DNA from: Propionispora vibrioides | Lineage (GTDB): Bacteria; Bacillota; Negativicutes; Propionisporales; Propionisporaceae | DNA length: 64,000 nt | Direction: 5' to 3' | Assembly (NCBI RefSeq): GCF_900110485.1 | Contig: NZ_FODY01000003.1 | Coordinates: 186,001 to 250,000, forward strand | Part shown: positions 1-64,000 of the stretch, in pieces | Position numbering within the stretch: the first letter of the stretch is position 1 | Layout: every line of letters begins with the position of its first letter | Notes under the pieces: model-generated | Databases searched by the model: none | What the model was told of the DNA's origin: nothing | Seen by the model: the letters and a program-made list of their open reading frames with translations, nothing else | Position numbers and translations under genes: made by a program

Positions 1-299
1 CTGTAGCCTGGTGTATTGGCGACCAGAATGCCCTGCCTGGCGCAAGCCCTGACATCGACATTAACAAAACCGGTGCAGCCCAGCGCAATCAGCCTGGTGC
101 CGGTCAGTTGCTCTATGATCTTTTCCGTTACCGGTGAGTAATTAATCACCGAGATAATTTCACAGTCCTTTATTGCCGGGATATGCTGCTGTCCCAGAGT
201 TTCCGCATAGAATAGCAATTCAACGCCCGGCAGATTGCGGCTATAAAATTCTTTGCGTTTTTTATCGCATTCGAAAAAAGCGATTTTCCTAACAGTCAA
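1..299 (-). CDS. D-isomer specific 2-hydroxyacid dehydrogenase, N-terminal part (cut by window edge)
   Basis: Only the first ~99 codons are inside the window. The reading frame starts at a TTG at 299, chosen because an AGAGGG ribosome site lies 8 bases upstream; an in-frame GTG at 308 abuts that site and is less likely. The translation begins with a beta strand (KIAFFECD) and contains INYSPVTEKIIEQL and the stretch GFVNVDVRACARQGILVAN, followed by TPGY. This matches the N-terminal catalytic domain of D-lactate, glycerate and related 2-hydroxyacid dehydrogenases, which reduce 2-keto acids with NADH. The Rossmann domain and catalytic Arg/Glu/His lie outside the window, so the substrate cannot be named. 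Confidence 0.8.
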   Translation of the reverse strand, partial: MTVRKIAFFECDKKRKEFYSRNLPGVELLFYAETLGQQHIPAIKDCEIISVINYSPVTEKIIEQLTGTRLIALGCTGFVNVDVRACARQGILVANTPGY

Positions 300-391
300 A
301 CCTGCCACCCTCTTTCTTCCAACCCCAGATGGCTGGAAAATACCCTGCCACTTATATTGCCTATTGTACTACGATCGGTCCATAATGGAAA

Positions 392-434
392 GAAGGAAAA
401 CACCAACCGCCGGAGGCAGTCGATGTTTTCCTTC
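392..434 (-). terminator. Intrinsic terminator after the small membrane protein gene
   Basis: A 10-bp perfect stem (392-401 with 425-434) is followed on the minus strand by a T-rich tract. It lies 28 bases past the stop of the gene ending at 463, and separates it from the dehydrogenase gene. Confidence 0.7.
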
Positions 435-462
435 TTTTGCTTTTTCTACTATCCCCACTTTT

Positions 463-966
463 TTATTGCGGGTGACTCATATGTCCGCCCGGCATGTGCA
501 TCGCCCCAGGGTTCCATCCCATGATGGTGGGATCAATCATGCCAAACACCATGGCCACATGGGCCACGACCAAAAAGACGGTCAACAAAATGAAATGGAG
601 TTTCATTTTTTCTTCCTGAGTTTTACCACCGCCAATCACGCCCAGTTCCAGCAGCGCGATGGAAAACAGTGGAATCACTCCGCTCAAATAGGCTCCCACG
701 GCAATCAAATCTGCCGCGCCCCGCCAGGCAAGGGTGGGAACTACCGTAACCGACAGTTGCAGGAAAACACCTAAGAAGTAAATGCCCAGCACAATGCCGA
801 TCCACTTGTTCCAGGTCCGCACAGCGCCGGCCTGCAGCCGGTTAAAAACCACGAAAAACTCAGTAGCAACAAGCGCTTCCGCCAACGCTACCGGAATCAC
901 CATATATATAATCAGATTCCAGGGCTGGTTCACTGCCAATAATTCCATGTAATGCGTCATGTTCAC
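463..966 (-). CDS. Small integral membrane protein, function unknown
   Basis: 167 residues with about four hydrophobic segments (roughly residues 17-40, 55-75, 85-110, 125-145) and a Met/His-rich tail ending in HMPGGHMSHP, which could bind metal. The GTG start at 966 has a GGAGAG ribosome site 7 bases upstream. I do not recognise a characterised family. It lies 96 bp downstream of the nrfD-like gene in the same direction, so it may be a fourth product of the hydrogenase operon. The gap, however, holds its own regulatory-looking repeats (989-1029). A role alongside membrane electron transport is only suggested by position. Confidence 0.6.
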   Translation of the reverse strand: MNMTHYMELLAVNQPWNLIIYMVIPVALAEALVATEFFVVFNRLQAGAVRTWNKWIGIVLGIYFLGVFLQLSVTVVPTLAWRGAADLIAVGAYLSGVIPLFSIALLELGVIGGGKTQEEKMKLHFILLTVFLVVAHVAMVFGMIDPTIMGWNPGAMHMPGGHMSHPQ

Positions 967-988
967 TTTTCATCTCTCCTTTAACCTG

Positions 989-1029
989 TAGTTACTTACT
1001 ATAGCAGATCATTGTGAAGATATTGTGAA
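989..1029 (-). promoter_or_regulatory. Candidate regulatory repeats upstream of the small membrane protein gene
   Basis: On the minus strand TTCACA occurs twice with an 11-bp period (1024-1029 and 1013-1018), the direct-repeat spacing typical of OmpR/PhoP-family response regulator boxes. Next to it is the near-palindrome TAGTTACTTACTA (989-1001), similar to one upstream of the dioxygenase gene at 37371. The regulators are unknown. Confidence 0.35.
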
Positions 1030-1062
1030 GAAAAGATGAAAGAATTATGAATGGCGCACGCC

Positions 1063-2259
1063 TTATTGTCCGGACAGAATAGATCCGATTGAGTTCCGGT
1101 TGAGCCGTTTTTTTGTCTTTCCACTGCTCTCCTTGTCAATATGATTATGATCGAAGATATTAAAATTCTCGACAATAAAGCAATAACACAAACAGCCGAT
1201 GGCTACCAGACCGATGCTGATGATGAATTCCCATATGGAAGGGAAATAGGCACCGTCAGAGTAATGCAGCATGGAGGTAAATACGGTATTCATGCGGTTC
1301 AAAATAACGCCTCCCGCGGTCAGTACTCCGTAAGCGGTCAGGCCGGCCTTGGTGTTGCCCCATTTACTGAATACAATACCCAGTGGCACAAGAAGCCCCA
1401 GCACCATTTCCAGCAAAAACATATTGCCCTCAAAATTGCCGGCAAACATCAACCCGAACACGCCGCGGGACACCAGGTCATATACCTTCAGCAGCAGGTA
1501 CAGTGCCATCATGGCGCCGCTGATCCGTGCCAGACCGCTTAGAACCTCGGTTGAAACCTTATGGCCAAAGAAATTGCCTGCCAGCGCCGACTCGATAGTA
1601 ATCATGGCCGGTCCGACAAAGAAGGACGACATGAGGAAAAATACGGGCAAAAATTCCGTCCACCAAAGCGGATACACCTTAGTCGGCGCGATCAGGAATA
1701 ACGCTCCCAGCGACGACTGGTGCAGCGTCGGAAAAATGACGCCGATGATCATCAGAACAGGCAGTATCTTTTTAAATAGTCCATGAAGACGGACGCCGAT
1801 TTTTTCGGTAACAATCTCGCCGAACTCCAGGGTCTGGATGGTGGTATAGATGGAAACACACCAGAACACCTCAAATAATACCGAAGCATGCCCCCAGGAA
1901 ACAAAAGGCCGCCAGAAATTGAACCACTGACCGATGTCCAGAAACAACCCCAGCATAACCAGGATATAGCCCAGCAGTGACGTCAGTAAGGCGCCTCTGG
2001 CGATGGGATGATATTTGTCCCGATGCAGAATATGCACAATCAGCGCGGTGGAATAACCGCCGCCGGCCAGAGCCACGCCGGTCAGTACATCGAAAGCAAT
2101 CCAGAGGCCCCAGGGCCATTCATCGCTTAAATTAGTCAGCATACCAAAGCCGGTAATAAACCGGACAAGCATCGTCAAAATGCTCAAGCCGGCGATAGCC
2201 GCCAGAATCAGGCGAGTCGGTGTAATGGTAAACTTCCAGCCCAGTATCTCAATTTTCAT
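1063..2259 (-). CDS. NrfD/PsrC-type polytopic membrane subunit (quinone-interacting)
   Basis: 398 residues when started at the ATG at 2259, which has a GGAGG site 9 bases upstream. That start overlaps the end of the 4Fe-4S gene by 11 bases, indicating translational coupling. The protein is almost wholly hydrophobic, with about 9-10 membrane segments and short polar loops, as in the NrfD/PsrC/HybB superfamily. Members exchange electrons between a peripheral Fe-S subunit and the quinone pool. Placed after a Tat-type [FeFe] hydrogenase and a HybA-like subunit, it most likely links periplasmic H2 oxidation or evolution to menaquinone. Whether it moves protons cannot be judged from sequence. Confidence 0.85.
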   Translation of the reverse strand: MKIEILGWKFTITPTRLILAAIAGLSILTMLVRFITGFGMLTNLSDEWPWGLWIAFDVLTGVALAGGGYSTALIVHILHRDKYHPIARGALLTSLLGYILVMLGLFLDIGQWFNFWRPFVSWGHASVLFEVFWCVSIYTTIQTLEFGEIVTEKIGVRLHGLFKKILPVLMIIGVIFPTLHQSSLGALFLIAPTKVYPLWWTEFLPVFFLMSSFFVGPAMITIESALAGNFFGHKVSTEVLSGLARISGAMMALYLLLKVYDLVSRGVFGLMFAGNFEGNMFLLEMVLGLLVPLGIVFSKWGNTKAGLTAYGVLTAGGVILNRMNTVFTSMLHYSDGAYFPSIWEFIISIGLVAIGCLCYCFIVENFNIFDHNHIDKESSGKTKKRLNRNSIGSILSGQ

Positions 2260-3052
2260 GATGCTCATCCTCCATTGACCGGTTTTGTTGCTTCTCCTTG
2301 GCCAGCTCATTGCGCCGCCTGGTATAAAAAGATAATGCCGCCAGCAAAACGCCCCAACCAACGGCAATAAACGGCGTATGCCTCAGGAAGCGTTGCGTAT
2401 AGGTGGGAAGGGCCGTCATGCCTACAACCTTAAAGCCCAGTTCTTCAAAGGGAATATCCGAAATATACAGCCAGGATGTGCCGCCTACCTCGTCTTTTCC
2501 ATAGATTTTTTTTACATATTGATCATTATCTTTGATCTGCTGCTCCGCGCGGGCCACCAGTTTATCACGGTCATCCAGCTGCATGACCCCGGTCGGACAC
2601 ACCGACACACAGGCAGGGGCTTCCCCATTTTCCAGACGGGAAGAACACATCTGGCATTTTGTGATTTCCGGCGCCGCCTTGTGCCACTCGTATTTCGGCA
2701 CATCAAACGGACAGGCGAACATACAGTAGCGGCAGCCTACGCATAGATCGGGATAATAAACGATGGAGCCGTCGGGATTTTTTTGCAGTGCCCGGGAAAA
2801 ACAAGCCGAAACACAGGCCGGCTCCAGGCAGTGCATACACTGGCGTTTGACAAACCGCCAGACAGGTTCTCCTTTGCTGTTTTGCGTCTCACAGGTGCTG
2901 ACAATCGTCCAGTTCTTATCGTTTAATTTCGCCGCAGACCCTACGGTCGGCTGCTTGGTATCATATTCCAGCTTATTCCACATCTTACAAGCCACCACAC
3001 AACTGCCACAGCCGATGCACTTGGTAAGATCGGTTAACACGCCCTTCGACAT
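2249..3052 (-). CDS. HybA/DmsB-like four-cluster ferredoxin subunit with C-terminal membrane anchor
   Basis: 267 residues starting at ATG 3052, with a GGAGG site 8 bases upstream. Four cysteine clusters are visible in order: CIGCGSCVVAC (from residue ~12), CMHCLEPACVSAC, CVGCRYCMFAC and CQMC...CVSVC. This is the DmsB/NrfC/HybA fold that wires electrons between a catalytic and a membrane subunit. A hydrophobic stretch near residues 228-250 followed by TRRR looks like a single membrane anchor, as in HybA. There is no Tat signal of its own, so it probably travels out of the cell bound to the hydrogenase, whose signal is intact. Middle gene of the hydrogenase operon. Confidence 0.85.
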   Translation of the reverse strand: MSKGVLTDLTKCIGCGSCVVACKMWNKLEYDTKQPTVGSAAKLNDKNWTIVSTCETQNSKGEPVWRFVKRQCMHCLEPACVSACFSRALQKNPDGSIVYYPDLCVGCRYCMFACPFDVPKYEWHKAAPEITKCQMCSSRLENGEAPACVSVCPTGVMQLDDRDKLVARAEQQIKDNDQYVKKIYGKDEVGGTSWLYISDIPFEELGFKVVGMTALPTYTQRFLRHTPFIAVGWGVLLAALSFYTRRRNELAKEKQQNRSMEDEHHEN

Positions 3053-3108
3053 TTCAGGTACCTCCTGTTTTTAAACCGGCTTACAGGGAATCATCTATCA
3101 GCAATTCC

Positions 3109-4635
3109 CTATCGTTTTGCCGTCAATTGATCGCTGCGGTCAACAAACCGGGTATGCAGCAATGCTTCCGCCTCTTCACTCAACGGCTCTTTCAGCCACT
3201 CCTGATATACCTGACGGATTTCCTGGTTCTGATAACTGCTGCGTTTGGCCGGCAAAGCCGAGTCCAGTTTATATAAGTTGGCAATCCTGGCTTTGCGCAC
3301 TTCATCGGTCGGCGGCAACGAGGTCCGGGGTTGGCCGCCGCCCCCAATACAACCGCCGGGGCAGGCCATAAATTCGATAAACTGCCAGGGAGCCTTCTTC
3401 TCCCGTACTGCTGCCAACAATTCTCTAGCATTTTTCAGACCATGACACACGGCTACCCGGACAGTGCCAAGACCGGGAATATCGGCTGTCGCCTCTTTCA
3501 CTCCCTGCAGGCCGCGCACAGGGCTCCAGGTCAGCAGACTGTCAGGCGGGTCCTGAGCGGTGCTCAAATGATACGCTGTCCGCACAGCCGCCTCCGTTAC
3601 CCCGCCGGTGGCGCCAAAGATAATGCCGGCACCGCTGGTTTCTCCCAAAATAGAGTCATACTCGGCACTGTCCAGACTATTCATATCAATGCCTCGCTTT
3701 TTTAACAGCTGGGCCAGTTCCCGTGTAGTGATAACAATGTCCACATCACGCACCGCCGGCAGCTTGGCTTCGACGCCGGCAGCATTCATTTCCGGCCGCT
3801 GGCATTCAAACTTTTTCGCCGTACAGGGCATGACCGCCACCGACACAATATGGTCCGGACTAATCTGTTTCTTAGCTGCGTAATATGTCTTAGCCACCGC
3901 CCCAAACATCTGCTGCGGCGATTTACAGCTTGATAGATGAGGCATGAGATCAGGATAATAATATTCAACAAATTTCACCCAGCCGGGACAGCAGGAGGTA
4001 AATTGCGGCAGGCTGTGTTCCGGGTGCTTCACCCGTTCTAATAGCTCCGACGCTTCCTCCATAATGGTCAGGTCGGCGCCAAAACAGGTGTCCAGCACAG
4101 CATCAAAGCCAAGCGCTTTAAGCGCCGCCACCTGCTTGCCCTGGACAATGCTGCCCGGCGGCAGTCCGAATTCTTCCCCCAAAGATACACGGGTGGCCGG
4201 CGCTGTTTGCACCAGCACATGAACCGCAGGATTATCAAGCGCCGTCAGCACTTTCGCCGTATCCTGCCGCTCAGTGATGGCTCCGGTAGGACACCACAAA
4301 GTACACTGGCCGCAGTTTACGCACACAATTTCTTTTTTCACCGGAAGCTCATAATAGCCGTATACGCTCATTACATTGCGGCATACCTCCAGACACTGAC
4401 CGCACAGAATACATTTGGCATCATCCCGTTCAATGGATACATTGTTGCTATCTATCGGAATCCGTCCTTTAACCTGAACAGGCCAGTTGGCAGGAACATT
4501 ATACTGACTTGGCATCCAGCCTTTGCCTCCGGCCGATTCATTGCTGCAGCCGCTAACCGTTGCACCAACCCCCACGACCCCCGCTGTACCAAGAAGCTTA
4601 AAAAATCCTCTTCGTGATACTTTTTTCTGTTTCAT
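3109..4635 (-). CDS. Tat-exported [FeFe] hydrogenase, catalytic subunit
   Basis: 508 residues from ATG 4635 (GGAGG 5 bases upstream; an earlier in-frame start lacks a site). The N-terminus has a twin-arginine signal, SRRGFF at residues 7-12, a hydrophobic core, and VSGC at 27-30, which could be a lipobox. Two 4Fe-4S motifs follow (CILCGQCLEVC at 75-85, CVNCGQCTLWC at 105-115). All three H-cluster motifs are present: TSCCPGW (213-219), MPCTAKKFE (269-277) and MACPGGCIGGGGQP (423-436). The active site therefore appears complete. The extra C-terminal ~70 residues replace the usual small-subunit region. The reaction is H2 interconversion with protons outside the membrane, passing electrons to the 4Fe-4S and NrfD subunits. 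Tat-type [FeFe] enzymes are a minority; most are cytoplasmic. Confidence 0.92.
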   Translation of the reverse strand: MKQKKVSRRGFFKLLGTAGVVGVGATVSGCSNESAGGKGWMPSQYNVPANWPVQVKGRIPIDSNNVSIERDDAKCILCGQCLEVCRNVMSVYGYYELPVKKEIVCVNCGQCTLWCPTGAITERQDTAKVLTALDNPAVHVLVQTAPATRVSLGEEFGLPPGSIVQGKQVAALKALGFDAVLDTCFGADLTIMEEASELLERVKHPEHSLPQFTSCCPGWVKFVEYYYPDLMPHLSSCKSPQQMFGAVAKTYYAAKKQISPDHIVSVAVMPCTAKKFECQRPEMNAAGVEAKLPAVRDVDIVITTRELAQLLKKRGIDMNSLDSAEYDSILGETSGAGIIFGATGGVTEAAVRTAYHLSTAQDPPDSLLTWSPVRGLQGVKEATADIPGLGTVRVAVCHGLKNARELLAAVREKKAPWQFIEFMACPGGCIGGGGQPRTSLPPTDEVRKARIANLYKLDSALPAKRSSYQNQEIRQVYQEWLKEPLSEEAEALLHTRFVDRSDQLTAKR

Positions 4636-4675
4636 GTAAACCTCCACATTGTAATCGACCTTATTTAAATAAAAA

Positions 4676-4733
4676 GAACCCCCTAAAATAGCTGCTGATT
4701 TCTTTAAAAATCAACGCCTACTTTAGGGGGTTC
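4676..4733 (-). terminator. Terminator-like hairpin in the hydrogenase leader
   Basis: A 12-bp stem (4676-4687 with 4722-4733) encloses a second small stem and is followed on the minus strand by TTTTTATTT. It lies inside the predicted ~128-base leader of the hydrogenase mRNA, 40 bases before the start codon. It may therefore be an attenuator. Upstream GTGGGG in the same leader could pair with the CCCCCT arm and act as antiterminator. Alternatively it terminates the cupin gene upstream. Confidence 0.6.
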
Positions 4734-4769
4734 ACCGTAACTCTACCCCACTATTTATATTCTGCTTAT

Positions 4770-4812
4770 AGCATAATGCATAATCGGTTTTTTGTCTAGT
4801 GAATTTATTCAC
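4770..4812 (-). promoter_or_regulatory. Hydrogenase operon promoter with Crp/Fnr-like (or Rex-like) palindrome
   Basis: On the minus strand TAGACA (4793-4798) and TATGCT (4770-4775) are 17 bp apart. Directly upstream is the palindrome GTGAATTTATTCAC (4799-4812). It fits GTGA-N6-TCAC of Crp/Fnr-family sites and is centred about 42 bases upstream of the expected start, the class II activator position. It also fits the Rex core GTGAA-N4-TTCAC. Confidence 0.55.
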
Positions 4813-5007
4813 GATATAGACAATTCAGACATTGTATTATGTATTCTTCTACAATCATCAGATAATTCACCCAAAAGATATTCCAGCCGTACCTCCACAC
4901 CTTAGGTCTGCACTTTCCCTAATAAACGCTGCCGGCTTATAACTGCGGCCCCACCATTGCGCCTACGCACCTCTTGCCTTCTTACTGCTGCACCGATTGT
5001 CCATGCA

Positions 5008-5367
5008 TTATATTTTTTCCAGCGTTTCCACAGTCCGATCATTTATTACATTGCCGGTATTTAAAGTCGCTTTGGGCTCTATCAGCATCACCCAGACTTC
5101 CTCCTCAGCAACCGGCATATGCTCAATACCGCGCGGAATGACGATACACTCATCCTCTTGCAAAAGAACAGCTTTATCCCTGAATTTGATTGTCAAGCTG
5201 CCTTTCAGCACGTAAAACATTTCATCTTCATTCTGGTGAGTATGCCAGATAAAATCTCCTTTAAATTTTGCAATTTTCACATAAGAGTCATTGACCTCCC
5301 CAATAATCCGGGGACTCCAATACTCGTTAAACAGATTTAGCTTTTCTTGAATATTAATTTTTTCCAT
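5008..5367 (-). CDS. Small cupin-domain protein
   Basis: 119 residues from ATG 5367, with GAGGTG 7 bases upstream. It is a single conserved cupin barrel. The metal-binding motif 1 reads HTHQNEDEMFYVLKG and motif 2 is IPRGIEHMPVA. His, His, Glu and a second-motif His are present, so a metal could bind. Such 110-130 residue cupins include sugar-phosphate isomerase-like and regulatory proteins, and the substrate cannot be read from sequence. It lies 19 bp downstream of the DMT transporter gene in the same direction, so the two are probably co-transcribed and share whatever ligand is exported. Confidence 0.8.
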   Translation of the reverse strand: MEKINIQEKLNLFNEYWSPRIIGEVNDSYVKIAKFKGDFIWHTHQNEDEMFYVLKGSLTIKFRDKAVLLQEDECIVIPRGIEHMPVAEEEVWVMLIEPKATLNTGNVINDRTVETLEKI

Positions 5368-5386
5368 TTTATACACCTCACAATTT

Positions 5387-6298
5387 TTAAATAGCGGATT
5401 TGTTATCCGATCTCGGCACAGGAGCTTGGGGAGGCTGCAGCAAAAATAAAGCCAAACCCGCCAGAACCGTTCCGATACCGATCCCCTGTTGCAAAGAGAT
5501 AGTCTCGTTAAAAATAAAATAGGCCAACATGCAGGTTCCTATCACCTCTCCCAAAATAGCCATGGAAATAACCGTTGTAGATACCCACTTTAGCAACCAA
5601 TTAAAAATCAATTGTCCAAGAATCGTCGCGATCAGTGCCAATCCAATAAAAGCGCCCCACGTTGGTAAGGGATAATCAACGAAAGAAACCTGTTGACTAA
5701 CAGCATAGCTTGCTAAAAATAACGCACTGCTCACATACCCCAGCAGGGAATAGGGAATAACGGATAAGTTTTTTCGCAGAAATTGGCCGGTAAAGAAATA
5801 CGCGGTGATCAGACCTGCGGCAAGAAACGCTAGCAAATCGCCAAATAACGCCGTGCCACTGATCTGGAAATCTCCCCAGCCAATGATGAAATATCCGGTT
5901 ATAGCGATAAGGCACCCAACGATTGCCCCCTGGCTCAAACGCTCCTTAAACAGAAAATAGCCGCCTGCGAGCGAGAAAAGGGGCTGTAATGTGACAATGA
6001 CAGTTGAACTTGCCACAGATGTATAGCGCAGCGATTCGAACCACAATACATAATGGACAGCTAAAAATAAACCTGACAGCAGCCCCCAGCCCCATTGCTT
6101 CAGGGAGAGATATAGCAACGCCTGCCGGTTCTTCTTACTGAATAAAAAAGCTGGCAGGAGCAGCAAGGCCGCAAAAAACAGACGATAAAACGCCGTGATA
6201 CCGGAAGGGGCATTCGCTAATTTCACAAATATGGCGGAGGTGGATAGCGAAAACACTCCAAAAAATAAAGCGGAATACAAAAAGATTCGTGACTTCAT
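5387..6298 (-). CDS. EamA/DMT-family transporter (RhaT/YdcZ-like exporter)
   Basis: 303 residues with ten predicted membrane helices arranged as two EamA repeats (about residues 5-140 and 150-290), the standard size for drug/metabolite transporters. ATG 6298 has GGAGAGG 8 bases upstream. The family exports amino acids, nucleosides or small metabolites; the substrate here is unknown. It is divergent from an XRE-cupin regulator whose genes sit 163 bp apart, a common arrangement for a self-regulated exporter, and is followed by a small cupin protein. Confidence 0.85.
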   Translation of the reverse strand: MKSRIFLYSALFFGVFSLSTSAIFVKLANAPSGITAFYRLFFAALLLLPAFLFSKKNRQALLYLSLKQWGWGLLSGLFLAVHYVLWFESLRYTSVASSTVIVTLQPLFSLAGGYFLFKERLSQGAIVGCLIAITGYFIIGWGDFQISGTALFGDLLAFLAAGLITAYFFTGQFLRKNLSVIPYSLLGYVSSALFLASYAVSQQVSFVDYPLPTWGAFIGLALIATILGQLIFNWLLKWVSTTVISMAILGEVIGTCMLAYFIFNETISLQQGIGIGTVLAGLALFLLQPPQAPVPRSDNKSAI

Positions 6299-6339
6299 AG
6301 AAACAACCTCTCCACTTGTGCTTCATAAAAGACAAGATA

Positions 6340-6348
6340 TGATATAAT
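6340..6348 (+). promoter_or_regulatory. Extended -10 element for the XRE-cupin regulator gene
   Basis: TGATATAAT (TG plus TATAAT) lies 113 bases before the ATG at 6462 in the AT-rich divergent gap 6299-6461. No good -35 is at the right distance. The gap should also hold the promoter for the exporter on the other strand. Confidence 0.45.
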
Positions 6349-6461
6349 GTACAAAACTATTATAATATATTTGCCGCAAGAAGACAGCATTTAGCTTGTG
6401 TTTCCAGTATGTCAGCACAAAAGGGCCAAAAGATGTACTATTATGGAAAGGAAATCAGACT

Positions 6462-7022
6462 ATGAATCAGTATCGTCTGGGCCAGACGGTTTTAAGCTAT
6501 CGTAAGAAAAAAGGAATGACTATTCGTGAATTTGCCGATTATTCCGGTATCAGCACGTCACTGGTCAGTCAAATTGAGCGTGGCCAGGCCAATCCGTCCC
6601 TTAACGTATTGGAATTAATCGCCCAGGCATTAAATGTGCCGCTCTATACCCTGTTTATTAATGCTATTGATACGAAATCGCTTATTTCAAAGAAACAAGA
6701 CCGCAAAAAAATCTACCGTGAAAACAATGACCATATTGTTTATGACGTATTAACACCAGATTTTATGAAAGCCCATATCGAACTATTAATGATGGATTTA
6801 AATGCCCGCGCCAGTACCACAGAAAGCTATTATTCCCATGCTGCCAAAGAGGAAATTGCCGTTGTCATGAAGGGAACGGCCTATGTCGAATTGGAAGGCG
6901 TCGAGTATCTTTTAGATGAAGGCGATGTTGTCCGCATTCCCCCGAATGTAAGACATAGATTTTTAAACAAAGCCGATCAGACAAGTCACATTTTATTCGT
7001 ACTTACACCTGCGCTTATTTAG
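6462..7022 (+). CDS. XRE-family transcriptional regulator with C-terminal cupin sensor domain
   Basis: 186 residues. The ATG at 6462 is preferred because AAGGAAA lies 8 bases upstream, while the longer frame has no site. Residues ~6-62 form a helix-turn-helix of the Cro/cI type (GMTIREFADYSGISTSLVSQ followed by IERGQANPSL). Residues ~105-180 form a cupin barrel (YSHAAKEEIAVVMKGTAYVE and a later DVVRIPPNVRHRF). This is the SutR/PuuR-like layout in which a small ligand in the cupin controls DNA binding. It is divergent from the DMT exporter and cupin genes and is likely their regulator. Confidence 0.88.
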   Translation: MNQYRLGQTVLSYRKKKGMTIREFADYSGISTSLVSQIERGQANPSLNVLELIAQALNVPLYTLFINAIDTKSLISKKQDRKKIYRENNDHIVYDVLTPDFMKAHIELLMMDLNARASTTESYYSHAAKEEIAVVMKGTAYVELEGVEYLLDEGDVVRIPPNVRHRFLNKADQTSHILFVLTPALI

Positions 7023-7065
7023 CCTGCCATATTGCCTAACAGCTTTGAGATAGGTTACTTCAAAC

Positions 7066-7100
7066 AAAAACTCCCTTCCGATTACAGGAAGGGAGTTTTT
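7066..7100. terminator. Bidirectional intrinsic terminator
   Basis: A 14-bp perfect stem (7066-7079 with 7087-7100) has A/T runs on both sides. It lies between the convergent XRE-cupin gene and the carboxypeptidase gene. Confidence 0.85.
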
Positions 7101-7117
7101 ATACAGACTGATTCAGT

Positions 7118-7933
7118 TTAAAGCCCTAGCTGCTGAAATCCGTAGTCAAGCAATTGGGCCGCATCGGCCCAGCGTTCATCATCATTAAGTACGACGGCGA
7201 TTAATTCGACATTACCCCGTTTGGCGGCAGCCACCAGGCAGTCTCCGGCATCATTGGTAACGCCGGTTTTTACGCCGTTGGCGCCCGGATACTTACCCAA
7301 TAGCTTATTGGTATTGGTAACATGCAGAGTGGGCTTATTTAGAAAATGCACGTCATAGGCCTGAGTGGAAACAATTTTGGCAAATACCGGATTCTTCAGG
7401 CCATAGGCCGCAATCAAGCCCAGATCATAGGCTGTCGTATAGTGATTAATCGGGTCAGGCAGACCATGCGGATTGGTATAATGTGTGCGGGTTGCACCGA
7501 TTTTCGCCGCCTCGGCATTCATCAGATTCACGAAACCCGCCACCGAGCCGCCTACCGTTTCGGCCACCGCCTCGGCCGCATCGTTACCGGAAACAAGCAT
7601 CATCCCAAATAAAGCCTCCTGCAGGGTCAGCCTGTCACCGGCAGTCAGGTCCAGACTGGAGCCTTCACATTGGGCAGCGCGCTTGCTGACTGTGACAATA
7701 CTATCCGGCTTGCCTTGCTCTAACGCGGTGATCAGCGTCGTCATTTTGGTTGTACTGGCCGGATACATAATGGCATGAGCTTGTTTATCGTACAAAACCC
7801 GGTTATCATCCGCCACCATCACTACGGCGGCTTCCGCCAATATGTTCGGCGGCTGCACTGCCGCCGCGGCCAGCGCCGTAGAACTTAACAGAAAAAGGCA
7901 TAATAAGGAAAATAAAAAAATCTTTTTACTCAT
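7118..7933 (-). CDS. D-alanyl-D-alanine carboxypeptidase (DacF-like, low-molecular-mass PBP)
   Basis: 271 residues from ATG 7933 (AGGAGG 6 bases upstream; the longer frame has no site). It has a signal peptide (residues ~1-24, cleavage near ALA-AA). All three serine peptidase S11 motifs are visible: STTK (catalytic Ser and Lys), SGN, and KTG in GVKTGVT. It trims the terminal D-Ala from peptidoglycan side chains outside the membrane. It is short compared with DacA/DacF (about 380-400 residues) and ends right after the catalytic domain, so the C-terminal beta domain and amphipathic membrane anchor are missing. Confidence 0.88.
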   Translation of the reverse strand: MSKKIFLFSLLCLFLLSSTALAAAAVQPPNILAEAAVVMVADDNRVLYDKQAHAIMYPASTTKMTTLITALEQGKPDSIVTVSKRAAQCEGSSLDLTAGDRLTLQEALFGMMLVSGNDAAEAVAETVGGSVAGFVNLMNAEAAKIGATRTHYTNPHGLPDPINHYTTAYDLGLIAAYGLKNPVFAKIVSTQAYDVHFLNKPTLHVTNTNKLLGKYPGANGVKTGVTNDAGDCLVAAAKRGNVELIAVVLNDDERWADAAQLLDYGFQQLGL

Positions 7934-8113
7934 CGGGTTCCTCCTAAACTTAGTTCCTTGCGTCACCTGCATGAATCATCTTGCCGTCTTTTCCGTCCCA
8001 CTTTGTTGTCGTCGCTTTGCATATGCCCGATATGCGCGGCTCCTCCGCCTTGGAAACGAAAAATTTTCCGCAAATTTAATTTACACCTTCAAGGTTGACG
8101 GCCTACTAATTTT

Positions 8114-10375
8114 TTAATCATTTTCTTCCCACACAACGTCGTATAACGACGTATCCAGTTCCGCCACAAAAGGCGTAAGCGCACCAAAGTGAAATAGGCA
8201 CAGTCGATGCAGCGCCCTGGTACAGACAGTATAGAAAAGATTGCGTTCTTCCGGCCGGCCATACTGCGCCTGCTCCGCCTGAACAACCAAAACAGCGTCA
8301 AACTCTAGTCCCTTGGCCAAATAAGAAGGGATGACAACGACACCTCGTCGGAACCGGTCCTCCTCCGACAATATAACATGAGCCGGTAGGCGCTCACTTA
8401 CAGCCCGGTGCACCAACATCGCCTGCCGTGCCGTTTTGCAGATCAGGGCGATAGACTGCCACCCCTCTTGTTGCAAGGTTTCAACGGCCCGCAGCCAGGC
8501 GTTGGTGCCGTCTGCTTGCCGCTGCCGGACTACCCGCGGCTTACCGCCAAACCGCAAAACAGCCTCCGTCATTTCGGTCGCCGGCAATAAGGCCTGGCAA
8601 AAGGCATGGATCTCGCAAGTCGACCGGTATGCCCGCTTTAACGTGTAAAAATAAGAGCCTGCCTGCTGTAAAATCCGGCTGACCTCAGCAAAATCAGCCG
8701 TTGTCAAATACGGATGAACCGCCTGCGCCGGATCGCCCAGGATAGTCCACCGGCTGGCGGGAAATAGCTGCTTAATGATCTTATATTGCAGAGCGGTATA
8801 ATCCTGAGCCTCGTCCACTACCACATGCCGTATTTCCCTGTTAGCCGGAAAGCCCTCCAGCATACCCAACAGATAAAGATACCCAAAAGAATCTTCATAG
8901 GTAACCCGCCCGGCCTGCAACTCTCGCAGCGTCTGCCGGCAAATCTCCTGCCATGTCTGCGGCAGCAGGGCCGCTACCTCACGGTTGTTTAGAAAATCTT
9001 CACGCGTAAAGAGCGCCTTATACAAAGACAGCGCATGCAGTTCCGTCAGTTTATGTATGATTTCGTACAGCGGGGCGGCCGCCTCGCCGGCGGCAAGACG
9101 GGCCATGGCCTCCACCGTCTTGGCGTTCACTTCATTGCCGTTTTCCGTTATTTCTTTTATTTTTTCCTGCCGCAGTCGCTGTATCGCCGACTGGAGCTTG
9201 TTTTTTATCAGCTGCCGGATTTTTTTCAATCTCCGTCCCACCGGTAAATGGGCCAGGTTATGGAAAAAGTGCTTTTTCCACTCTCCCTTGCTAAAAATAA
9301 CTTCCCCATTAAACCGGATGGGCGGATGTTCCCGAACCAGATTTTCCTGCAGGAAGCTCACATAAGAATCCAATAGTTTTACAAAAGCCGCCGAAGACTT
9401 ATAGCGGATATTTTCCACCTTCGTTGCCCAGCCGGCCTGCTTGTCGCCCAAAAGCCATTCCAATTGCGCGGAACGATCTTCCAGCGCCAGTTCCTGTCCC
9501 ACACCGGTATCTTTCACATAATCCTGAAAGGTGGTTTGCAGTACGTTCTCTTCCCCGATTTCCGGCAATACGTCAGCAATATAATCACTGAAAATATGAT
9601 TAGGCGAAAATATAATCACATTCTTGGACGACAGATGCTCCCGTTCACGGTATAAGAGATAGGCAATGCGATGCAGCGCAATCGATGTTTTCCCGCTGCC
9701 GGCCGGGCCCCGGACAAACAGCACCGGATGTCCTTCATCCCGCACAATCTGATTTTGCTCCCGCTGAATGCTTGTCACTATAGTGTGCATCTTGGCGTCG
9801 GAGCTTTTGCTGAGCACGTCCTGCAGCATTTCATCTTCGATGGTTATATCGGCGTCAAACATATACTTCATGATACCATTGACAATTTTAAACTGCCGCT
9901 TAAGCCTGATCTCGCCCTCAATCCGGCCGGCCGGACATTCATACCAGGCTTTGCCCCGTTCAAAATCATAAAACATACCGGCTACCGGCGACCGCCAGTC
10001 ATACACCAGCAGTTCCCCGCTGCCGGGATGACTCAGACTGGAAATACCGATATAGATGCGTTCAGCTTCTTCGCTGCCCGACTGGGGTTCCCAAAAATCA
10101 ATCCGGCCAAAATAAGGGGAATCGGCCATTCGCTGCAACCGGCTGTACTTTTGGTGAACCAGTGCCGTCAGTCTTTTCTGCCGGTCCATTTCCTCAATAA
10201 ACTGCGCTTCATCGCAGGCGCTGCTGCCCAGGTTGCCCCAGTAATCGGCAAGTGTTCCCTTCAATTGCTGCTGCGAATCGCTGCATTGGCTGCCGCTGGC
10301 CGCCAACTGCCCTTTGATATGCTCTATTGTCATGCTCAGTCTTGCGAGCTCATATTCCCGCTCTTTGTTGTCCAT
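8114..10375 (-). CDS. helD: HelD-like RNA polymerase-recycling helicase (UvrD/Rep superfamily), first copy
   Basis: 753 residues from ATG 10375. The N-terminal ~190 residues carry the HelD-specific coiled region and the SPYFGRIDF and VYDWRSPVAGMFYD stretches. The UvrD-like motor follows: Walker A GPAGSGKTSIALHR (~residues 227-240), Walker B VVDEAQDYT, QxxY-type motifs, and a C-terminal GLEFDAVLVVQ motif. In Bacillus, HelD binds RNA polymerase and uses ATP to remove stalled enzyme from DNA. A second, divergent copy is at 31640-33871. The gene stands alone between a carboxypeptidase and norC. Confidence 0.88.
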   Translation of the reverse strand: MDNKEREYELARLSMTIEHIKGQLAASGSQCSDSQQQLKGTLADYWGNLGSSACDEAQFIEEMDRQKRLTALVHQKYSRLQRMADSPYFGRIDFWEPQSGSEEAERIYIGISSLSHPGSGELLVYDWRSPVAGMFYDFERGKAWYECPAGRIEGEIRLKRQFKIVNGIMKYMFDADITIEDEMLQDVLSKSSDAKMHTIVTSIQREQNQIVRDEGHPVLFVRGPAGSGKTSIALHRIAYLLYREREHLSSKNVIIFSPNHIFSDYIADVLPEIGEENVLQTTFQDYVKDTGVGQELALEDRSAQLEWLLGDKQAGWATKVENIRYKSSAAFVKLLDSYVSFLQENLVREHPPIRFNGEVIFSKGEWKKHFFHNLAHLPVGRRLKKIRQLIKNKLQSAIQRLRQEKIKEITENGNEVNAKTVEAMARLAAGEAAAPLYEIIHKLTELHALSLYKALFTREDFLNNREVAALLPQTWQEICRQTLRELQAGRVTYEDSFGYLYLLGMLEGFPANREIRHVVVDEAQDYTALQYKIIKQLFPASRWTILGDPAQAVHPYLTTADFAEVSRILQQAGSYFYTLKRAYRSTCEIHAFCQALLPATEMTEAVLRFGGKPRVVRQRQADGTNAWLRAVETLQQEGWQSIALICKTARQAMLVHRAVSERLPAHVILSEEDRFRRGVVVIPSYLAKGLEFDAVLVVQAEQAQYGRPEERNLFYTVCTRALHRLCLFHFGALTPFVAELDTSLYDVVWEEND

Positions 10376-10977
10376 AAACACTCACTTTCAGTCCCTATTT
10401 TTTAGAAAGCTGCCCCAATACGCTTTTTCATCTCCCATAAAACTATGCCAATCAGGTTCAATCCATGTTAGAAATATAATCAACAAATCGCAAGTCCTGC
10501 TTACACCCTGTAACCATACAAACGTCCCTCAACGAAAAAAAGAAGCCCAACTTAACAAAACGGTTGAGCTGGCTGTCAGTCCGACTCAAACAGGTGATTT
10601 TACAATCAAGGTTACGGGGTAAACCGTTCCTTTGATATACTATATTAAATTAAACAACTTTTGTAAAAATCCTGTAATCGATAAAATCCTAGTCATGATT
10701 ATCTTCTTACAAGCAGAGATGAAATATGTACCCTCCACTAACATACCAAACAATCTCAAATGTGAATATAAAAAACAGTTTAAAGCTCTCAATTACAGGT
10801 TCATCTTCCTCTATAATACGTGGATATTTATAGATTAAAATTGCCGGCATCAATAAGAAATATTGCTGCTGTCCGGCCCGTCCAGGCTTGCCTCCAAAGA
10901 TAACTTCACTCCTCGAGTGCATAGAAAGCCGCAGCATTCTGGATACTAAGGGGAGAGCTATAGGAGAGAAATAAATT
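10376..10977. other. Intergenic region without an intact gene
   Basis: This AT-rich stretch separates the HelD gene from norC. It contains only short frames with no ribosome sites, a possible cupredoxin remnant (10536-10622), and presumably the norC promoter. No convincing -35/-10 pair or NO-regulator site was found. The norC ribosome site AGGAGAG is at its right end. Confidence 0.5.
10536..10622 (+). pseudogene. Possible remnant of a cupredoxin-like protein gene
   Basis: A short open stretch encodes LNKTVELAVSPTQTGDFTIK and then VTG and a stop. It resembles the late beta strands of cupredoxin-like domains but stops before the Cys/His/Met copper loop. It has no start codon or ribosome site. 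It could be a decayed gene end or chance. Confidence 0.25.
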
Positions 10978-11391
10978 ATGGATTTTCGCCTGAAAGCATT
11001 CCTGACAACGCTTATTGTTTCTTTGGTTATGTTTGCCTGGCTGATTTATGTTTCTCTAACCAATGAGCAAATGAAGCCCATACCGGTTGCGGCACAGCAG
11101 GGCAAACTGGTTTTTCAGCGCAAGGCCTGTATCGAATGTCACACGGTATTGGGCAATGGCGGTTATTATGGCGGCGATCTTACCAAAGTATATGAAAAGC
11201 TTGGCAGCGATGCACTGAAGGAATTTCTAACCCACCCGCCACTCATTAGCGGAGCCAAACAAAAACGGCATGAACGTCTGAACGAAGCGGAAACCAATGC
11301 TATGATCGCTTACTTAGAATTCCTTGATTCCATTAATACCACAAATTGGCCGCCGCATCCGCTTTATGAAGCCAAGCCACAAGCCAGGTAA
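10978..11391 (+). CDS. norC: NorC-like membrane-anchored cytochrome c subunit of nitric oxide reductase
   Basis: 137 residues with an uncleaved N-terminal membrane helix (about residues 7-28) and one heme c site, CIECH (residues ~46-50), inside ACIECHTVLGNGGYYGGDL, a stretch typical of NorC. A downstream Met for axial ligation cannot be assigned with confidence. It passes electrons to NorB for reduction of two NO to N2O outside the membrane. AGGAGAG lies 9 bases before the ATG. The next gene, norB, starts 22 bases downstream, so the pair is one operon. Confidence 0.88.
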   Translation: MDFRLKAFLTTLIVSLVMFAWLIYVSLTNEQMKPIPVAAQQGKLVFQRKACIECHTVLGNGGYYGGDLTKVYEKLGSDALKEFLTHPPLISGAKQKRHERLNEAETNAMIAYLEFLDSINTTNWPPHPLYEAKPQAR

Positions 11392-11413
11392 TTCAGCAAA
11401 GGAGCCAGCCGAC

Positions 11414-12910
11414 TTGTTCCGATCTCAGCATCTAAGTTATAAATATGCCTTAATTGCGTATCTGCTTTTTGGCCTGCAAGGACTGATCGCTACCGGCGGT
11501 GCGATACAATTACTCTTTCCCGACGTGAATTCTCCCATCTCCTTTGCCGCCGGCCGGGCCTTTCACTTAAACATCAGTATCTATTGGCCGCTGCTCGGCA
11601 TGATGGGAGCCATTTATTTTTTCTTTAGCCAGGAGGCAGAACGGGAATTTTATAGTCTTAAGCTGATTACCGTTAATTTCTGGCTGTTGACAACAACCAT
11701 AGGCTTGACTTTAGGCTGGCTGCTATTAGGCTTTACGGAAGGCCGGGAATATCTCGAGACCAACTGGCTCTTTAAATTAGCGACCTTCGCTTCCACGCTG
11801 CTCCTGAGCTTTAATTTGCTCCGTACCTATCAGGCTTCCACTATGCCCAAGAGCCGGGCCACACTGATCAGTATCGTAGCCGGCAGTATTACTCTGGTTA
11901 TTTTTTACCTGCCTAATATTATGTCTTATTCCCATCCGACTACCGATGAAGTTGCCAAGTTCTTGGTGGTTCACTTATGGGAAGAAATGTCGTTGGAACT
12001 GCTTGGTACCGGCATTCTGGCAGCATTGGTGATTCGTATGATCGGCGTGGAGCGGCGGGCAGTGGAAACGGCTATTTATTTAGATCTTATCTTTGCCGCT
12101 TTAGCCGGAATACTGGCAACAGGACATCATTATTATTGGATTGGTGTGCCGGCTTTTTGGCTTTGGATCGGCGGCATTTTTAGTGCGATGCAGGTTCTGC
12201 CATCCATTATCTTGTTATATACAACCCTAAAATCAACTAACCTTAAGACTTTTTCCTGTCGCTCCGACCGTGATAAAATCGTGGCTGCCCTAATCGGCTG
12301 CAGCATATTTTATCATATTTTCGGAGCTGCCTTTTTAGGCTTTCTTATGGCGTATCCGCCGCTCAACCGGTTTATCCACGGAACGTATATTACCTCAGCC
12401 CATTCACACTTTGCCTTATTCGGCGTATTCGGGTTCCTGGTGTTAGCCTTGTGTTTTTATATGCTGTTTACCGAAATAAGCCTTGCAAAAAAACTATATC
12501 CCTGGTGCTGGGTTGCCCTTCTCTCACTAAATGCCGGCCTACTGACCATGGGAACAGGACTTTTACTTGCCGGCGGCTTACAAGTCTACTGTTGGTGGGT
12601 AATGGGCTTGAGCATTGACGAGACCAATGAATTGATCAGGCCCTATTTGCTTATCCGGGCAGCGGGCGGCGCTGTCTATTCCGCCGGCAGTCTGTTGCTG
12701 ACATTTGTTGTTGTCAAAAGCCTATGGCCTAAAATCAAGATGTTGTTTCAAAGCGAAGGGCATCTGTCGAACATTGCCTGTGATGATTTAAACCAGCTCG
12801 ACGGATTACTCGATGATTTAGTTCAAAAGGGAAAAGAAGCGGAGCAGGTACTGCAAAAAATTCAAAACCTTAGTCCAACCATCTTAACCCGCTCCAAGGA
12901 GAATAAGTAA
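11414..12910 (+). CDS. norB: Nitric oxide reductase large subunit NorB
   Basis: 498 residues from TTG 11414, chosen because AAAGGAG lies 9 bases upstream; an ATG at 11366 overlaps norC but has no site. Twelve membrane helices of the heme-copper oxidase type. The ligand set is complete in this numbering: His51 (FHLNISIYW) and His332 for heme b, His330 for heme b3, and His187, His238 and His239 for the FeB site. Glu191 and Glu195 in HLWEEMSLE match the NorB-specific glutamates that replace the oxidase Tyr/His feature. This supports NO reductase rather than cbb3 oxidase. The ~30-residue soluble tail is predicted coiled coil. Confidence 0.9.
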   Translation: MFRSQHLSYKYALIAYLLFGLQGLIATGGAIQLLFPDVNSPISFAAGRAFHLNISIYWPLLGMMGAIYFFFSQEAEREFYSLKLITVNFWLLTTTIGLTLGWLLLGFTEGREYLETNWLFKLATFASTLLLSFNLLRTYQASTMPKSRATLISIVAGSITLVIFYLPNIMSYSHPTTDEVAKFLVVHLWEEMSLELLGTGILAALVIRMIGVERRAVETAIYLDLIFAALAGILATGHHYYWIGVPAFWLWIGGIFSAMQVLPSIILLYTTLKSTNLKTFSCRSDRDKIVAALIGCSIFYHIFGAAFLGFLMAYPPLNRFIHGTYITSAHSHFALFGVFGFLVLALCFYMLFTEISLAKKLYPWCWVALLSLNAGLLTMGTGLLLAGGLQVYCWWVMGLSIDETNELIRPYLLIRAAGGAVYSAGSLLLTFVVVKSLWPKIKMLFQSEGHLSNIACDDLNQLDGLLDDLVQKGKEAEQVLQKIQNLSPTILTRSKENK

Positions 12911-12957
12911 ATTGGCTGCCCCTACGACTTACTATACAGACGGGAGGCTGGGTTAAC

Positions 12958-13500
12958 ATGAGCGGACAGCATGAGTTGTCTATGAAAATAGCCGTCTTTT
13001 CCGACACCCACGGCACCGGTCCCTCCTTTACTCTGGATTGGGCGCTGCCCTACTTAACGACAGCCGATGCCGTCCTGCATGCCGGCGATTTTACCACACC
13101 GGCCACACTCGCATTTTTCCGGAAGTTTCCCGGCTTTCACGGCGTTACGGGCAATGGCGATCAACCGGAAGTGGCCGCCGTTCTTCCCGGACAACAGATC
13201 CTGGAGCTAGCCGCTTACCGTGTCGGCTTGTTTCACGGACACGGTCCGGGCAAAAGCACACCCGAAAGGGCGTATGCCGCTTTTGCCGATCAGCCTGTAG
13301 ACATCATCGTCTTTGGCCACAGCCACCAGCCCGCCATATTTACTAAGAATAAAATCCTCCTGCTCAATCCCGGCTCTCCCACCAACAAACGTAAAGAAAG
13401 ATGGTTTTCCTTTATCCTGTTGGAGCTCTCCCCGTCCCGGGTCGCAGCCACCTTAGTGTTTAACACAGGAAAAACCACCGGCTCTGTCGAAGAATATTAA
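12958..13500 (+). CDS. YfcE/MJ0936-type metallophosphoesterase
   Basis: 180 residues with the calcineurin-like metal motifs in order: FSDTHG (residues ~14-19), HAGDF, GNGD, HGHG and GHSHQP, followed by NPGS. This is the YfcE/MJ0936 phosphodiesterase group, a cytoplasmic two-metal enzyme usually acting on small phosphodiesters; the natural substrate is unknown. ATG 12958 has GGAGG 10 bases upstream. It follows norB by 47 bases on the same strand and could be on the same transcript, though a role in NO metabolism is not implied. Confidence 0.88.
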   Translation: MSGQHELSMKIAVFSDTHGTGPSFTLDWALPYLTTADAVLHAGDFTTPATLAFFRKFPGFHGVTGNGDQPEVAAVLPGQQILELAAYRVGLFHGHGPGKSTPERAYAAFADQPVDIIVFGHSHQPAIFTKNKILLLNPGSPTNKRKERWFSFILLELSPSRVAATLVFNTGKTTGSVEEY

Positions 13501-13531
13501 ATTAATAATCTGCAGGAAGGAGCCAGGTAAC

Positions 13532-14107
13532 ATGCCTACGCTGCCCGACGCCCCCACTAAGCCGGTGCCTCCTACTGTTCCCGCTCCGGCGCCGCTAAAT
13601 CCCCAAACTTCTTCACCGCCGGCAGCACAGCCACCGGCTGGTACAACAACTACCACCGGCAAGGAACAGGGCCACTCCGCCGCTGGCAGTGAAAAACCGG
13701 CAGGTTCGGATAAAACAAGTCAGAAAACGGCAGTTCCCGATAATAACAGCACCACCCCAGCCACTCCGGCCCCAGCCGAAACCGCTGCCGCCGCTTCACT
13801 GGCTCCCGGTGACGGCAGCGAAACAACAACCGCTACCGCCGCAGTACCCGCCAAAGCCAAGGCGGCCGACGGCCTGTTCCCCTCAGCCGTCTCTTCCTGG
13901 CTGCTGGCCGCCGTCCTGCTCGTCGGTCTGACGGGTTGGGGACTATCCTTCCTTAAGAAGAAAAAACCGCCTCAGCCGGCCCGCACCGTAATCGACTACT
14001 CAGGGCGCAGCAAAATTATCGCCAATGATTCGGGGGTAGATGTAACCATCGCTCCCCCGTCAACTGATAAACCTCAAGTGAAAAGCAACTTTGAAGTCCG
14101 TATCTAA
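13532..14107 (+). CDS. Pro/Thr/Ala-rich single-pass membrane protein, function unknown
   Basis: 191 residues. Residues 1-112 are low complexity (Pro, Thr, Ala, Ser, Gly) and probably unstructured. A single membrane helix follows (~residues 117-138, SSWLLAAVLLVGLTGWGLSF), then the positive cluster LKKKKPP and a ~45-residue tail with a short beta-like pattern (VDVTIAPPS). There is no N-terminal signal peptide. The positive cluster after the helix suggests that the disordered part is outside and the tail is cytoplasmic. AAGGAGC lies 8 bases before the ATG. No family recognised. Confidence 0.65.
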   Translation: MPTLPDAPTKPVPPTVPAPAPLNPQTSSPPAAQPPAGTTTTTGKEQGHSAAGSEKPAGSDKTSQKTAVPDNNSTTPATPAPAETAAAASLAPGDGSETTTATAAVPAKAKAADGLFPSAVSSWLLAAVLLVGLTGWGLSFLKKKKPPQPARTVIDYSGRSKIIANDSGVDVTIAPPSTDKPQVKSNFEVRI

Positions 14108-14119
14108 TACCACACAAAG

Positions 14120-14157
14120 AGCAGGTGCCGTCCAGTCAATGGCCCTGCTTTTCTTAT
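14120..14157 (+). terminator. Probable intrinsic terminator
   Basis: A 6-bp stem AGCAGG/CCTGCT (14120-14125 with 14144-14149), with weaker inner pairing, is followed by TTTTCTT. It lies 12 bases after the Pro/Thr/Ala-rich protein gene. Confidence 0.5.
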
Positions 14158-14239
14158 GTCTGCCAGCACGAATAAGCACCACAAGATCGGTGAATGCTAA
14201 GAAACGATAAAAATGACTCTCTGCTATGAGGTGTATGCT

Positions 14240-15571
14240 TTGCAGACGTTTAATAAAACTGAATTTATTATTATGGCCTTGGGCAATATTATCGGCTCAG
14301 GTATTTTCCTGGCCAGCAGTCTGGTTATCACCGTAGCCGGCGCCTGGGCGCCGCTGGCCTATCTGCTGGGCGGCCTGATCATGATGATGGAAGTGGCTTT
14401 TCTGATCGAAATGTCAATTATCGATCCCGCACCAGGTGCCTTCAAGGTGCACGCTCAGGAGATATTCGGTAACTGGTGGGGGTTCGTCGTGGGCTGGATG
14501 TTTTGGACCAGCGGCATTTTAGGCATGGCCAGCGAAGTGACGGCCTGTGCCATATTCGCCCGGCTCTGGTCGCCGGCTACACCACTGTGGATGTTCAGCC
14601 TGCTGTTTTCCATCCTGATCACCTTAATTAACTTAAATGACCTGAAAGGTCTGAGCAAATTCGAACTGTCCCTGGCGTCGATCAAAATTATCGCCCTTAG
14701 TCTGTTCGTACTGGTCGGCTTTGCCGCGGTCAGCGGCCTGGCGATTGGCAAGATTTCCCCGGATTTCACCTTATATACGGAGGCGCTAACCGCTCCCCGC
14801 GAGGGAATTCTCGGTCTGCTGGCATCCATGTTGCTTATTCTCTTTGCCTACACTGGCACAGGTATCATTGGCATAGCGGCCACCGAAACCGAACAGGCCG
14901 AGAAGGTGGTACCGCCGGCCACCAGGATTGTCACTCTGTTTATTGTGGCATTATATACTCTGGTCGCTTTTTTAATCACCGTTCTCCTGCCGCGCAGCAG
15001 CCTCCAGCCTGACACCAGTCCTTTTGTTTCCTTATTTGAACTGGCCAACATCCCCTATTCCGGCGATGTGGTCAATATCATCCTGCTCACGGCCACGCTT
15101 TCCGCTCTAAACTCCCAGGTATATTCCTCATCCCGCATGCTGTTTTCCCTGGCCAAAAACAACCAGGCTCCCGCCTTTGCCGCCTACCAAAGCCGTCGTG
15201 GCGTACCGGTCGCCGCCGTAGCCTTAAGCGGCTTCTTTCTCCTGGGAGCCACTTTACTGTCCTATCTGCTGCCGGAAAGGGTTTTCATTTATACGGTAAG
15301 CGCCAGTGGTTTTTTGGCACTCATCAACTGGATGAGCGTTTCTGCCACCCATTATTTCTACCGTAAAAAAATTCTGGCCACCGCACCGGAAAAAATAAAA
15401 TACCAGGCTCCTTTCTTCCCTTACCTGCCCTGGTTATGCTTTGTTACCATTTTCATCGCTATCTGCTCAGCCGTACTATATCCTGATCAGATGCCCGGCC
15501 TCTACAGTGGCGGAATCATCCTGCTCATCATCGGCGTCGTCTATTTCTTCCTGCCCAAGTCCAGCCCGTAA
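14240..15571 (+). CDS. APC-superfamily amino acid permease
   Basis: 443 residues from TTG 14240, which has GAGGTG 6 bases upstream; an ATG at 14213 has no site. About twelve membrane helices, with the APC signature near the start (ALGNIIGSGIFLASS) that forms the unwound helix binding the substrate amino group. A conserved GTGIIGIAATETEQ segment is in helix 6. It imports or exchanges an amino acid, but substrate specificity cannot be inferred. No operon partner: an intrinsic terminator precedes it and the peroxiredoxin promoter follows. Confidence 0.88.
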   Translation: MQTFNKTEFIIMALGNIIGSGIFLASSLVITVAGAWAPLAYLLGGLIMMMEVAFLIEMSIIDPAPGAFKVHAQEIFGNWWGFVVGWMFWTSGILGMASEVTACAIFARLWSPATPLWMFSLLFSILITLINLNDLKGLSKFELSLASIKIIALSLFVLVGFAAVSGLAIGKISPDFTLYTEALTAPREGILGLLASMLLILFAYTGTGIIGIAATETEQAEKVVPPATRIVTLFIVALYTLVAFLITVLLPRSSLQPDTSPFVSLFELANIPYSGDVVNIILLTATLSALNSQVYSSSRMLFSLAKNNQAPAFAAYQSRRGVPVAAVALSGFFLLGATLLSYLLPERVFIYTVSASGFLALINWMSVSATHYFYRKKILATAPEKIKYQAPFFPYLPWLCFVTIFIAICSAVLYPDQMPGLYSGGIILLIIGVVYFFLPKSSP

Positions 15572-15686
15572 AAAAAAAGACCTGTCGAATAGCAACACAG
15601 TGCTGCATAAACCCGGATCATCGACAACAGGACTAACTACTAACGCTCAGCACAACCGCTTTAACTAGAAATAGGTTACAAAACAA

Positions 15687-15737
15687 TTGACAAATTTTAT
15701 AATAAACACTATGATCTAATTAATAATAATTATTATT
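15687..15737 (+). promoter_or_regulatory. Peroxiredoxin promoter with PerR/Fur-like operator
   Basis: TTGACA (15687-15692) and TATGAT (15710-15715) are 17 bp apart. Just downstream, over the expected start site, is the perfect 16-bp palindrome AATAATAATTATTATT (15722-15737). It resembles PerR and Fur boxes and is placed where a repressor would block initiation. Confidence 0.7.
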
Positions 15738-15755
15738 TAACAAAGAGGTGATTGT

Positions 15756-16292
15756 ATGGCTGCAAAAGTTGGCGAAAAGGCTCCCGCTTTTTCTATGGCA
15801 ACTACTAAAAATCTTGAGGCACTGGATCATGTTGCCACACTGGAGGATTACCAGGGAAAATGGCTTGTATTGTTTTTTTACCCTCTTGATTTTACCTTTG
15901 TCTGCCCGACTGAAATCAGAGGGTTCAATTCTAAAATCAATGAAATCCGTGAGCTGGGCGCCGATGTACTGGGTGTGAGCATTGACAGTGTCCACTCACA
16001 CAGGGCCTGGATTAAAACGTCCCGCGAGCAGGGCGGACTCGGCGGCCTGAACTATCCGCTGGCTTCCGATATCACCAAACAGGTGTCAAGAGATTACGGC
16101 ATTCTGATCGAAGAAGAAGGCATTGCCTTGCGCGGCCTGTTTATTATTGATCCTGACGGTATTTTGCGTTATCAGGTTGTTTGTGACCTGAACGTCGGAC
16201 GCAGCGTGGATGAAACCATCCGGGTGCTGCATGCACTACAGTCAGGCGGCCTTTGCCCGATTGACTGGCATCCGGGCGATAACACGCTGTAA
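15756..16292 (+). CDS. Typical 2-Cys peroxiredoxin (AhpC/Prx1 family)
   Basis: 178 residues. The peroxidatic Cys lies in DFTFVCPTE (~residue 50) with the conserved Thr and later Arg. The resolving Cys is in GGLCPIDW near residue 168, so it is a typical 2-Cys enzyme that reduces H2O2 and organic peroxides using thioredoxin or an AhpF-like reductase. No ahpF is adjacent. AAAGAGGTG lies 6 bases before the ATG. Expression is probably peroxide- or iron-controlled through the palindrome overlapping its promoter. Confidence 0.93.
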   Translation: MAAKVGEKAPAFSMATTKNLEALDHVATLEDYQGKWLVLFFYPLDFTFVCPTEIRGFNSKINEIRELGADVLGVSIDSVHSHRAWIKTSREQGGLGGLNYPLASDITKQVSRDYGILIEEEGIALRGLFIIDPDGILRYQVVCDLNVGRSVDETIRVLHALQSGGLCPIDWHPGDNTL

Positions 16293-16311
16293 CCCGGTAC
16301 ATAAGAAGCTA

Positions 16312-16354
16312 AAAACAGGCCCGAGTCCAATAAGACCCGGGCCTGTTTTGTTTT
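16312..16354 (+). terminator. Intrinsic terminator after the peroxiredoxin gene
   Basis: A 12-bp perfect stem (16312-16323 with 16338-16349) is followed by GTTTTT. The stretch from here to 16513 holds no gene. Confidence 0.88.
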
Positions 16355-16513
16355 TACGCGACTACCATATCTTCCTCCAGCCAGAGGAAGCCAGCCTCAC
16401 AGCACACCGCCGCAATGGCTGGCAAGCTGCCGCCTACGGCATAACCTGCCGGCAGGGACGGTCATTCGTCATTGCTGCGCAAAACTTCACAGCATTCCCC
16501 GGTCCAAGACTGA

Positions 16514-17434
16514 CTAACGATATTCCGCCAGAAAATTCCGCACCTGCTCCAGCGAAGGCAGCCCTGCCCTGCCGCCCAGTGTACGGGCATTAATCGCCGC
16601 CACGGCACTGGCAAACTCAGCCGCCTCCTTTAGAGACATTTCGCTCAACAGTCCGAACAAAAAGGCACCGTGATAGCTGTCACCACAACCGGTAGTATCG
16701 GTCACCTCGACCATAAACGCCGGCTGATGAAACAGCTGACCGCCCCGGCGGGCAATCCAACTGCCATGAACGCCATCGGTAACCCCCACAATATCAGGGC
16801 CTTCATTGAGCAGCTTGACCACAGCGTCCACCGGTTCCGCCTCTCCGGTATAATGAAAGGCGAAATCCCTGGCGACAATACAGATATCGCTCTGTTGTAC
16901 CAATTCACGCATGCCGGGATGATAGCGGTTGGCGCCGCCGTCAAACGAAACAAGCACACCGGATGCTTTGGCCGCTGCAATGGCTGTCCGGCAGGCCGCC
17001 AAATAACGGCCGTTAACATGAAGGATTTTGGCCGCCTTGATTAGCGCCGTATAGTCCTCTTCGGCACCGACCTCCGGTGCCGAGCCGGGATGAAACAAAA
17101 TAGCCCGGTTGCCGGTTGCCTGGTGGACCAGGATATTGGCAACCGTCGAAGACTGCTCGGGAAACCGGGTGATGAAATCGCTATTAACCCGGTTCTTGGT
17201 AAAATCCTCAAGAATAAGCGAACCGACCCAATCATTCCCTACATGATCGATCATCGCCGTTGACGCCCCCAGCTTGGCTAACGTTACCAGGGCCGTCGCC
17301 ACCGGACCGCCGCCGTCCAACAGCATGTCGCCTGCTTTCTGCACTTCCCGGGTCTCGGGAAAACGTTCCACCACAGTAAACATATCCAGTGTTGACGCAC
17401 CTAATCCTACAACATCTATCTTTTGTATTTCCAT
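16514..17434 (-). CDS. PfkB-family carbohydrate kinase
   Basis: 306 residues from ATG 17434 (AGGTG 9 bases upstream); a GTG 12 bases earlier is possible. Ribokinase-fold features: GGGPVATALVTLAKLG near the N-terminus, and DTTGCGDSYHGAF near residue 247, the PfkB signature with the catalytic Asp and anion hole (Cys replaces the usual Ala). It phosphorylates a sugar or nucleoside with ATP in the cytoplasm. It is related to ribokinase and sulfofructose kinase, and the substrate is not predictable. The next gene upstream, ending 12 bases before this start, is another kinase, so the pair may process one sugar or nucleoside. Confidence 0.85.
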   Translation of the reverse strand: MEIQKIDVVGLGASTLDMFTVVERFPETREVQKAGDMLLDGGGPVATALVTLAKLGASTAMIDHVGNDWVGSLILEDFTKNRVNSDFITRFPEQSSTVANILVHQATGNRAILFHPGSAPEVGAEEDYTALIKAAKILHVNGRYLAACRTAIAAAKASGVLVSFDGGANRYHPGMRELVQQSDICIVARDFAFHYTGEAEPVDAVVKLLNEGPDIVGVTDGVHGSWIARRGGQLFHQPAFMVEVTDTTGCGDSYHGAFLFGLLSEMSLKEAAEFASAVAAINARTLGGRAGLPSLEQVRNFLAEYR

Positions 17435-17446
17435 ATCTTTAGTCAC

Positions 17447-18100
17447 CTATTCTCTCAGCATAATCACCTTGTCGGCCCGGCTGCGGCTCTTCCTAATCAG
17501 TTCCGCATTCGGTCTGTCGGTGGATTCTATTTTCCGCACCGCTTCAGCCACTGTCCGTCCCGAACGGGAATGACGCCTGATCAAGCGGCCGCGGGTAACG
17601 TTCGACGGCGTATCAATGAACCAGGTCTCGTGCAACAATGCCGCCAGTTCGCTCCAAGGTTTACTATCAAGCAGCAAATAATTTCCCTCAATAACAATGA
17701 TTTTATGCCCGGGCACCACACGAATTCCGTCAGGTACAGGATTATGCAGCCGGCGATCGTAAGCGGGGCAGCCGATGACCGTCTCCGGTTCCCCGGCCAG
17801 CCGCTTTACCAACGCCACAAACCCTTCCCCATCAAAGGTTTCCGGTATTCCCTTCAATGGCAGCAGATTCTTTCTTCGCAATATATCATTATGATAGTGA
17901 AAGCCGTCCATCGGAACAACAACCGCCACATCCTGACCTACCTGCCGGTTAATTACTTTTGTCAGGTTAGCGGCCAGCGTACTTTTGCCGGCGGCAGGTA
18001 TACCGGTAATCCCCAGCAAAAAACGCTCGCTTCCCCGCTTCCGGTAGGCGTCAATCACCTGAGCGGCCAATTCCGCCACAACAGCCTTATGTATTTCCAT
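17447..18100 (-). CDS. Uridine kinase/FrcK-like P-loop kinase
   Basis: 217 residues. Walker A GIPAAGKST (residues ~32-40), MDGFHYHND (substrate/base loop of the phosphoribulokinase/uridine kinase family), then IVIEGNYLLL and a basic RLIRRHSRSGR lid. This is the nucleoside/nucleotide kinase family that includes YggC, FrcK and PanK-like enzymes, all phosphorylating small alcohols with ATP. ATG 18100 has AAGGGG 5 bases upstream. It is co-oriented with and just upstream of the PfkB kinase. No transporter for a sugar is next to the pair. Confidence 0.82.
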   Translation of the reverse strand: MEIHKAVVAELAAQVIDAYRKRGSERFLLGITGIPAAGKSTLAANLTKVINRQVGQDVAVVVPMDGFHYHNDILRRKNLLPLKGIPETFDGEGFVALVKRLAGEPETVIGCPAYDRRLHNPVPDGIRVVPGHKIIVIEGNYLLLDSKPWSELAALLHETWFIDTPSNVTRGRLIRRHSRSGRTVAEAVRKIESTDRPNAELIRKSRSRADKVIMLRE

Positions 18101-18186
18101 AGTTACCCCTTCCCTTTACCTGACGGTTACATCAACCATTACCGTATATCTCATTCCCGCTGTCCCCGTCAAACTCCTTCTTTGAG

Positions 18187-18275
18187 GAACCGGCTGCGCC
18201 GGTTCGGCAAAACAAAAACGGCTAAGTATCCTATCCGCCGCCGCTGGCAGTACAGACAGGATCTTAGCCGTTTTT
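18187..18275 (-). terminator. Tandem hairpins, second terminator
   Basis: A compact hairpin GAACCGGC/GCCGGTTC (18187-18205) sits beside a long stem (18214-18232 with 18258-18275) that is followed on the minus strand by GTTTTTGTTTTG. Both lie between the zinc-ribbon gene and the kinase pair, downstream of the zinc-ribbon gene. Confidence 0.65.
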
Positions 18276-18310
18276 ATCAAGAGCTACCGTTTGAAATGCA
18301 TAATATAAAA

Positions 18311-18331
18311 CTCCCTTGCAAGCTGCAAGGG
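18311..18331 (-). terminator. Intrinsic terminator of the zinc-ribbon gene
   Basis: A 10-bp stem CTCCCTTGCA/TGCAAGGGAG is followed on the minus strand by TTTTATA. It lies 10 bases past the stop at 18342. Confidence 0.8.
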
Positions 18332-18341
18332 AGCTGTTCTC

Positions 18342-18641
18342 TTAGTAACGAGAATTGTTTTGGCTGAAGCAGTCTCTGCAATAAACCGGACGGTCATTGC
18401 TCGGACGGAAAGGAACCTGAGTTTCTACACCGCAAGATGCGCAAACTGCGTCATGCATTTCGCGTTGTTGACGGCCGCCAAAGCCGCCACGGTTGTTTTG
18501 TTGCTTACGGGCTGCACGGCAGCTCGGGCAACGACCCGGTTCGTTGGTGAATCCTTTTTCCGCATAGAAATCTTGTTCCGAAGCGGTAAATACGAAGTCA
18601 GAGCCACAGTCGCGGCAGGATAAAGTTTTGTCTTGAGCCAT
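18342..18641 (-). CDS. Double zinc-ribbon protein
   Basis: 99 residues. The first zinc site is LSCRDCGSDF with CPSCRAARK (residues ~9-12 and 38-41). The second is CASCGVETQV with YCRDCF near residues 67 and 88. The linker is rich in Gly, Gln, Asn and Arg (NNRGGFGGRQQ). This matches a small conserved bacterial family of CxxC-x~25-CxxC proteins often encoded by Firmicutes, with likely RNA or protein binding; no function has been proven. GGAGG lies 9 bases before the ATG, and it has its own promoter (18759-18787) and terminators. It is a single-gene unit. Confidence 0.8.
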   Translation of the reverse strand: MAQDKTLSCRDCGSDFVFTASEQDFYAEKGFTNEPGRCPSCRAARKQQNNRGGFGGRQQREMHDAVCASCGVETQVPFRPSNDRPVYCRDCFSQNNSRY

Positions 18642-18758
18642 TATGTAATAGCCTCCTCAATATATTGTACCCTAATAGTTTTATGATTACTCATTGGGCA
18701 TTCTCTAAGGAGAAGGACTAATGGCAGTTTCACTGAACCTATTATATGGGCTGTATTT

Positions 18759-18787
18759 AGTATACTTTACCTTACCACAAAAGTAAA
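18759..18787 (-). promoter_or_regulatory. Promoter of the zinc-ribbon gene
   Basis: On the minus strand TTTACT (18782-18787) and TATACT (18759-18764) are 17 bp apart, about 118 bases before the start codon at 18641. Confidence 0.5.
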
Positions 18788-18869
18788 GCAAATTTTATAC
18801 ACTTTTTTATTATGCTTAGAAATAACCTCCAACAAGCCGGCTGTGTAGAATCGCAACAGATATCATATA

Positions 18870-19142
18870 CTACAACAGATAGGCATCAACCACTTTCGCC
18901 ACATAATCATCCATTCCCGATTCAGTCAGTACAGCCAGTCCCAGTCCGTTTTGATTGCGGGGAAAACGGGCTACATAGCCCTGTGTGCCATCCCGGTCCA
19001 AACTGCGTTCCCTGAAAACAGCAATTTCCGTTTCCGCCACAGCTTCATATTCGGCCAGCATGGTACGCACCCTGTCTGCCACCTCGCCAGCCGGACATTC
19101 CATACGCTTGAGCCTGCCAAGTATATCGTCAATCGGCTCCAC
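18870..19142 (-). CDS. Small conserved-looking protein of unknown function
   Basis: 90 residues from GTG 19142, with GGAGG 7 bases upstream. An N-terminal helical half (IDDILGRLKRMECPAGEVAD, then VRTMLAEYEAV) precedes a beta-rich half with TQGYVARFPR. There is no signal peptide or membrane helix. I do not recognise a family. It is divergent from the gene at 19270 and independent of the zinc-ribbon gene. Confidence 0.55.
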   Translation of the reverse strand: MEPIDDILGRLKRMECPAGEVADRVRTMLAEYEAVAETEIAVFRERSLDRDGTQGYVARFPRNQNGLGLAVLTESGMDDYVAKVVDAYLL

Positions 19143-19269
19143 GCTCCCACCTCCCGACAAGTTATTTCTTTATTATATCCGCCAGTGAAGCTTTCATACC
19201 GAAGGGCTTATGTCACCTGCATTTATCCCGACGCTCCGCCTGATTGATCTGCCAGAAAGAAGGTGTCCT

Positions 19270-19779
19270 ATGAACAAACAACTACCTGCCGCGTACAGCA
19301 TTCAGGCTCGCGCCTTTGCCATAGCCCGTACGCCGTTTACCCACAATTTCTGGGTACTGACCGGACCGGAGGGCCAGATTCTTGACCAGATTCACGGTCT
19401 GGCCCATGACCCCGTAACTCAGCGAACCAAAGCGGTCGGCAACTCCACCTGCCTGCTGCAGGTGCTGCATGATCCTGCCATAACCTGGTCCCAGCAACCG
19501 GGTCAGGCCAAAGTTCCCTGTCACACTGGTGATCAGGTCATGATTACCCGGCTCTGGCAAGCGGCACTGCATGCCATTCCGGCCATCAACGACCTAAAGC
19601 TGCGTTACCCGGACTGGTGGCAGCACTTTTACAAACCAAACTGCAATTCGGTCTTTAACACGCTCGGCCAAATCATGAACATTCCTTCGCCCCCCAGTCT
19701 CCTGCCCACCTGGGCGCCGGGCATTCATTTGGTCATTTCTCAGGAAATTATTGATCAGTTCCGGTATCAGCTGCAATGA
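19270..19779 (+). CDS. Hypothetical protein with possible papain-like hydrolase features
   Basis: 169 residues from ATG 19270 (AGAAGGTG 4 bases upstream). No signal or membrane helix. Visible features are THNFWVLTGPEGQIL near residue 24, a QIHGLAHDP segment, and YKPNCNSVFNTLGQIMNIP near residue 122 followed by LLPTWAPGIHLV. The order His then Asn-Cys-Asn-Ser resembles small cysteine or amidase-like hydrolase folds and some toxin/effector domains, but this is only an impression. Single gene, ended by a strong terminator. Confidence 0.55.
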   Translation: MNKQLPAAYSIQARAFAIARTPFTHNFWVLTGPEGQILDQIHGLAHDPVTQRTKAVGNSTCLLQVLHDPAITWSQQPGQAKVPCHTGDQVMITRLWQAALHAIPAINDLKLRYPDWWQHFYKPNCNSVFNTLGQIMNIPSPPSLLPTWAPGIHLVISQEIIDQFRYQLQ

Positions 19780-19800
19780 TTGCCGGTCCCATAAAATATA

Positions 19801-19849
19801 AAAAAAGTGCCACGGCAAAAAAACGTCTCCTGCCGCGGCACCTTTTTTT
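19801..19849. terminator. Bidirectional intrinsic terminator
   Basis: A ~16-bp stem (19801-19816 with 19831-19848), with A and T runs on both flanks, lies between the convergent hypothetical gene and the glycyl radical enzyme gene. Confidence 0.85.
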
Positions 19850-19911
19850 ATAAACAAGAACCTTCAATTCACAGACAATCCGCTTTCTATTAACAACTAT
19901 GCCCGGTTCGC

Positions 19912-22320
19912 TTACAGTGTCTGTTCTGTCCGTTCGATAATATCGTCCTGGGTCTTGCGGGAAAGCACATTGAAGAAAGCGCTGTAACCAGCCACCCGGA
20001 CAATTAGATCACTATATTGGTCCGGTTTTTCTTGTGCTTCACGCAATGTTTCTTTTGAAACAACATTGTATTGAACATGAAATCCCTGCAATTGGTTGAA
20101 AAATCCGCGAATAAGCTGAATAAGCTTTTGCTTATCTTCTTCCGTCTGCAATAGCTGCGGCGTAATTTTCTGGTTAAGCAATACGCCGCCGGTGATATCT
20201 TCCGTCGGCAGTTTAGCCACCGATTTAAATACGGCGGTCGGACCGTTGATATCCATGGCGTGGCAGGGCGCGCAGCCTTCAGCCAGCGGCTCCCAGGCCT
20301 TGCGCCCGTCCGGTGTCGCCATCGTGCCAAGACCTTGGCCAACGTTGGCGGAAATGGACGAGGTCCCGGCATAATAGTTGCCGCCAATGGGGCCGCGACC
20401 ATATCGAGTATTTTTATACTTTTTGATCTCCCGCACATGCATATCGTACGCTTCACTGATCAAAGCATCGACATAGTCGTCATCATTGCCGAATTTAGGA
20501 GCCTTACGCAGCAGGGCGTGACGGATTCGTTCGCCCTTTTCCCCCTCATAGTTGTTGTGCAGGGCCTCCCATAGCTCAGCCGGTGTGAAAAGCTTAGCTT
20601 CAAAGACGCACTTTTTGATCGCGGCCAGCGAATCGGCCAGATTGGCAATGCCCACCTGCAAATCGGAAATCATGTCATATACAGCGCCGCCTTCTTTAAG
20701 ATTAAGACCCCGTTCGATGCAGTCATCAACCAGTGCTGAGCAGAGAATATCTGCCGTATACTTTTCCAGGGTACGGTCGACGGCGGTATCAATAATAACA
20801 TTTTCCTTGGTAAACTGCGTGATAACCTTATCCCAGGCCAGCATGACCTGATTAAAAGAAGTAAAGTCTCTGAAATGACCGGTTCCTTCACAAAGTTTTT
20901 CACCGCTTTTTGGATCGAAACCATCGTTAAGCGCAATTAAAAGCGTCTTGGGATAATTAAGAAAACTCATGCCGGTGCAACGATAACCCCATTTGCCGGG
21001 CACGGCAACTTCCACGCAACCGATGGCGCTATAATTATAAGCGTCTTCCTTTGCTACGCCTTTTTTAATCAAGGAAGGAATAATAATCTCATCACTGTTA
21101 AAGGCCGGCATCCCCGTACCAAGCTTCAATAGCTCGACCGCCTCTTTCATAAAACGGTCATCCAGTCCTGCATGGTAACGAACGGTAAGGTTCGGCTGCG
21201 GCAAATGCACCTGGGCATCTGACCTGATGATCAGGTAGGACAGCTGATTGACCGCATCCTTGCCGTCCGGCGTCTGGCCGCCAACGGTAACATTTTGATA
21301 AAGCGGGCTGCCCGCTGAATATTGCGTGTGGCTCCAACTGCGAATTTTGTTGATCGTATAGGTCTTAATCCACAGATTGGTCAGAAGCTCGCCGGCTTCT
21401 GCTTCCGTCAATGTACCATTTTCCAGGTCCCGCCTGTAATACTCGTAGGCATACTGGTCCAGGCGCCCATAAGACAAAGAATGTCCATTCGACTCAATTT
21501 GCAGCACCAGATGAATCAACCAGATAGACTGCAGGGCTTCGTAGAAATTCTGCGCCGGCTCATAGGGCACGCGCGACAGCGTATCGGCAATCCGTTCCAG
21601 TTCTGCCTTACGTTTGGGGGAATGACAGGCAGTTGCCTGCTCCCTGGCCAACTTCACGTAGCGGCCGGCAAAGGTCCGCACCGCCTCAATCACAAGCAGA
21701 ATGGCTTGATAAAAATAAGATTTCTCGAGATCGGTATAAACGGCAAGATCAAGACCGGCCAGTTTTTCTCTGGTATGAGCCTCATAAGACCGCAAGCCCT
21801 CCCGCAGCAATCTGCCGTAATTGACGGCAAGGTGGGCATCGCCGGAAGTAATATTCCCTTCGGCTTTAATAATGCCAAGATCATAGAACAGGCGGCTTTT
21901 TTCCGGCATGGCCGCCAGTCCCTTTGCCTTAATTGTCCGGCCTTCCCAAAACGGAGCCATGTCGCGCAGAACCTGCTTATTTTCCTCGGTAATATGAAAA
22001 ACATCGCCGTCGCGGGCAGCGAACTGATCCAGCTCGTCAATGACCCAGTCCATGGCATATTCGGGAAAGATGGGCGCCGCGCAGTTGGACGATGCCTGGT
22101 TTCCCGCCAGCATACTCTCCTCCTCGATATAGATGCTCATATGCTCGAGAATGTTTTTTAGCATATAAGCCCGTTTTAACGGTAACGGTTTATCCTCATG
22201 CTGGCGATACGCTTCAGTTGTATAGCGGGCCCGCTCCGTGCAAACCCAACGGGTCGGAGCCAGTACATCACTGCGATACTTTTCCATCCGCGGCGTTAAT
22301 GCTCCGAAATAGCTATTCAT
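19912..22320 (-). CDS. Glycyl radical enzyme, PFL2/glycerol dehydratase-like C-O lyase of unknown substrate
   Basis: 802 residues from ATG 22320 (AAAGGAG 9 bases upstream). The PFL domain comes first, then the glycyl radical domain. The catalytic Cys435 lies in AIGCVEV with Glu437; true pyruvate formate-lyase has Cys-Cys here, so this is the Cys/Glu class of C-O, C-N or C-S lyases. ESNGHSLSYGRLDQY (~280) and DAHLAVNY (His163) match substrate-binding segments of diol dehydratase-like members. After GCVE the sequence is VPGKWGYRCTG, not the WHDA of glycerol/propanediol dehydratases, so a different substrate is likely. The radical Gly778 is in VRVAGYSAFF. It is oxygen sensitive and needs the activase at 23410. 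Downstream of the deoR gene in one operon. Confidence 0.88.
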   Translation of the reverse strand: MNSYFGALTPRMEKYRSDVLAPTRWVCTERARYTTEAYRQHEDKPLPLKRAYMLKNILEHMSIYIEEESMLAGNQASSNCAAPIFPEYAMDWVIDELDQFAARDGDVFHITEENKQVLRDMAPFWEGRTIKAKGLAAMPEKSRLFYDLGIIKAEGNITSGDAHLAVNYGRLLREGLRSYEAHTREKLAGLDLAVYTDLEKSYFYQAILLVIEAVRTFAGRYVKLAREQATACHSPKRKAELERIADTLSRVPYEPAQNFYEALQSIWLIHLVLQIESNGHSLSYGRLDQYAYEYYRRDLENGTLTEAEAGELLTNLWIKTYTINKIRSWSHTQYSAGSPLYQNVTVGGQTPDGKDAVNQLSYLIIRSDAQVHLPQPNLTVRYHAGLDDRFMKEAVELLKLGTGMPAFNSDEIIIPSLIKKGVAKEDAYNYSAIGCVEVAVPGKWGYRCTGMSFLNYPKTLLIALNDGFDPKSGEKLCEGTGHFRDFTSFNQVMLAWDKVITQFTKENVIIDTAVDRTLEKYTADILCSALVDDCIERGLNLKEGGAVYDMISDLQVGIANLADSLAAIKKCVFEAKLFTPAELWEALHNNYEGEKGERIRHALLRKAPKFGNDDDYVDALISEAYDMHVREIKKYKNTRYGRGPIGGNYYAGTSSISANVGQGLGTMATPDGRKAWEPLAEGCAPCHAMDINGPTAVFKSVAKLPTEDITGGVLLNQKITPQLLQTEEDKQKLIQLIRGFFNQLQGFHVQYNVVSKETLREAQEKPDQYSDLIVRVAGYSAFFNVLSRKTQDDIIERTEQTL

Positions 22321-22350
22321 TGCAGACAACTCCTTTGTTGTTATAAAATA

Positions 22351-23127
22351 TCACTCACTCCCATCAATATCCGCATATTCGATTACCAAACCTTCCGTCG
22401 TCAGAGCTTTTTGGGCTTGTTCTGCCAGCCGGTTGTCGGTATACACCTTGGCCACTTCATCAAACTTAAACTGCAGCATGACGCCCTGGGCAGAAAACTT
22501 GGACGATTCGGTCAGCACAATCGTCTGTCGCGCACTTTTGGCCATATTGCGGACCGTTTCAGTACGATACGCATCGCTGCCGGTAAAACCAACCCCGGCC
22601 CGATAGCCATCGGTACCGACAAACAGCTTATCTACAAAGAAAAGCTGTGCTGTCTGATGAACGATCGGTCCGATTGTCACGCCCGAACGTTCCTGATAAT
22701 CGCCGCCCAGCAGGATGATATGCAGGTTTGCATGATTACGAACGAAATTGGCGATAAACACGGAGTTGGTTATGATCGTAATATTTTTTTTCGTCTCTGC
22801 CAGTTCCAGCGCTAAGAGTGCACAGCAGGAACCTGATTCGATCATCACCGTTTCATTGTCTTCTACACAGGCTGCCGCCAATTTGGCAATCCGCTGCTTT
22901 TCTTGATAATGAACGGACAGGCGATTTTCCATGTCTTCGCTGTCTATGCTTACAGCATAACCGTGCTCCCGTTTCAACAGGCCCCGTTTCTTCTCCAGAA
23001 AGTCCAAATCCTTACGGATGGTAACCTGCGATACACCGAGGCGTTCCGCCAGTTTGGCCACTTCGATCTTTTTCTCGCTATGCAGGATATCGATGATGGT
23101 TAAATGTCGTGGTGTCAATTTGCTCAC
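22351..23127 (-). CDS. DeoR-family transcriptional repressor of the glycyl radical enzyme locus
   Basis: 258 residues from GTG 23127; a TTG at 23169 is an alternative and neither has an ideal ribosome site. N-terminal helix-turn-helix (VAKLAERLGVSQVTIRKDLD) and a sugar-phosphate-sensing DeoRC domain with SGSCCALLALEL, TNSVFIANF, LLGGDYQERSG and DKLFVGTDGY. DeoR proteins usually release DNA on binding a sugar phosphate. It lies 30 bases upstream of the glycyl radical enzyme gene and is divergent from the activase. Two copies of a 14-bp repeat, one on its own -10 region and one at its start, are likely operators. Confidence 0.87.
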   Translation of the reverse strand: MSKLTPRHLTIIDILHSEKKIEVAKLAERLGVSQVTIRKDLDFLEKKRGLLKREHGYAVSIDSEDMENRLSVHYQEKQRIAKLAAACVEDNETVMIESGSCCALLALELAETKKNITIITNSVFIANFVRNHANLHIILLGGDYQERSGVTIGPIVHQTAQLFFVDKLFVGTDGYRAGVGFTGSDAYRTETVRNMAKSARQTIVLTESSKFSAQGVMLQFKFDEVAKVYTDNRLAEQAQKALTTEGLVIEYADIDGSE

Positions 23128-23131
23128 ATCT

Positions 23132-23145
23132 CTTTCGTTTGTTAT
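23132..23145. promoter_or_regulatory. Putative DeoR operator, copy 1
   Basis: CTTTCGTTTGTTAT, 13 of 14 bases identical to 23196-23209 and 64 bp away, just upstream of the likely deoR start. Confidence 0.45.
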
Positions 23146-23195
23146 GAAAAAGAACTCTTTACACAGCAAAAGTCCCTTTATTCATAACCATATTA

Positions 23196-23234
23196 CTTTC
23201 GTTTATTATAGCATTGCGTTAGAGCTATGAGCAA
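23196..23234 (-). promoter_or_regulatory. Promoter of deoR and the glycyl radical enzyme gene, with putative DeoR operator copy 2
   Basis: On the minus strand TTGCTC (23229-23234) and a perfect TATAAT (23205-23210) are 18 bp apart. The repeat CTTTCGTTTATTAT (23196-23209) overlaps the -10 box, so binding there would block transcription. Confidence 0.6.
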
Positions 23235-23333
23235 GCAAACACCTGTTGTAGCTTCATCATAGCAAACCGCACAAGAAATTTCAAGAAAAATATTTCTATC
23301 AAAACTATTTTAATTTACGAATGAAATATACAA

Positions 23334-23362
23334 TTGAAACATAAGCAACAAAATGCTATGAT
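23334..23362 (+). promoter_or_regulatory. Promoter of the glycyl radical enzyme activase gene
   Basis: TTGAAA (23334-23339) and TATGAT (23357-23362) are 17 bp apart. The leader is ~40 bases. A degenerate, inverted copy of the DeoR-type repeat overlaps 23313-23326 just upstream. Confidence 0.65.
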
Positions 23363-23409
23363 AGTTTTAAACAGCAACCGAGATCTTATTAAGAAAGGAA
23401 CGGAAAAAA

Positions 23410-24336
23410 ATGAAACCCAACAAGCCTTATGAAGCATATACAGGAATGGTATTCAATATACAGCATTTCAGCCTTCACGACGGCCCGGGAATACGAACGG
23501 TGGTCTTTTTCAAGGGTTGTCCCCTGCGCTGTCCCTGGTGCGCTAATCCTGAATCGCAGCGCTTCACCCGTGAAATCACCTGGGATAAAAAAAAATGCAG
23601 GCTCTGCCTGCATTGCGTACAGCAATATCCTCAGGTATTTCAGCACAGACAGGGAGAGATCTTGGTCGATCAGCTTGTCGCTCAGGCTTGCGGTTCACGG
23701 CTCGACCCGGTAGATATCTGCCTGTACGATGCCCTGGACAGTGAGGGCGAGGAAAAATCGGCCGGACAAATTATCCGGGAAGTATGTAAAGACAAAGCAT
23801 TTTACAGTGAATCGGGCGGCGGGATTACGCTGTCGGGTGGCGAGGTGCTGGCCCAGCCGGAATTTGCCCTCGCCATCCTGCGTTTGGCTAAGGAGAACGG
23901 ACTGCATCGCGCTGCCGAGACAACCTGTTATACAACCCCTGCTGTGTTTCGCGAATTCCTGGCTGAAATCGACTACCTGCTATTTGATGTAAAGCATTTT
24001 ACTGACCAAAAACACCGCAGCATAGTGGGTGTCCCCTTACCGCCGATCACGGAAAATATCCGTCTGGCCGTTGCCTCCGGTAAGGATATTCTGGCGCGAA
24101 TACCGCTTGTTCCCGGCTTCAATGATACTTTGGCGGACGTCGACGGCTTTGCCGCTTATTTTCAGGAAGTTGGTATCAAAAAAGTACAATTGCTGCCTTT
24201 CCACCAGTTCGGCGAGAATAAATACCGGACACTGCATAGATCATATGCCTTTACCGGCGTCGACGCCTTGCACAAGGAGGACCTTCAGGAACATGCCCGG
24301 CGGTTTGCCGGCTTCGGAATCGAATGTATGATCTAA
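23410..24336 (+). CDS. Glycyl radical enzyme activating enzyme (radical SAM)
   Basis: 308 residues. The radical SAM cluster motif is CPLRCPWC (residues ~37-44, with IRTVVFFKG before it). SGGGITLSGGEVLAQPEF is the characteristic glycine-rich SAM-binding block of GRE activases. It removes a hydrogen atom from the glycine of its partner, here very likely the enzyme at 19912-22320. The inserted ferredoxin-like region is small: only CRLCLHC is obvious where most such activases have two CxxCxxC clusters, so it may bind fewer auxiliary clusters. AAAGGAAC lies 8 bases before the ATG. Divergent from deoR, with its own promoter. Confidence 0.9.
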   Translation: MKPNKPYEAYTGMVFNIQHFSLHDGPGIRTVVFFKGCPLRCPWCANPESQRFTREITWDKKKCRLCLHCVQQYPQVFQHRQGEILVDQLVAQACGSRLDPVDICLYDALDSEGEEKSAGQIIREVCKDKAFYSESGGGITLSGGEVLAQPEFALAILRLAKENGLHRAAETTCYTTPAVFREFLAEIDYLLFDVKHFTDQKHRSIVGVPLPPITENIRLAVASGKDILARIPLVPGFNDTLADVDGFAAYFQEVGIKKVQLLPFHQFGENKYRTLHRSYAFTGVDALHKEDLQEHARRFAGFGIECMI

Positions 24337-24420
24337 TTCTATTATCTGAGGTACTAGTACTCCGCCAACCCTGAAACAATAAAAAACTACCATTAACAAG
24401 ACTATGCTTTTGCACCTAAG

Positions 24421-24461
24421 ACAATCCCGTTTTGCAGCTAAAACTGCCAAAATGGGATTGT
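24421..24461. terminator. Bidirectional terminator between activase and aldolase genes
   Basis: A 14-bp stem (24421-24434 with 24448-24461) plus CAG/CTG inside is followed by TTTTT on the plus strand. The two flanking genes converge on it. Confidence 0.75.
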
Positions 24462-24491
24462 TTTTCCTGGATTGCTAAAAATTACCTCTTC

Positions 24492-25139
24492 TTATTTCTG
24501 ACCGTACAAATAGGTGAAGACATCACGGGCTTTTTGTATTTCTGCCGCCTCCAGCAGCACCGGATTGCCAATATGTTTGGCAAAGAGGTAAGACTTCGCA
24601 TTATCCTCCAGCATCACCGCGGCGGTTAAAGCGTGCCGTACCGAGGTCCCTACCGTAATAACACCATGATTTGCCAATAGGCAGGCGCTTTTGTCGCCGA
24701 GAGCTTCCACCACATGCGGACCGATCAGACCGGAAGCCACCGGTGCGTACCGGGCCACCGGTACGGCTCCGCCCACCTCATTGGCCAAAGTAGTCGTCGC
24801 GCAGGGAATTTCCTGCTGCAGCATGGCAAACGAACAGGCATAGGTGGAATGGGTATGAATGATACTGAAAACATCCTGCCGTTTTCCGTAAATATATAGA
24901 TGATCCGGAGTATCAACCGACGGCTTCCACTTTCCCTCAATTACCTTGCCACTTCCGTCAATAACAACGATATCCTCCGGCGATAAGGTTTCGTAAGACA
25001 TACCGCTTGGCGTAATAGCGATATAACCGGTCTCCTCATCCCGTCCGCTTACATTGCCTCCGGTTAAAGTAACCAGCCCGTATTTTAATAAATCCAGTGA
25101 AGCAGCTAATACCTCTTTGCGCAATTGTTCCAATAACAT
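24492..25139 (-). CDS. Class II aldolase/L-ribulose-5-phosphate 4-epimerase family protein (UlaF/AraD/FucA-like)
   Basis: 215 residues. Family motifs: GLVTLTGGNVSGRD (phosphate loop), ITPSGMSYETLSPEDIVVID, the zinc-binding HTHSTYACSFAM (His-x-His), and LLANHGVITVG (third His). The N-terminal half reads like AraD/UlaF (KPSVDTPDHLYIY) and the length is between FucA and UlaF. It could therefore epimerise L-ribulose-5-P to D-xylulose-5-P or cleave a deoxyketose phosphate to two C3/C2 pieces. AGGAGG lies 8 bases upstream. It is the last gene of the PTS operon, 2 bases after the epimerase gene. Confidence 0.85.
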   Translation of the reverse strand: MLLEQLRKEVLAASLDLLKYGLVTLTGGNVSGRDEETGYIAITPSGMSYETLSPEDIVVIDGSGKVIEGKWKPSVDTPDHLYIYGKRQDVFSIIHTHSTYACSFAMLQQEIPCATTTLANEVGGAVPVARYAPVASGLIGPHVVEALGDKSACLLANHGVITVGTSVRHALTAAVMLEDNAKSYLFAKHIGNPVLLEAAEIQKARDVFTYLYGQK

Positions 25140-25141
25140 GC

Positions 25142-26008
25142 TTAGTTCCTCCTCTCAGCAACTGTATAGCCGGCCTGTTTCAGCCTGGCCTGCACCCATT
25201 CTCTGGCCCGGATAATTTTTTCCTTACTGTCCGCTGCATGATCAGACCACATTTCGATCACGAAAGGTCCCTGATAACTCATATCATGCAAAGCTTTAAA
25301 AGCCTGCGAAAAATTTACAGTCCCTTGACCAAAATCGATACGGCGAAAAACCTGTTCTACCGTATCTTTAACATGAATACCTACGATATGGCTGGTCCCC
25401 TGCTTTAGCTCTTCCCTGACATTTAAATTCCAGGCGGTAAGATTACCGATATCGGGATATACCTGCAGCATCGGCGACTGATAGCGCTCCACATACTGCA
25501 TGATTTTCGTCACCGAATTCAAAAAAGGATGGTCCATATTTTCGATGGCCAGCGTGACATTGGCTTTCCCAGCCCAGGCCAACGCCTGATTCATGCTGTC
25601 CTCATATAACTGCCTGGTTTTTTCATTACCCGCTTCATAGTACACATCATAGCCGGCCAATTGAATGACCCGGATACCGGTATCCACAGAAAACTGAATC
25701 GCTCTTGCCAGCAGGTCCAGTCCTTTTTGCCGTACGGCTGCCGAATCACTGCCTAGCGGATACTTGCGGTGCGCGCTTAGGCACATACTTAAAACCGGTG
25801 TTTCTGTTGCAACACTGGCATCCAGAAATGCCTTCTTTTGCTGCCGGTCCCAGTACAGCCGTTCTATCCGTTCTTCACTTTCATCTACCGATAGCTCCAG
25901 AAACTCATAGCCACACTCGGCTATCAGCCTAAACGTCCCAAGCCAATCAGGCAGCCCGGGCAATGCCTTTTCATAGATTCCCAAAGGAGTGCTTTTCACT
26001 ATATTCAT
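25142..26008 (-). CDS. L-xylulose-5-phosphate 3-epimerase (UlaE/SgbU family)
   Basis: 288 residues, the exact size of E. coli UlaE. The protein shows the family's key stretches: PLGIYEKALPGLPDWLG, LELSVDESEERIERL, SMCLSAHRKYPLGS, GIRVIQLAGYDVYYE, LQVYPDIGNLTAWN, VGIHVKDT and FVIEMWSD. It is a TIM-barrel metalloenzyme; metal ligands Glu, Asp, His and Glu are all in place (IENMD, YPDIGN, HVKDT, IEMW). UlaE/SgbU converts L-xylulose-5-P to L-ribulose-5-P, which the UlaF-like neighbour can convert to D-xylulose-5-P. No ascorbate-specific genes (UlaA, UlaD, UlaG) are nearby. Confidence 0.9.
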   Translation of the reverse strand: MNIVKSTPLGIYEKALPGLPDWLGTFRLIAECGYEFLELSVDESEERIERLYWDRQQKKAFLDASVATETPVLSMCLSAHRKYPLGSDSAAVRQKGLDLLARAIQFSVDTGIRVIQLAGYDVYYEAGNEKTRQLYEDSMNQALAWAGKANVTLAIENMDHPFLNSVTKIMQYVERYQSPMLQVYPDIGNLTAWNLNVREELKQGTSHIVGIHVKDTVEQVFRRIDFGQGTVNFSQAFKALHDMSYQGPFVIEMWSDHAADSKEKIIRAREWVQARLKQAGYTVAERRN

Positions 26009-26035
26009 CGATTACCTCCTGCCAACAGGGTGTGT

Positions 26036-27298
26036 TTAGCCGAACAGACTAAATAGCTTCCAAATAACCAGTGTAATCGGATTGGTGGAACCGACAAAGC
26101 TGGATAAGGTGGACGTCCCCGCCGGCATCTGGAAGCCTGACGAAATAGCCATCACCGTATGGGTTTCGGCGTTAAGCGTCCCGCTGTATAAAGCAAATAC
26201 CGTCAAGACCGAACCAATCAGTACATTTCTGAATACATTGCCGCGGGTAAAGATATTGACCATGCAAATCATAAAGGGAATGGTCGCCAAGTCACCAAAG
26301 GGCAGCACCTTGTTGCCCGGCAGGATAATGGCAAGACCAATCGCGATGGGCACCAACAGCAGCGATGAGGCAATAACAGCCGGGTCACCGACGGCAATGG
26401 CCGAATCCATCCCGATGGTAAATTCCCGGTCCGAATATTTCCGGGAGAAAAATTCCTTGGCCGCATCGGAAACGGGTAACAGCCCTTCCATCAAGATGCC
26501 CACCATCCGGGGCAGCACCATCATGACGGCGGACATAACGATAGCCAAATGGGTGATTTTGGCAAAATCGTAGCCTGCCAGTACGCCGATGCCCGCCCCC
26601 AGGAAAATTCCGATAACAATTGGTTCGCCTAAAACACCGAATTTGGTGGAAATGGTTCCGGGATCGGCTTTGATATCTTTGACGCCCGGAATCATGTCAA
26701 TAAGCTTATTGATCGGCCAGCCGATAATAGCAAACCCGTTAGACAGGATATGGGGAATGGACACGCCTTCGTATCCATAATACTTCTGAAAATACCGGGC
26801 GGTAAAATCACCGCTTTTCAGGCCGACGATTAATGCCGCTCCCGCTGCGGCATAACCTAAGATCAGATTATTGGTGCTGCCATACACCATAGCCCCGACA
26901 AAGGTAAAGTGCCAATAGTTAAAAATATCCACATCAACGACATTGGTCATTTTGGTGACAAGCATGATGGCGTTAATCGTTATACCCAAAGGGATAATAA
27001 AGGCCCCGATCTTGGAGGCAAAGGCAATACTGGCGGTTGCCGGCCAGCCGGCGTCGAGAACGGTCAGGTTCACCCCAAACCGTTTGACCATGGCCTCGGC
27101 CGCCGGCCCCAGATTATCCATAAAAATGCCAAGGATGGCATTGATCGCAATAAAACCAATCCCGATGGTGATGCCGCTGCGAATGGCCCGCCCCGGTTTC
27201 TGCCCCAGGACAATCGCAAAAATACTGATCAGTATAGGTAAGAAGACTGCCGCGCCCAGACTGAGAAAAAACTCAAAAACAGTTGCAATCGCGTCCAT
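26036..27298 (-). CDS. PTS galactitol-type permease, IIC component (GatC family)
   Basis: 420 residues from ATG 27298 (GGAGAG 6 bases upstream). About ten to twelve membrane segments with the GatC-family stretches GWPATASIAFASKIGAFIIP, VDVDIFNYWHFTF and a GEP loop (GVLGEPIVIG). It transports and, with IIA and IIB, phosphorylates a polyol or related sugar. Galactitol, D-arabitol and similar are known substrates of relatives; a new substrate is possible in this context. Third PTS gene after IIA and IIB. Confidence 0.88.
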   Translation of the reverse strand: MDAIATVFEFFLSLGAAVFLPILISIFAIVLGQKPGRAIRSGITIGIGFIAINAILGIFMDNLGPAAEAMVKRFGVNLTVLDAGWPATASIAFASKIGAFIIPLGITINAIMLVTKMTNVVDVDIFNYWHFTFVGAMVYGSTNNLILGYAAAGAALIVGLKSGDFTARYFQKYYGYEGVSIPHILSNGFAIIGWPINKLIDMIPGVKDIKADPGTISTKFGVLGEPIVIGIFLGAGIGVLAGYDFAKITHLAIVMSAVMMVLPRMVGILMEGLLPVSDAAKEFFSRKYSDREFTIGMDSAIAVGDPAVIASSLLLVPIAIGLAIILPGNKVLPFGDLATIPFMICMVNIFTRGNVFRNVLIGSVLTVFALYSGTLNAETHTVMAISSGFQMPAGTSTLSSFVGSTNPITLVIWKLFSLFG

Positions 27299-27310
27299 TT
27301 TCATCTCTCC

Positions 27311-27604
27311 TTATGCTTTTATCGCCTGATAAATCTCCTCTAACCGTTTATCCACACCGATTCCCGTTAAAAAGGGCTTACCGTCAAATACCGGTATGCC
27401 GTTACCCAGATCGGGAACTGCCGTAATCGATACGATGACATCGGGCTTCATCATATCTGCCAGTGAAGGGATTTCAGCCGCCTTACAAATCCGCCACTCC
27501 ACCTTAATCTCTCTGTCATGGCAATAATCCTCGACTTTCTTAGCCACAATCGTCGATGAAGCCACGCCACAACCGCAGGCCACCAAAGCTTTTCTTTTTA
27601 ACAT
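27311..27604 (-). CDS. PTS galactitol-type IIB component (GatB family)
   Basis: 97 residues from ATG 27604 (GGAGG 7 bases upstream). The phospho-accepting cysteine is in LVACGCGVASSTIVAKKVED, residues ~7-26, the P-loop-like motif of IIB(Gat)/IIB(Lac). It accepts phosphate from the IIA His and passes it to the sugar bound by IIC. Same size as E. coli GatB (94). Confidence 0.9.
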   Translation of the reverse strand: MLKRKALVACGCGVASSTIVAKKVEDYCHDREIKVEWRICKAAEIPSLADMMKPDVIVSITAVPDLGNGIPVFDGKPFLTGIGVDKRLEEIYQAIKA

Positions 27605-27636
27605 GTTTCTTCCTCCTTTCAAATGTCAACAGACTA

Positions 27637-28104
27637 CTAATGGTTGATATAATAATTTAGCTTTTGATACAGCTCACCGGTTTTTGTCTCCAGCAGGTCC
27701 AGCATAATATTTTTATTCTGAAACAAAATGGACAGCTTGTTCAGCATTTCAATATGCTTATTGGGATCGTCAATGGCAAGCATGAAGATAAAACTGACCG
27801 GCACCTCTTCGCCGCCGCCTGACCCCATGACCTGAAATATCACGGGCTGGGCCAGAATGCAAACCGCAATCACCGGCTTATGTACATGGATGGTATCCGA
27901 GTGAGGGATTGCCACGCCAAAGGCTTCGGTCTGTAAGCCGGTGGGAAATGTTTTTTCCCGGTCGATGACCGCCTGGATATAGGTTTCTTTCACATACTGT
28001 AATTCGTACATTCTTGTGGCAATATACCGCAAGATTTCATTCTTATCGTTTATTCCATCCTCCCGGAAAACAAGTTCCCGGTCAAATGTGTTACGTACAG
28101 GCAT
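27637..28104 (-). CDS. PTS IIA component (type 2, fructose/galactitol-like)
   Basis: 155 residues from ATG 28104 (AAAGGAGG 9 bases upstream), overlapping the end of the regulator gene by 14 bases. The phosphorylated histidine is in FGVAIPHSDTIHV (~residue 68), and FPTGLQTE precedes it as in GatA/IIA(Ntr). It transfers phosphate from HPr to IIB. It is similar to the C-terminal domain of the adjacent regulator, which may compete for the same phosphate. Confidence 0.9.
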   Translation of the reverse strand: MPVRNTFDRELVFREDGINDKNEILRYIATRMYELQYVKETYIQAVIDREKTFPTGLQTEAFGVAIPHSDTIHVHKPVIAVCILAQPVIFQVMGSGGGEEVPVSFIFMLAIDDPNKHIEMLNKLSILFQNKNIMLDLLETKTGELYQKLNYYINH

Positions 28105-31033
28105 GTACGATGGCCTCCTTTATCGCCTTGGCGGTGTCCAGCCGGGCAATTTTTTTAAAATCTTCTTTTATGACACACCCCAGAATGGAGCTTAGTGCAG
28201 TAAAGCAATGTTTATCCACGGCAAGCATAACAACTATGTTTACCTGCTTGTTTACCCACTGGATCGGTTCTGCCAGTGTCGCAATGGAAATAGCTGACCG
28301 AAGGACATGAGCCTCATCAGCGTGGGGAATCGCCACACCACCATCCAGTTCGGTGGGAAATACCGTTTCCCGCTGAAAGACATCGGTCAAATACTCCGCT
28401 TCCACCGCTTTACTTTTGATCAGATGCTTGGCTAAAAAGGTAATAACCTCTTGCTTATTGGTGTACGGCAGCTTGATGTGTATATTCTCTTCGGCCAACA
28501 GCTCGCCCACCGCTGAGCCTGCTGTCAGTTCCCCCGGCCCTCGGTACTTGTGAGAACTAATAAATTCTTTGAAGGTTTTTAGGCCGGCTGCCGTTACGAT
28601 TTCCCGGGCATTAAAAAAGGGGATTCCCTTACTATGTGGATTGATCGTACCAACAATGGCAATGATCTTTCTTCTTTGCTTAATCCGGTCAATTTCCAAA
28701 TCAATCCTGGGAAATTCAACAATGCCCCTCGTTTCAATGGTAAAATCCATCCCGCTTTCCGGCAGCGCCTCTGTTAACCGGTCTTTTATCAGTTTTGCTG
28801 TGCCGCTTCCGGTAACACAAATCGCCAAAATGACCGGCTTGCTGTCGCTCAGTTCTCCCGCGGGGATTTCCGGCTCCAGATTGTAAGGCAGTTCATTGCG
28901 AATAGAAGACAAAACATCATCCAGCCCCAAGTCCGGCAGATTCGTTCGCCGCGCTACCTCAATAGCCAGTACGGTATCCAACCTTGTCAGCGTTCTTGTC
29001 TCAATACCGGTCTCTTTGGTGATGAACTCACCAAAATAAGCTAATGATCCCATATCGGCAAGCAAAATCACGCCTTTTCCTTCATCCATTTCTTTTACCA
29101 GCCGAATGGCTTCATTCAAAGTCTCCTGCGGAGTTTTCTCCAGGGACATATCCAAGGCCCGGATATGCTTCATAACTCCCAGCAGCTTATTCACAACTTC
29201 CGCCACCGCACTGGCTACCCGGCCATGAGCCAGCAGCAGAACACCGACTTTCGGCAGTGCATACAGTTCGTTGCGATATCCTGAATTCAGATAGATAGCC
29301 ATAAAGCCCAATTCTTCCTCCGGCAGGAGGATACCATAGGTTTGCTCCAGATACCGAGCAATGTCCCGGGCTACCGCCAATTCCCGGGAATAGTTCCGGG
29401 CAATTTCAGCCAAATTGTTATTCTGGATTTTCTTGCCTTCTTTCAGCCTGCTAATAGTTGCTTTCAGGTGGATAGCCAGACTGAACAGCAAATTTCCGTC
29501 CAGAACGCCCATTTTTTCCGAGGCAATCGCGATGATTTCTTCCGTCAAAGAGACAATTTGCTTGCCTACCACGGAAGTCAACTCTCTAACGTCCAAATCA
29601 CCACTGTCGGTTTTCATATTCTTGATATATTGCTGGATCTTCTTTTCCACTTCGCCGCCAACAATCCGGTTTATGGCTTCCACAGCTAACCCTTCCGCCA
29701 GCAGAGTCAAATAACGTTCTTCCATATACCGGTAAATCCCCTCGGGAAAATGATACAAGCTGTCATTAGGCCGCAACTGGTTAATATTCGAATCAGGTGA
29801 AATCTCAACGTCACCCTTGACATAGGTATCCACTTTGCTGCGATAGTTGCGAATATCAATGAGGCCTTGCATGACATATTCGGGGACCTCGGAAATACCG
29901 ATCCAGACCGATTCCCGGCTCATCGTCAGCCGGTTTAGGAGCCCTCTGGCACAGGCCACCTGAATATCGCTGCGCAGTTGTCCCAGATTGCCATGACATT
30001 TGTACAGCATCAGCGCTTTATAGACATCGGCCTTAACCAGAATTGGAGCACCAATCCGCCGTGCCTCACTGACGAAAAAATTATTAATAATGTGATACCG
30101 TTCGCCCAGCGGGCGCGAGTTAAGATCGGGTATTTCAATCACCATGGGGATTCTTCGCTTAAACGTAGTCAATAGATAGGAGTCGAGTGGCTCCGAGGTG
30201 GCACTGATCAGCATCACCCGGATCGGCAGCGACAATTTGGTTTCCCCCAGACGCCGGACCTTGCCTTTATCGATAAGCTGAAACAAAATTTCCTGTCCTT
30301 CGTGTGGCAGCCGGTGGATTTCATCGATAAAGAGCACGCCGCCATTCGCCTTTTCCACCAGACCGGCTTTATCCGTGTCGGCACCGGTAAAAGCACCTCT
30401 GACGTGGCCAAATAGCTGGGACAGTAACAACTGTTGGTTTTCCGCATAATCGGCCGCATTAAAAACAATAAAGGGAGAATCTTTTATAAAGGTGCCGGAT
30501 GCCACTGCAAACTCGTACATGCATTCCGCAAGCTCGCTTTTCCCCACACCGGTTGGCCCGGTGATGATGGTATGCAGGCCATGGGGCGGATATAAAACAG
30601 CGGCCTTGGCCAGTTGAACCAGTGACTTTAGACTGCGGTTATACCCCACCAGCTTGGCAAAAACATCTCCTTCCGGCGCTTCCGGCTGTTCTGCCGGGAT
30701 ACTTACAGGACCGTCCGGTTTCATGACCGGCTGTTCCTGCAGCCTTACTTCCTCGGCATATTTGCTGACTGTGCAGCGCGCCACGGCATACCCCGTCTGA
30801 TTCACCAGTCTCGTTAAATCCACCATGCCGATGTCCGGCTCTTGTTTTAAAAACGTTTCAATCTGTTTTAATAGCCCGGCCTTCCTCCTTTCCCGGGAAT
30901 CTAAAATTCCCAGCTGATTTCTGATAATGGTAACTTCTTCCCGGCGAATGCCCAATTGGGCGGCAAGCTCCGTATCAGTCAGCGGATTCTTGCTATCCTC
31001 GCTTTGTACTAGCCTTCGTAGCTTTTCTTTCAT
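28091..31033 (-). CDS. Sigma54-dependent PTS-controlled transcriptional activator (LevR/DgaR-like)
   Basis: 980 residues from ATG 31033 (GAGGGGAGA 4 bases upstream). In order: an N-terminal HTH-like region (~1-100), an AAA+ sigma54-activator domain (Walker A GPTGVGKS; GAFTGA at RGAFTGADTD; Walker B GGVLFIDEIHR), a PRD (LLFSLAIHLKATI), an IIA(Man)-like domain (VGVLLLAHGRVASA), a IIB(Gat)-like domain (ILAICVTGSGTA) and a C-terminal IIA type-2 domain with GGVAIPHADEAHV. Canonical LevR ends with a second PRD; here a complete-looking IIA domain sits at the end, suggesting direct phosphate exchange with the PTS. It probably activates its own sigma54 promoter at 31059. Confidence 0.92.
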   Translation of the reverse strand: MKEKLRRLVQSEDSKNPLTDTELAAQLGIRREEVTIIRNQLGILDSRERRKAGLLKQIETFLKQEPDIGMVDLTRLVNQTGYAVARCTVSKYAEEVRLQEQPVMKPDGPVSIPAEQPEAPEGDVFAKLVGYNRSLKSLVQLAKAAVLYPPHGLHTIITGPTGVGKSELAECMYEFAVASGTFIKDSPFIVFNAADYAENQQLLLSQLFGHVRGAFTGADTDKAGLVEKANGGVLFIDEIHRLPHEGQEILFQLIDKGKVRRLGETKLSLPIRVMLISATSEPLDSYLLTTFKRRIPMVIEIPDLNSRPLGERYHIINNFFVSEARRIGAPILVKADVYKALMLYKCHGNLGQLRSDIQVACARGLLNRLTMSRESVWIGISEVPEYVMQGLIDIRNYRSKVDTYVKGDVEISPDSNINQLRPNDSLYHFPEGIYRYMEERYLTLLAEGLAVEAINRIVGGEVEKKIQQYIKNMKTDSGDLDVRELTSVVGKQIVSLTEEIIAIASEKMGVLDGNLLFSLAIHLKATISRLKEGKKIQNNNLAEIARNYSRELAVARDIARYLEQTYGILLPEEELGFMAIYLNSGYRNELYALPKVGVLLLAHGRVASAVAEVVNKLLGVMKHIRALDMSLEKTPQETLNEAIRLVKEMDEGKGVILLADMGSLAYFGEFITKETGIETRTLTRLDTVLAIEVARRTNLPDLGLDDVLSSIRNELPYNLEPEIPAGELSDSKPVILAICVTGSGTAKLIKDRLTEALPESGMDFTIETRGIVEFPRIDLEIDRIKQRRKIIAIVGTINPHSKGIPFFNAREIVTAAGLKTFKEFISSHKYRGPGELTAGSAVGELLAEENIHIKLPYTNKQEVITFLAKHLIKSKAVEAEYLTDVFQRETVFPTELDGGVAIPHADEAHVLRSAISIATLAEPIQWVNKQVNIVVMLAVDKHCFTALSSILGCVIKEDFKKIARLDTAKAIKEAIVHACT

Positions 31034-31058
31034 TCCGTCTCCCCTCACTTTTATATAA

Positions 31059-31075
31059 AGCAATTTTCATACCAA
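31059..31075 (-). promoter_or_regulatory. Sigma54-type (-24/-12) promoter of the regulator-PTS operon
   Basis: The minus strand reads TTGGTATGAAAATTGCT. The invariant GG (-24) and GC (-12) are separated by exactly 10 bases and TTGC is intact; only the CAC after GG deviates. The expected start is ~12-15 bases before the regulator's ribosome site. The downstream gene encodes a sigma54 activator, which fits. Confidence 0.68.
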
Positions 31076-31103
31076 CATCTGATCTTTTTGTTAAACCGCC
31101 CTC

Positions 31104-31271
31104 TAGGGAACCACTGATTAATTCACACTGCACATCCTGGCGGATCTTTTTCCGTCTGGCTGCGTCAGTAAAACCTTGAAATAGGGACCGCTATTCCTGC
31201 GGTTTTACTTCCTTGCCAGCCGAAAAAATCTCTCGCCAGGCAGGCAGGCTCATTTAATCAGCGGTTCCCTA
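31104..31271 (-). repeat. Dispersed hairpin element, copy A
   Basis: 168 bp, minus orientation relative to copies D-F. Ends TAGGGAACC...GGTTCCCTA are complementary. It lies between the sigma54 promoter and the upstream palindromes at 31279. It has no ORF. Confidence 0.85.
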
Positions 31272-31278
31272 AATCCAA

Positions 31279-31297
31279 GAATATTCGGAAATATTTC
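31279..31297. promoter_or_regulatory. Tandem palindromes upstream of the sigma54 promoter (possible enhancer)
   Basis: GAATATTC and GAAATATTTC are adjacent perfect palindromes, ~205 bp upstream of the sigma54 promoter, within enhancer range. The rest of 31298-31457 is AT rich with no recognised feature. Confidence 0.4.
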
Positions 31298-31457
31298 TTT
31301 CCTCTAAAAACAAAAAAATCATTTTCAGACAGGTCCCCTTATAAAGTGGTTATAAAAAAGCAACAAAAAAATCACAAAAAATCTCCCATTAAGGCAACAC
31401 AACATAAACTATTTCACATCCGCAGCCAATCTCCTATAGCTAATTAACCAATAAAAA

Positions 31458-31486
31458 AAGAACTGACTTTTAAGAATCAGTTCTTT
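31458..31486 (-). terminator. Intrinsic terminator of the second HelD gene
   Basis: A 9-10-bp stem AAAGAACTGA/TCAGTTCTTT is followed on the minus strand by seven T residues. It lies 154 bases past the stop at 31640. Confidence 0.8.
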
Positions 31487-31639
31487 CCGTGACCTATTTA
31501 GCTCTCTGCAGCCCACATCCCATTATGCGGCTGTATCTTACGCTTTTTGCAGTTCCTTGCGGCGAGCATCCTTTCTTGAAACAAATAACCGTAATATTAC
31601 ACCATCCATAGCGCTATTATAGTCCAGACCGCGCTCTGC

Positions 31640-33871
31640 TCACGCATCCCCTTGCGGCCGCCAGTCTTTGAGGAGCGGCGTCAGGTTTCCCTGATATAGA
31701 ATATGCAGGTTATGCATCGCCCGGGACAAGGCCACATAGAGCAGACGCCGCGCCAACGGTTCCGGTGGGTATTCGGTGGCCGAGGCGTTCCAGACCACTA
31801 CGGCGTCAAATTCCAACCCCTTGGCCAGTGCCACGGGAGCTATCGAAATGCTGCCCCGGTACAGGGTTTCCTCGCCGGCCAGCAGATAGACCGGCAGCGC
31901 AAGGTCTGCTTCGGTCGCGGCGGCTGACAACGGCTCATAAAGCGCCATGGCTTCAGCCTCCCGTTTGGTAATAACGGCCACCGAAGCAGCACCGCCGGCA
32001 ATAAATTCTTTGATGCTGTCAAAACAGTGCCGCAAGCCGTCGCTGACAGACATCATTTTTTTCAGTACTGGCCTGCGTCCGGTCTCATAGACCGGAATGG
32101 CCTGGGAATGACCGGCAGGCACCACACAGTTAAACACATCAATAATTTCTTTAGCCGAACGATAACTGTGCAGAATTTCCCGGTATACCGTCCGGTCGTC
32201 AGCAAAGACCCCTTTGGTCAATACATTCCAACTGTTGATGCTCCGGTACGAATGAATCCCCTGGGACACATCCCCCATAATAGTAAACGAGCCGTTGCTG
32301 GACAATCGTTTTAACATGGCAAATTCCACGGCATTTAAATCCTGCGCCTCATCGACAACAATATGATCGTAGCGGATCGTCCGGGGCCACCCGTCCAGCA
32401 AAAAGGCCAGATAGGCCAGTAACGCCAAATCCTCCCGCTCTACCAGACCGGCGGACAGTACATCCTGCGAATGGCTGCGAATAGCGTCCAGATCATACCG
32501 CATATCTTTTAGCGGTTTAAACATCATTTTGCTGGCATACAGCTCACGATAGGCTTCCAGCAGTTCCAGCGGCTGCCAGCGTTTAAAATAGCTGCCCAGA
32601 AATTTATCTCTTTCCCGGCTGCACCGCTTAACCGCTTCATCAGCTACCGTACCCTGTTTCTGCCTGGCCTCCAGCACCTCCACATAATTGTTCACCCGGA
32701 AGGTAATATGCCGGATCAGCGAATGCAGCCGCTCATTATACGGCGTTTTGCCTTCCTCCATAAAGGTATCCAACTGCTCCTGGGCGGTAACGGTCAGACC
32801 GCTGTCAAACAGCCGGATATCCACCAGCTTGACACAAAATCGCTGCAGTTTATGCTCCACATAAGCCTGCAGCACTTTTAGAAAATCCAGGGAGCCCTTG
32901 AGTTGAGCGGTATCGGCCAGCAGACGGCTGCTTTTTTTGTCCCGGCCAGCCAGTATATGTTCCAGCCGGTCGTTAGCCGTAATGGTAAAGACCCGGCCGG
33001 TGAGGGCGGTAACCAGATCATCCCAGACCAGTTGTTTCACATCAGCCGCATCAATGTCCGGCAGCAAATCCGATATATAGTCCAAAAAAATCCGGTTAGG
33101 TGCAATGACAATCAGCCGTTCAGGCTTCAACTTTTCATTGTATAGCAAGTAGGATAAGCGGTGCAGCCCGATGGTGCTTTTGCCCGAGCCGGCCACCCCC
33201 TGAATGATGGTAACCTGCTGCAGCGGCTGCCGGATAATCTGATTCTGTTCGGCCTGAATAGAGGTGATAATGTCTTTCAATTTATCCGCCGCGCCCGCTT
33301 TCAGCCGCTCTGTCAACAGCGGATCGCCAAGCAGCGCCTGCTGCTGACGCGACAAGATCTGATCCATGACATAATTATCCACCATGCTTTTCAGTTCGCC
33401 GTCTTCGATTTTGTATTGCCGTTTCACCCGGACATCGCCTTCATAATGATAACGCCCCAGCACTTCATAACTGGCCCGGCCACCATAGCATTCATAAAAA
33501 ATGGTGGAAACCGGATCACGCCAGTCAAAAACCAGTATATCCTCGTCCTGTTCAATATGCAGGCGGGCCACCTTGGTACGCCCAATATAGTAGCTGTGAA
33601 AATCCGGTGTTCCGTCCTCCCGGAAATCCACCCGGCCAAAGTAAGGACTGGGCAAAGCGGCTTCCAGGTCATGAATCCGGTACGAGTGATCACTGCGCAG
33701 CATCGTGTGCACATAGGCGCTGATCTCATCCTTCAGCGACAATGACTTCTGAGCCCGCTGCAACCGTTCATCAATGTCCGTATTCAGTTCCTCAACAATC
33801 TGCTTCATATCGGCTATCGTTTTCGCCAAATGCTGGCGTTCCAGATCAAATTCTGAATGTTGTTGCGTCAT
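31640..33871 (-). CDS. helD: HelD-like helicase (UvrD/Rep superfamily), second copy
   Basis: 743 residues from ATG 33871 (GGTGGGG 5 bases upstream). Same domain order as the copy at 8114-10375: N-terminal helical arm (~1-70), SPYFGRVDFRED, VFDWRDPVSTIFYE, Walker A GVAGSGKSTIGLHR, Walker B VVDEAQDL and a late GLEFDAVVVWNA. The two are clearly diverged, sharing motifs but differing in most of the linker and arm. Two HelD paralogues in one genome may have different roles in recycling stalled RNA polymerase or in antibiotic tolerance. Single gene with its own terminator. Confidence 0.88.
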   Translation of the reverse strand: MTQQHSEFDLERQHLAKTIADMKQIVEELNTDIDERLQRAQKSLSLKDEISAYVHTMLRSDHSYRIHDLEAALPSPYFGRVDFREDGTPDFHSYYIGRTKVARLHIEQDEDILVFDWRDPVSTIFYECYGGRASYEVLGRYHYEGDVRVKRQYKIEDGELKSMVDNYVMDQILSRQQQALLGDPLLTERLKAGAADKLKDIITSIQAEQNQIIRQPLQQVTIIQGVAGSGKSTIGLHRLSYLLYNEKLKPERLIVIAPNRIFLDYISDLLPDIDAADVKQLVWDDLVTALTGRVFTITANDRLEHILAGRDKKSSRLLADTAQLKGSLDFLKVLQAYVEHKLQRFCVKLVDIRLFDSGLTVTAQEQLDTFMEEGKTPYNERLHSLIRHITFRVNNYVEVLEARQKQGTVADEAVKRCSRERDKFLGSYFKRWQPLELLEAYRELYASKMMFKPLKDMRYDLDAIRSHSQDVLSAGLVEREDLALLAYLAFLLDGWPRTIRYDHIVVDEAQDLNAVEFAMLKRLSSNGSFTIMGDVSQGIHSYRSINSWNVLTKGVFADDRTVYREILHSYRSAKEIIDVFNCVVPAGHSQAIPVYETGRRPVLKKMMSVSDGLRHCFDSIKEFIAGGAASVAVITKREAEAMALYEPLSAAATEADLALPVYLLAGEETLYRGSISIAPVALAKGLEFDAVVVWNASATEYPPEPLARRLLYVALSRAMHNLHILYQGNLTPLLKDWRPQGDA

Positions 33872-33940
33872 ACTGTCCCCACCTGTCATTTCATCCATTA
33901 TAAATATATATTATACCAGAATAAACCGGCAAATAGAAAA

Positions 33941-33959
33941 GGAGTGCCCTTGGCACTCC
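33941..33959 (-). terminator. Terminator ending the repeat pseudogene
   Basis: A compact 8-bp stem GGAGTGCC/GGCACTCC with a 3-base loop is followed on the minus strand by TTTTCTATTT. It lies just after the last repeat's stop. Confidence 0.75.
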
Positions 33960-33965
33960 CGGTAT

Positions 33966-34390
33966 GTTTATGAAAGTAAAGAGCCCGTAATGATCTTCGC
34001 GCCGGCCCGCACTGATCATTTCACACCTATACGCAATCTTTCGACTACCCACAGGCATTACACAACCAATACAGACCTTTGCCCGACCACTGCAGATAGC
34101 TACCGAACCTACTGCAATCTCCCGACTGCAATAGACCCCTTGGTATTCACAACCCACAATGATCTTGACTCGACCGCCGCCACTCCCTTGGGACCACATG
34201 ACAACAGTTGGGCTGCCATACAGCCTTTAAGGAATACCAACGATCTGCCCGCCGGCTGCTGCCGAACCTTCCGACCCGACAACAACCTTTGGCCGGCGAA
34301 TACCGAACACTCTCATATCCGGCACCCACCTTGGCTCGACCATTACGAACCCTTTACACTGCTATTATCTGCAATACGCCACCATACATA
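33966..34390 (-). pseudogene. Broken gene made of ~42-bp (14-residue) tandem repeats
   Basis: Eight or nine degenerate units with a ~42-bp period (half period ~21 bp) can be followed by the recurring minus-strand pattern AAGRTC near 33994, 34037, 34077, 34119, 34164, 34244, 34287 and 34330. Translated on the minus strand they give units such as GRVKIIVGCEYQGV, GRAKVCIGCVMPVG and RRPKVVVGSEGSAA, but the frame shifts between units and stops intervene. The last frame ends VRAGAKIITGSLLS and a stop just before a good terminator. I infer a decayed repeat-protein gene. The family is not recognised; a surface or spore protein is one guess. Confidence 0.5.
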
Positions 34391-34496
34391 CCAGGAAATT
34401 CATTCCAATAAATAAAAAAATTCTCGTTTAAATCACGTCTGCTTCTAAAGCTGTTTCCAAGACTGATACGCTACCCTAAATAAGGGAGGGTACAAG

Positions 34497-34733
34497 ATGG
34501 AACTATGCAAACTTGACGCATTAAAACAGGAAGAACTTATCAAAAAAATACAGGCTTTCTTTCGAGAAGAACGGCAGGAAACACTGGATGAAACGCAGGC
34601 ATCCCGCTTTCTCAGCTTCATGCTCCAGGAAACCGGCCATTACCTTTATGATCAGGCACTGGAAGAAAGCCGCTTCTTTTTGGCGCAAAAACTGGAGAAT
34701 ATATTGGGCGTAAAAAGAGATCCCATCCATTAG
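34497..34733 (+). CDS. DUF2164-type small protein
   Basis: 78 residues from ATG 34497 (GGGAGG 7 bases upstream). The sequence is mostly helical and acidic, with EELIKKIQAFFREERQETLD at the start and FLSFMLQETGHYLYDQAL in the middle, the pattern of the DUF2164 family (about 75-90 residues, function unknown). No signal peptide. Divergent from the repeat pseudogene and upstream of rnpB. Confidence 0.75.
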   Translation: MELCKLDALKQEELIKKIQAFFREERQETLDETQASRFLSFMLQETGHYLYDQALEESRFFLAQKLENILGVKRDPIH

Positions 34734-34767
34734 CGCGACTTGCCGTAATGGTTTCCTAAACATACCA

Positions 34768-34796
34768 TTGCATTCCGATTGATTATCGATTATAAT
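34768..34796 (+). promoter_or_regulatory. Promoter of rnpB
   Basis: TTGCAT (34768-34773) and a perfect TATAAT (34791-34796) are 17 bp apart. The predicted start is ~45 bases before the mature 5' end of the RNA. Confidence 0.65.
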
Positions 34797-34847
34797 AACA
34801 CTCCAACACCCATTTAAAAGTGTACGCGGAAACGCTGCAACAATGCA

Positions 34848-35252
34848 GCCTGTAAAGCGCGAACCAGGCGGCCAGAATGTGCTGGCGCCGGCTCATCGCG
34901 CAAAGGCAGGCGTGTTGCAGAGGAAAGTCCGGACAGGCACGGGCTGCGATGCCCGTAGTGATTGCGCGTGACCCAATAAGTCACGGAAGGAGACATACCC
35001 TCCTTACGGCGGTGAAATCCACTCCGGCTGTTTACAGGCCGGAGCGGAAAATAACCTGAAAGTGCCACAGAAACGATTCGTTCCGGCGACGGAACGGTGC
35101 AAGGGTAAACCCCGCAAGCCTGCAACTCAAATTATGGTAGAGGAACCCTAAGACGGGAATGCGAACTGAATTAGGGCGCAGCCGGAGGCTGCGAGATAAA
35201 TGTTGTCCGAGGGAGCCGCAAGGTCTTCCTGAACAAAATCCGGCTTACAGTA
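34848..35252 (+). ncRNA. rnpB: RNase P RNA, class A
   Basis: About 405 nt. Conserved blocks are present in order: GAGGAAAGTCCGGAC (CR-I region), ACAGAAACG, GGTAAACCCC, GGTAGAGGAACCC and the 3' ACAAAATCCGGCTTAC block. The ends pair as P1 (CTGTAAAGC at 34850 with GGCTTACAG near 35242). Presence of the long P7-P10/P15-P17-like blocks fits class A (ancestral) rather than Bacillus class B, expected for Negativicutes. It cuts the 5' leaders of tRNA precursors. End positions are accurate to a few bases. Confidence 0.93.
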
Positions 35253-35335
35253 ACTTTTAAATGCAAACAGGTATACAACCAAACGATGCCCGGTGTACAT
35301 CGTAATTACTTAACATCATAAAAAAACGCACTGAA

Positions 35336-35372
35336 AAAACCGCTACCGGTCTTACGACAGGCAGCGGTTTTA
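35336..35372. terminator. Terminator between rnpB and the DoxX gene
   Basis: A ~10-bp stem AAAACCGCT/AGCGGTTTT (35336-35346 with 35363-35371) is flanked by A/T runs. The region 35253-35335 has no other feature. Confidence 0.65.
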
Positions 35373-35388
35373 GCATTTGCTGCAGTTT

Positions 35389-35796
35389 TTAAAACTGCTT
35401 TTGTTCAGGCTGTTTTTTTGCCTTTAAAGCCTCTCCCAGCGAGAGGATGCGGCTGCCGGAAAGTCCCACAGCCACGGCCGCGCTTAGCAGCATCAATTCA
35501 TACTCATAGCCGTTAAGCAATCCCTTATCCAGCTTGGTAGTAAAAATAGCGCCCAGCATCACCAGGCTGATACCAATGGAAGCGATGCGCGGGAAGAACC
35601 CGGTCAGCAGCATAGCGCCGCCGATGGTTTCCGTGGCCGCCACCGCATAAACGGCAAAAGGCGGCATGCCGAGTGATCCAAAGAACTGGATAACCCCATC
35701 CAGTTGACTGATTTTTTGCAAGCCATGGGCTAAAAAGATGACGCCCAGCGTTACGCGGAGCACCAGCAAACTATATTCGTACTGACGATTAGTCAT
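35389..35796 (-). CDS. DoxX-family membrane protein (CatD-like)
   Basis: 135 residues from ATG 35796 (GGAGAG 7 bases upstream). Four membrane helices with the DoxX pattern RVTLGVIFLAHGLQKISQ and ATETIGGAMLLTGFFPRI. DoxX proteins are quinone-related membrane subunits; Bacillus CatD partners a catechol dioxygenase in thiol/quinone stress. Here it is the last gene after an extradiol dioxygenase-like gene and an ECF sigma factor, 38 bases after the latter. This strengthens a role in quinone or catechol detoxification, although the window gives no direct substrate. Confidence 0.82.
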   Translation of the reverse strand: MTNRQYEYSLLVLRVTLGVIFLAHGLQKISQLDGVIQFFGSLGMPPFAVYAVAATETIGGAMLLTGFFPRIASIGISLVMLGAIFTTKLDKGLLNGYEYELMLLSAAVAVGLSGSRILSLGEALKAKKQPEQKQF

Positions 35797-35834
35797 GATA
35801 CATCTCTCCTTTATATTCATACTTTCATTGCTTA

Positions 35835-36470
35835 TTACATGAGTTTTCCGGTATGACCTACCGTAAATACCCCGACGCCTTCCATCCCTTTGACGACAAA
35901 CCCCTTGCTGATGATCCGCCGCAGTGCCGCCCGGCCGCGTTGCAGCCGCGCCTTAATCGCATTGGGGTTGCTATCCAGCACGGCAGCGATCTCCGCCAGC
36001 GACAGCCCCTCCAAATCATGCAGCACGACAGGCACGCGCTGACTGTCAGGCAATTTTAAAACCGCTTGCTGAATCAAAAACTGACTGTATTTTGTCTCGC
36101 ACATGGTATCAGGGTCCTCATTGGGGCGCTCCACAGGCAATACCGCCTGCTGCAGGTTTTCCGTCCATTCCAGCTGCCCGCCGGGCTTACGCATTTTTCT
36201 GCGGAAATTCAGGCAGACATTGGAGCTTAGACGGTATACCCAGGTATATAAACCGGACTGTCCTTTAAAGTTTTTCAGCGAACGGTGAAGCTGCAACAGT
36301 ATTTCCTGCAGCGCATCCATCGCATCATCATGATTGCCCAGCAGACGGTAAGCCAATGAATACAGCCGCGCCTGATACTGATTGATGAACAGTTTAAAGG
36401 CCTGTTCCTCCTGTCCCGACTGATATAAATCTAAAATATCCCGGTCAACTGCAATATCCTGTTCGGCCAT
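35835..36470 (-). CDS. ECF-type RNA polymerase sigma factor
   Basis: 211 residues from ATG 36470 (GGGGG 8 bases upstream). Sigma region 2 covers ~25-95 (LYSLAYRLLGNHDDAMDALQ, with the DA/QE core) and region 4 covers ~130-185 (LPDSQRVPVVLHDLEGLSLA then EIAAVLDSN). A ~25-residue tail after region 4 (KGFVVKGMEGVGVFTVGHTG) is extra compared with most ECFs. No anti-sigma gene is adjacent, unlike the pair at 55591-57161. It lies between the dioxygenase and DoxX genes in one operon and may drive that operon or respond to the same stress. Confidence 0.87.
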   Translation of the reverse strand: MAEQDIAVDRDILDLYQSGQEEQAFKLFINQYQARLYSLAYRLLGNHDDAMDALQEILLQLHRSLKNFKGQSGLYTWVYRLSSNVCLNFRRKMRKPGGQLEWTENLQQAVLPVERPNEDPDTMCETKYSQFLIQQAVLKLPDSQRVPVVLHDLEGLSLAEIAAVLDSNPNAIKARLQRGRAALRRIISKGFVVKGMEGVGVFTVGHTGKLM

Positions 36471-36509
36471 ATACATAGCCCCCTTTTCCTTTTCTCTGTG
36501 GGTTTCTTT

Positions 36510-37346
36510 TCAATGAATGCTGCCGCTAGCGGGAAACGCAGCCAGCCATTCCTCTTCGGTTTCGGCATAAGCGGCTTCGGTAAACTCAATCACGCCCAGG
36601 CCGACACCAGGCAGGTTCTCATAGGCCGCTACCCGGCCCCGGCTCTGCGACCCCATGGCCCCCAGCAACATATACAAATCCCGGAAGGCACCTTCCGGCT
36701 TGGCCGCCGCAATCAGCCTACTGTCCATATTTAACAAATCCATGCCATTTCCTGCTGTCAGCAATTGCATGACCTGCCGGTCAAATGCCTCATACTCGTC
36801 GCGGCGACGGCCGGTCATAAAGGCCATTAAATCATGCGACAGTGAACCGGATACTAACATCAATGTCTTGCCGCCCCACTGCCGCAGGGTATGGCCGAGA
36901 ATCCGGCCCCAGCGAAAAGCCGACAAGGCCGAGCCGGCCACCGAAACGGGAATGACCGGGATATTTTTTTCCGGAAACATAAAATGCAGCGGAATGGTAA
37001 TGGCATGATCAACACCGTGTTGTGCGGCAGCCGGATAGACTAGATTTTTTTCACCGGACGCTAACAACTGTCGCGCCAGTTCCGGCTTACCGGCCACATC
37101 ATATTCGATTTCCCGGCGGAAACCATAGTAATCAGTCACCGTCCGGTGAAAGTCCGCATCGTCCACCAGAAAGCTTTCGGTCTGCCAATGGGTGCTGACG
37201 GCCACCACCGCTTCAATTCCCCAGTCCAGCAGTTCTTTGCCGATTTCCTGCAACTTTATATTTACGGCCGATGCTTTCCGGTCCAGTTCATCCTCCAGCA
37301 TGGTCGGAGCATGCGGTGCAATAAGTCCGCGAATTGTGTCTTTCAT
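36510..37346 (-). CDS. LigB/DODA-type extradiol ring-cleavage dioxygenase family protein
   Basis: 278 residues from ATG 37346 (AAGGGTG 6 bases upstream). Fold and motifs of the class III extradiol dioxygenases: PHAPTML near the N-terminus (His), STHWQT (His), HGVDHAITIPLHF, and SGSLSHDL (His). These His residues would bind Fe(II) or Zn. Members open catechols or DOPA; close relatives include AmmeMemoRadiSam B-like proteins. First gene of the operon with ECF sigma and DoxX. In an anaerobe with peroxiredoxin and hemerythrin it may act during oxygen exposure. Confidence 0.82.
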   Translation of the reverse strand: MKDTIRGLIAPHAPTMLEDELDRKASAVNIKLQEIGKELLDWGIEAVVAVSTHWQTESFLVDDADFHRTVTDYYGFRREIEYDVAGKPELARQLLASGEKNLVYPAAAQHGVDHAITIPLHFMFPEKNIPVIPVSVAGSALSAFRWGRILGHTLRQWGGKTLMLVSGSLSHDLMAFMTGRRRDEYEAFDRQVMQLLTAGNGMDLLNMDSRLIAAAKPEGAFRDLYMLLGAMGSQSRGRVAAYENLPGVGLGVIEFTEAAYAETEEEWLAAFPASGSIH

Positions 37347-37370
37347 ATTGATCACCCTTTCTTTATACAG

Positions 37371-37381
37371 TTAGTTACTAA
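37371..37381. promoter_or_regulatory. Palindrome upstream of the dioxygenase operon
   Basis: TTAGTTACTAA is a perfect 5-1-5 palindrome, 25 bp upstream of the start. It shares TAGTTACT with the site at 989-1001. A redox-sensing MarR/HxlR-type operator is one possibility. Confidence 0.3.
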
Positions 37382-37412
37382 AACCGGCAAAAGGATACGG
37401 GTAAAAAATAAA

Positions 37413-37442
37413 AAAATTCTGTGCCGCAACGCACAGAATTTT
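37413..37442 (-). terminator. Intrinsic terminator of the phosphodiesterase gene
   Basis: A 12-bp perfect stem AAAATTCTGTGC/GCACAGAATTTT is followed on the minus strand by TTTATTTTTT. It lies 22 bases past the stop at 37464. Confidence 0.85.
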
Positions 37443-37463
37443 CAACTTGATAGCTAAATGAAA

Positions 37464-38528
37464 TTACCCGGCCGAATCACCGTCTTGACCCAACTTTTCC
37501 ATAGCACCGCCGGCAATGCCTGTGCCGGTATGGTAAGGACTGGCGGTATTGACGGTTGGCCGGGCGACCTGAATGCCCCGTTTAATCAGCAATTCCCGCA
37601 AAAGCCAAGGCTTATCGGTAATCAGTCCGTCAACTCCCATGTCAATCAGCATGTTCATTTTAGCCGGACTGTTCACTGTCCAGGGAACAACTTTCATACT
37701 CAAGTCATGAGCCTCGGCCACCAATTCATTGGAAAGCTCTTCCCAATAGGGCGATACCACGTCGGCGCCCATGACTTTGGCCGCCTGGATGTAATCTCCT
37801 TTGAAATCGTCAATAGCCAAACCGGCCATCCAGGGCGAAGCGTCCTTTTCATAAGGTTGGCGGCACTGGCTGTCGCGGCCCCAGGCAGGCTGCTCACAGG
37901 TCAGGGCGACCAGGGTAATCTGAGGGTCCAGTTTTTTCATTTCTTTCAGGGTTCGCCAGTCAAAGGACTGCAGCATAACCCGGTTCTCCATATGATACTT
38001 TTTTATCACTTCATAGAACTTTTTCACAAAAACAGCCGGATCTGGATTGTTTTTCGCTGCCGGCAAGGCCGGATCGGGGTAGGATTTGGTTTCGATATTG
38101 AACAGGACATGAGTATTGCCGTAAGCGCGGACCAGTTCAAACACTTCTGCCAGCGTCGGTATGACCGTGCCGGGAACGGCGATTTGCGTTTTGCCATAAC
38201 TTTTATAGTAATCGCCGGCCTGGGGATTGATTGTTCCCACATCGAACTGCCTGATTTCATCGATTGTCATGGCACGCAAGTCATACCGGCCGTAAGGGAC
38301 ATACTGGCCGTCCGGACCTTTGACCAGATTACCGTTCATAAACGGATCGTGACTGATGACAATATGGCCGTCCCTGGTCAACTGCATGTCCAGTTCCAGA
38401 GTTGTCACGCCCAGTTCCAGGGCATAAGCAAACGCTATCAGCGTGTTTTCCGGCCGGGCAGCCCGGCCGCCCCGGTGAGCCTCCAAGTCGAACAGGGACG
38501 GCAACCCCTTAACTTCCATCGCATCCAT
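37464..38528 (-). CDS. Glycerophosphodiester phosphodiesterase (GDPD)
   Basis: 354 residues from ATG 38528 (GGGAGGGAG 10 bases upstream). The TIM-barrel active-site residues are visible: AHRGG (His), ENT, LELDMQLTRDG (Glu and Asp for Ca/Mg), ISHDP (second His), and a later NIETK. It hydrolyses glycerophosphodiesters to glycerol-3-P and an alcohol. No signal peptide, so probably cytoplasmic, although its length and insertions (residues ~85-130 and 230-265) resemble the exported GlpQ-like type. Single-gene unit. Confidence 0.9.
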   Translation of the reverse strand: MDAMEVKGLPSLFDLEAHRGGRAARPENTLIAFAYALELGVTTLELDMQLTRDGHIVISHDPFMNGNLVKGPDGQYVPYGRYDLRAMTIDEIRQFDVGTINPQAGDYYKSYGKTQIAVPGTVIPTLAEVFELVRAYGNTHVLFNIETKSYPDPALPAAKNNPDPAVFVKKFYEVIKKYHMENRVMLQSFDWRTLKEMKKLDPQITLVALTCEQPAWGRDSQCRQPYEKDASPWMAGLAIDDFKGDYIQAAKVMGADVVSPYWEELSNELVAEAHDLSMKVVPWTVNSPAKMNMLIDMGVDGLITDKPWLLRELLIKRGIQVARPTVNTASPYHTGTGIAGGAMEKLGQDGDSAG

Positions 38529-38648
38529 ACTAAATAGACTCCCTCCCTGCCAAATTCCTACCATTCATTATATGACAATCAAATTGGGCAAATACTAAGA
38601 GCTTATTATCTTTACATTAACTTTCCTGCGTCCTCCTAAAGCTATCTC

Positions 38649-38792
38649 TAGAGAACCACTGGCTGACGAGAGATTTTGGCTCTGGCAAGGAAGCAAAACC
38701 GCAGGAATAGTTAAGTTATTCAAGGTTTTTCTGACGCAGCAAGGCGGAAAAGCTCCGTCAGAACGCGCAGTGCGAATTAATCAGTCCCTATA
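38649..38792 (+). repeat. Dispersed hairpin element, copy B (degenerate)
   Basis: About 144 bp, plus orientation. Ends TAGAGAACC...CCCTATA are less well paired and some inner bases are lost. Its right end overlaps the last codons of the Dabb gene. Confidence 0.75.
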
Positions 38793-39068
38793 ACACACAC
38801 TTGCATTGCTTTCTACCACACCGGCTATATATTTCCCCACTTCAACATGTACCGGATGAGTCAAATATGCTTCAAGATCTTCCATCGTGTTATATTTTGC
38901 AATCAATAAGATGTCGTAAGCGGCCGGCCCTGAACGAATATTGGCCGCTACTGTTAAATCAACAAGAACCTCGATTTCCCCCTTCATACTTAGCAGCACT
39001 TCCCGTGCCTTTGTTATATTCTCCGGACTTCTGTCTTTTAGCTTTAACAATAGGTTATTAATAATCAT
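38781..39068 (-). CDS. Dabb (stress-responsive alpha-beta barrel) domain protein
   Basis: 95 residues. A single Dabb domain: IINNLLLKLKD at the start, SMKGEIEVLVDLTVAANI, YDILLIAKYNTMEDLEAYLT and HPVHVEVGKYIAGVV, the typical ferredoxin-like fold of ~95 residues. Members act as dimers in stress or small-molecule chemistry. GGAGG lies 8 bases before the ATG. The last residues and stop codon come from repeat copy B, so the C-terminus was rewritten by an insertion. It is next to the WYL regulator, and an operator-like site lies in its promoter (39132). Confidence 0.88.
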   Translation of the reverse strand: MIINNLLLKLKDRSPENITKAREVLLSMKGEIEVLVDLTVAANIRSGPAAYDILLIAKYNTMEDLEAYLTHPVHVEVGKYIAGVVESNASVCYRD

Positions 39069-39131
39069 AGTCCCATCCTCCTATATCTATATTTATCATC
39101 CCGTGCTTGTCTTTATTGTACACAAGATAAT

Positions 39132-39149
39132 AAGACAACTATATGTCAT
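39132..39149. promoter_or_regulatory. Putative WYL-regulator operator in the Dabb promoter
   Basis: AAGACAACTATATGTCAT, a 7-4-7 imperfect inverted repeat whose ATGTCAT half is identical to that of the 40098-40115 palindrome. It lies ~63 bp upstream of the Dabb start and at the end of the WYL gene. Confidence 0.5.
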
Positions 39150-39151
39150 AT

Positions 39152-40063
39152 TTAATTTACCTCGTACATATTTAATGCCTGCTTCATTCTGCTCACGATA
39201 CCCCTTCTGAGCGAAAGTGGTTCCAGTACCTCCGCAGAATCGCCTAATGACAGAATATAGCTATAAAGCCATTCTCCGCCGGGCAGATCAACAGCTAAAG
39301 TAAAACTGCCATCACCGTTAGCAGTGATATAGGTATCGTCAAAATAATCGTATAACCGATTCAATGCCTTTGCCCAGACTCGCACTTTTAGATGCACTGA
39401 AGGCTGGCTGGAATCTTTCGTTTCCTTAGCCGTAATATAAGCTGCTTTCCGTTCAAAGAGATCAGGCAATACCATCAACTCTTTCATCCGGGAAATACGG
39501 AACGTTCTAAATTCCTGGCGCTGCCGGCAAAAAGCGGTAAGATACCACGCATTATCTTTGAAAACCAGCTTTTCCGGTTCGACGTACCGGTTGCTCTTTT
39601 GCCCTTCGGCGTTCACATATCGAAAATAAACTACCCTTCGTTGCAGCAAGGCCCGTTTGATGTCATTAAATTTATCGCTTTCATTCGTCGTGCTCCCCCA
39701 GGGAGAAAAGTCAACTTCTACCCAGTCCTGACTGGGTAGATCTTTAAATATGGCTCCCAGCTTTTCCAAGACTTTGTCCACTTCAGGATATTTAGTTGCC
39801 TGTAGTGTTCTGATCGCCAACAACAAGCTTTCACTTTCCTGAGTGGAAATGAAGGTCCGGTTGATGGAATAATTTTCCATAAGATAGATCCCCCCTCCGC
39901 TGCCTTTACTCATATACACAGGCACACCGGTTCCGGACAGAACATCAATATCCCGGTAAATCGTTCTTGTTGACACGCCAAAACGTTCAGCAAGTTCTTT
40001 GGCCGTAGCAGTTCCCTTATTAAGTAAAATAATAGTTATCTCAAATAAACGGTTCATCTTCAT
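39152..40063 (-). CDS. WYL-domain transcriptional regulator (YafY-like)
   Basis: 303 residues. N-terminal HTH (ATAKELAERFGVSTRTIYRD, ~residues 18-37) and the GTGVPVYMSKGSGGGIYL wing. The WYL domain (~140-215) has RYVEPEKLVFKDNAWYLTAF. A C-terminal WCX-like region (LAVDLPGGEWLYSYILSLGD) follows. WYL domains sense nucleic acids or small ligands and often act as repressors. Its start lies 20 bp from a 48-bp perfect palindrome, and a related site is in the Dabb promoter, suggesting autoregulation and control of Dabb. Confidence 0.9.
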   Translation of the reverse strand: MKMNRLFEITIILLNKGTATAKELAERFGVSTRTIYRDIDVLSGTGVPVYMSKGSGGGIYLMENYSINRTFISTQESESLLLAIRTLQATKYPEVDKVLEKLGAIFKDLPSQDWVEVDFSPWGSTTNESDKFNDIKRALLQRRVVYFRYVNAEGQKSNRYVEPEKLVFKDNAWYLTAFCRQRQEFRTFRISRMKELMVLPDLFERKAAYITAKETKDSSQPSVHLKVRVWAKALNRLYDYFDDTYITANGDGSFTLAVDLPGGEWLYSYILSLGDSAEVLEPLSLRRGIVSRMKQALNMYEVN

Positions 40064-40082
40064 TTCTTATCACCCAAAATAA

Positions 40083-40130
40083 GTATAGCATGGGAATATG
40101 ACATTATTATGTCATATTCCCATGCTATAC
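40083..40130. promoter_or_regulatory. 48-bp perfect palindrome upstream of the WYL regulator gene
   Basis: Arms of 22 bp with a 4-base loop: outer GTATAGCATGGGAAT (first arm) and inner ATGACAT-TATT-ATGTCAT (40098-40115). It is unusually long and perfect, with no T-run, so it is more likely an operator or cruciform than a terminator. It could also end the ahbD transcript. Confidence 0.65.
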
Positions 40131-40148
40131 ATTCACCCCAAAACACCA

Positions 40149-40177
40149 ACTGCTGCAGTTTAACAAGCTGCAGCAGT
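40149..40177 (-). terminator. Hairpin after ahbD
   Basis: A 10-bp stem ACTGCTGCAG/CTGCAGCAGT lies 39 bases past the ahbD stop, with only a weak T-rich tail, so it is a moderate terminator candidate. Confidence 0.45.
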
Positions 40178-40215
40178 GTACGGCCTTAATATAGGAATTC
40201 AAATCACCAATACCG

Positions 40216-41211
40216 CTATTCGCCTTTCCGGCCATGGTACAGACACCAGGGCTCTTCGGCCATATAATCACCTTCGTGATAATAGGCCGCTCTGGCCCGG
40301 CAGCCGCCGCAAGCCCGTTTATACTCGCAGGAACCGCAGCCGCCCTGGTAGTCCAGTGTCCGGAGCTTTTGAAACACTTCATTATTGCGCCAGATTTCAT
40401 CAAACGGCGTTTTTCTCACATCACCCAGCGGCATATTCAGGTACGCGCAAGGCTGCACCTGTCCTCTGGGACTGATAATACAGTAAGAGGTACCGGCCAG
40501 ACAGCCGCGGCCAAAGCGCAGCTTCAGGTCCATTTGTTTGGCAATCCGCATAAATTGCGGCGCACAGGTAGGTTTAAGTTCAATCGGCACTTCCTTCTGC
40601 TTTTGCAAAATCCGGGTCAACGTCTCTTCATAGGCTTCGGCCCGCAGCGATTCAGCCTCAATCGAAGTCGCCCGGCCGGTGGGCACCAAAAAGAAAAAAT
40701 GATGCGCCACAGCGCCTTCGGCCACGGCAAAATCGGTAATGGCCTCCAGTTCATGGGAGTTCCAGTCCATCACCGTCGTATGAATCTGAAAAGCCAGCCC
40801 TGCCTCACGACAGTTACGCATGCCCCGTACCGCTCCCTCCCAGGCTTCCGGGAAACGGCGAAATTCGTTGTGCCTGGCGGCATTCATCGAATCGAGGGAT
40901 ATGCCCATCCCCATCGCCCCGGCGGCTTTTAGCTGCTTAGCCAGGTCCAGCGTAATCAACGTGCCGTTGGTACCGAATACAGGCCGCAGTCCCAGTGAGG
41001 TAGCATAGGCCACCAGTTCTACAATATCGGGACGGGTCAAAGGCTCGCCACCGCTGAAAATCATAATTTTAAACCCCGCCCGGGCAATTTGCTCCAGTAA
41101 GGTTTTGGCTTCCACCGTATTTAATTCTTCCTCCGCTTTGCAGCCGGCGTCACGATAACAGTGATCACAGTACATATTGCATGCGTTGGTTGTATTCCAG
41201 GAAATAATCAT
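40216..41211 (-). CDS. ahbD: Radical SAM heme synthase AhbD (Fe-coproporphyrin III decarboxylase; NirJ2-like)
   Basis: 331 residues from ATG 41211 (AAGGAG 9 bases upstream). Radical SAM motif NACNMYCDHCYRD (CxxxCxxC, ~residues 11-19), SGGEPLTRPDIVEL, and a C-terminal SPASM-like cysteine array (CLAGTSYC, CAYLNMPLGDV, GGCGSCEYKRACGGCRARA, then WCLYH) for one or two extra 4Fe-4S clusters. AhbD makes heme b from Fe-coproporphyrin III, ending the siroheme-dependent route. Directly downstream of ahbC. It would supply heme to NorC/NorB. Assignment to AhbD rather than another NirJ homologue is by size and pairing. Confidence 0.8.
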   Translation of the reverse strand: MIISWNTTNACNMYCDHCYRDAGCKAEEELNTVEAKTLLEQIARAGFKIMIFSGGEPLTRPDIVELVAYATSLGLRPVFGTNGTLITLDLAKQLKAAGAMGMGISLDSMNAARHNEFRRFPEAWEGAVRGMRNCREAGLAFQIHTTVMDWNSHELEAITDFAVAEGAVAHHFFFLVPTGRATSIEAESLRAEAYEETLTRILQKQKEVPIELKPTCAPQFMRIAKQMDLKLRFGRGCLAGTSYCIISPRGQVQPCAYLNMPLGDVRKTPFDEIWRNNEVFQKLRTLDYQGGCGSCEYKRACGGCRARAAYYHEGDYMAEEPWCLYHGRKGE

Positions 41212-41235
41212 AGTTTGTTGCTCCTTCTGCTACCC

Positions 41236-42435
41236 TTATACGGCATCCTGCTGCTGTCCGCAAATGCCGATTTCTTCGTCCGTAAGATAACAGGCCGGAT
41301 CGGATTCCCAGAAGTCACCGGTAATCGCTTCGGCTCTGGTACGGAAATTGCCGTTACAGTTGGCCAGATACTGACAGGCGGCACAGCGGCCTTTTAAGAG
41401 TGGTTTACGGTCTTTTAAACCGGCCAAAACGGGATGGCTCAAATCGGTCCAGATATCGCCGAACTTTCTTTCCCGCACATTACCGAAGGTATGGTGCTGC
41501 GTAAACTGGTCAGGGTGCACATAGCCGTTGGGATCAACTTCGGCAAAAGCAATGCCCGAACGGTTGCCGCCGTTCATCGAAATGAGTTCCTTAATTCTGG
41601 CGGCCAAAGCGGGATTGTTCTCCTCCAATGCCTTTAAGTACATGTATACGCCATCGCAGTGATTATCGACTGTCAGAATCTCCTTGGCCAGACCGCGCCG
41701 TTCAAAATCCCGGGTCCGGCGAATAATGATATCCATCGCCTGCCGCGATTCGGCCGGTGTCACATCCTCATCCAGCATCTGATTGCCCCGGCCGGAGTAT
41801 ACCAGATGGTAAAAACAGACGCGGTCAATATTTTCCTCTTCAATGAAGTCGAAAATATGCTCCAGCTCCTGCAAATTATGCTTGTTGATCGTAAAGCGCA
41901 GTCCAACCCGCTGACCGACAGCCACACAGTTTTGAATTCCCTGCATAGCCGCCGCAAAGGCTCCCTCTTTGCCCCGGAAAGCATCGTTCACTTCCCGCAA
42001 TCCGTCAAGAGAAATGCCCACGTAACCCACACCGATCTGCTTGATCCGGGCCGCGACCTCCGCTGTGATAAGCGTACCGTTGGTCGACAGCGTCGGACGG
42101 ATACCTTTTTCAGCCGCATAAGCCGCCAGTTCAAAAAAATCGGGCCGGATGAGCGGCTCGCCGCCGGAAAATAGCAGGACAGGCACTTTGAACTCCGCCA
42201 AATCATCAATAAACCGCCGAGCTTCCGCCGTCGTCAGCTCCCCCTGGTACTTTTGCGCATCCGATTCCATATAACAGTGACGGCAGCGCAGATTGCAGGT
42301 CTTAGTGGAATTCCAGACCACTACCGGACCGGCTCCTTTCGTAACACCGTGCCGCGCGCCTCGCGACGCATGATTATACCGTAATCCATCGCCGAAATAA
42401 TCGGTCGAAAATAACAATTTCGTGACGCTTATCAT
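41236..42435 (-). CDS. ahbC: Radical SAM protein AhbC (12,18-didecarboxysiroheme deacetylase; NirJ1-like)
   Basis: 399 residues from ATG 42435 (AGGTGG 9 bases upstream). It starts with the NirJ1-type ISVTKLLFSTDYFGDGLRYN, followed by radical SAM TCNLRCRHCYMES (CxxxCxxC), SGGEPLIRPDFFEL and LSTNGTLIT. The C-terminus has CAACQYLANCNGNFRTRAEA and DPACYL for an auxiliary cluster. AhbC removes two acetate side chains in the conversion of didecarboxysiroheme to Fe-coproporphyrin III, and the next gene, 24 bases away, finishes heme. A TetR gene lies just upstream in the same direction. Confidence 0.82.
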   Translation of the reverse strand: MISVTKLLFSTDYFGDGLRYNHASRGARHGVTKGAGPVVVWNSTKTCNLRCRHCYMESDAQKYQGELTTAEARRFIDDLAEFKVPVLLFSGGEPLIRPDFFELAAYAAEKGIRPTLSTNGTLITAEVAARIKQIGVGYVGISLDGLREVNDAFRGKEGAFAAAMQGIQNCVAVGQRVGLRFTINKHNLQELEHIFDFIEEENIDRVCFYHLVYSGRGNQMLDEDVTPAESRQAMDIIIRRTRDFERRGLAKEILTVDNHCDGVYMYLKALEENNPALAARIKELISMNGGNRSGIAFAEVDPNGYVHPDQFTQHHTFGNVRERKFGDIWTDLSHPVLAGLKDRKPLLKGRCAACQYLANCNGNFRTRAEAITGDFWESDPACYLTDEEIGICGQQQDAV

Positions 42436-42595
42436 TCGTTTTATCCACCTGCACCTATCTCGATTTATTGTAATCTGTCCATTAAAACAGAATATAATTC
42501 ATAACTGAATCACATTCACTATTAACTGTAGTTTATCATGCCGGCACAGCCCGGTCAATGTCCGCTCATTAATTTTCCAATGCCAGGCAGCCGTC

Positions 42596-43207
42596 TTAAC
42601 CCGGCTGCCGGCCGCCCGCCGCCAGACCGGTCAGGATAATTTTCAGCTTGTATTCGATATTCTCCATAAACCCGATGTCCAGACTGCTGAACGAAGCGGC
42701 CTGAAACACGGCATGAAACATTTCCGTAATGACTTCGGCCGGAATATCCGACCGGAATTCACCCTTTGCCTGCCCGTCCTGAATAATGCTGAGAAAAATG
42801 CTTTTAAAAGTCAGCCGTCCCGGCGACGGAGCATGGGGCTTACCGCCCGCTCCTCTGGCAGCGGCGCTCAAAAACAGAGGCAGCACAAAACGGTTTTGAT
42901 CCAGGATACGGCCGGTCAATAAAAACATCTCGGACAGCACCTCGGCGGCCGGCCTGGGCTCCTGCAGCAATTTGGTGTAGGACTGGTTGATATTTAGCGT
43001 TATTTCGGCCAGAAAATGCTTTAATATTTCTTCCTTGGACTGAAAATAATTATAAAAAGTTCCCAGCCCCAAGTCGGCTTCACTCATAATTTCGGCAATG
43101 GACGTATCATTGTAGCCCTTTTGAGCAAACAGCGTAACAGCCGCTTCAATAATGGCATTTTTGGAATCTCTCTTCTTTCTTTCCCGTCGATTGCTTATTT
43201 TAACCAC
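42596..43207 (-). CDS. TetR-family transcriptional regulator
   Basis: 203 residues from GTG 43207 (GGGGGAGG 4 bases upstream). N-terminal HTH of TetR type: SKNAIIEAAVTLFAQKGYND, TSIAEIMSEADLGLGTFYNY and FQSKEEIL (residues ~15-62). The C-terminal ligand domain is uncharacterised. It ends ~160 bp upstream of ahbC on the same strand, with no clear terminator, so it could regulate or be co-transcribed with the heme genes. It is divergent from the HD-GYP gene, and the 43208-43425 gap may hold its operator. Confidence 0.87.
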   Translation of the reverse strand: MVKISNRRERKKRDSKNAIIEAAVTLFAQKGYNDTSIAEIMSEADLGLGTFYNYFQSKEEILKHFLAEITLNINQSYTKLLQEPRPAAEVLSEMFLLTGRILDQNRFVLPLFLSAAARGAGGKPHAPSPGRLTFKSIFLSIIQDGQAKGEFRSDIPAEVITEMFHAVFQAASFSSLDIGFMENIEYKLKIILTGLAAGGRQPG

Positions 43208-43425
43208 GGAACCTCCCCCTATAATCCGGTAAATAACTGATTCGCTTTTTATTATACCGGATATCGCAAAGATTACAATGCCCTGCGGTTAGACGCTCCG
43301 CCAGCGGCGCAGACCGAAAAAAGATTGACCGCCCGGAAGGAAAGCCTATCGCTTATGTAGAATTACCCAGAATATTCCTAAAATAGAATGTCCATTAAAA
43401 ATTATGCAAAACAAGCGAGGGTACA

Positions 43426-44037
43426 GTGAACGAGCCAGTGCAAAGTAACGTACCAATCATCGACAAAGTAAACATGGATGCTATTGAGGCCTTCTGCCGG
43501 GAAGTGTACTATTGCGACCCCTATACCTCTATGCATGAGGAGCATGTGGCGGAGCTCATGGCCGGCCTGGCCAGCCAATTGGGCATGAATTCCAATGAAA
43601 TCAGTCTTGCCTTTATCGTCGGTCTCGTACACGATGTCGGCAAGATTAAAATTCCTGAATACATTCTCACCAAGCCCGGCAAATTGACCGCTGAAGAATT
43701 CAGCATTATGAAAGAACACGCTGAACAGGGCGCCGCTATGCTGGCCGCCGTGGAAGGGGCCGACTTCATTGTCCCGATCATGCGCCACCACCATGAACGG
43801 TACGACGGCAATGGCTATCCGTCGGGGCTCAGCGGCATCTCCATTCCACTGCTAAGCCGGATGCTGGCAGTCTGCGATTCCTTTGACGCCATGACCACTC
43901 ACCGGTGCTACCGGGAGCCTGTGACGCTGGAGGCCTCGGTGGAAGAAATCCGGCACTGTTCCGGCACTCAGTTCGATCCGGCAATTGCCGAAGTCTTCAT
44001 CCAGTTTCTAAAAGAGCGTTTTGGGTTCTCTATCTAA
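43426..44037 (+). CDS. HD-GYP domain protein (probable c-di-GMP phosphodiesterase)
   Basis: 203 residues from GTG 43426 (GAGGG 4 bases upstream). The HD motif is VGLVHDVGKIKIPEYIL (~residue 66) and the GYP motif MRHHHERYDGNGYPSGL (~residue 122), both complete; the later FDAMTTHRCYREP matches. It lacks any sensory or receiver domain, so it is a stand-alone catalytic domain. Such enzymes linearise or degrade c-di-GMP, affecting motility, biofilm or sporulation. Divergent from TetR. Confidence 0.88.
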   Translation: MNEPVQSNVPIIDKVNMDAIEAFCREVYYCDPYTSMHEEHVAELMAGLASQLGMNSNEISLAFIVGLVHDVGKIKIPEYILTKPGKLTAEEFSIMKEHAEQGAAMLAAVEGADFIVPIMRHHHERYDGNGYPSGLSGISIPLLSRMLAVCDSFDAMTTHRCYREPVTLEASVEEIRHCSGTQFDPAIAEVFIQFLKERFGFSI

Positions 44038-44070
44038 GACCAACATAAATACAGTCTGCGCCATCAGCAT

Positions 44071-44109
44071 AATAATAACTCCCGCCTATCGCATGCGGGA
44101 GTTATTATT
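44071..44109. terminator. Bidirectional intrinsic terminator
   Basis: A 15-bp perfect stem (44071-44085 with 44095-44109), rich in A/T at its base, lies between the convergent HD-GYP and metA genes. Confidence 0.85.
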
Positions 44110-44124
44110 ATTTTATTATCCCGA

Positions 44125-45081
44125 TTAGATTCCATCTCCAAAAAGGCCGTTTAACTCGCCTTCATCATTGAGTTTATTCAAATCGAACGGCGTTCCCTGA
44201 TATACATAATAGTTCAGCCAATTGGTGAACAGCAAATTGGCGGCACTGCGCCAACGCACCACAGGCGTCTGTGTCGGATCATCCTCAGGATAGTAATTAA
44301 CCGGCACCTGAACAGACAGTCCCTGGCTGATATCGCGGTCATATTCCGCCTTCAGCGTCAGCGGGTCATACTCTGAATGACCGGTAATGAAGAAATGGCG
44401 GCGTTTTTTATCTATTACGGCATAAATGCCGGCTGCTTCCGACTCGGATAAAATCGTCAGGTCCGGGACTTTTTCGATATCTTCCCGCCTTACTTCGGTA
44501 TGCCGGGAATGGGGCACGTAAAATACGTCATCAAAGCCGCGGAATAACATCTTTTCCTTGATATTCACCGTATGGGCAAAGACGCCAAACATTTTTTGTT
44601 TAAGCGGATATTTAGGAATTCCATAGTAATGATAGAGCGCGGCCTGGGCACCCCAGCAAATATGCAGCGTCGAATACACATTCTTCCGGCTCCAGTCCAT
44701 AATGGCGCACAGTTCCTCCCAGTAGGCCACCTCTTCAAAGGGAATTTGCTCCACCGGCGCCCCGGTAATAATCATGCCGTCATATTTGCGGTTTTTAACT
44801 GCGTCAAAGGTCTCGTAAAATTTGACCAGATGCTCCTGCGGCGTGTTTTTCGGTTCATACGTTGCCGTATACATAAAATCAAACTCCACCTGCAGCGGTG
44901 AGTTGCCCAGAAGCCGGAGCAACTGCGTCTCGGTAACAATTTTGGTCGGCATCAGATTTAGCAGCAAGATGCGCAGCGGACGGATATCCTGCGCGTAAGC
45001 GCGGTCTTCATCCATGGTAAAAATATTTTCTTGCTCAAGCGTGTGCACAGCAGGCAAATTATTAGGAATCTTAATCGGCAT
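44125..45081 (-). CDS. metA: Homoserine O-acyltransferase MetA (HTS fold)
   Basis: 318 residues from ATG 45081 (AGGGGAG 8 bases upstream). Class I glutamine amidotransferase-like fold with the catalytic Cys in [18 protein letters not shown] (~residue 142), the PHSRHTEV loop, and His in [13 protein letters not shown] with Glu nearby. It acylates homoserine in the first step of methionine synthesis. Firmicute MetA proteins usually use acetyl-CoA even though named for succinyl transfer; residue Glu in [12 protein letters not shown] is consistent with acetyl specificity (inference). Single gene with a long structured leader. Confidence 0.9.
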
Positions 45082-45129
45082 TGGTTCATCTCCCCTTCGC
45101 ACCTTAGTCCACTTGCGCGAAAACACCCC

Positions 45130-45167
45130 AAGGGTTTTATCCGCCCGACCGGCAGATAAAGCCCTTT
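45130..45167 (-). promoter_or_regulatory. Structured hairpin in the metA leader
   Basis: A ~17-bp stem (AAGGGTTTTATCCGCC at 45130 with GGCAGATAAAGCCCTT ending at 45167) lies ~50 bases before the metA start, followed on the minus strand by only a short TTTT. The leader also holds GC-rich inverted repeats (45183-45221). No S-box core motif was found, so the class of any riboswitch is unclear. Confidence 0.45.
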
Positions 45168-45246
45168 TGCCGTTCCGCTATGTATGGCAGCCGCTTGTTG
45201 CCGCATCGGCGGCCCAACGCGGTGATGGCTGTTTATAATTATAACC

Positions 45247-45276
45247 ATTATACTCTCGACACCGGCCACTGTTCAA
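45247..45276 (-). promoter_or_regulatory. Promoter of metA
   Basis: On the minus strand TTGAAC (45271-45276) and TATAAT (45247-45252) are 18 bp apart. The leader is then ~160 bases long. Confidence 0.65.
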
Positions 45277-45325
45277 GCAGGAATGTCGTAAACAGTGACC
45301 GCAGCACTTGTTTGCTGTTTCACTG

Positions 45326-46300
45326 TTAAGCGACGGGATAGATTAGCCGGGCCAGGAAAATAAAAAAGGTCAGGGTCAAAACACTAAGCAAAGTAGACAC
45401 CATGACCGTCTGTGCCGCAAATTCCGGGCAGTTCCTGCATTCAACGGCGATCAGGGCCGTATTCACCGCCGTAGGTACGGCATTGGCAATCAGCATAATC
45501 TGCGCTGCGACGCCGCTGAGCCCCCAGAGAGCGATGCCCGCCATGGCCAGCAGCGGCCCGCCGACAAGCCGGATAGCTACCGCAAGATACACATCGCCAC
45601 TGGCAAAGTGAAAAACCGATTGCGACAACTGCACCCCCAGCGTAATTAAAATCAAGGGCACCATTCCGTCCCGCAGATAGGAAAGCGCCGGCCACAGAAA
45701 GGTCTGCTCCACGGCAAAATTTCCTGCCCGGCAAAGCACAACCAGCGGCAACGCATAAATGGGAGGCATCCGCAGCATCTGCAGCACCGCCTGCCTGCCG
45801 CTGAGCCGGGCCTGGCCGGCATTAAAAAACCCCCAGGTGTTCACGCAGATATTTTGCATAATCAGTACCATAATCTGAGCGGCAACCGCCGTATCCAGAT
45901 ACGGCGTCTTCCCATCCACCAGAAACGGTTCGCCGGAAAAAATCAACGTAGCCAGAGCCAGACCGATATTCCCCACATTGCTGAACATGATCGAGTTCTT
46001 AAAAGCGTTGGTAAAGCTCCGTTCGTAGTTGCGATACCGTCCGATCACCTCCCCCAGCAGGGCGTTAACCAAAATCAGGGAAAATCCGCAAAAGACCACC
46101 TGCAAGAGATCCCAGTGAAAGCTGGTATTATATAAGTTCACAAATAAAAAGGCCGGGGTAAACAGATAAAAGTTAAGCTTACTAAGGGTAAACACATCCA
46201 GCCTGAATCGCTTACCTAGCAGAAAACCCAGCAAAATCAACAAACAAATGGGTATGATATTGTAGCTTAATATATACAAAAAAACAGCCATGTTTTCCAT
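45326..46300 (-). CDS. AEC-family transporter (auxin efflux carrier-like)
   Basis: 324 residues from ATG 46300, with GAGGA 8 bases upstream. About ten membrane helices with the family halves: LGFLLGKRFRLDVFTLSKLN near the N-terminus, SIMFSNVGNIGLALATLIF in the middle (Asn-Gly crossover motif) and IANAVPTAVNTALIAVE near the C-terminus. AEC members (e.g. MleP, MdcF) move malate, malonate or other organic acids; the substrate here is unknown. Single gene between metA and the metallohydrolase. Confidence 0.85.
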   Translation of the reverse strand: MENMAVFLYILSYNIIPICLLILLGFLLGKRFRLDVFTLSKLNFYLFTPAFLFVNLYNTSFHWDLLQVVFCGFSLILVNALLGEVIGRYRNYERSFTNAFKNSIMFSNVGNIGLALATLIFSGEPFLVDGKTPYLDTAVAAQIMVLIMQNICVNTWGFFNAGQARLSGRQAVLQMLRMPPIYALPLVVLCRAGNFAVEQTFLWPALSYLRDGMVPLILITLGVQLSQSVFHFASGDVYLAVAIRLVGGPLLAMAGIALWGLSGVAAQIMLIANAVPTAVNTALIAVECRNCPEFAAQTVMVSTLLSVLTLTFFIFLARLIYPVA

Positions 46301-46425
46301 GCCACCTATCCTCGCCAGTATATAATCGGAATACTTAATTCCCTCCTTGCAAATATACTTAATAGTATACACCAAACCGGCAGCTTTTTCCTGTACCCTG
46401 CGCCACACGGCCTGCCTCCGGTATA

Positions 46426-46476
46426 AACAACAACAGCCAAGCCAGCCGGATTACGGCAGCCTTGGCTGTTGTTGTT
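46426..46476 (-). terminator. Intrinsic terminator of the MBL-fold gene
   Basis: A 16-bp perfect stem (46426-46441 with 46461-46476) is followed on the minus strand by TTGTTTATA. It lies 84 bases past the stop at 46561. Confidence 0.75.
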
Positions 46477-46560
46477 ATCTGGTTTTCACCTGGGATAGGC
46501 TCGTTACAGGGCATTTCCCAGAATCTTTCAGCTCACCGCCAGGGTTACACTGTTTATAAA

Positions 46561-47712
46561 CTATCGGATTGTTTCCCACCAATGGCTGAACGGCTGCTCT
46601 TTATCATCAAGCAGCACCGGCTGACCAATGACCGGAGTCAGCAACCGGTATGGCTTATCCTGACTGGCCGCCGTAATCCGCCGGAACGGCTCATCCCAGG
46701 GATGGTTGGCCAGGGCAAATTTCGCCGTGTGCCCCGGCAGTACGGCCCGGGCCCGGATATCGACAGCCGCCTGAGCGACCTCTTCCGGCAGCATGTGAAT
46801 ATAACGCCAACGTTGATCATACTGCCCGTTTTCCATGATCGCCAGGTCAAAACCACCGAACCTGTCGCCAATCTCTCTCAGATGTGGTCCATAACCGCCA
46901 TCACCGCTGTAGTACACCCGTCGCTGCGCGGCAAGCAAGGCAAAACCGGCCCATAAAGTTCTGTTCCTGGTCAGCAGGCGGCCGGAAAAATGCCGGGCCG
47001 GCAGCAGCTCTACCGCCAAGTCCTCAGCTACTTCCACCCGGTCAAACCAGTCGCCTTCGTGGATACACTCCGGCGCGAAGCCCCACTGCGAGAAGTAGCC
47101 ACCCACGCCAAGGGGACAGACAATCTGTCCGATCTTGCTTTGCAGGGCCATAACGGTTGGATAGTCAAGATGATCCCAGTGGTCGTGTGAAATTAAGAGG
47201 CAATCGATCCCGGGCATATCGTCCGGAGCATAGGGATTCGCTCCGGCAAAAGCCCTATTCACCAGGGAAACCGGCGATGCATAGGAGCTGAACACCGGAT
47301 CAATGAGGATTCGCCGGCCGCCAAGCTGCAAAAAGTACGAAGAATGGCCCAGCCAAATGACCATATCCTGCCTGCTATCCAGTGTCAGTAAATCAACCTT
47401 AGCCGAAGGAACAGGTTCGTTCGGAACCGGCCGTTCCCTTTGGGCCAACACAAATTTAGCCAGCGAGCTGATCAGGCTGGTGTCCTCCACCAGCATTGGC
47501 GTGGGCAGCAGGTTTTTAAACTGCCCGTTGACATAATGGGAAGACGCCTCCAATTTTTTCAGATAACTTCCGGCCGGCAGCCGGCCAAACTGCGGTTGTC
47601 TCAGATACAGCCAGATAAACGCCGCCACCCCGCCGCTCATCAGCAAAAATAATATGACCAGTTCTTTACCCATCGCTCTGTAACGGTCTCCCATCCTGTT
47701 TAGTCTGCGCAA
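46561..47712 (-). CDS. MBL-fold metallohydrolase, NAPE-PLD/UlaG-like, membrane anchored
   Basis: 383 residues if started at TTG 47712; later ATGs at residues 7 or 14 are possible and none has a clear ribosome site. A hydrophobic N-terminal segment (ELVILFLLMSGGVAAFIWLY) anchors or exports it. Zinc motifs: GHSSYFL, SHDHWDHLD (HxHxDH), PARHFSG, YYSGDGGY and VLPGHT, the order of the NAPE-phospholipase D-like branch. The substrate is unknown. It begins 13 bases after the MerR gene, so the two are co-transcribed and MerR may sense its substrate or a related toxic compound. Confidence 0.85.
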   Translation of the reverse strand: MRRLNRMGDRYRAMGKELVILFLLMSGGVAAFIWLYLRQPQFGRLPAGSYLKKLEASSHYVNGQFKNLLPTPMLVEDTSLISSLAKFVLAQRERPVPNEPVPSAKVDLLTLDSRQDMVIWLGHSSYFLQLGGRRILIDPVFSSYASPVSLVNRAFAGANPYAPDDMPGIDCLLISHDHWDHLDYPTVMALQSKIGQIVCPLGVGGYFSQWGFAPECIHEGDWFDRVEVAEDLAVELLPARHFSGRLLTRNRTLWAGFALLAAQRRVYYSGDGGYGPHLREIGDRFGGFDLAIMENGQYDQRWRYIHMLPEEVAQAAVDIRARAVLPGHTAKFALANHPWDEPFRRITAASQDKPYRLLTPVIGQPVLLDDKEQPFSHWWETIR

Positions 47713-47725
47713 AATAACAGCAGCT

Positions 47726-48109
47726 TCAGTGCGTCTTTTTTAATTCCTGTTCTTTAACAATAACCGACTGTTCGTAACGATCAATTTTCTTATTAAGCCG
47801 TTCCAGCGTGCTCTGCATATCCTCCATCCGGGCCAATAACTGCTTGCGCTGCTCAAGCAGCAGCTCTTTCCTGGCGGCCACCGTATCCTCGCCCTGCTGA
47901 AAAAGCGTCACATATTCAATCAGCACTTCAATCGGCAATCCGGCATTGCGCATGCATTTAATGAACTCCACCCACCGGCAGTCTTCCTCCGAATAGTCCC
48001 GGATGCCGCTTTTATTGCGAGGCACACTGGGAAGCAAACCAATTCGCTCATAATAGCGAAGTGTGTCCTGGGAAAGATCAAATTTTCTACTGACTTCAGC
48101 GATATTCAA
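47726..48109 (-). CDS. MerR-family transcriptional activator
   Basis: 127 residues from TTG 48109, with GAGGGG 8 bases upstream; a GTG at 48118 is closer to the site. N-terminal winged HTH (IAEVSRKFDLSQDTLRYYER, IGLLPSVPRNKSGIRDY) and a long C-terminal coiled coil. There are no conserved metal-binding Cys, so it is like the AdhR/NmlR-type aldehyde or stress sensors. Its promoter at 48332-48362 has the 19-bp spacer characteristic of MerR targets, so it regulates itself and the metallohydrolase. Repeat copy C lies in its leader. Confidence 0.88.
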   Translation of the reverse strand: MNIAEVSRKFDLSQDTLRYYERIGLLPSVPRNKSGIRDYSEEDCRWVEFIKCMRNAGLPIEVLIEYVTLFQQGEDTVAARKELLLEQRKQLLARMEDMQSTLERLNKKIDRYEQSVIVKEQELKKTH

Positions 48110-48130
48110 ACCGCTCACCCCTCTATCTGT

Positions 48131-48295
48131 CGGGGACCTCTGCTTAATTCACACCGCGCGTTCTGACGGATCCCTTTCCGCCTGATGCGTCAGCAAAACC
48201 TTGAAATAGCGAAGCTTTTCCCGCGGTTTTGCTTCCTTGCCTGATGAAAAAAATCTCTCGCCAGACCGGCAGGTTCATTAAATCAGCGGTCCCTG
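48131..48295 (-). repeat. Dispersed hairpin element, copy C
   Basis: ~165 bp, minus orientation like copy A. It lies in the 5' leader of merR, between its promoter and start codon. Ends GGGACC...GGTCCCT remain complementary. Confidence 0.8.
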
Positions 48296-48331
48296 AAATA
48301 TTTGCCTTTCGGCACCACACTATATAGCTTT

Positions 48332-48362
48332 ACTTTATCACTTGGAGTTTACTCTAAGTCAA
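48332..48362 (-). promoter_or_regulatory. MerR-type promoter with 19-bp spacer
   Basis: On the minus strand TTGACT (48357-48362) and TAAAGT (48332-48337) are 19 bp apart. The spacer holds the inverted repeat CTTAGAGTAAACTCCAAG (48341-48358). Long spacer plus dyad is the signature of MerR-activated promoters. It points at the merR gene, ~215 bp downstream. Confidence 0.75.
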
Positions 48363-48374
48363 GAAAAAAATTAA

Positions 48375-48402
48375 CCCTGGCTCCGTTATTGCGAAGTCAG
48401 GG
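48375..48402 (-). terminator. Intrinsic terminator of the permease gene
   Basis: An 11-bp stem with two imperfect pairs is followed on the minus strand by TTTTTTT. It lies ~25 bases past the permease stop at 48427. Confidence 0.7.
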
Positions 48403-48426
48403 CTGAGTTATAAAGAACCGTCTTAC

Positions 48427-49728
48427 TTATCCGTGCACTGTCAGCTTAGGCTGTGTCACGCTTTTTCCGGCTGTCATGTTTAAAAGGATATTCAAAATGA
48501 CCGCTGTCAGCGCGCCGGTTACAATGCCATTTTCAAAAAACATCTTAAGCAGCGGCGGCAGCTTGGCAAACAGATTGGGCACCACGGTCACGCCCAGACC
48601 TAAGGTCACCGAACAGGCGATAACCAGTAAATTTTCATTGCTGGTAAAATCGACCTTGCTTAGCATTCTAATGCCGGAAGCCACCACAATGCCAAACATG
48701 GCAATCATAGCGCCGCCCAGCACGGCACTGGGTATAATCATCGCCAAAGCGGCGAATTTAGGAATAAAGCCTAACAAAATCAACATTCCCCCGGCAACAA
48801 TGGTCACATTGGCCGTTTTGGAATTTGAAAGCTGCACCAGGCCTACATTCTGCGAGAAAGTGGTATAGGGGAAGGAATTAAACAGTCCGCCAAGCATAAC
48901 AGCCAGACCTTCAGCCCGGTAGCCCCGGGCCAGATCGTCCTCCGACAAATCCCGTTTGCAAATCTCGCCCAGCGCCATGAACACGCCGGTCGATTCAATC
49001 ATACTAACAACGGCTACAATGATCATCGTAATCACGGCACTCGGTTCAAAGGTAGGCACACCGAAATAGAGCGGTGTGACCAGGTTAAACCAGGAAGCCT
49101 GAGCTACACTGCCCAGCGATACCGTTCCTATAAAACCGGCAGCCAAAGTGCCGGCAACGAGGCCCAGCAGTACGGAAATAGAGCGGATAAATCCCTGGGT
49201 AAACCGGTTGACCAGGATAATAAATAGTAACGTACCAAAGGCCAGAGCAAAATTAGTCAGTGAACCGAAGTCCGGACTGCCCACACCGCCGGCCATATTG
49301 TTAATGGCCACAGGCACCAGCGTAACGCCGATAATAGTCACCACTGAGCCGGTTACCACGGGTGGGAAAAATTTGACCAGCTTGGAAAAATAATTAGCAA
49401 TAAGAACGACAAACAGACCGGAACAGATGATCGAGCCATACATGGCTGTCAGTCCGTACTGGCCTCCGATACTGATCATGGGAAACACGGCGGTAAAGGT
49501 ACAGCCCAGCACAACCGGCAGACCAATGCCGAAAAAGGGATTCCGCCAAGCCTGGAGTAAGGTGGCAATTCCCGAAGTCAGCAAATCGGCGGCGATGATG
49601 TAGCTCATTTGCGTGGCGTCCAGTTTTAAAGCCCCGCCAACAATCAACGGTACGATAATCGCACCGGCATACATGGCGAGCACATGCTGCGCGCCAAGCA
49701 ACAGGGTTTTTCCATTGGTTTGTTTCAT
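48427..49728 (-). CDS. Xanthine/uracil permease (nucleobase:cation symporter-2)
   Basis: 433 residues with about 14 helices of the NCS2 fold. Family motifs: LLGAQHVLAMYAGAIIVPLI at the start, GCTFTAVFPMI, the substrate-binding VSMIESTGVFMALGEI with the conserved Glu, and the NVGLVQLSNSKTANV stretch. Downstream of xpt under a purine riboswitch, so xanthine (or guanine/uric acid) is the likely substrate and PbuX the closest role. GGAGG lies 7 bases before the ATG. Confidence 0.9.
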   Translation of the reverse strand: MKQTNGKTLLLGAQHVLAMYAGAIIVPLIVGGALKLDATQMSYIIAADLLTSGIATLLQAWRNPFFGIGLPVVLGCTFTAVFPMISIGGQYGLTAMYGSIICSGLFVVLIANYFSKLVKFFPPVVTGSVVTIIGVTLVPVAINNMAGGVGSPDFGSLTNFALAFGTLLFIILVNRFTQGFIRSISVLLGLVAGTLAAGFIGTVSLGSVAQASWFNLVTPLYFGVPTFEPSAVITMIIVAVVSMIESTGVFMALGEICKRDLSEDDLARGYRAEGLAVMLGGLFNSFPYTTFSQNVGLVQLSNSKTANVTIVAGGMLILLGFIPKFAALAMIIPSAVLGGAMIAMFGIVVASGIRMLSKVDFTSNENLLVIACSVTLGLGVTVVPNLFAKLPPLLKMFFENGIVTGALTAVILNILLNMTAGKSVTQPKLTVHG

Positions 49729-49774
49729 AATAACCTCCTATTTAATAACTATAAAATCAATAAGACCGGTAATT

Positions 49775-50362
<588 letters not shown>

Positions 50363-50417
50363 TTATGTCTCGGGGTTAACGAACAAGCATTGCCGGTCCA
50401 ACGGAAACGGCCCGGTC

Positions 50418-50577
50418 TAGGTAACCGCTGATTAACTGAACCTGTCGAGAAATTTTTCCGTCTGGCAAGAAAGTAAAGCCGCAGGAATAGCGGTCCCTAT
50501 TTCAAGGTTTTGCTGACGCAGCCAGGCAGAAAAAGATCCGTCAGGACGCGCAGCGTGAATTAATCATTGGTTACCCA
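50418..50577 (+). repeat. Dispersed hairpin element, copy D
   Basis: ~160 bp, plus orientation. It lies between the xpt leader terminator and the xpt start. Ends TAGGTAACC and GGTTACCCA pair with one mismatch. Confidence 0.8.
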
Positions 50578-50617
50578 GGTGCGTTGATAGTTGAGGAACA
50601 AAGCGCTCTGTTCAATA

Positions 50618-50684
50618 AAAAAGCCCTGACGGGAGACCTTCGCCGTAATGAAACATGAGCGAAATGTCCCCCGCCAGGGCTTTT
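50618..50684 (-). terminator. Terminator in the xpt leader (riboswitch expression platform)
   Basis: A ~22-bp stem with few mismatches (GCCCTGGCGGGGGA.../...CCCGTCAGGGC) is followed on the minus strand by TTTTTTATT. It lies between the purine aptamer and xpt, as expected for transcriptional control, although the ~100-base distance from the aptamer is long. Confidence 0.75.
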
Positions 50685-50783
50685 ATCCCCTTCGGTGTAG
50701 TGTTAACCACTGATACCACCCGGTCACAGCCGTGGCGGGAAATAAAAAAATCCCAACCATGTGGAACCTCAGGTACACTTTCA

Positions 50784-50849
50784 CTCGTAGACAGGCAATT
50801 TACGGTTGCCGGTAGAAACTTCTGGGCCCTATCCCCAAAATTATACGAG
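50784..50849 (-). ncRNA. Purine (guanine/xanthine-type) riboswitch aptamer
   Basis: On the minus strand: P1 CTCGTA/TACGAG, TATAAT, GGATAGGG (L2), AAGTTTCTACC junction, and ACCGTAAA (L3) are all present. The pyrimidine that pairs with the ligand is C (TGTCTACG), which selects guanine-type purines rather than adenine. The base just before it is U where A is usual, and P3 has one extra base. It controls xpt and the permease. Confidence 0.9.
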
Positions 50850-50867
50850 AATATTTACATGTGACTT

Positions 50868-50896
50868 ATTGTAGCAGTCTGCCAGCAGCCTGTCAA
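50868..50896 (-). promoter_or_regulatory. Promoter of the xpt operon
   Basis: On the minus strand TTGACA (50891-50896) and TACAAT (50868-50873) are 17 bp apart; the start site falls ~12 bases before the aptamer. Confidence 0.75.
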
Positions 50897-50929
50897 TTCC
50901 TCTCTAGCAAAATTCGTCGAATTTTGCCA

Positions 50930-51349
50930 TCAAAGTTCGGTGTCCTTTTTTACATAAGCGACATAATCACTGTCTTTACGCAATATATGATCGACCAACC
51001 AGTTCTTGAGGAACATAAACGTTGGAAAGGAAAGGACCGGCTCACCTCTGGAATATTCTTCAGAAAGCTCGCCCACCCGGGAAATAAACTGATCATGCTC
51101 CCGCTTATGCTCCCGGTATGCCGGGTAATGACATTCTTTCAACAATTCCTCTTCCGCCGAAAAATGGTATATAGCGTAATCTCTTAGCTCCCGTAAAATA
51201 TGGCCTGTCAGTTCCCGCTCCTGTTCCAAATTCTCGCATTCAAAAACCCGCTCATACAGAGTATTGATCAGATCAACCAGTTTTTCGTGATGAGCGTCAA
51301 TATCAGCAATCTCAAATACCATTTCCTCGTTCCATTCGATAAACGGCAT
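50930..51349 (-). CDS. Bacteriohemerythrin
   Basis: 139 residues from ATG 51349. The di-iron ligands of hemerythrin are visible: His in IDAHHEKLVDLIN, His and Glu in IYHFSAEEELL, His in HKREHDQF, and His and Asp in LVDHILRKDSDY. The four-helix bundle reversibly binds O2 and may store or deliver it or protect an anaerobe. Single gene; repeat copy E lies immediately upstream of its leader. Confidence 0.92.
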   Translation of the reverse strand: MPFIEWNEEMVFEIADIDAHHEKLVDLINTLYERVFECENLEQERELTGHILRELRDYAIYHFSAEEELLKECHYPAYREHKREHDQFISRVGELSEEYSRGEPVLSFPTFMFLKNWLVDHILRKDSDYVAYVKKDTEL

Positions 51350-51391
51350 ATTTCCCAAACCCCTTTTATTTATCTTATTAACCTAATTTGC

Positions 51392-51559
51392 TAGGTAAGC
51401 ACTGATTAAATGAACCTGTCGGCCTGGCGAGAGATTTTTTCGGCTGGCAAGGAAGAAAAACCGTAGGAATAGTGGCCCCTATTTCAAGGTTTTGCTGACG
51501 CAAGCAGGCGGAAAAAGATCCGTCAGGATGCGCAGTATGAATTAATCAGTGCTTACCTA
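51392..51559 (+). repeat. Dispersed hairpin element, copy E
   Basis: 168 bp, plus orientation. Terminal 18 bases are a perfect inverted repeat (TAGGTAAGCACTGATTAA and its complement). It lies upstream of the hemerythrin gene. Confidence 0.9.
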
Positions 51560-51644
51560 AGTTAGCGATTATATTTCTCTGTGCTTTTGCTTTTACCTGC
51601 CATTCTCGACAAATAAATTATGAAATATAGAATTCTTTTACCGG

Positions 51645-52901
51645 TTATGCTTTTTCCGCCTGCAAAAGAACCGTAAATATTGTGCCCTCACCCGGTTTAC
51701 TGGCTACCTGGAGCTTCCCGCCGTGCATATCCACAATCCACTTGGCTATAGCTAAGCCCAGCCCGGTTCCGCCCGTCTCCCGGCTGCGGGTTTTATCTGC
51801 CCGGAAAAACCGGTCAAAGATACGCGGCAAAAGCTCCGGCGCCATGCCAATCCCCGTATCCCGGACCGACAGTAGCACCTGCCTGCCCTCCCGGCGGCAG
51901 GCAACAATGACCGTTCCGCCCGGTTGAGTGTATTTAAAGGCATTGTCCAGTAAAATGACCAGTAATTGATGGAGCCGGTCTTTATTGCCCCGCACCCGGA
52001 TTCCCGGTTTCACTTCGGCCACACAGTCAATTCCCTGGGCTTCCCCAACCGCGGTAAAGAGTTCCAGCACCTCGCCAACAATTTCACTGACCGAAATCAC
52101 CGTCATCGGCATTTCCGTGTTGGCGTCGGCCCGGGCCAGGGTAAGCAGACTGCTGATCAAGCGGGTCATGCGCATCGCCTCTTTCATGATTGAATAAATG
52201 CGACGGCTCTCTTCCTGCACACTATGCTCAGGATGGCGCAAAAGCAGTTCCGCATTGCTGTAAATACCGGTTACCGGCGAGCGCAATTCGTGGGAAGCGT
52301 CGGCCACAAACTGCCGCTGCCGCTCCCAGGCATTTTGTACAGGTACCATGACCCGCCGGGCAATAAAATAACTGGCCAGAACAATACAGATGGTCCCGGT
52401 AGTGACCCCCAATAAGGAAATCCACAGTAGATTGTTCAGTAATTGCACTTCCGAATCCACAATGCTGACTATAATCACCGACTGCAGCCGAAAGCTCCGG
52501 TCTGCGCCATACACCGGATCATAAACATAAGGCCAGCGCATGATCCGGTAGGTGTGCCCCTCATATTCCCGCATCTGCAGTTCGCCGCTCTCCACAGTCG
52601 AGGTAATCTCCCTGAGATGTTCCAATTCCCGGGCAGTTCTATAGGGATTTAAATCAATCGTCCGGCCATCGTCTCCTCTTAAAAGCAGCACGATCCGGGG
52701 ATCGAAAATCGGCTGGCCTACAGCGGCAGGCTCGCCGTTTACCAGACGGAAGGTATTAGCGTGAATCCGCATTGCTTCATCAATATTGTCAAATAACCGG
52801 TGAGAAAAGTACCCGTACAGCACCAATATATACATACCGAAAATCAGCAGAAATACCAACGAAATAAATATGGTTAACCGGCGAAGCGTCCGTATAAACA
52901 T
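51645..52901 (-). CDS. Two-component sensor histidine kinase
   Basis: 418 residues from ATG 52901 (GGAG 8 bases upstream), which starts just after the response regulator stop. Two membrane helices (~residues 10-32 and 158-182) flank an extracytoplasmic sensor of ~125 residues. HisKA has FVADASHELRSPVTGIYSNA with the phospho-His. HATPase has LLDNAFKYTQPGG (N box), DTGIGM (G1) and GTGLGLAIAK (G2). It phosphorylates the OmpR-type regulator upstream. The signal is unknown. No separate HAMP motif is obvious. Confidence 0.9.
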   Translation of the reverse strand: MFIRTLRRLTIFISLVFLLIFGMYILVLYGYFSHRLFDNIDEAMRIHANTFRLVNGEPAAVGQPIFDPRIVLLLRGDDGRTIDLNPYRTARELEHLREITSTVESGELQMREYEGHTYRIMRWPYVYDPVYGADRSFRLQSVIIVSIVDSEVQLLNNLLWISLLGVTTGTICIVLASYFIARRVMVPVQNAWERQRQFVADASHELRSPVTGIYSNAELLLRHPEHSVQEESRRIYSIMKEAMRMTRLISSLLTLARADANTEMPMTVISVSEIVGEVLELFTAVGEAQGIDCVAEVKPGIRVRGNKDRLHQLLVILLDNAFKYTQPGGTVIVACRREGRQVLLSVRDTGIGMAPELLPRIFDRFFRADKTRSRETGGTGLGLAIAKWIVDMHGGKLQVASKPGEGTIFTVLLQAEKA

Positions 52902-52903
52902 AC

Positions 52904-53578
52904 TCACGGCTCCTTAAGCATGAAACCAACGCCGCGTACCGTCTGAACCAGCCTGTCCTGGCCATAGGGGGCCAGTTTTTTCCGCAAATGGTGAATATAG
53001 ATATCGACAATCCCCATTCCGGTATCGGAATTCATCCCCCAAATCCGGTCAAACACCTGCTCTCTGGTTAAAATTTGTTCACTGTTTAACAAAAGAAACT
53101 CCAATATATCGTATTCCTTGCTGCCCAGACCGAGGCAGGTTTCACCAATACAGGCATCGCGCAGAGCACTGTTTAACACGATGTTGCCGTAGGTCAAACG
53201 GTCTTCGGGCATCAAATTTCCCTTCCGGCGCAGTAATGCCTTAAGCCGGGCCAGCAATTCCCTCATCGCAAAGGGTTTTACCACATAATCGTCGGCACCG
53301 GCTTCCAGCCCCTGCACACGGTCATCTATACTGTCACGGGCCGTCAACAGCAAAATGGGAACGGTACAGCCTTCACTTCGCAGCGTCCGGACGATCTCCA
53401 ACCCGCTGATTTCCGGCAGCATAATATCCAATACCAACAGATCATGAATACCCTGTCGGGCGGCATAGAGGCCCTCATCACCGGCTTCCTCGCAGGCAAC
53501 CTCATACCCTTCTTCCAATAAAATATCGGCTACGGCCTCCCGCAACACCTCGTCATCTTCCACCACCAGAATTCTCAT
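52904..53578 (-). CDS. OmpR/PhoB-family response regulator
   Basis: 224 residues from ATG 53578 (GGGGGG 6 bases upstream). Receiver domain with EDDEVLREA (acidic pocket), the phospho-Asp in LLVLDIMLPEISGLE, Thr in LLLTARD, and Lys in YVVKPFAM. C-terminal winged HTH with EYDILEFLLLNSEQILTREQ and VDIYIHHLRKKLAP. Cognate of the kinase that follows; the two overlap closely in one operon. Its targets could include the exported protein at 53888-54376. Confidence 0.92.
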   Translation of the reverse strand: MRILVVEDDEVLREAVADILLEEGYEVACEEAGDEGLYAARQGIHDLLVLDIMLPEISGLEIVRTLRSEGCTVPILLLTARDSIDDRVQGLEAGADDYVVKPFAMRELLARLKALLRRKGNLMPEDRLTYGNIVLNSALRDACIGETCLGLGSKEYDILEFLLLNSEQILTREQVFDRIWGMNSDTGMGIVDIYIHHLRKKLAPYGQDRLVQTVRGVGFMLKEP

Positions 53579-53674
53579 CACAATCCCCCCTTGCCGAAGG
53601 CTCATCCAAATTTTCTTTTTATTATTCCCCACGGTGCCGCTAACTTGCAGTTGCATGACCCGGCAGCGGAAAAA

Positions 53675-53713
53675 GTCCCTTAAGGCCAGCTTTGGAATGC
53701 TGTCTTAAGGGAC
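53675..53713 (-). terminator. Intrinsic terminator after the exported-protein gene
   Basis: A 10-bp stem GTCCCTTAAG/CTTAAGGGAC is followed on the minus strand by TTTTT. It lies past repeat copy F and the stop at 53888, before the response regulator gene. Confidence 0.75.
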
Positions 53714-53722
53714 AGATTGGTC

Positions 53723-53890
53723 TAGGTAACCACTGATTAAATGAACCTGCCGGGCTGGCGAGAGATTTTTTCGCCTGGCAAGGAAGTACAACCGCAGGAA
53801 TAGCGGCCTCTATTTCAAGGTTTTACTGACACAGGCAGGCGGAAAAAGATCCGTCAGGACGCGCAGCGTGAATTAATCAGCGGTTACCTA
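53723..53890 (+). repeat. Dispersed hairpin element, copy F
   Basis: 168 bp, plus orientation. Terminal inverted repeat TAGGTAACC...GGTTACCTA. Its right end gives the TAG stop codon of the exported protein gene. Confidence 0.9.
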
Positions 53891-54376
53891 GTTCCTTGTC
53901 ACGGAAACAATGGTCCACGTGGCACTAGATTGCTGCGCGTTGGGCTTATTCTGCGAACCTTTTGGCGCGGCTCCGGCCTGGCGGTTATTGTCTTGCGTCT
54001 TATAAGTAGCTTCCAAGTTTACATGGTAACGGTCGCCGTCATGAACCACCTCTACCACCGCGGTTCTTTCCGTTTGGCTGATTGTATTAAAAGCATCTTC
54101 TCTGGCATCAAAACCTAGCTTGGCAGCGGCATTTTTCACCACTTCCAGCGGAGTTTTTCCCTGATTGGCAATATGAAGACCGGAACGTTCCAGTTGTTTC
54201 GCCTGACTCTTGCTTTTAGCCTGCTGACTGTCCGGCTGGGTACTGTTTTGATAAGTAGTGGGGGTCGTCTTTTCACTGGCCTGGACGGTCGACACCAACG
54301 GTGCGGCAAACAGACATACTCCCATGGACGCGCTTAGCAGTCCCCATACTATTTTTTTATGCAAAGATTGTCTCAT
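53888..54376 (-). CDS. Exported protein of unknown function
   Basis: 162 residues from ATG 54376 (GGGGA 6 bases upstream). A signal peptide of ~34 residues (LLSASMGVCLFAAPLVSTVQ, then AS) is followed by a Gln/Ser/Lys-rich linker (~35-70) and a ~90-residue alpha/beta domain (LEVVKNAAAKLGFDAREDAF, VVHDGDRYHVNLEATY, WTIVSVTRN). The fold may resemble PepSY or YpeB-like domains, but I do not recognise it. The stop codon lies in repeat copy F. It is upstream of the two-component genes in the same direction, ended by its own terminator. Confidence 0.6.
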   Translation of the reverse strand: MRQSLHKKIVWGLLSASMGVCLFAAPLVSTVQASEKTTPTTYQNSTQPDSQQAKSKSQAKQLERSGLHIANQGKTPLEVVKNAAAKLGFDAREDAFNTISQTERTAVVEVVHDGDRYHVNLEATYKTQDNNRQAGAAPKGSQNKPNAQQSSATWTIVSVTRN

Positions 54377-54517
54377 TCTCATTCCCCTTTTCCTCTATTG
54401 CTTACCCAATTGGACAAAACACAATGGGTATGGCCCTAATGATATACATTAAATTTTAATCCTTTCTTAAAAAACGCCTACACTTCACTGTATAGTTCTG
54501 CCAATCACCGGCTAAAG

Positions 54518-54552
54518 AAAAACTGCTGCCCCCAATAGGTGCAGCAGTTTTT
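54518..54552 (-). terminator. Intrinsic terminator of the SIMPL gene
   Basis: A 12-bp stem AAAAACTGCTGC/GCAGCAGTTTTT is followed on the minus strand by TTTTTCTTT. It lies at the gene's 3' end. Confidence 0.85.
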
Positions 54553-54557
54553 AGCTT

Positions 54558-55256
54558 TTATTCCAATTCTACGGTTACCTGAACATTGGCGCCTACCGTA
54601 ACTTTTCCGGCCGGAATATTCGGGGCCCCGCTGTCGGCGCTGACCGCTTTAAACATTCTGGTTTCCAGCATGACCGGATTATAAAACACGCCGGACTCAT
54701 TAATCAAAGTTATGTTCGCCACCCGTTTATGCAACGTCCCGGCAATCACCTCTGCCTTGCGCAGGGCATCCTGAATAGCTTCCTGCAAGGCTTTGTCCTT
54801 GCTGCCCGTTTCATCGGCTGTTTCAAAGCGAATGGAGGCTATCTCATTGGCCCCTGCCTGGGTGACCTCATTAATGATAGTTCCTGCCTGTTCAATACCG
54901 GTACGAACCTCCATACGCTGTGTCACCTGATAGCCCTTTAAAACCGGTAATTTATCCTTTTCATAATTGTATAACGGATTAATCTGATATGTATCTGTTT
55001 TAATCTGTTCGCTGCTGATTCCCTGCTCCCGCAGAGCAGCCAGCACTTTATTCACCTGCCGGACATTGTCGGCTTTTGCCTTTTCTATATTATCCTGAAT
55101 GGAATTTACCACCAGACTGATCCGGGCCGTATCCGGTGTCACTTCCTGCTGGCTGGTGCCGCTTACCTGAACCACTGTCTTCGTTGCCTCACTGGCGAAT
55201 GCCGGCACGGCCAGCAATAAACTCGCCGCCAGTACTAAAATCACTTTTTTCAACAT
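54558..55256 (-). CDS. SIMPL-domain (DUF541) exported protein
   Basis: 232 residues. Signal peptide of ~22 residues (VILVLAASLLLAVPAFA). The SIMPL domain follows: VVQVSGTSQQEVTPDTARIS, VNKVLAALREQGISSEQIKT, GYQVTQRMEVRT and KAEVIAGTLHKRVANI, of the usual ~210-residue length. The family is linked to envelope and oxidative stress (E. coli YggE), with no known chemistry. It has an ECF-type promoter like that of the downstream sigma/anti-sigma pair, so it may be part of that sigma regulon. Confidence 0.88.
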   Translation of the reverse strand: MLKKVILVLAASLLLAVPAFASEATKTVVQVSGTSQQEVTPDTARISLVVNSIQDNIEKAKADNVRQVNKVLAALREQGISSEQIKTDTYQINPLYNYEKDKLPVLKGYQVTQRMEVRTGIEQAGTIINEVTQAGANEIASIRFETADETGSKDKALQEAIQDALRKAEVIAGTLHKRVANITLINESGVFYNPVMLETRMFKAVSADSGAPNIPAGKVTVGANVQVTVELE

Positions 55257-55318
55257 ATTCTTGCCTCCCTGTTATGTCTAACCGAACCGGTTAGCCTGCA
55301 TTGTTGTCTTCATAGAAT

Positions 55319-55347
55319 AAAACGACTGCCGCCATAAAAAGTAACGG
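55319..55347 (-). promoter_or_regulatory. Candidate ECF promoter of the SIMPL gene
   Basis: On the minus strand CCGTTAC (55341-55347) and CGTTTT (55319-55324) are 16 bp apart. The upstream box is identical to that before the ECF sigma gene (57239). Predicted leader ~55 bases. Confidence 0.55.
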
Positions 55348-55423
55348 GTTTTTCCAAATTTATTTTCTATACTTACAGTATTGCGATAAGGCTGCCGGAA
55401 AACCGGAGCCTTATTGCCTGTTT

Positions 55424-55520
55424 TAGGTAACCACTGATTAATTCACACTGTGCGTCCTGACGGATCTTTTTCCGCCTGCCTGCGTCAGCAAAACCTTGAA
55501 ATAGGGGCGGCTCCTATTTC
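55424..55520 (-). repeat. Dispersed hairpin element, copy G (truncated)
   Basis: About 90-97 bp, minus orientation, beginning with TAGGTAACCACTGATTAA and stopping after the central AATAGGGGCGG region. The other end is lost. It lies 3' of the anti-sigma gene. Confidence 0.75.
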
Positions 55521-55590
55521 AAAAAAATTTAATGAAGTATGGCACAAACAGCGCCGTCAGGGAGCGTTTCGGATAGTTTGAAGACACGCC

Positions 55591-56589
55591 CTAGGGCATA
55601 GCTTCCCTGATTACCAGCGAGTCCGCCAACTTTTTCAGTTCCGCCGTTGTTTGCCGTCCTTCCACCATGACTTCATAGCCGTCACGGGTTACGGTGACCC
55701 GGTTCACCTTGTCTTTGGCCGCCGAAACGCCGGACTGCCGGCTTGCCGCCCCTGCCGCATCAGTCACCGACAAGGCGCCGGGCAACCGCTGGATCACGCG
55801 GATTTCCCCCCGGCCATTCATTTTATAAACTTGCTCAACCAGCTTCCGGTCAGGAGCAACAGTGACCGACTGAGCCGTACGACCAGGCAAAACCAGCAGG
55901 TGGGTGATTGTCTGCTCAGCGCCGCTCTTCTCTTCGCCGGCCGGAACGGCCAGTCTCGCTTTAGCCATTAGGCGAGTCTCCTGCTGCGGTTTCTCTGCCG
56001 CTACATCCGCCGCGCTCATGGCCAGTTGTCCGCTTTTTTCTTCCTCTTTAGCTTCCCCTGCCACCTCGTTCAGCTTATTCAACACTGTATCAGGCAAAAG
56101 AGCGGCAGCTATTTGCGTTTTTGATCCCCTGTCCGGTTGCATAGCCGGCGCCTTTTCCTGGGCCGTCGGCTCACCGCCAGGGACCGTCCGGTCCGGTTCG
56201 CCGGCAGCCTTGTCCGTCAGCGCCGGTGGCGGTGTCACTTGTGCTTCCAGATGCTCAGCCGGTGGCAAATTGTTATTTTGCTGGAACAGGGTTAGCTGTA
56301 CGCCAACTGCCAGTACCACCGCTGCTGCACTGCCGGCCAGCACGGTATACAACCGGTGCCGGCGACGCTGTTCCCGCTTTGTTTTCAATTCCGCCGACAG
56401 GCGATCAGCCATGCCGGCGATCAGTGAATGAGGAATTTCATCACCGCTACAGTCATGTTTCATCATATCCGCCACCGCCAAAAATCCGGCCACCTCCGGG
56501 TCTACAACCGCCCTGGGGCCTTCTATCGTCAAGTTATCAATTTCCTGCGAAAGCACTTCCGCCTGTTGTCGTTCCTCTTCTGTTGGCAT
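55591..56589 (-). CDS. Anti-sigma factor (single membrane span, DUF4367/4349-like tail)
   Basis: 332 residues from ATG 56589 (GAGGTG 10 bases upstream). A cytoplasmic N-terminal ~75 residues with no zinc motif, then one membrane helix (~80-100, TVLAGSAAAVVLAVGVQLTL), a Pro/Ala/Glu-rich linker and an extracytoplasmic C-terminal region ending VTVTRDGYEVMVEGRQTTAE. It is 14 bases after the ECF sigma gene and is almost certainly its membrane-bound anti-sigma, releasing sigma in response to an envelope signal. Domain assignment of the tail is approximate. Confidence 0.75.
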   Translation of the reverse strand: MPTEEERQQAEVLSQEIDNLTIEGPRAVVDPEVAGFLAVADMMKHDCSGDEIPHSLIAGMADRLSAELKTKREQRRRHRLYTVLAGSAAAVVLAVGVQLTLFQQNNNLPPAEHLEAQVTPPPALTDKAAGEPDRTVPGGEPTAQEKAPAMQPDRGSKTQIAAALLPDTVLNKLNEVAGEAKEEEKSGQLAMSAADVAAEKPQQETRLMAKARLAVPAGEEKSGAEQTITHLLVLPGRTAQSVTVAPDRKLVEQVYKMNGRGEIRVIQRLPGALSVTDAAGAASRQSGVSAAKDKVNRVTVTRDGYEVMVEGRQTTAELKKLADSLVIREAMP

Positions 56590-56603
56590 AATCAAGCTTC
56601 ACC

Positions 56604-57161
56604 TCATTTCACCATGCCGGTTTCCAGGCATAAACTACGTAAATTCTTCAACGCGCGCTGCTGCAGCATTTTTATTGCCGCTTCGGTCTTATTCATCAGG
56701 ACGGCTGTGTCGTGAACCGATATGCCCAGCAGCACCCTCAACCGGATGGCTTGCCGTTGTTCCTCAGGAAGATTTTTTAACAGCCCGGTTACCCGTTCCT
56801 GCCCTTCCCGCCGCAGTATATATTCTTCCGGCTTCTCCCCACTATCCCGCAGGGTCTCCTGGTACTCCTCCAGTCCGACTACCTGCGGTGCCCGTCCGTT
56901 CTTCCGCCAGAAGTCGGTAACCAAATTAAGCGCGATTTTTCCCAGATAACTTTTAAAGGAAACTCCCATCGATTTATAACCGGGCAACGCCCGGAACGCT
57001 TTCATAAATGTGTCCTGGGTCAGTTCCTTGGCGTCTTCCGGGTTGGCCAGCCGGCTGTATATCAGCCGGTAAACCGGCTGCCAGTATTCGGTCATCAAGG
57101 CGTTGAGTGCTTCCCGGTCTCCCGTCTGCGCCTTGGCCAGCAAAATATGTTCGTCTATCAC
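56604..57161 (-). CDS. ECF-type RNA polymerase sigma factor with cognate anti-sigma
   Basis: 185 residues from GTG 57161. Region 2 (~24-90): LMTEYWQPVYRLIYSRLANP, EDAKELTQDTFMKAFRALPG, LGKIALNLVTDFWRK. Region 4 (~120-180): LKNLPEEQRQAIRLRVLLGI, then TEAAIKMLQQRALKNL. It directs polymerase to promoters with a CCGTTAC box and CGTT -10 element, if the shared motif upstream of it and of the SIMPL gene is right. Co-transcribed with the anti-sigma. Distinct from the ECF at 35835-36470. Confidence 0.88.
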   Translation of the reverse strand: MIDEHILLAKAQTGDREALNALMTEYWQPVYRLIYSRLANPEDAKELTQDTFMKAFRALPGYKSMGVSFKSYLGKIALNLVTDFWRKNGRAPQVVGLEEYQETLRDSGEKPEEYILRREGQERVTGLLKNLPEEQRQAIRLRVLLGISVHDTAVLMNKTEAAIKMLQQRALKNLRSLCLETGMVK

Positions 57162-57215
57162 CGCCGAAACCGCCGCCCCCTTTCCAGCTTAAAGAAAACT
57201 TATCCGCTATTACTG

Positions 57216-57245
57216 ATAACGCTATCTACCGTATAAAAGTAACGG
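57216..57245 (-). promoter_or_regulatory. Candidate ECF promoter of the sigma/anti-sigma operon
   Basis: On the minus strand CCGTTAC (57239-57245) and CGTTAT (57216-57221) are 17 bp apart, ~55 bp before the GTG. The 12-base box CCGTTACTTTTA is shared with the SIMPL promoter. Confidence 0.55.
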
Positions 57246-57445
57246 CCGGAAATTTACTGTCTCATAGCCCGGCTCTCTACACTAATTTTAACAGAATATG
57301 AACAAGTTAACAGCAAAACTAATCTATCCGCCACGGTCTGATCGGAAAAGGGACTGAAACCGGACTTATTACTTATTATGCTCGCTCCGGCACTGCTGAA
57401 TGTCCGTGCCCCGGCTAGCCTGAATCCACCAGCTTCAAACCTGAA

Positions 57446-57528
57446 CAAAGGGACTGTCCCACTAAGAATGTCTTCTGCCATATATCAGGAATATACGGCA
57501 GAATTCTCCTTAATGCTCCAGTCCCTTT
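57446..57528 (-). terminator. Nested hairpin between nadC and the sigma gene
   Basis: An outer 10-bp stem AAAGGGACTG/CAGTCCCTTT (57446-57455 with 57519-57528) encloses a strong inner stem at 57468-57503. Its T-run is weak. It may end the nadABC transcript. The rest of 57246-57531 holds no gene. Confidence 0.5.
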
Positions 57529-57531
57529 TGC

Positions 57532-57703
57532 TTAAGGAACCGCTGATTTAATGAGCCTGCCAGCTTGGCGAGAGATTTTTTCGGCTGGCAAGGAAGTAAA
57601 ACCGCAGGAATAGCGGTCCCTATTTCAAGGTTTGTGGCTGACGCAGCCAGGCGGAAAAAGATCCGTCAGGCTGCGCTGTGTGAATAAATCAGCGGTTCCT
57701 TAA
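57532..57703 (+). repeat. Dispersed hairpin element, copy H
   Basis: 172 bp, plus orientation. The terminal 19 bases form a perfect inverted repeat (TTAAGGAACCGCTGATTTA and its complement), a different sequence from other copies but still fully paired. It lies just 3' of nadC. Confidence 0.9.
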
Positions 57704-57706
57704 ATA

Positions 57707-58537
57707 CTATTCAAATTTCAGACTTATATCCGCCGCCCTGACCGAATGGGTCAAGGCACCGCTGGATATGACATCCACACCGGCCCCGGCCAGTGCCGCA
57801 ACGCGCTCTTCCGTGATATTCCCGGATACTTCAATAAGAGCACTGCCATCAATTAAGGCTACCGCCTGCTTCACCGTATCCAAATCCATATTATCCAGCA
57901 TAATCACATCGGCAGCCGCCGTCAGCGCTTCTTTCACCTGCTCCAGGCACTCCACTTCCACCTCTATTTTTATGAACGGTGATATCCGCCGGCGGACAGC
58001 CTGCACGGCAGGTAAAATTCCTCCGGCCGCCTTGCTGTGATTGTCCTTAATCATCACCATCGCATCCAGGGCATAGCGATGATTTTTTCCGCCGCCCACG
58101 GTAACCGCGTATTTTTCCAGCATCCGCAAACCCGGTGTGGTTTTTCTTGTATCGACAATCACGGTGCCGGTCCCGCTGCAAAGCCGCACATAGTCTTTCG
58201 TAGCCGTGGCAATTCCCGTCAAATGCTGCAAAAAATTTAATGCCACCCGTTCACCGGCAAGCAGCGCCCGGGTAGGTCCCCGCAAACTGGCCAACACCGT
58301 CCCGGGCGCTGCGGAATCGCCTTCCCGGCAGTTCCAGACTAGTTCAATCCGGTTGTCCAATTGTTGAAAAACCTTCCGGAAAACTTCCGTTCCGGCCAAT
58401 ATTAAGGGTTGTTTAGCGATTAAACGGCCTGTCGATTGGTGACCCTCGCTAAAAATTGCCTCACCGGTTAGATCGCCGGCACCAATATCCTCCAGCAAAG
58501 CCTGTTTAATAATCTGTTCCAATGCGATTGGATTCAT
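57707..58537 (-). CDS. nadC: Nicotinate-nucleotide pyrophosphorylase (quinolinate phosphoribosyltransferase)
   Basis: 276 residues from ATG 58537, overlapping the nadB stop by 4 bases. Motifs: GDLTGEAIF, ERVALNFLQHLTGIAT, VDTRKTTPGLRMLEKYAV and GGGKNHRYAL (substrate and PRPP binding), VEVECLEQ, IMLDNMD, and the VDVISSGALTHS end. It converts quinolinate and PRPP to nicotinate mononucleotide with CO2 release. Last gene of the nadABC operon. Confidence 0.95.
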   Translation of the reverse strand: MNPIALEQIIKQALLEDIGAGDLTGEAIFSEGHQSTGRLIAKQPLILAGTEVFRKVFQQLDNRIELVWNCREGDSAAPGTVLASLRGPTRALLAGERVALNFLQHLTGIATATKDYVRLCSGTGTVIVDTRKTTPGLRMLEKYAVTVGGGKNHRYALDAMVMIKDNHSKAAGGILPAVQAVRRRISPFIKIEVEVECLEQVKEALTAAADVIMLDNMDLDTVKQAVALIDGSALIEVSGNITEERVAALAGAGVDVISSGALTHSVRAADISLKFE

Positions 58538-60126
58538 TGCATTCTTACCTTTCTTCCCCATAGCTGTTCACTATGTTTTTTAAACCGGCTGTCATTGGTT
58601 GCCGGGAAATCGGCCCGGTAATGTCCGCCCCGGCTTTCCTGCCGCACAAAAGCCGCCTCGAGCAACAGCTCCGCCACCAAAGCAGCATTTTCCCGGCAAC
58701 AGTCGGCCTGCTGCCAGACTTGCTCCCCTGTTTCCCTGCAGGAATAAAGCCATTCCGCAAGCCGGGCCAATTTTTCTCCCTGCCGGATGACACCGGCTGC
58801 CTGGTCCAGCCTGGCACGTAACAGATCCGTGTCAATGCCCCGATGATACACCGGAAGACCGGTGCCCGACAAGTCGGGTTTTCCCGGCGGCAGGTGGCAG
58901 TTATCGTTGATGCAGGCGGCCACCCGGCGGCCGAAAACCACGCCTTCCAGGAGGGAATTACTGGCCAGCCGGTTAGCGCCATGCACCCCGGTTGCCGCCG
59001 ACTCACCGCAGGAATACAGCGAAGGTATGCTGGTCTGCCCCCAGGCATCGGTTTTTATGCCGCCAATGGTATAATGAGCGGTCGGCTGTACGGGGATGAC
59101 ATCACGCTCCAGACAGTAGCCGTGCGCTGCCAGCTCGCCATAAATTGAACGGAAATGTTCGGTTAGCTGCCCGCTAGGTAAAGCGCGGGCGTCCAGGTAG
59201 ATAACCGGCGCTTGCTGGCGCTTCATCTCAGCCAGCATGGCTCTGGATACCTCGTCTCGCGGTGCCAGCTCGCCATCTTCGTGATAGCGCGGCATGAAGC
59301 GCTCGCCTGACGTATTGCGCAGCACCGCCCCTTCACCCCGCAGTGCCTCACTTAGCAAAAACACCTTGCCTGACGGCAGGATTACCGCCGTAGGATGAAA
59401 CTGGACAAATTCCATATCGGCAATGACCGCCCCGGCCCGGTAAGCGGCGGCTATCCCGTCACCGCTCGCCGTGGCGGCATTGGTTGAACGGGCAAAAATT
59501 CCGCTGTAGCCGCCCGCAGCCACAACCACAGCGGATGCCCGTAATTGCAGCACCGCTTGTTCGGTTTGGATCAGACAGCCACAGCAGGTGCCCTGTGCAT
59601 CGGTCAGTAAATCAACTAGAAACGCGTTATTGAAAAAATCCATCTGTGGGCAGTCGGCCGCCTGGTTCATCAATGCTTCGGCAATATGACGTCCGGTATA
59701 ATCATGATAATGGGCCACTCGGTTCCGGCTGTGGCCGCCTTCTCTGGTCAGTTGCAGGCCCTGCCCGTCACAGCAAAAGTCAGTGCCGGCAGCCTGCAGA
59801 AATTGCAGTGCCGCCATCGCTTCCCGTGTGAGATGCTCCACATTCTCCTGTACGCAAAGCCCTTTGCCCACCCGTAATGTGTCGGCGGCGTGACGGGCGG
59901 CACTGTCATCGCTGCCGGCAGCGACCGCCATGCCACCCTGCGCTTTATAGGTGCTGCTTTCAGTCAGCGCGTTTTTACTGATCAAAGCCACCCGCAGCCG
60001 TTTATCCAATGATAAGGCGGTGCTCAGTCCGGCAATTCCTGTGCCGATAATAATCACATCATAAGTAAAACAGTCGGCCGTCTTAGCTATCGCCAAAGCG
60101 CCGCAGCTATACCCTCTTGTCGCCAT
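58534..60126 (-). CDS. nadB: L-aspartate oxidase
   Basis: 530 residues from ATG 60126 (GGAGAT 8 bases upstream). N-terminal FAD site DVIIIGTGIAGLSTAL, SSTYKAQGGMAVAA, GGHSRNRVAHYHDYTGRHI, the FHPTA motif, and the C-terminal GGIKTDAWG and GEAATGVHGANRLASNSLLE. It oxidises aspartate to iminoaspartate, using fumarate or O2, in the first step of NAD synthesis. Linked to nadA by one base and to nadC by overlap. Confidence 0.95.
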   Translation of the reverse strand: MATRGYSCGALAIAKTADCFTYDVIIIGTGIAGLSTALSLDKRLRVALISKNALTESSTYKAQGGMAVAAGSDDSAARHAADTLRVGKGLCVQENVEHLTREAMAALQFLQAAGTDFCCDGQGLQLTREGGHSRNRVAHYHDYTGRHIAEALMNQAADCPQMDFFNNAFLVDLLTDAQGTCCGCLIQTEQAVLQLRASAVVVAAGGYSGIFARSTNAATASGDGIAAAYRAGAVIADMEFVQFHPTAVILPSGKVFLLSEALRGEGAVLRNTSGERFMPRYHEDGELAPRDEVSRAMLAEMKRQQAPVIYLDARALPSGQLTEHFRSIYGELAAHGYCLERDVIPVQPTAHYTIGGIKTDAWGQTSIPSLYSCGESAATGVHGANRLASNSLLEGVVFGRRVAACINDNCHLPPGKPDLSGTGLPVYHRGIDTDLLRARLDQAAGVIRQGEKLARLAEWLYSCRETGEQVWQQADCCRENAALVAELLLEAAFVRQESRGGHYRADFPATNDSRFKKHSEQLWGRKVRMQ

Positions 60127-60127
60127 T

Positions 60128-61033
60128 TCAAACCATCTCCAACATTTTTCGTAAAGTCCGGGTTGCCTGCTTCGCCGTCCGCTCATCCAGTTTCATGCTG
60201 TATTGGTCATCCAGCAGCGCCTGGTAAATACTCTGCAAACGGGTCTTTTTCATATTAGGACAGTACAGGCCGGCATGGAGCAGAAAAAATTCCTTATCCG
60301 GCCGGCTCGTCTTTAACTGGCACAATACACCGGCTTCCGTACCGATCAGATAAGTTTTGTCGGCGGAATTCTCCGCATAATGAATGATCTCCGAAGTACT
60401 GCCGGCAAAATCAGCCAGTGCCACAACCTCAGGCGAACATTCGGGATGCACGAGAATCTTTGCCTCAGGATGTCGCTGGCGGGCTTTCAAAACATCATCG
60501 GGTTTGACTTTGGCATGGGTAACACAACTCCCTTGCCACAAAATGAGTTTTTTGTCAGGCACCTGTTTAGCCACATAGTCGCCCAAATGGCCATCGGGAA
60601 TAAAAATCACCTGTCGGTCAGGCAATGAGCGGATAATACGCACCGCATTGGACGAAGTACAGCAAATATCGCTCTCCGCTTTTACTTCCGCAGAAGAGTT
60701 TATGTAGCAAACCACAGGCACGCCGGGATAAAGCCGTTTCAACTCCCGTACGTCTTCGGCCGTAATCGTATCGGCCAGCGGACAGCCGGCATCCGCCTCG
60801 GGCAGCAGCACCGTTTTATCCGGTGAAAGCAGCTTGGCCGTTTCCGCCATGAAATAGACGCCGCAAAATACAATCACATCACAAGCCAGTGTAGCAGCCT
60901 GGCGACTCAGATAGAAAGAATCCCCAACATAATCAGCTATTGCCTGTACCTCGTCGATTTGGTAATTATGGGCAAGAATCACAGCATTTCTTTGCTGCTT
61001 GAGCCTTCTAATCTCCTGTGTTAACTCTGTCAA
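60128..61033 (-). CDS. nadA: Quinolinate synthase
   Basis: 301 residues from TTG 61033, preceded by an AGAGGAAGAAGG purine-rich site. The substrate-binding and three 4Fe-4S cysteine-bearing segments are visible: FCGVYFMAE, YINSSAEVKAESDICCTSSN, HPECSPEVVALADFAGST, and GLYCPNMKKT. It condenses iminoaspartate with dihydroxyacetone-P to quinolinate; oxygen sensitive. First gene of nadABC, behind a NiaR-like operator. Confidence 0.95.
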   Translation of the reverse strand: MTELTQEIRRLKQQRNAVILAHNYQIDEVQAIADYVGDSFYLSRQAATLACDVIVFCGVYFMAETAKLLSPDKTVLLPEADAGCPLADTITAEDVRELKRLYPGVPVVCYINSSAEVKAESDICCTSSNAVRIIRSLPDRQVIFIPDGHLGDYVAKQVPDKKLILWQGSCVTHAKVKPDDVLKARQRHPEAKILVHPECSPEVVALADFAGSTSEIIHYAENSADKTYLIGTEAGVLCQLKTSRPDKEFFLLHAGLYCPNMKKTRLQSIYQALLDDQYSMKLDERTAKQATRTLRKMLEMV

Positions 61034-61075
61034 AGCCTTCTTCCTCTCTCCCTCAACGGTATTTGATTCACGTTC

Positions 61076-61109
61076 ATTGTAACGCCGGACAAAGATAGTG
61101 TCAATACAC
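61076..61109 (-). promoter_or_regulatory. nadABC promoter with NiaR-like operator
   Basis: On the minus strand TTGACA (61099-61104) and TACAAT (61076-61081) are 17 bp apart. The inverted repeat GTGT-ATTG-ACAC (61098-61109) overlaps the -35 box and matches the ACACC/TGTC style of NiaR sites controlling NAD genes in Firmicutes. Confidence 0.7.
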
Positions 61110-61136
61110 CTGTCTTTACATCACATCCATAAAAAA

Positions 61137-61189
61137 AGAATGGCTATTTATCTCAGGTAACGCTCTTAGAGATAAACAACCATTCCTTC
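61137..61189 (-). terminator. Intrinsic terminator of the ABC ATPase gene
   Basis: A ~17-bp stem with one bulge (AAGAATGG...TATTTATCTC with its complement) is followed on the minus strand by TTTTTTTATGG. It ends the three-gene operon, 10 bases after the stop at 61199. Confidence 0.85.
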
Positions 61190-61198
61190 CGGCTTGGT

Positions 61199-62239
61199 TC
61201 AGCCAAATTCATGTTTCAGTCCTTCTATCAGCCCCAATTGGTCCAGCTCTACTCGCCTGCCTGACCGCAAATCCTGACGCAATCCGTTTAACATAGCATC
61301 TACACTTTGCAGCAGCCTGAGGTTTTCCCGCTCCTTCGCACTGGTGTCCAATACATCGCGAATCCCGCCATTACCTGTTACAATCCGCTTATCACCCAAT
61401 AAAGCCAAAAACGGGTCATGCGTTGCCATCAGCACAATTTTCTGCTGCGTAACCAGCAACCCCAAAGCTTGCCGGCGGTCAATCCCGGCGTTTTCAATTT
61501 CATCAATCAGCACAATGGGGGACCTGCTCAAAAAAGCCGTATCGGCAATCATCAGCGCCCGAGACTGTCCGCCACTTAACGCAGTAACCGGTGTAGCGGC
61601 GGCAAACGCTTCCCCCGCCAGCCGGTTGGCTTCCTCTACAATGATCCTAGTTATGCCGGCCACATCTTCCCTCATCCGACTCCCGGCATGCATAGCAATA
61701 AACTCTTCCACCGTTAAATCCATAATGAAGTTCATATTTTGCGACAGTTGCGCCACCAATTTCTGTTCGACAGAAAAACGTATTGCCCCAGGCGGAGGCT
61801 GCCCATTAATTAAAATGCGTCGCCCCGTAGGCGTATCCCCCTGGGCCAGCCATTCGATATCGGCCAATAGACGGCTCTTGCCTGAACCGGTAGGTCCGAC
61901 AATACAAATAATTTCACCTGGCCGGATGGTTAGGCAGCAGTTCTCCGGCACACCGCTTTTGTCCCAGCCACCAACGATGGTGATTGACCGGACCTCTTCC
62001 ACCGGAGGCTCTGTGAGCTGCTGCATAAAAGCCAGATATTCCGCTAACTGCCGGGGCAGATCTTCCCGTCCACCCCCCCGGCCGGCTAAAAGCTCGTCAT
62101 CCAGCATGGAAAAAAAATCTGCAACTGGCAGTGTTTCTTGTGCTTCATATTCGCCAAAGGCCTCAAAAAAGTCCCGGGCATAGGGATACCGGACAAACAA
62201 TTCCCCTAACGTCATACCGGTTATCAACACATTCATCAT
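61199..62239 (-). CDS. ABC-type ATPase with N-terminal DUF1858/ScdA_N-like region
   Basis: 346 residues from ATG 62239 (GGAGG 6 bases upstream). Residues 1-75 (MTLGELFVRYPYARDFFEAFG...TLPVADFF) resemble the DUF1858/ScdA_N helical domain. Residues ~85-300 are an ABC nucleotide-binding domain: Walker A GPTGSGKSRLL, signature LSGGQSRALMIADTA, Walker B IVLIDEIENAG, H-loop MATHDPF. No permease is adjacent. The cluster is predicted to form a metal- or cofactor-linked NTPase system rather than a classical importer, or the permease lies elsewhere. Last gene of the trio. Confidence 0.8.
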   Translation of the reverse strand: MMNVLITGMTLGELFVRYPYARDFFEAFGEYEAQETLPVADFFSMLDDELLAGRGGGREDLPRQLAEYLAFMQQLTEPPVEEVRSITIVGGWDKSGVPENCCLTIRPGEIICIVGPTGSGKSRLLADIEWLAQGDTPTGRRILINGQPPPGAIRFSVEQKLVAQLSQNMNFIMDLTVEEFIAMHAGSRMREDVAGITRIIVEEANRLAGEAFAAATPVTALSGGQSRALMIADTAFLSRSPIVLIDEIENAGIDRRQALGLLVTQQKIVLMATHDPFLALLGDKRIVTGNGGIRDVLDTSAKERENLRLLQSVDAMLNGLRQDLRSGRRVELDQLGLIEGLKHEFG

Positions 62240-62274
62240 TCATGCCCTCCCCTCGCGTTTGACACCGGCTAACA

Positions 62275-62958
62275 TTACCAGACCATCTTCCGCACATTAC
62301 CCATTTGATAATTGTCGCCGATTTGGGTTTGGCCCAAACAATAAGAGCAGGTTGCTGCCGGCAGGGAAAAACGCAAACGGCAGCCGGACAACGTATCCCT
62401 GTCTTCCGCTTTATTCCAAAACGTACCGGCCTCATAAGCGCCCTGCCCGGTTAAACCGTTTACAGGCAAAATCACCGCTCCCGGATTAACCTGCCTAACC
62501 CGGAAAGCAAAAACCTCCCGTTCTGCCTGGGAAACAATGTCACCCTTGGTGACGATGATCATATCCGCAAGCTTTAACATGGGGCCGACCTTCTGTGGCG
62601 TATGAATGCCGCTGAGATTATCAATGATACAAACCGCCGTAACGCCCCGGATATGAGGAGCACATCGGTTGCATAACCCGGCGCTTTCACTGATTAAAAA
62701 CTCAAAACCCTGTCCTTGCCCCCAGGTGAAAGCATCTTCCATATTGATTGCAAAAAAGTGATCGGGACAAAGGTTGCCCGATAACCCGATTTTTACGGGT
62801 ATGTTCTTTTTATCATATAACTCCTTATCCTGGGTGGAAAGGCAGTCAAATTTAATGACCCCCACCGTTTTACCGGCGGCCTGGAGAGCGCCGGCCACCT
62901 TGATAATGACCGATGTCTTGCCGGCCGCCGGCGGACCTGCCACAGTAATCAGCTTCAT
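62275..62958 (-). CDS. CobW/HypB/UreG-type GTPase, metallochaperone-like
   Basis: 227 residues from ATG 62958, overlapping the upstream stop as ATGA. P-loop GPPAAGKTSVIIK (residues 8-20), VGVIKFDCLSTQDKELYDKK (Switch region), ESAGLCNRCAPHIRG (Cys-x-x-Cys and His, a probable metal site), and VTKGDIVSQAE (base recognition). This is the SIMIBI family that inserts Ni, Co or Zn into enzymes. The C-terminus has CSYCLG. Partner of an ABC ATPase and a binding protein; the target enzyme is unknown. Confidence 0.85.
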   Translation of the reverse strand: MKLITVAGPPAAGKTSVIIKVAGALQAAGKTVGVIKFDCLSTQDKELYDKKNIPVKIGLSGNLCPDHFFAINMEDAFTWGQGQGFEFLISESAGLCNRCAPHIRGVTAVCIIDNLSGIHTPQKVGPMLKLADMIIVTKGDIVSQAEREVFAFRVRQVNPGAVILPVNGLTGQGAYEAGTFWNKAEDRDTLSGCRLRFSLPAATCSYCLGQTQIGDNYQMGNVRKMVW

Positions 62959-64000
62959 CGTTTACCGCCCTCCCGTTCCCCGGCTTGGCGGGACCGGAGG
63001 AAATCGGTATTCAACCGGTCTATCAGGGTTTCTATGTCGTGCTTCTTAACAAAATCCCAGCCAAGCCATTTTAGACGTCCGCCCGGCGGAACGGCCCAAT
63101 CGCCTTCCGGATGCACGGCGGGAAACGAGGCAGCGGCACAAATACGGGCAACCCGGGGGCCTGTGAGAAATTCGGTCAGCTCCTGCAACTCTTTCATTTT
63201 TTCCCGCTTAACCAAAACAAGAATAGGATAGGCTAAAGCCCCCTCCTCCGGCCAGACAAGTTCCAGATGAGGATTGTCTGCCAGCGTCCGGGCAAAAAAG
63301 TAGGGCATAACATGAACCGGCGGAACCTTTGCCGATCGGCTCGTTAACGCTTTTACCATTTCGGCAGGATGGAGACCGTAGCGGACGGCTGCCGCCAGCT
63401 TGGCAAGGCCCTCCGGTCCGTAATCCTTATAATAATTCAATTGAACAATATCGCAGAAAGTTTCCCGGTGCCCCCTTATGACGACTTTACCGGCATATTC
63501 CGGCTTAAGCAGATCACCCCAACGCTTCGGGACCGGGGTCTGCCCCAGTCGCCTGCGGTCTGCTACCATAACGAGCGCATTGGCCGCAATGACAGAAAAG
63601 TGCCCGTCAGGATCGACCAGTTCCGACCCGGTTATTCGCATATTAACCGCCTGATTGGGCACGGCAGTAAAAATTCCCGTTTCAACAAAACGTTCAACGA
63701 AGCTTCGCAGCAAAAAATGAAACCCCGTAAGCAAAATAATATCAGGCAATTCGTCCGGTTCGGTAAAAAATTTAACATAATCCAGAAACTTAATAGAATG
63801 GTCGGCATTTGATTCAATGCAAACCTGTAAGGGGTTCCCCCGATTTGCCTCCATCCGTTCTATGACTTCCGTTAATTCGGTTTCTATCGGCACTTTAAGC
63901 GGGCACGGCAACAGCGCCAGCAAATGCAGCCGCTCACAAAGTCTGTTTGGGCTTATCTTCCCCGACTGGCCGGCTCTCCCGACAACATCCTGCAGTAGGG
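62955..64000 (-). CDS. Periplasmic-binding-protein-like (PBP2 fold) protein without signal peptide (cut by window edge)
   Basis: The frame is open to the right edge, and codons beyond the first visible start (TTG 63923) read LCERLHLLALLPCPLKVPIE and, further upstream, a DUF1858-like sequence, so the true start is outside. The PBP2 body has DIILLTGFHFLLRSFVERF, PVPKRWGDLLKPEYAGKVVI and PVHVMPYFFARTLADN, the AfuA/Fbp-type iron or small-anion binding fold. There is no signal peptide in view and it precedes a cytoplasmic GTPase and ATPase, so it may be an intracellular binding protein. Overlaps the GTPase gene by 4 bases. Confidence 0.72.
   Translation of the reverse strand, partial: LLQDVVGRAGQSGKISPNRLCERLHLLALLPCPLKVPIETELTEVIERMEANRGNPLQVCIESNADHSIKFLDYVKFFTEPDELPDIILLTGFHFLLRSFVERFVETGIFTAVPNQAVNMRITGSELVDPDGHFSVIAANALVMVADRRRLGQTPVPKRWGDLLKPEYAGKVVIRGHRETFCDIVQLNYYKDYGPEGLAKLAAAVRYGLHPAEMVKALTSRSAKVPPVHVMPYFFARTLADNPHLELVWPEEGALAYPILVLVKREKMKELQELTEFLTGPRVARICAAASFPAVHPEGDWAVPPGGRLKWLGWDFVKKHDIETLIDRLNTDFLRSRQAGEREGGKR

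Follow-up and report, generated by a model that had tools for sequence, protein, structure and literature searches.

The operon at positions 1063-4635 on the minus strand of the window (the whole 64,000-nucleotide stretch of Propionispora vibrioides DNA analysed here) raises the question of on which side of the membrane its [FeFe] hydrogenase meets hydrogen, and to which carrier the electrons are passed. Judged from its sequence features, the operon quite probably encodes an outward-facing, membrane-anchored H2:menaquinone oxidoreductase.

Gene organization

Three close-set genes run from 4635 to 1063 in the order hydA, a HybA/HmcB-like ferredoxin gene and a HybB/HmcC-like NrfD gene; the preliminary description had the coordinates right and left out the strand. 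The gene hydA (3109..4635, minus, with the start ATG at 4635 and the stop at 3109) encodes a 508 aa group A [FeFe] hydrogenase catalytic subunit, identified by profile matches and alignment. The ferredoxin gene (2249..3052, minus) encodes 267 aa with four [4Fe-4S] clusters (16 Cys), and the third gene (1063..2259, minus) a 398 aa NrfD/HybB/HmcC-like integral membrane quinone subunit. The gap between hydA and the ferredoxin gene is 56 nt, the NrfD and HybA-like genes overlap by 11 nt, and a ribosome-binding GGAGG precedes each of the three genes (at ~4641-4645 for hydA). Both partner genes adjoin a Tat-signalled HydA in 44 of 49 loci (48 found by pattern, plus L059; a few are duplicated between collections), with varying flanking genes, and because this order recurs so often the three-gene set is far beyond chance. 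The DUF6803 gene downstream (463-963) was considered as part of the module and rejected, being next to the operon in just one of two congeners and not elsewhere. Farther along the window (10978-12910, plus strand), NorC- and NorB-like genes for nitric oxide reductase were recognized by eye from their translations.

Catalytic subunit

HydA matches the Pfam families Fe_hyd_lg_C (1.3e-97) and Fe_hyd_SSU (1.1e-17), the latter as a small-subunit domain fused at the C-terminus (residues 444-500), and scores 481 bits against TIGR02512 for group A [FeFe] hydrogenases, above the cut-off of 406. The H-cluster motifs TSCCPGW, MPCTAKKFE and EFMACPGGCIGGGGQP (MACPGGCIGGGGQP) are all present, so the set of motifs is as complete as had been described, with every ligand found. 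In an alignment with 24 relatives, C215, C271, C425 and C429 of the H-cluster are invariant and C216 is nearly so, the sole exception being the HydA of locus L040, where Ser replaces one H-cluster Cys; the cysteines of the two [4Fe-4S] motifs are invariant in the same relatives. Also invariant are C215, E194, S235, E197 and R201, which we take, by CpI numbering, to form the proton path. The closest solved structures are those of the bifurcating HydA1 enzymes, C. pasteurianum hydrogenase 1 and the Desulfovibrio periplasmic enzyme.

The first 30 residues of HydA (4546..4635, minus) form a Tat signal peptide by sequence and alignment, running from SRRGFF to VSGC with Cys30 as a candidate lipobox cysteine. 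The Tat signal previously assigned to the catalytic subunit is thus borne out, the twin Arg being kept in 41 of 42 distinct exported HydA sequences, and R8, G29 and C30 are invariant in the 24 relatives. The lipobox, earlier given as possible, is plausible: its Cys is invariant, although the strict lipobox pattern fits just 23 of the 42 distinct sequences, and Cys30 is a candidate site of lipidation. One exported member (L042, 5644-7191) has TRLNF where the RR motif is expected. After the signal, most exported members have a linker GxGWxPxQY, which is absent from all 65 other HydA sequences in the comparison; in the AlphaFold model of HydA, this N-terminal linker with its conserved GWxPxQY is disordered and of low confidence.

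Ferredoxin and NrfD subunits

The 16 cluster cysteines of the ferredoxin subunit, for four clusters, are invariant in 20 sequences. The subunit scores 206.6 bits against the NCBIfam equivalog for E. coli HybA, below the cut-off of 263, and 267.3 bits against HmcB, below that of 420. A C-terminal transmembrane helix (residues 226-244; 2321..2377, minus) was picked up by a hydropathy scan with a borderline score of 1.5. The window copy has no signal peptide, and none of the relatives compared has a Tat signal on this subunit; therefore, it must travel with HydA.

The NrfD subunit matches PF03916 (1.7e-12, 48.1 bits, cut-off 25.8), and falls below the NCBIfam equivalog cut-offs for E. coli HybB (277.2 of 450 bits) and HmcC (255.5 of 550 bits). 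Its predicted structure (pLDDT 75) has ten long helices, and a fold search with this model retrieved NrfD-type subunits of alternative complex III, with E-values down to 1e-9 and TMq values of 0.64-0.69 for the best four matches, while phmmer against solved structures gave no match. Profiles, gene order and this fold match agree with the earlier assignment of a HybA-like subunit and an NrfD after the catalytic gene.

Distribution and phylogeny

Tat-signalled HydA is carried by Negativicutes, Desulfosporosinus, Peptococcaceae, Gracilibacteraceae and one Holophagaceae metagenome-assembled genome, the Desulfosporosinus orthologues being 59-60% identical. The earlier view that [FeFe] hydrogenases are seldom exported goes too far, considering that 14 of 40 related genomes carry the Tat enzyme and that exported forms have been described in Desulfotomaculum, Syntrophomonas, Sporomusa and Desulfovibrio. 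The comparison with cytoplasmic [FeFe] enzymes proposed in the preliminary description was made in a tree of 84 rows, where the Tat members cluster together, separately from the cytoplasmic group A enzymes (SH-aLRT 92), and the exported group may have a single origin. Two Tat-less branches are nested within it, and some branches are long, leaving the details uncertain.

Five loci, from gut Peptococcaceae or Clostridia, have Tat-HydA with no partner genes nearby, which counts against the reading of the enzyme as an H2:menaquinone oxidoreductase. These solo genes (L066, 7531-9536; L067, L069, L070 and L061, the set comprising gut Peptococcaceae and an uncultured Clostridia bin) adjoin desulfoferrodoxin, or lie near rubrerythrin in L061, and lack the ferredoxin and NrfD genes; this setting suggests a role in redox stress. 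Two Tat-less members of the clade were also observed: one whose C-terminus carries fused rubredoxin and rubrerythrin domains (L145, 866-2914), resembling HydR of Clostridium perfringens, and one with no partner genes (L146, 7788-9242), from a lineage lacking the menaquinone marker.

Menaquinone genes and host genome

The link to menaquinone was examined in the 40 related genomes, counting that of the window itself; the Tat enzyme occurs in 14 of them, in one case split over two contig pieces. A gene of the MqnA/MqnD family is found in 14 of 14 genomes with the enzyme vs 13 of 26 without it (Fisher p = 0.0009 by genome and p = 0.006 by family), a correlation that is partly phylogenetic. Family f4, which lacks MqnA/D, carries a Tat-less, partner-less form. 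TatC is near universal among the related genomes and does not discriminate. Together with the conserved Tat signal and the conserved ferredoxin and NrfD partners, the co-occurrence of menaquinone genes makes the entry of H2 electrons into the quinone pool, as previously suggested, the best reading, and it renders the quinone link of the NrfD form directly testable.

The window's genome, from the Pelosinus class, contains HydG, HydF, TatC and a gene of the MqnA/D family; the neighbours of TatC include UbiD and UbiA genes. Its other HydA types include two group B1 enzymes and one shorter relative. No [NiFe] hydrogenase was found in this genome, the lone family match being below the cut-off; therefore, the [FeFe] enzymes must do the usual uptake job of [NiFe] hydrogenases, and the operon puts an outward, quinone-linked [FeFe] hydrogenase into an anaerobe of this kind.

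The same genome encodes another exported [FeFe] hydrogenase (L120, 8285-10585, contig C4), consisting of a Desulfovibrio-type HydA, a Tat-signalled small subunit and a cytochrome b. It lies between raiA and secA, both named by eye from their translations. This site holds only the cytochrome b type in the window's genome, only the NrfD type in Pelosinus and both exported enzymes in tandem in one relative; the two types appear to have shared the raiA-secA site in relatives.

Proposed mechanism and alternatives

According to the proposed mechanism, HydA would fold and gain its H-cluster in the cytoplasm, with HydF and HydG encoded in the genome, and would then be exported through the Tat system, taking along the ferredoxin subunit, which lacks a signal peptide. 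A lipid on Cys30 and the C-terminal helix of the ferredoxin would probably anchor the complex at the membrane. Hydrogen would be split at the H-cluster, outside the membrane, and the electrons would pass through the two [4Fe-4S] clusters of HydA and the four of the ferredoxin to the quinone site of the haem-free NrfD subunit, where menaquinone would be reduced, possibly with protons from the cytoplasm, in a step to which NrfD may or may not add charge translocation. The outward orientation put forward earlier remains the best reading in view of the conserved Tat signal and the conserved partners. Biochemistry of the NrfD form was not found in the open-access literature and may exist elsewhere.

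The enzyme most likely works mainly in H2 uptake and is probably reversible. From H2 to menaquinone the drop is about 340 mV at standard values, strongly downhill, and for this reason H2 evolution from menaquinol needs an input of energy. It is the potential by itself that makes uptake the likelier direction, and relatives allow reversal. The same complex in the same place could have the opposite main job: with the proton-motive force as the energy source, menaquinol would be oxidized and H2 released outside, which would give the cell a way to dispose of electrons during syntrophic or fermentative growth. Reversibility is a property of E. coli Hyd-2, which has in HybA and HybB the closest well-characterized counterparts of the two partner subunits. 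The exported, quinone-linked Hyd2 of S. wolfei is induced ~20-fold in syntrophic butyrate growth and has been modelled as running in reverse (PMC5101538); however, it is of the cytochrome b type and not NrfD. Set against the steep potential drop, this reversed main role is considered unlikely.

Far less probable is that the exported HydA feeds cytochromes outside the cytoplasm, or external acceptors, while NrfD serves just as an anchor. The periplasmic [FeFe] hydrogenase of Desulfovibrio has cytochromes as partners, and the NorC/NorB-like genes in the window, recognized by eye, encode a c-type cytochrome pair; however, the conserved operon lacks any cytochrome gene, and a four-cluster ferredoxin with NrfD is the standard wiring to quinone. 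A defence against oxygen or peroxide with H2 as the reductant, for which the rubrerythrin fusion and the solo Tat members of the clade could speak, as could the coupling of H2 to H2O2 reduction by HydR of Clostridium perfringens (PMC11926857), is the least probable of all, given that the window operon has NrfD in place of a desulfoferrodoxin or rubrerythrin partner and that the redox-stress variants have no adjoining ferredoxin and NrfD genes.

Leader of hydA

Upstream of hydA, a terminator-like hairpin followed by a T-rich tract (4676..4733, minus) lies ~35 nt before the start codon (fold z -5.9) and is shared with two congeners. It is preceded by a 24 nt block, GGGGTAGAGTTACGGTGAACCCCC (4726..4749, minus), which in the three species is invariant bar two positions and is conserved in the two congeners while its surroundings diverge. 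Farther upstream is a sigma-70-like promoter, TAGACA-17-TATGCT (4770..4798, minus), assigned by consensus with 9 of 12 positions matching. The block might pair differently and give a short stem that competes with the terminator. The element was not found elsewhere in its own genome or outside the genus in a search of 200 genomes of the class (197 of them others), and no known RNA family reached its gathering score in the leader. The block and hairpin (4667-4749, minus), conserved in the genus only, are a candidate attenuator. Tentatively, the leader (~4667-4770, minus) might be an undescribed transcription attenuator controlling the hydrogenase operon; a block with two ways of pairing, between a promoter and a strong terminator that needs read-through, hints at this possibility as a lead drawn from three sequences.

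Comparison with known systems

As a probable H2:menaquinone oxidoreductase, the window enzyme differs from several known hydrogenases in its partners. Relative to the bifurcating HydA1 enzymes, its partners are not flavoproteins: the flavoprotein HydB and the HydC of electron-bifurcating HydABC are lacking, and the operon adds only ferredoxin and NrfD. Nor does it have the separate Tat-bearing small subunit of the Desulfovibrio-type periplasmic HydAB, the small subunit being fused here. With E. coli hydrogenase-2 (HybOABC) it shares a HybA ferredoxin with a C-terminal helix and an NrfD-type HybB; however, the catalytic part of hydrogenase-2 is [NiFe], and the window subunits are below the HybA and HybB equivalog cut-offs. 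The two partner subunits resemble HmcB and HmcC of the Desulfovibrio Hmc complex, although the window operon has no multihaem cytochrome HmcA and Hmc itself has no hydrogenase subunit.

Exported, quinone-linked enzymes with in-gel hydrogenase activity have been described as S. wolfei Hyd2 and S. ovata HydA2B2C2 (PMC5101538, PMC3582634, PMC9430772). Unlike the window enzyme, both have a b-type cytochrome as the membrane subunit, and HydA2B2C2 carries its Tat signal on a distinct small subunit rather than on HydA. The second exported enzyme of the window's genome (L120) belongs to this type, with its Tat signal on a separate small subunit.

The three-gene module itself is already known. Tat-signalled, membrane-associated [FeFe] hydrogenases of three genes were reported from Desulfotomaculum genomes in 2012-2014 (Desru_3431-3433 and 0447-0445; Desgi_0926-0928; DesniDRAFT_1068-1070 and 2001-2003; Desca_0940-0938 and 2453-2455), and one of the three papers states that the membrane subunit has ten helices (PMC3569383, PMC4148979, PMC4149029). 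The window operon has the same composition, namely three genes with Tat on the catalytic subunit, an Fe-S subunit and a ten-helix membrane subunit, and the Desulfotomaculum enzymes are likewise predicted to lie outside. They differ in coming from another class of Bacillota and in that the papers describe their membrane subunit as an orthologue of cytochrome b; the window and Desulfotomaculum proteins are presumed orthologues by way of the Desulfosporosinus sequences that were compared.
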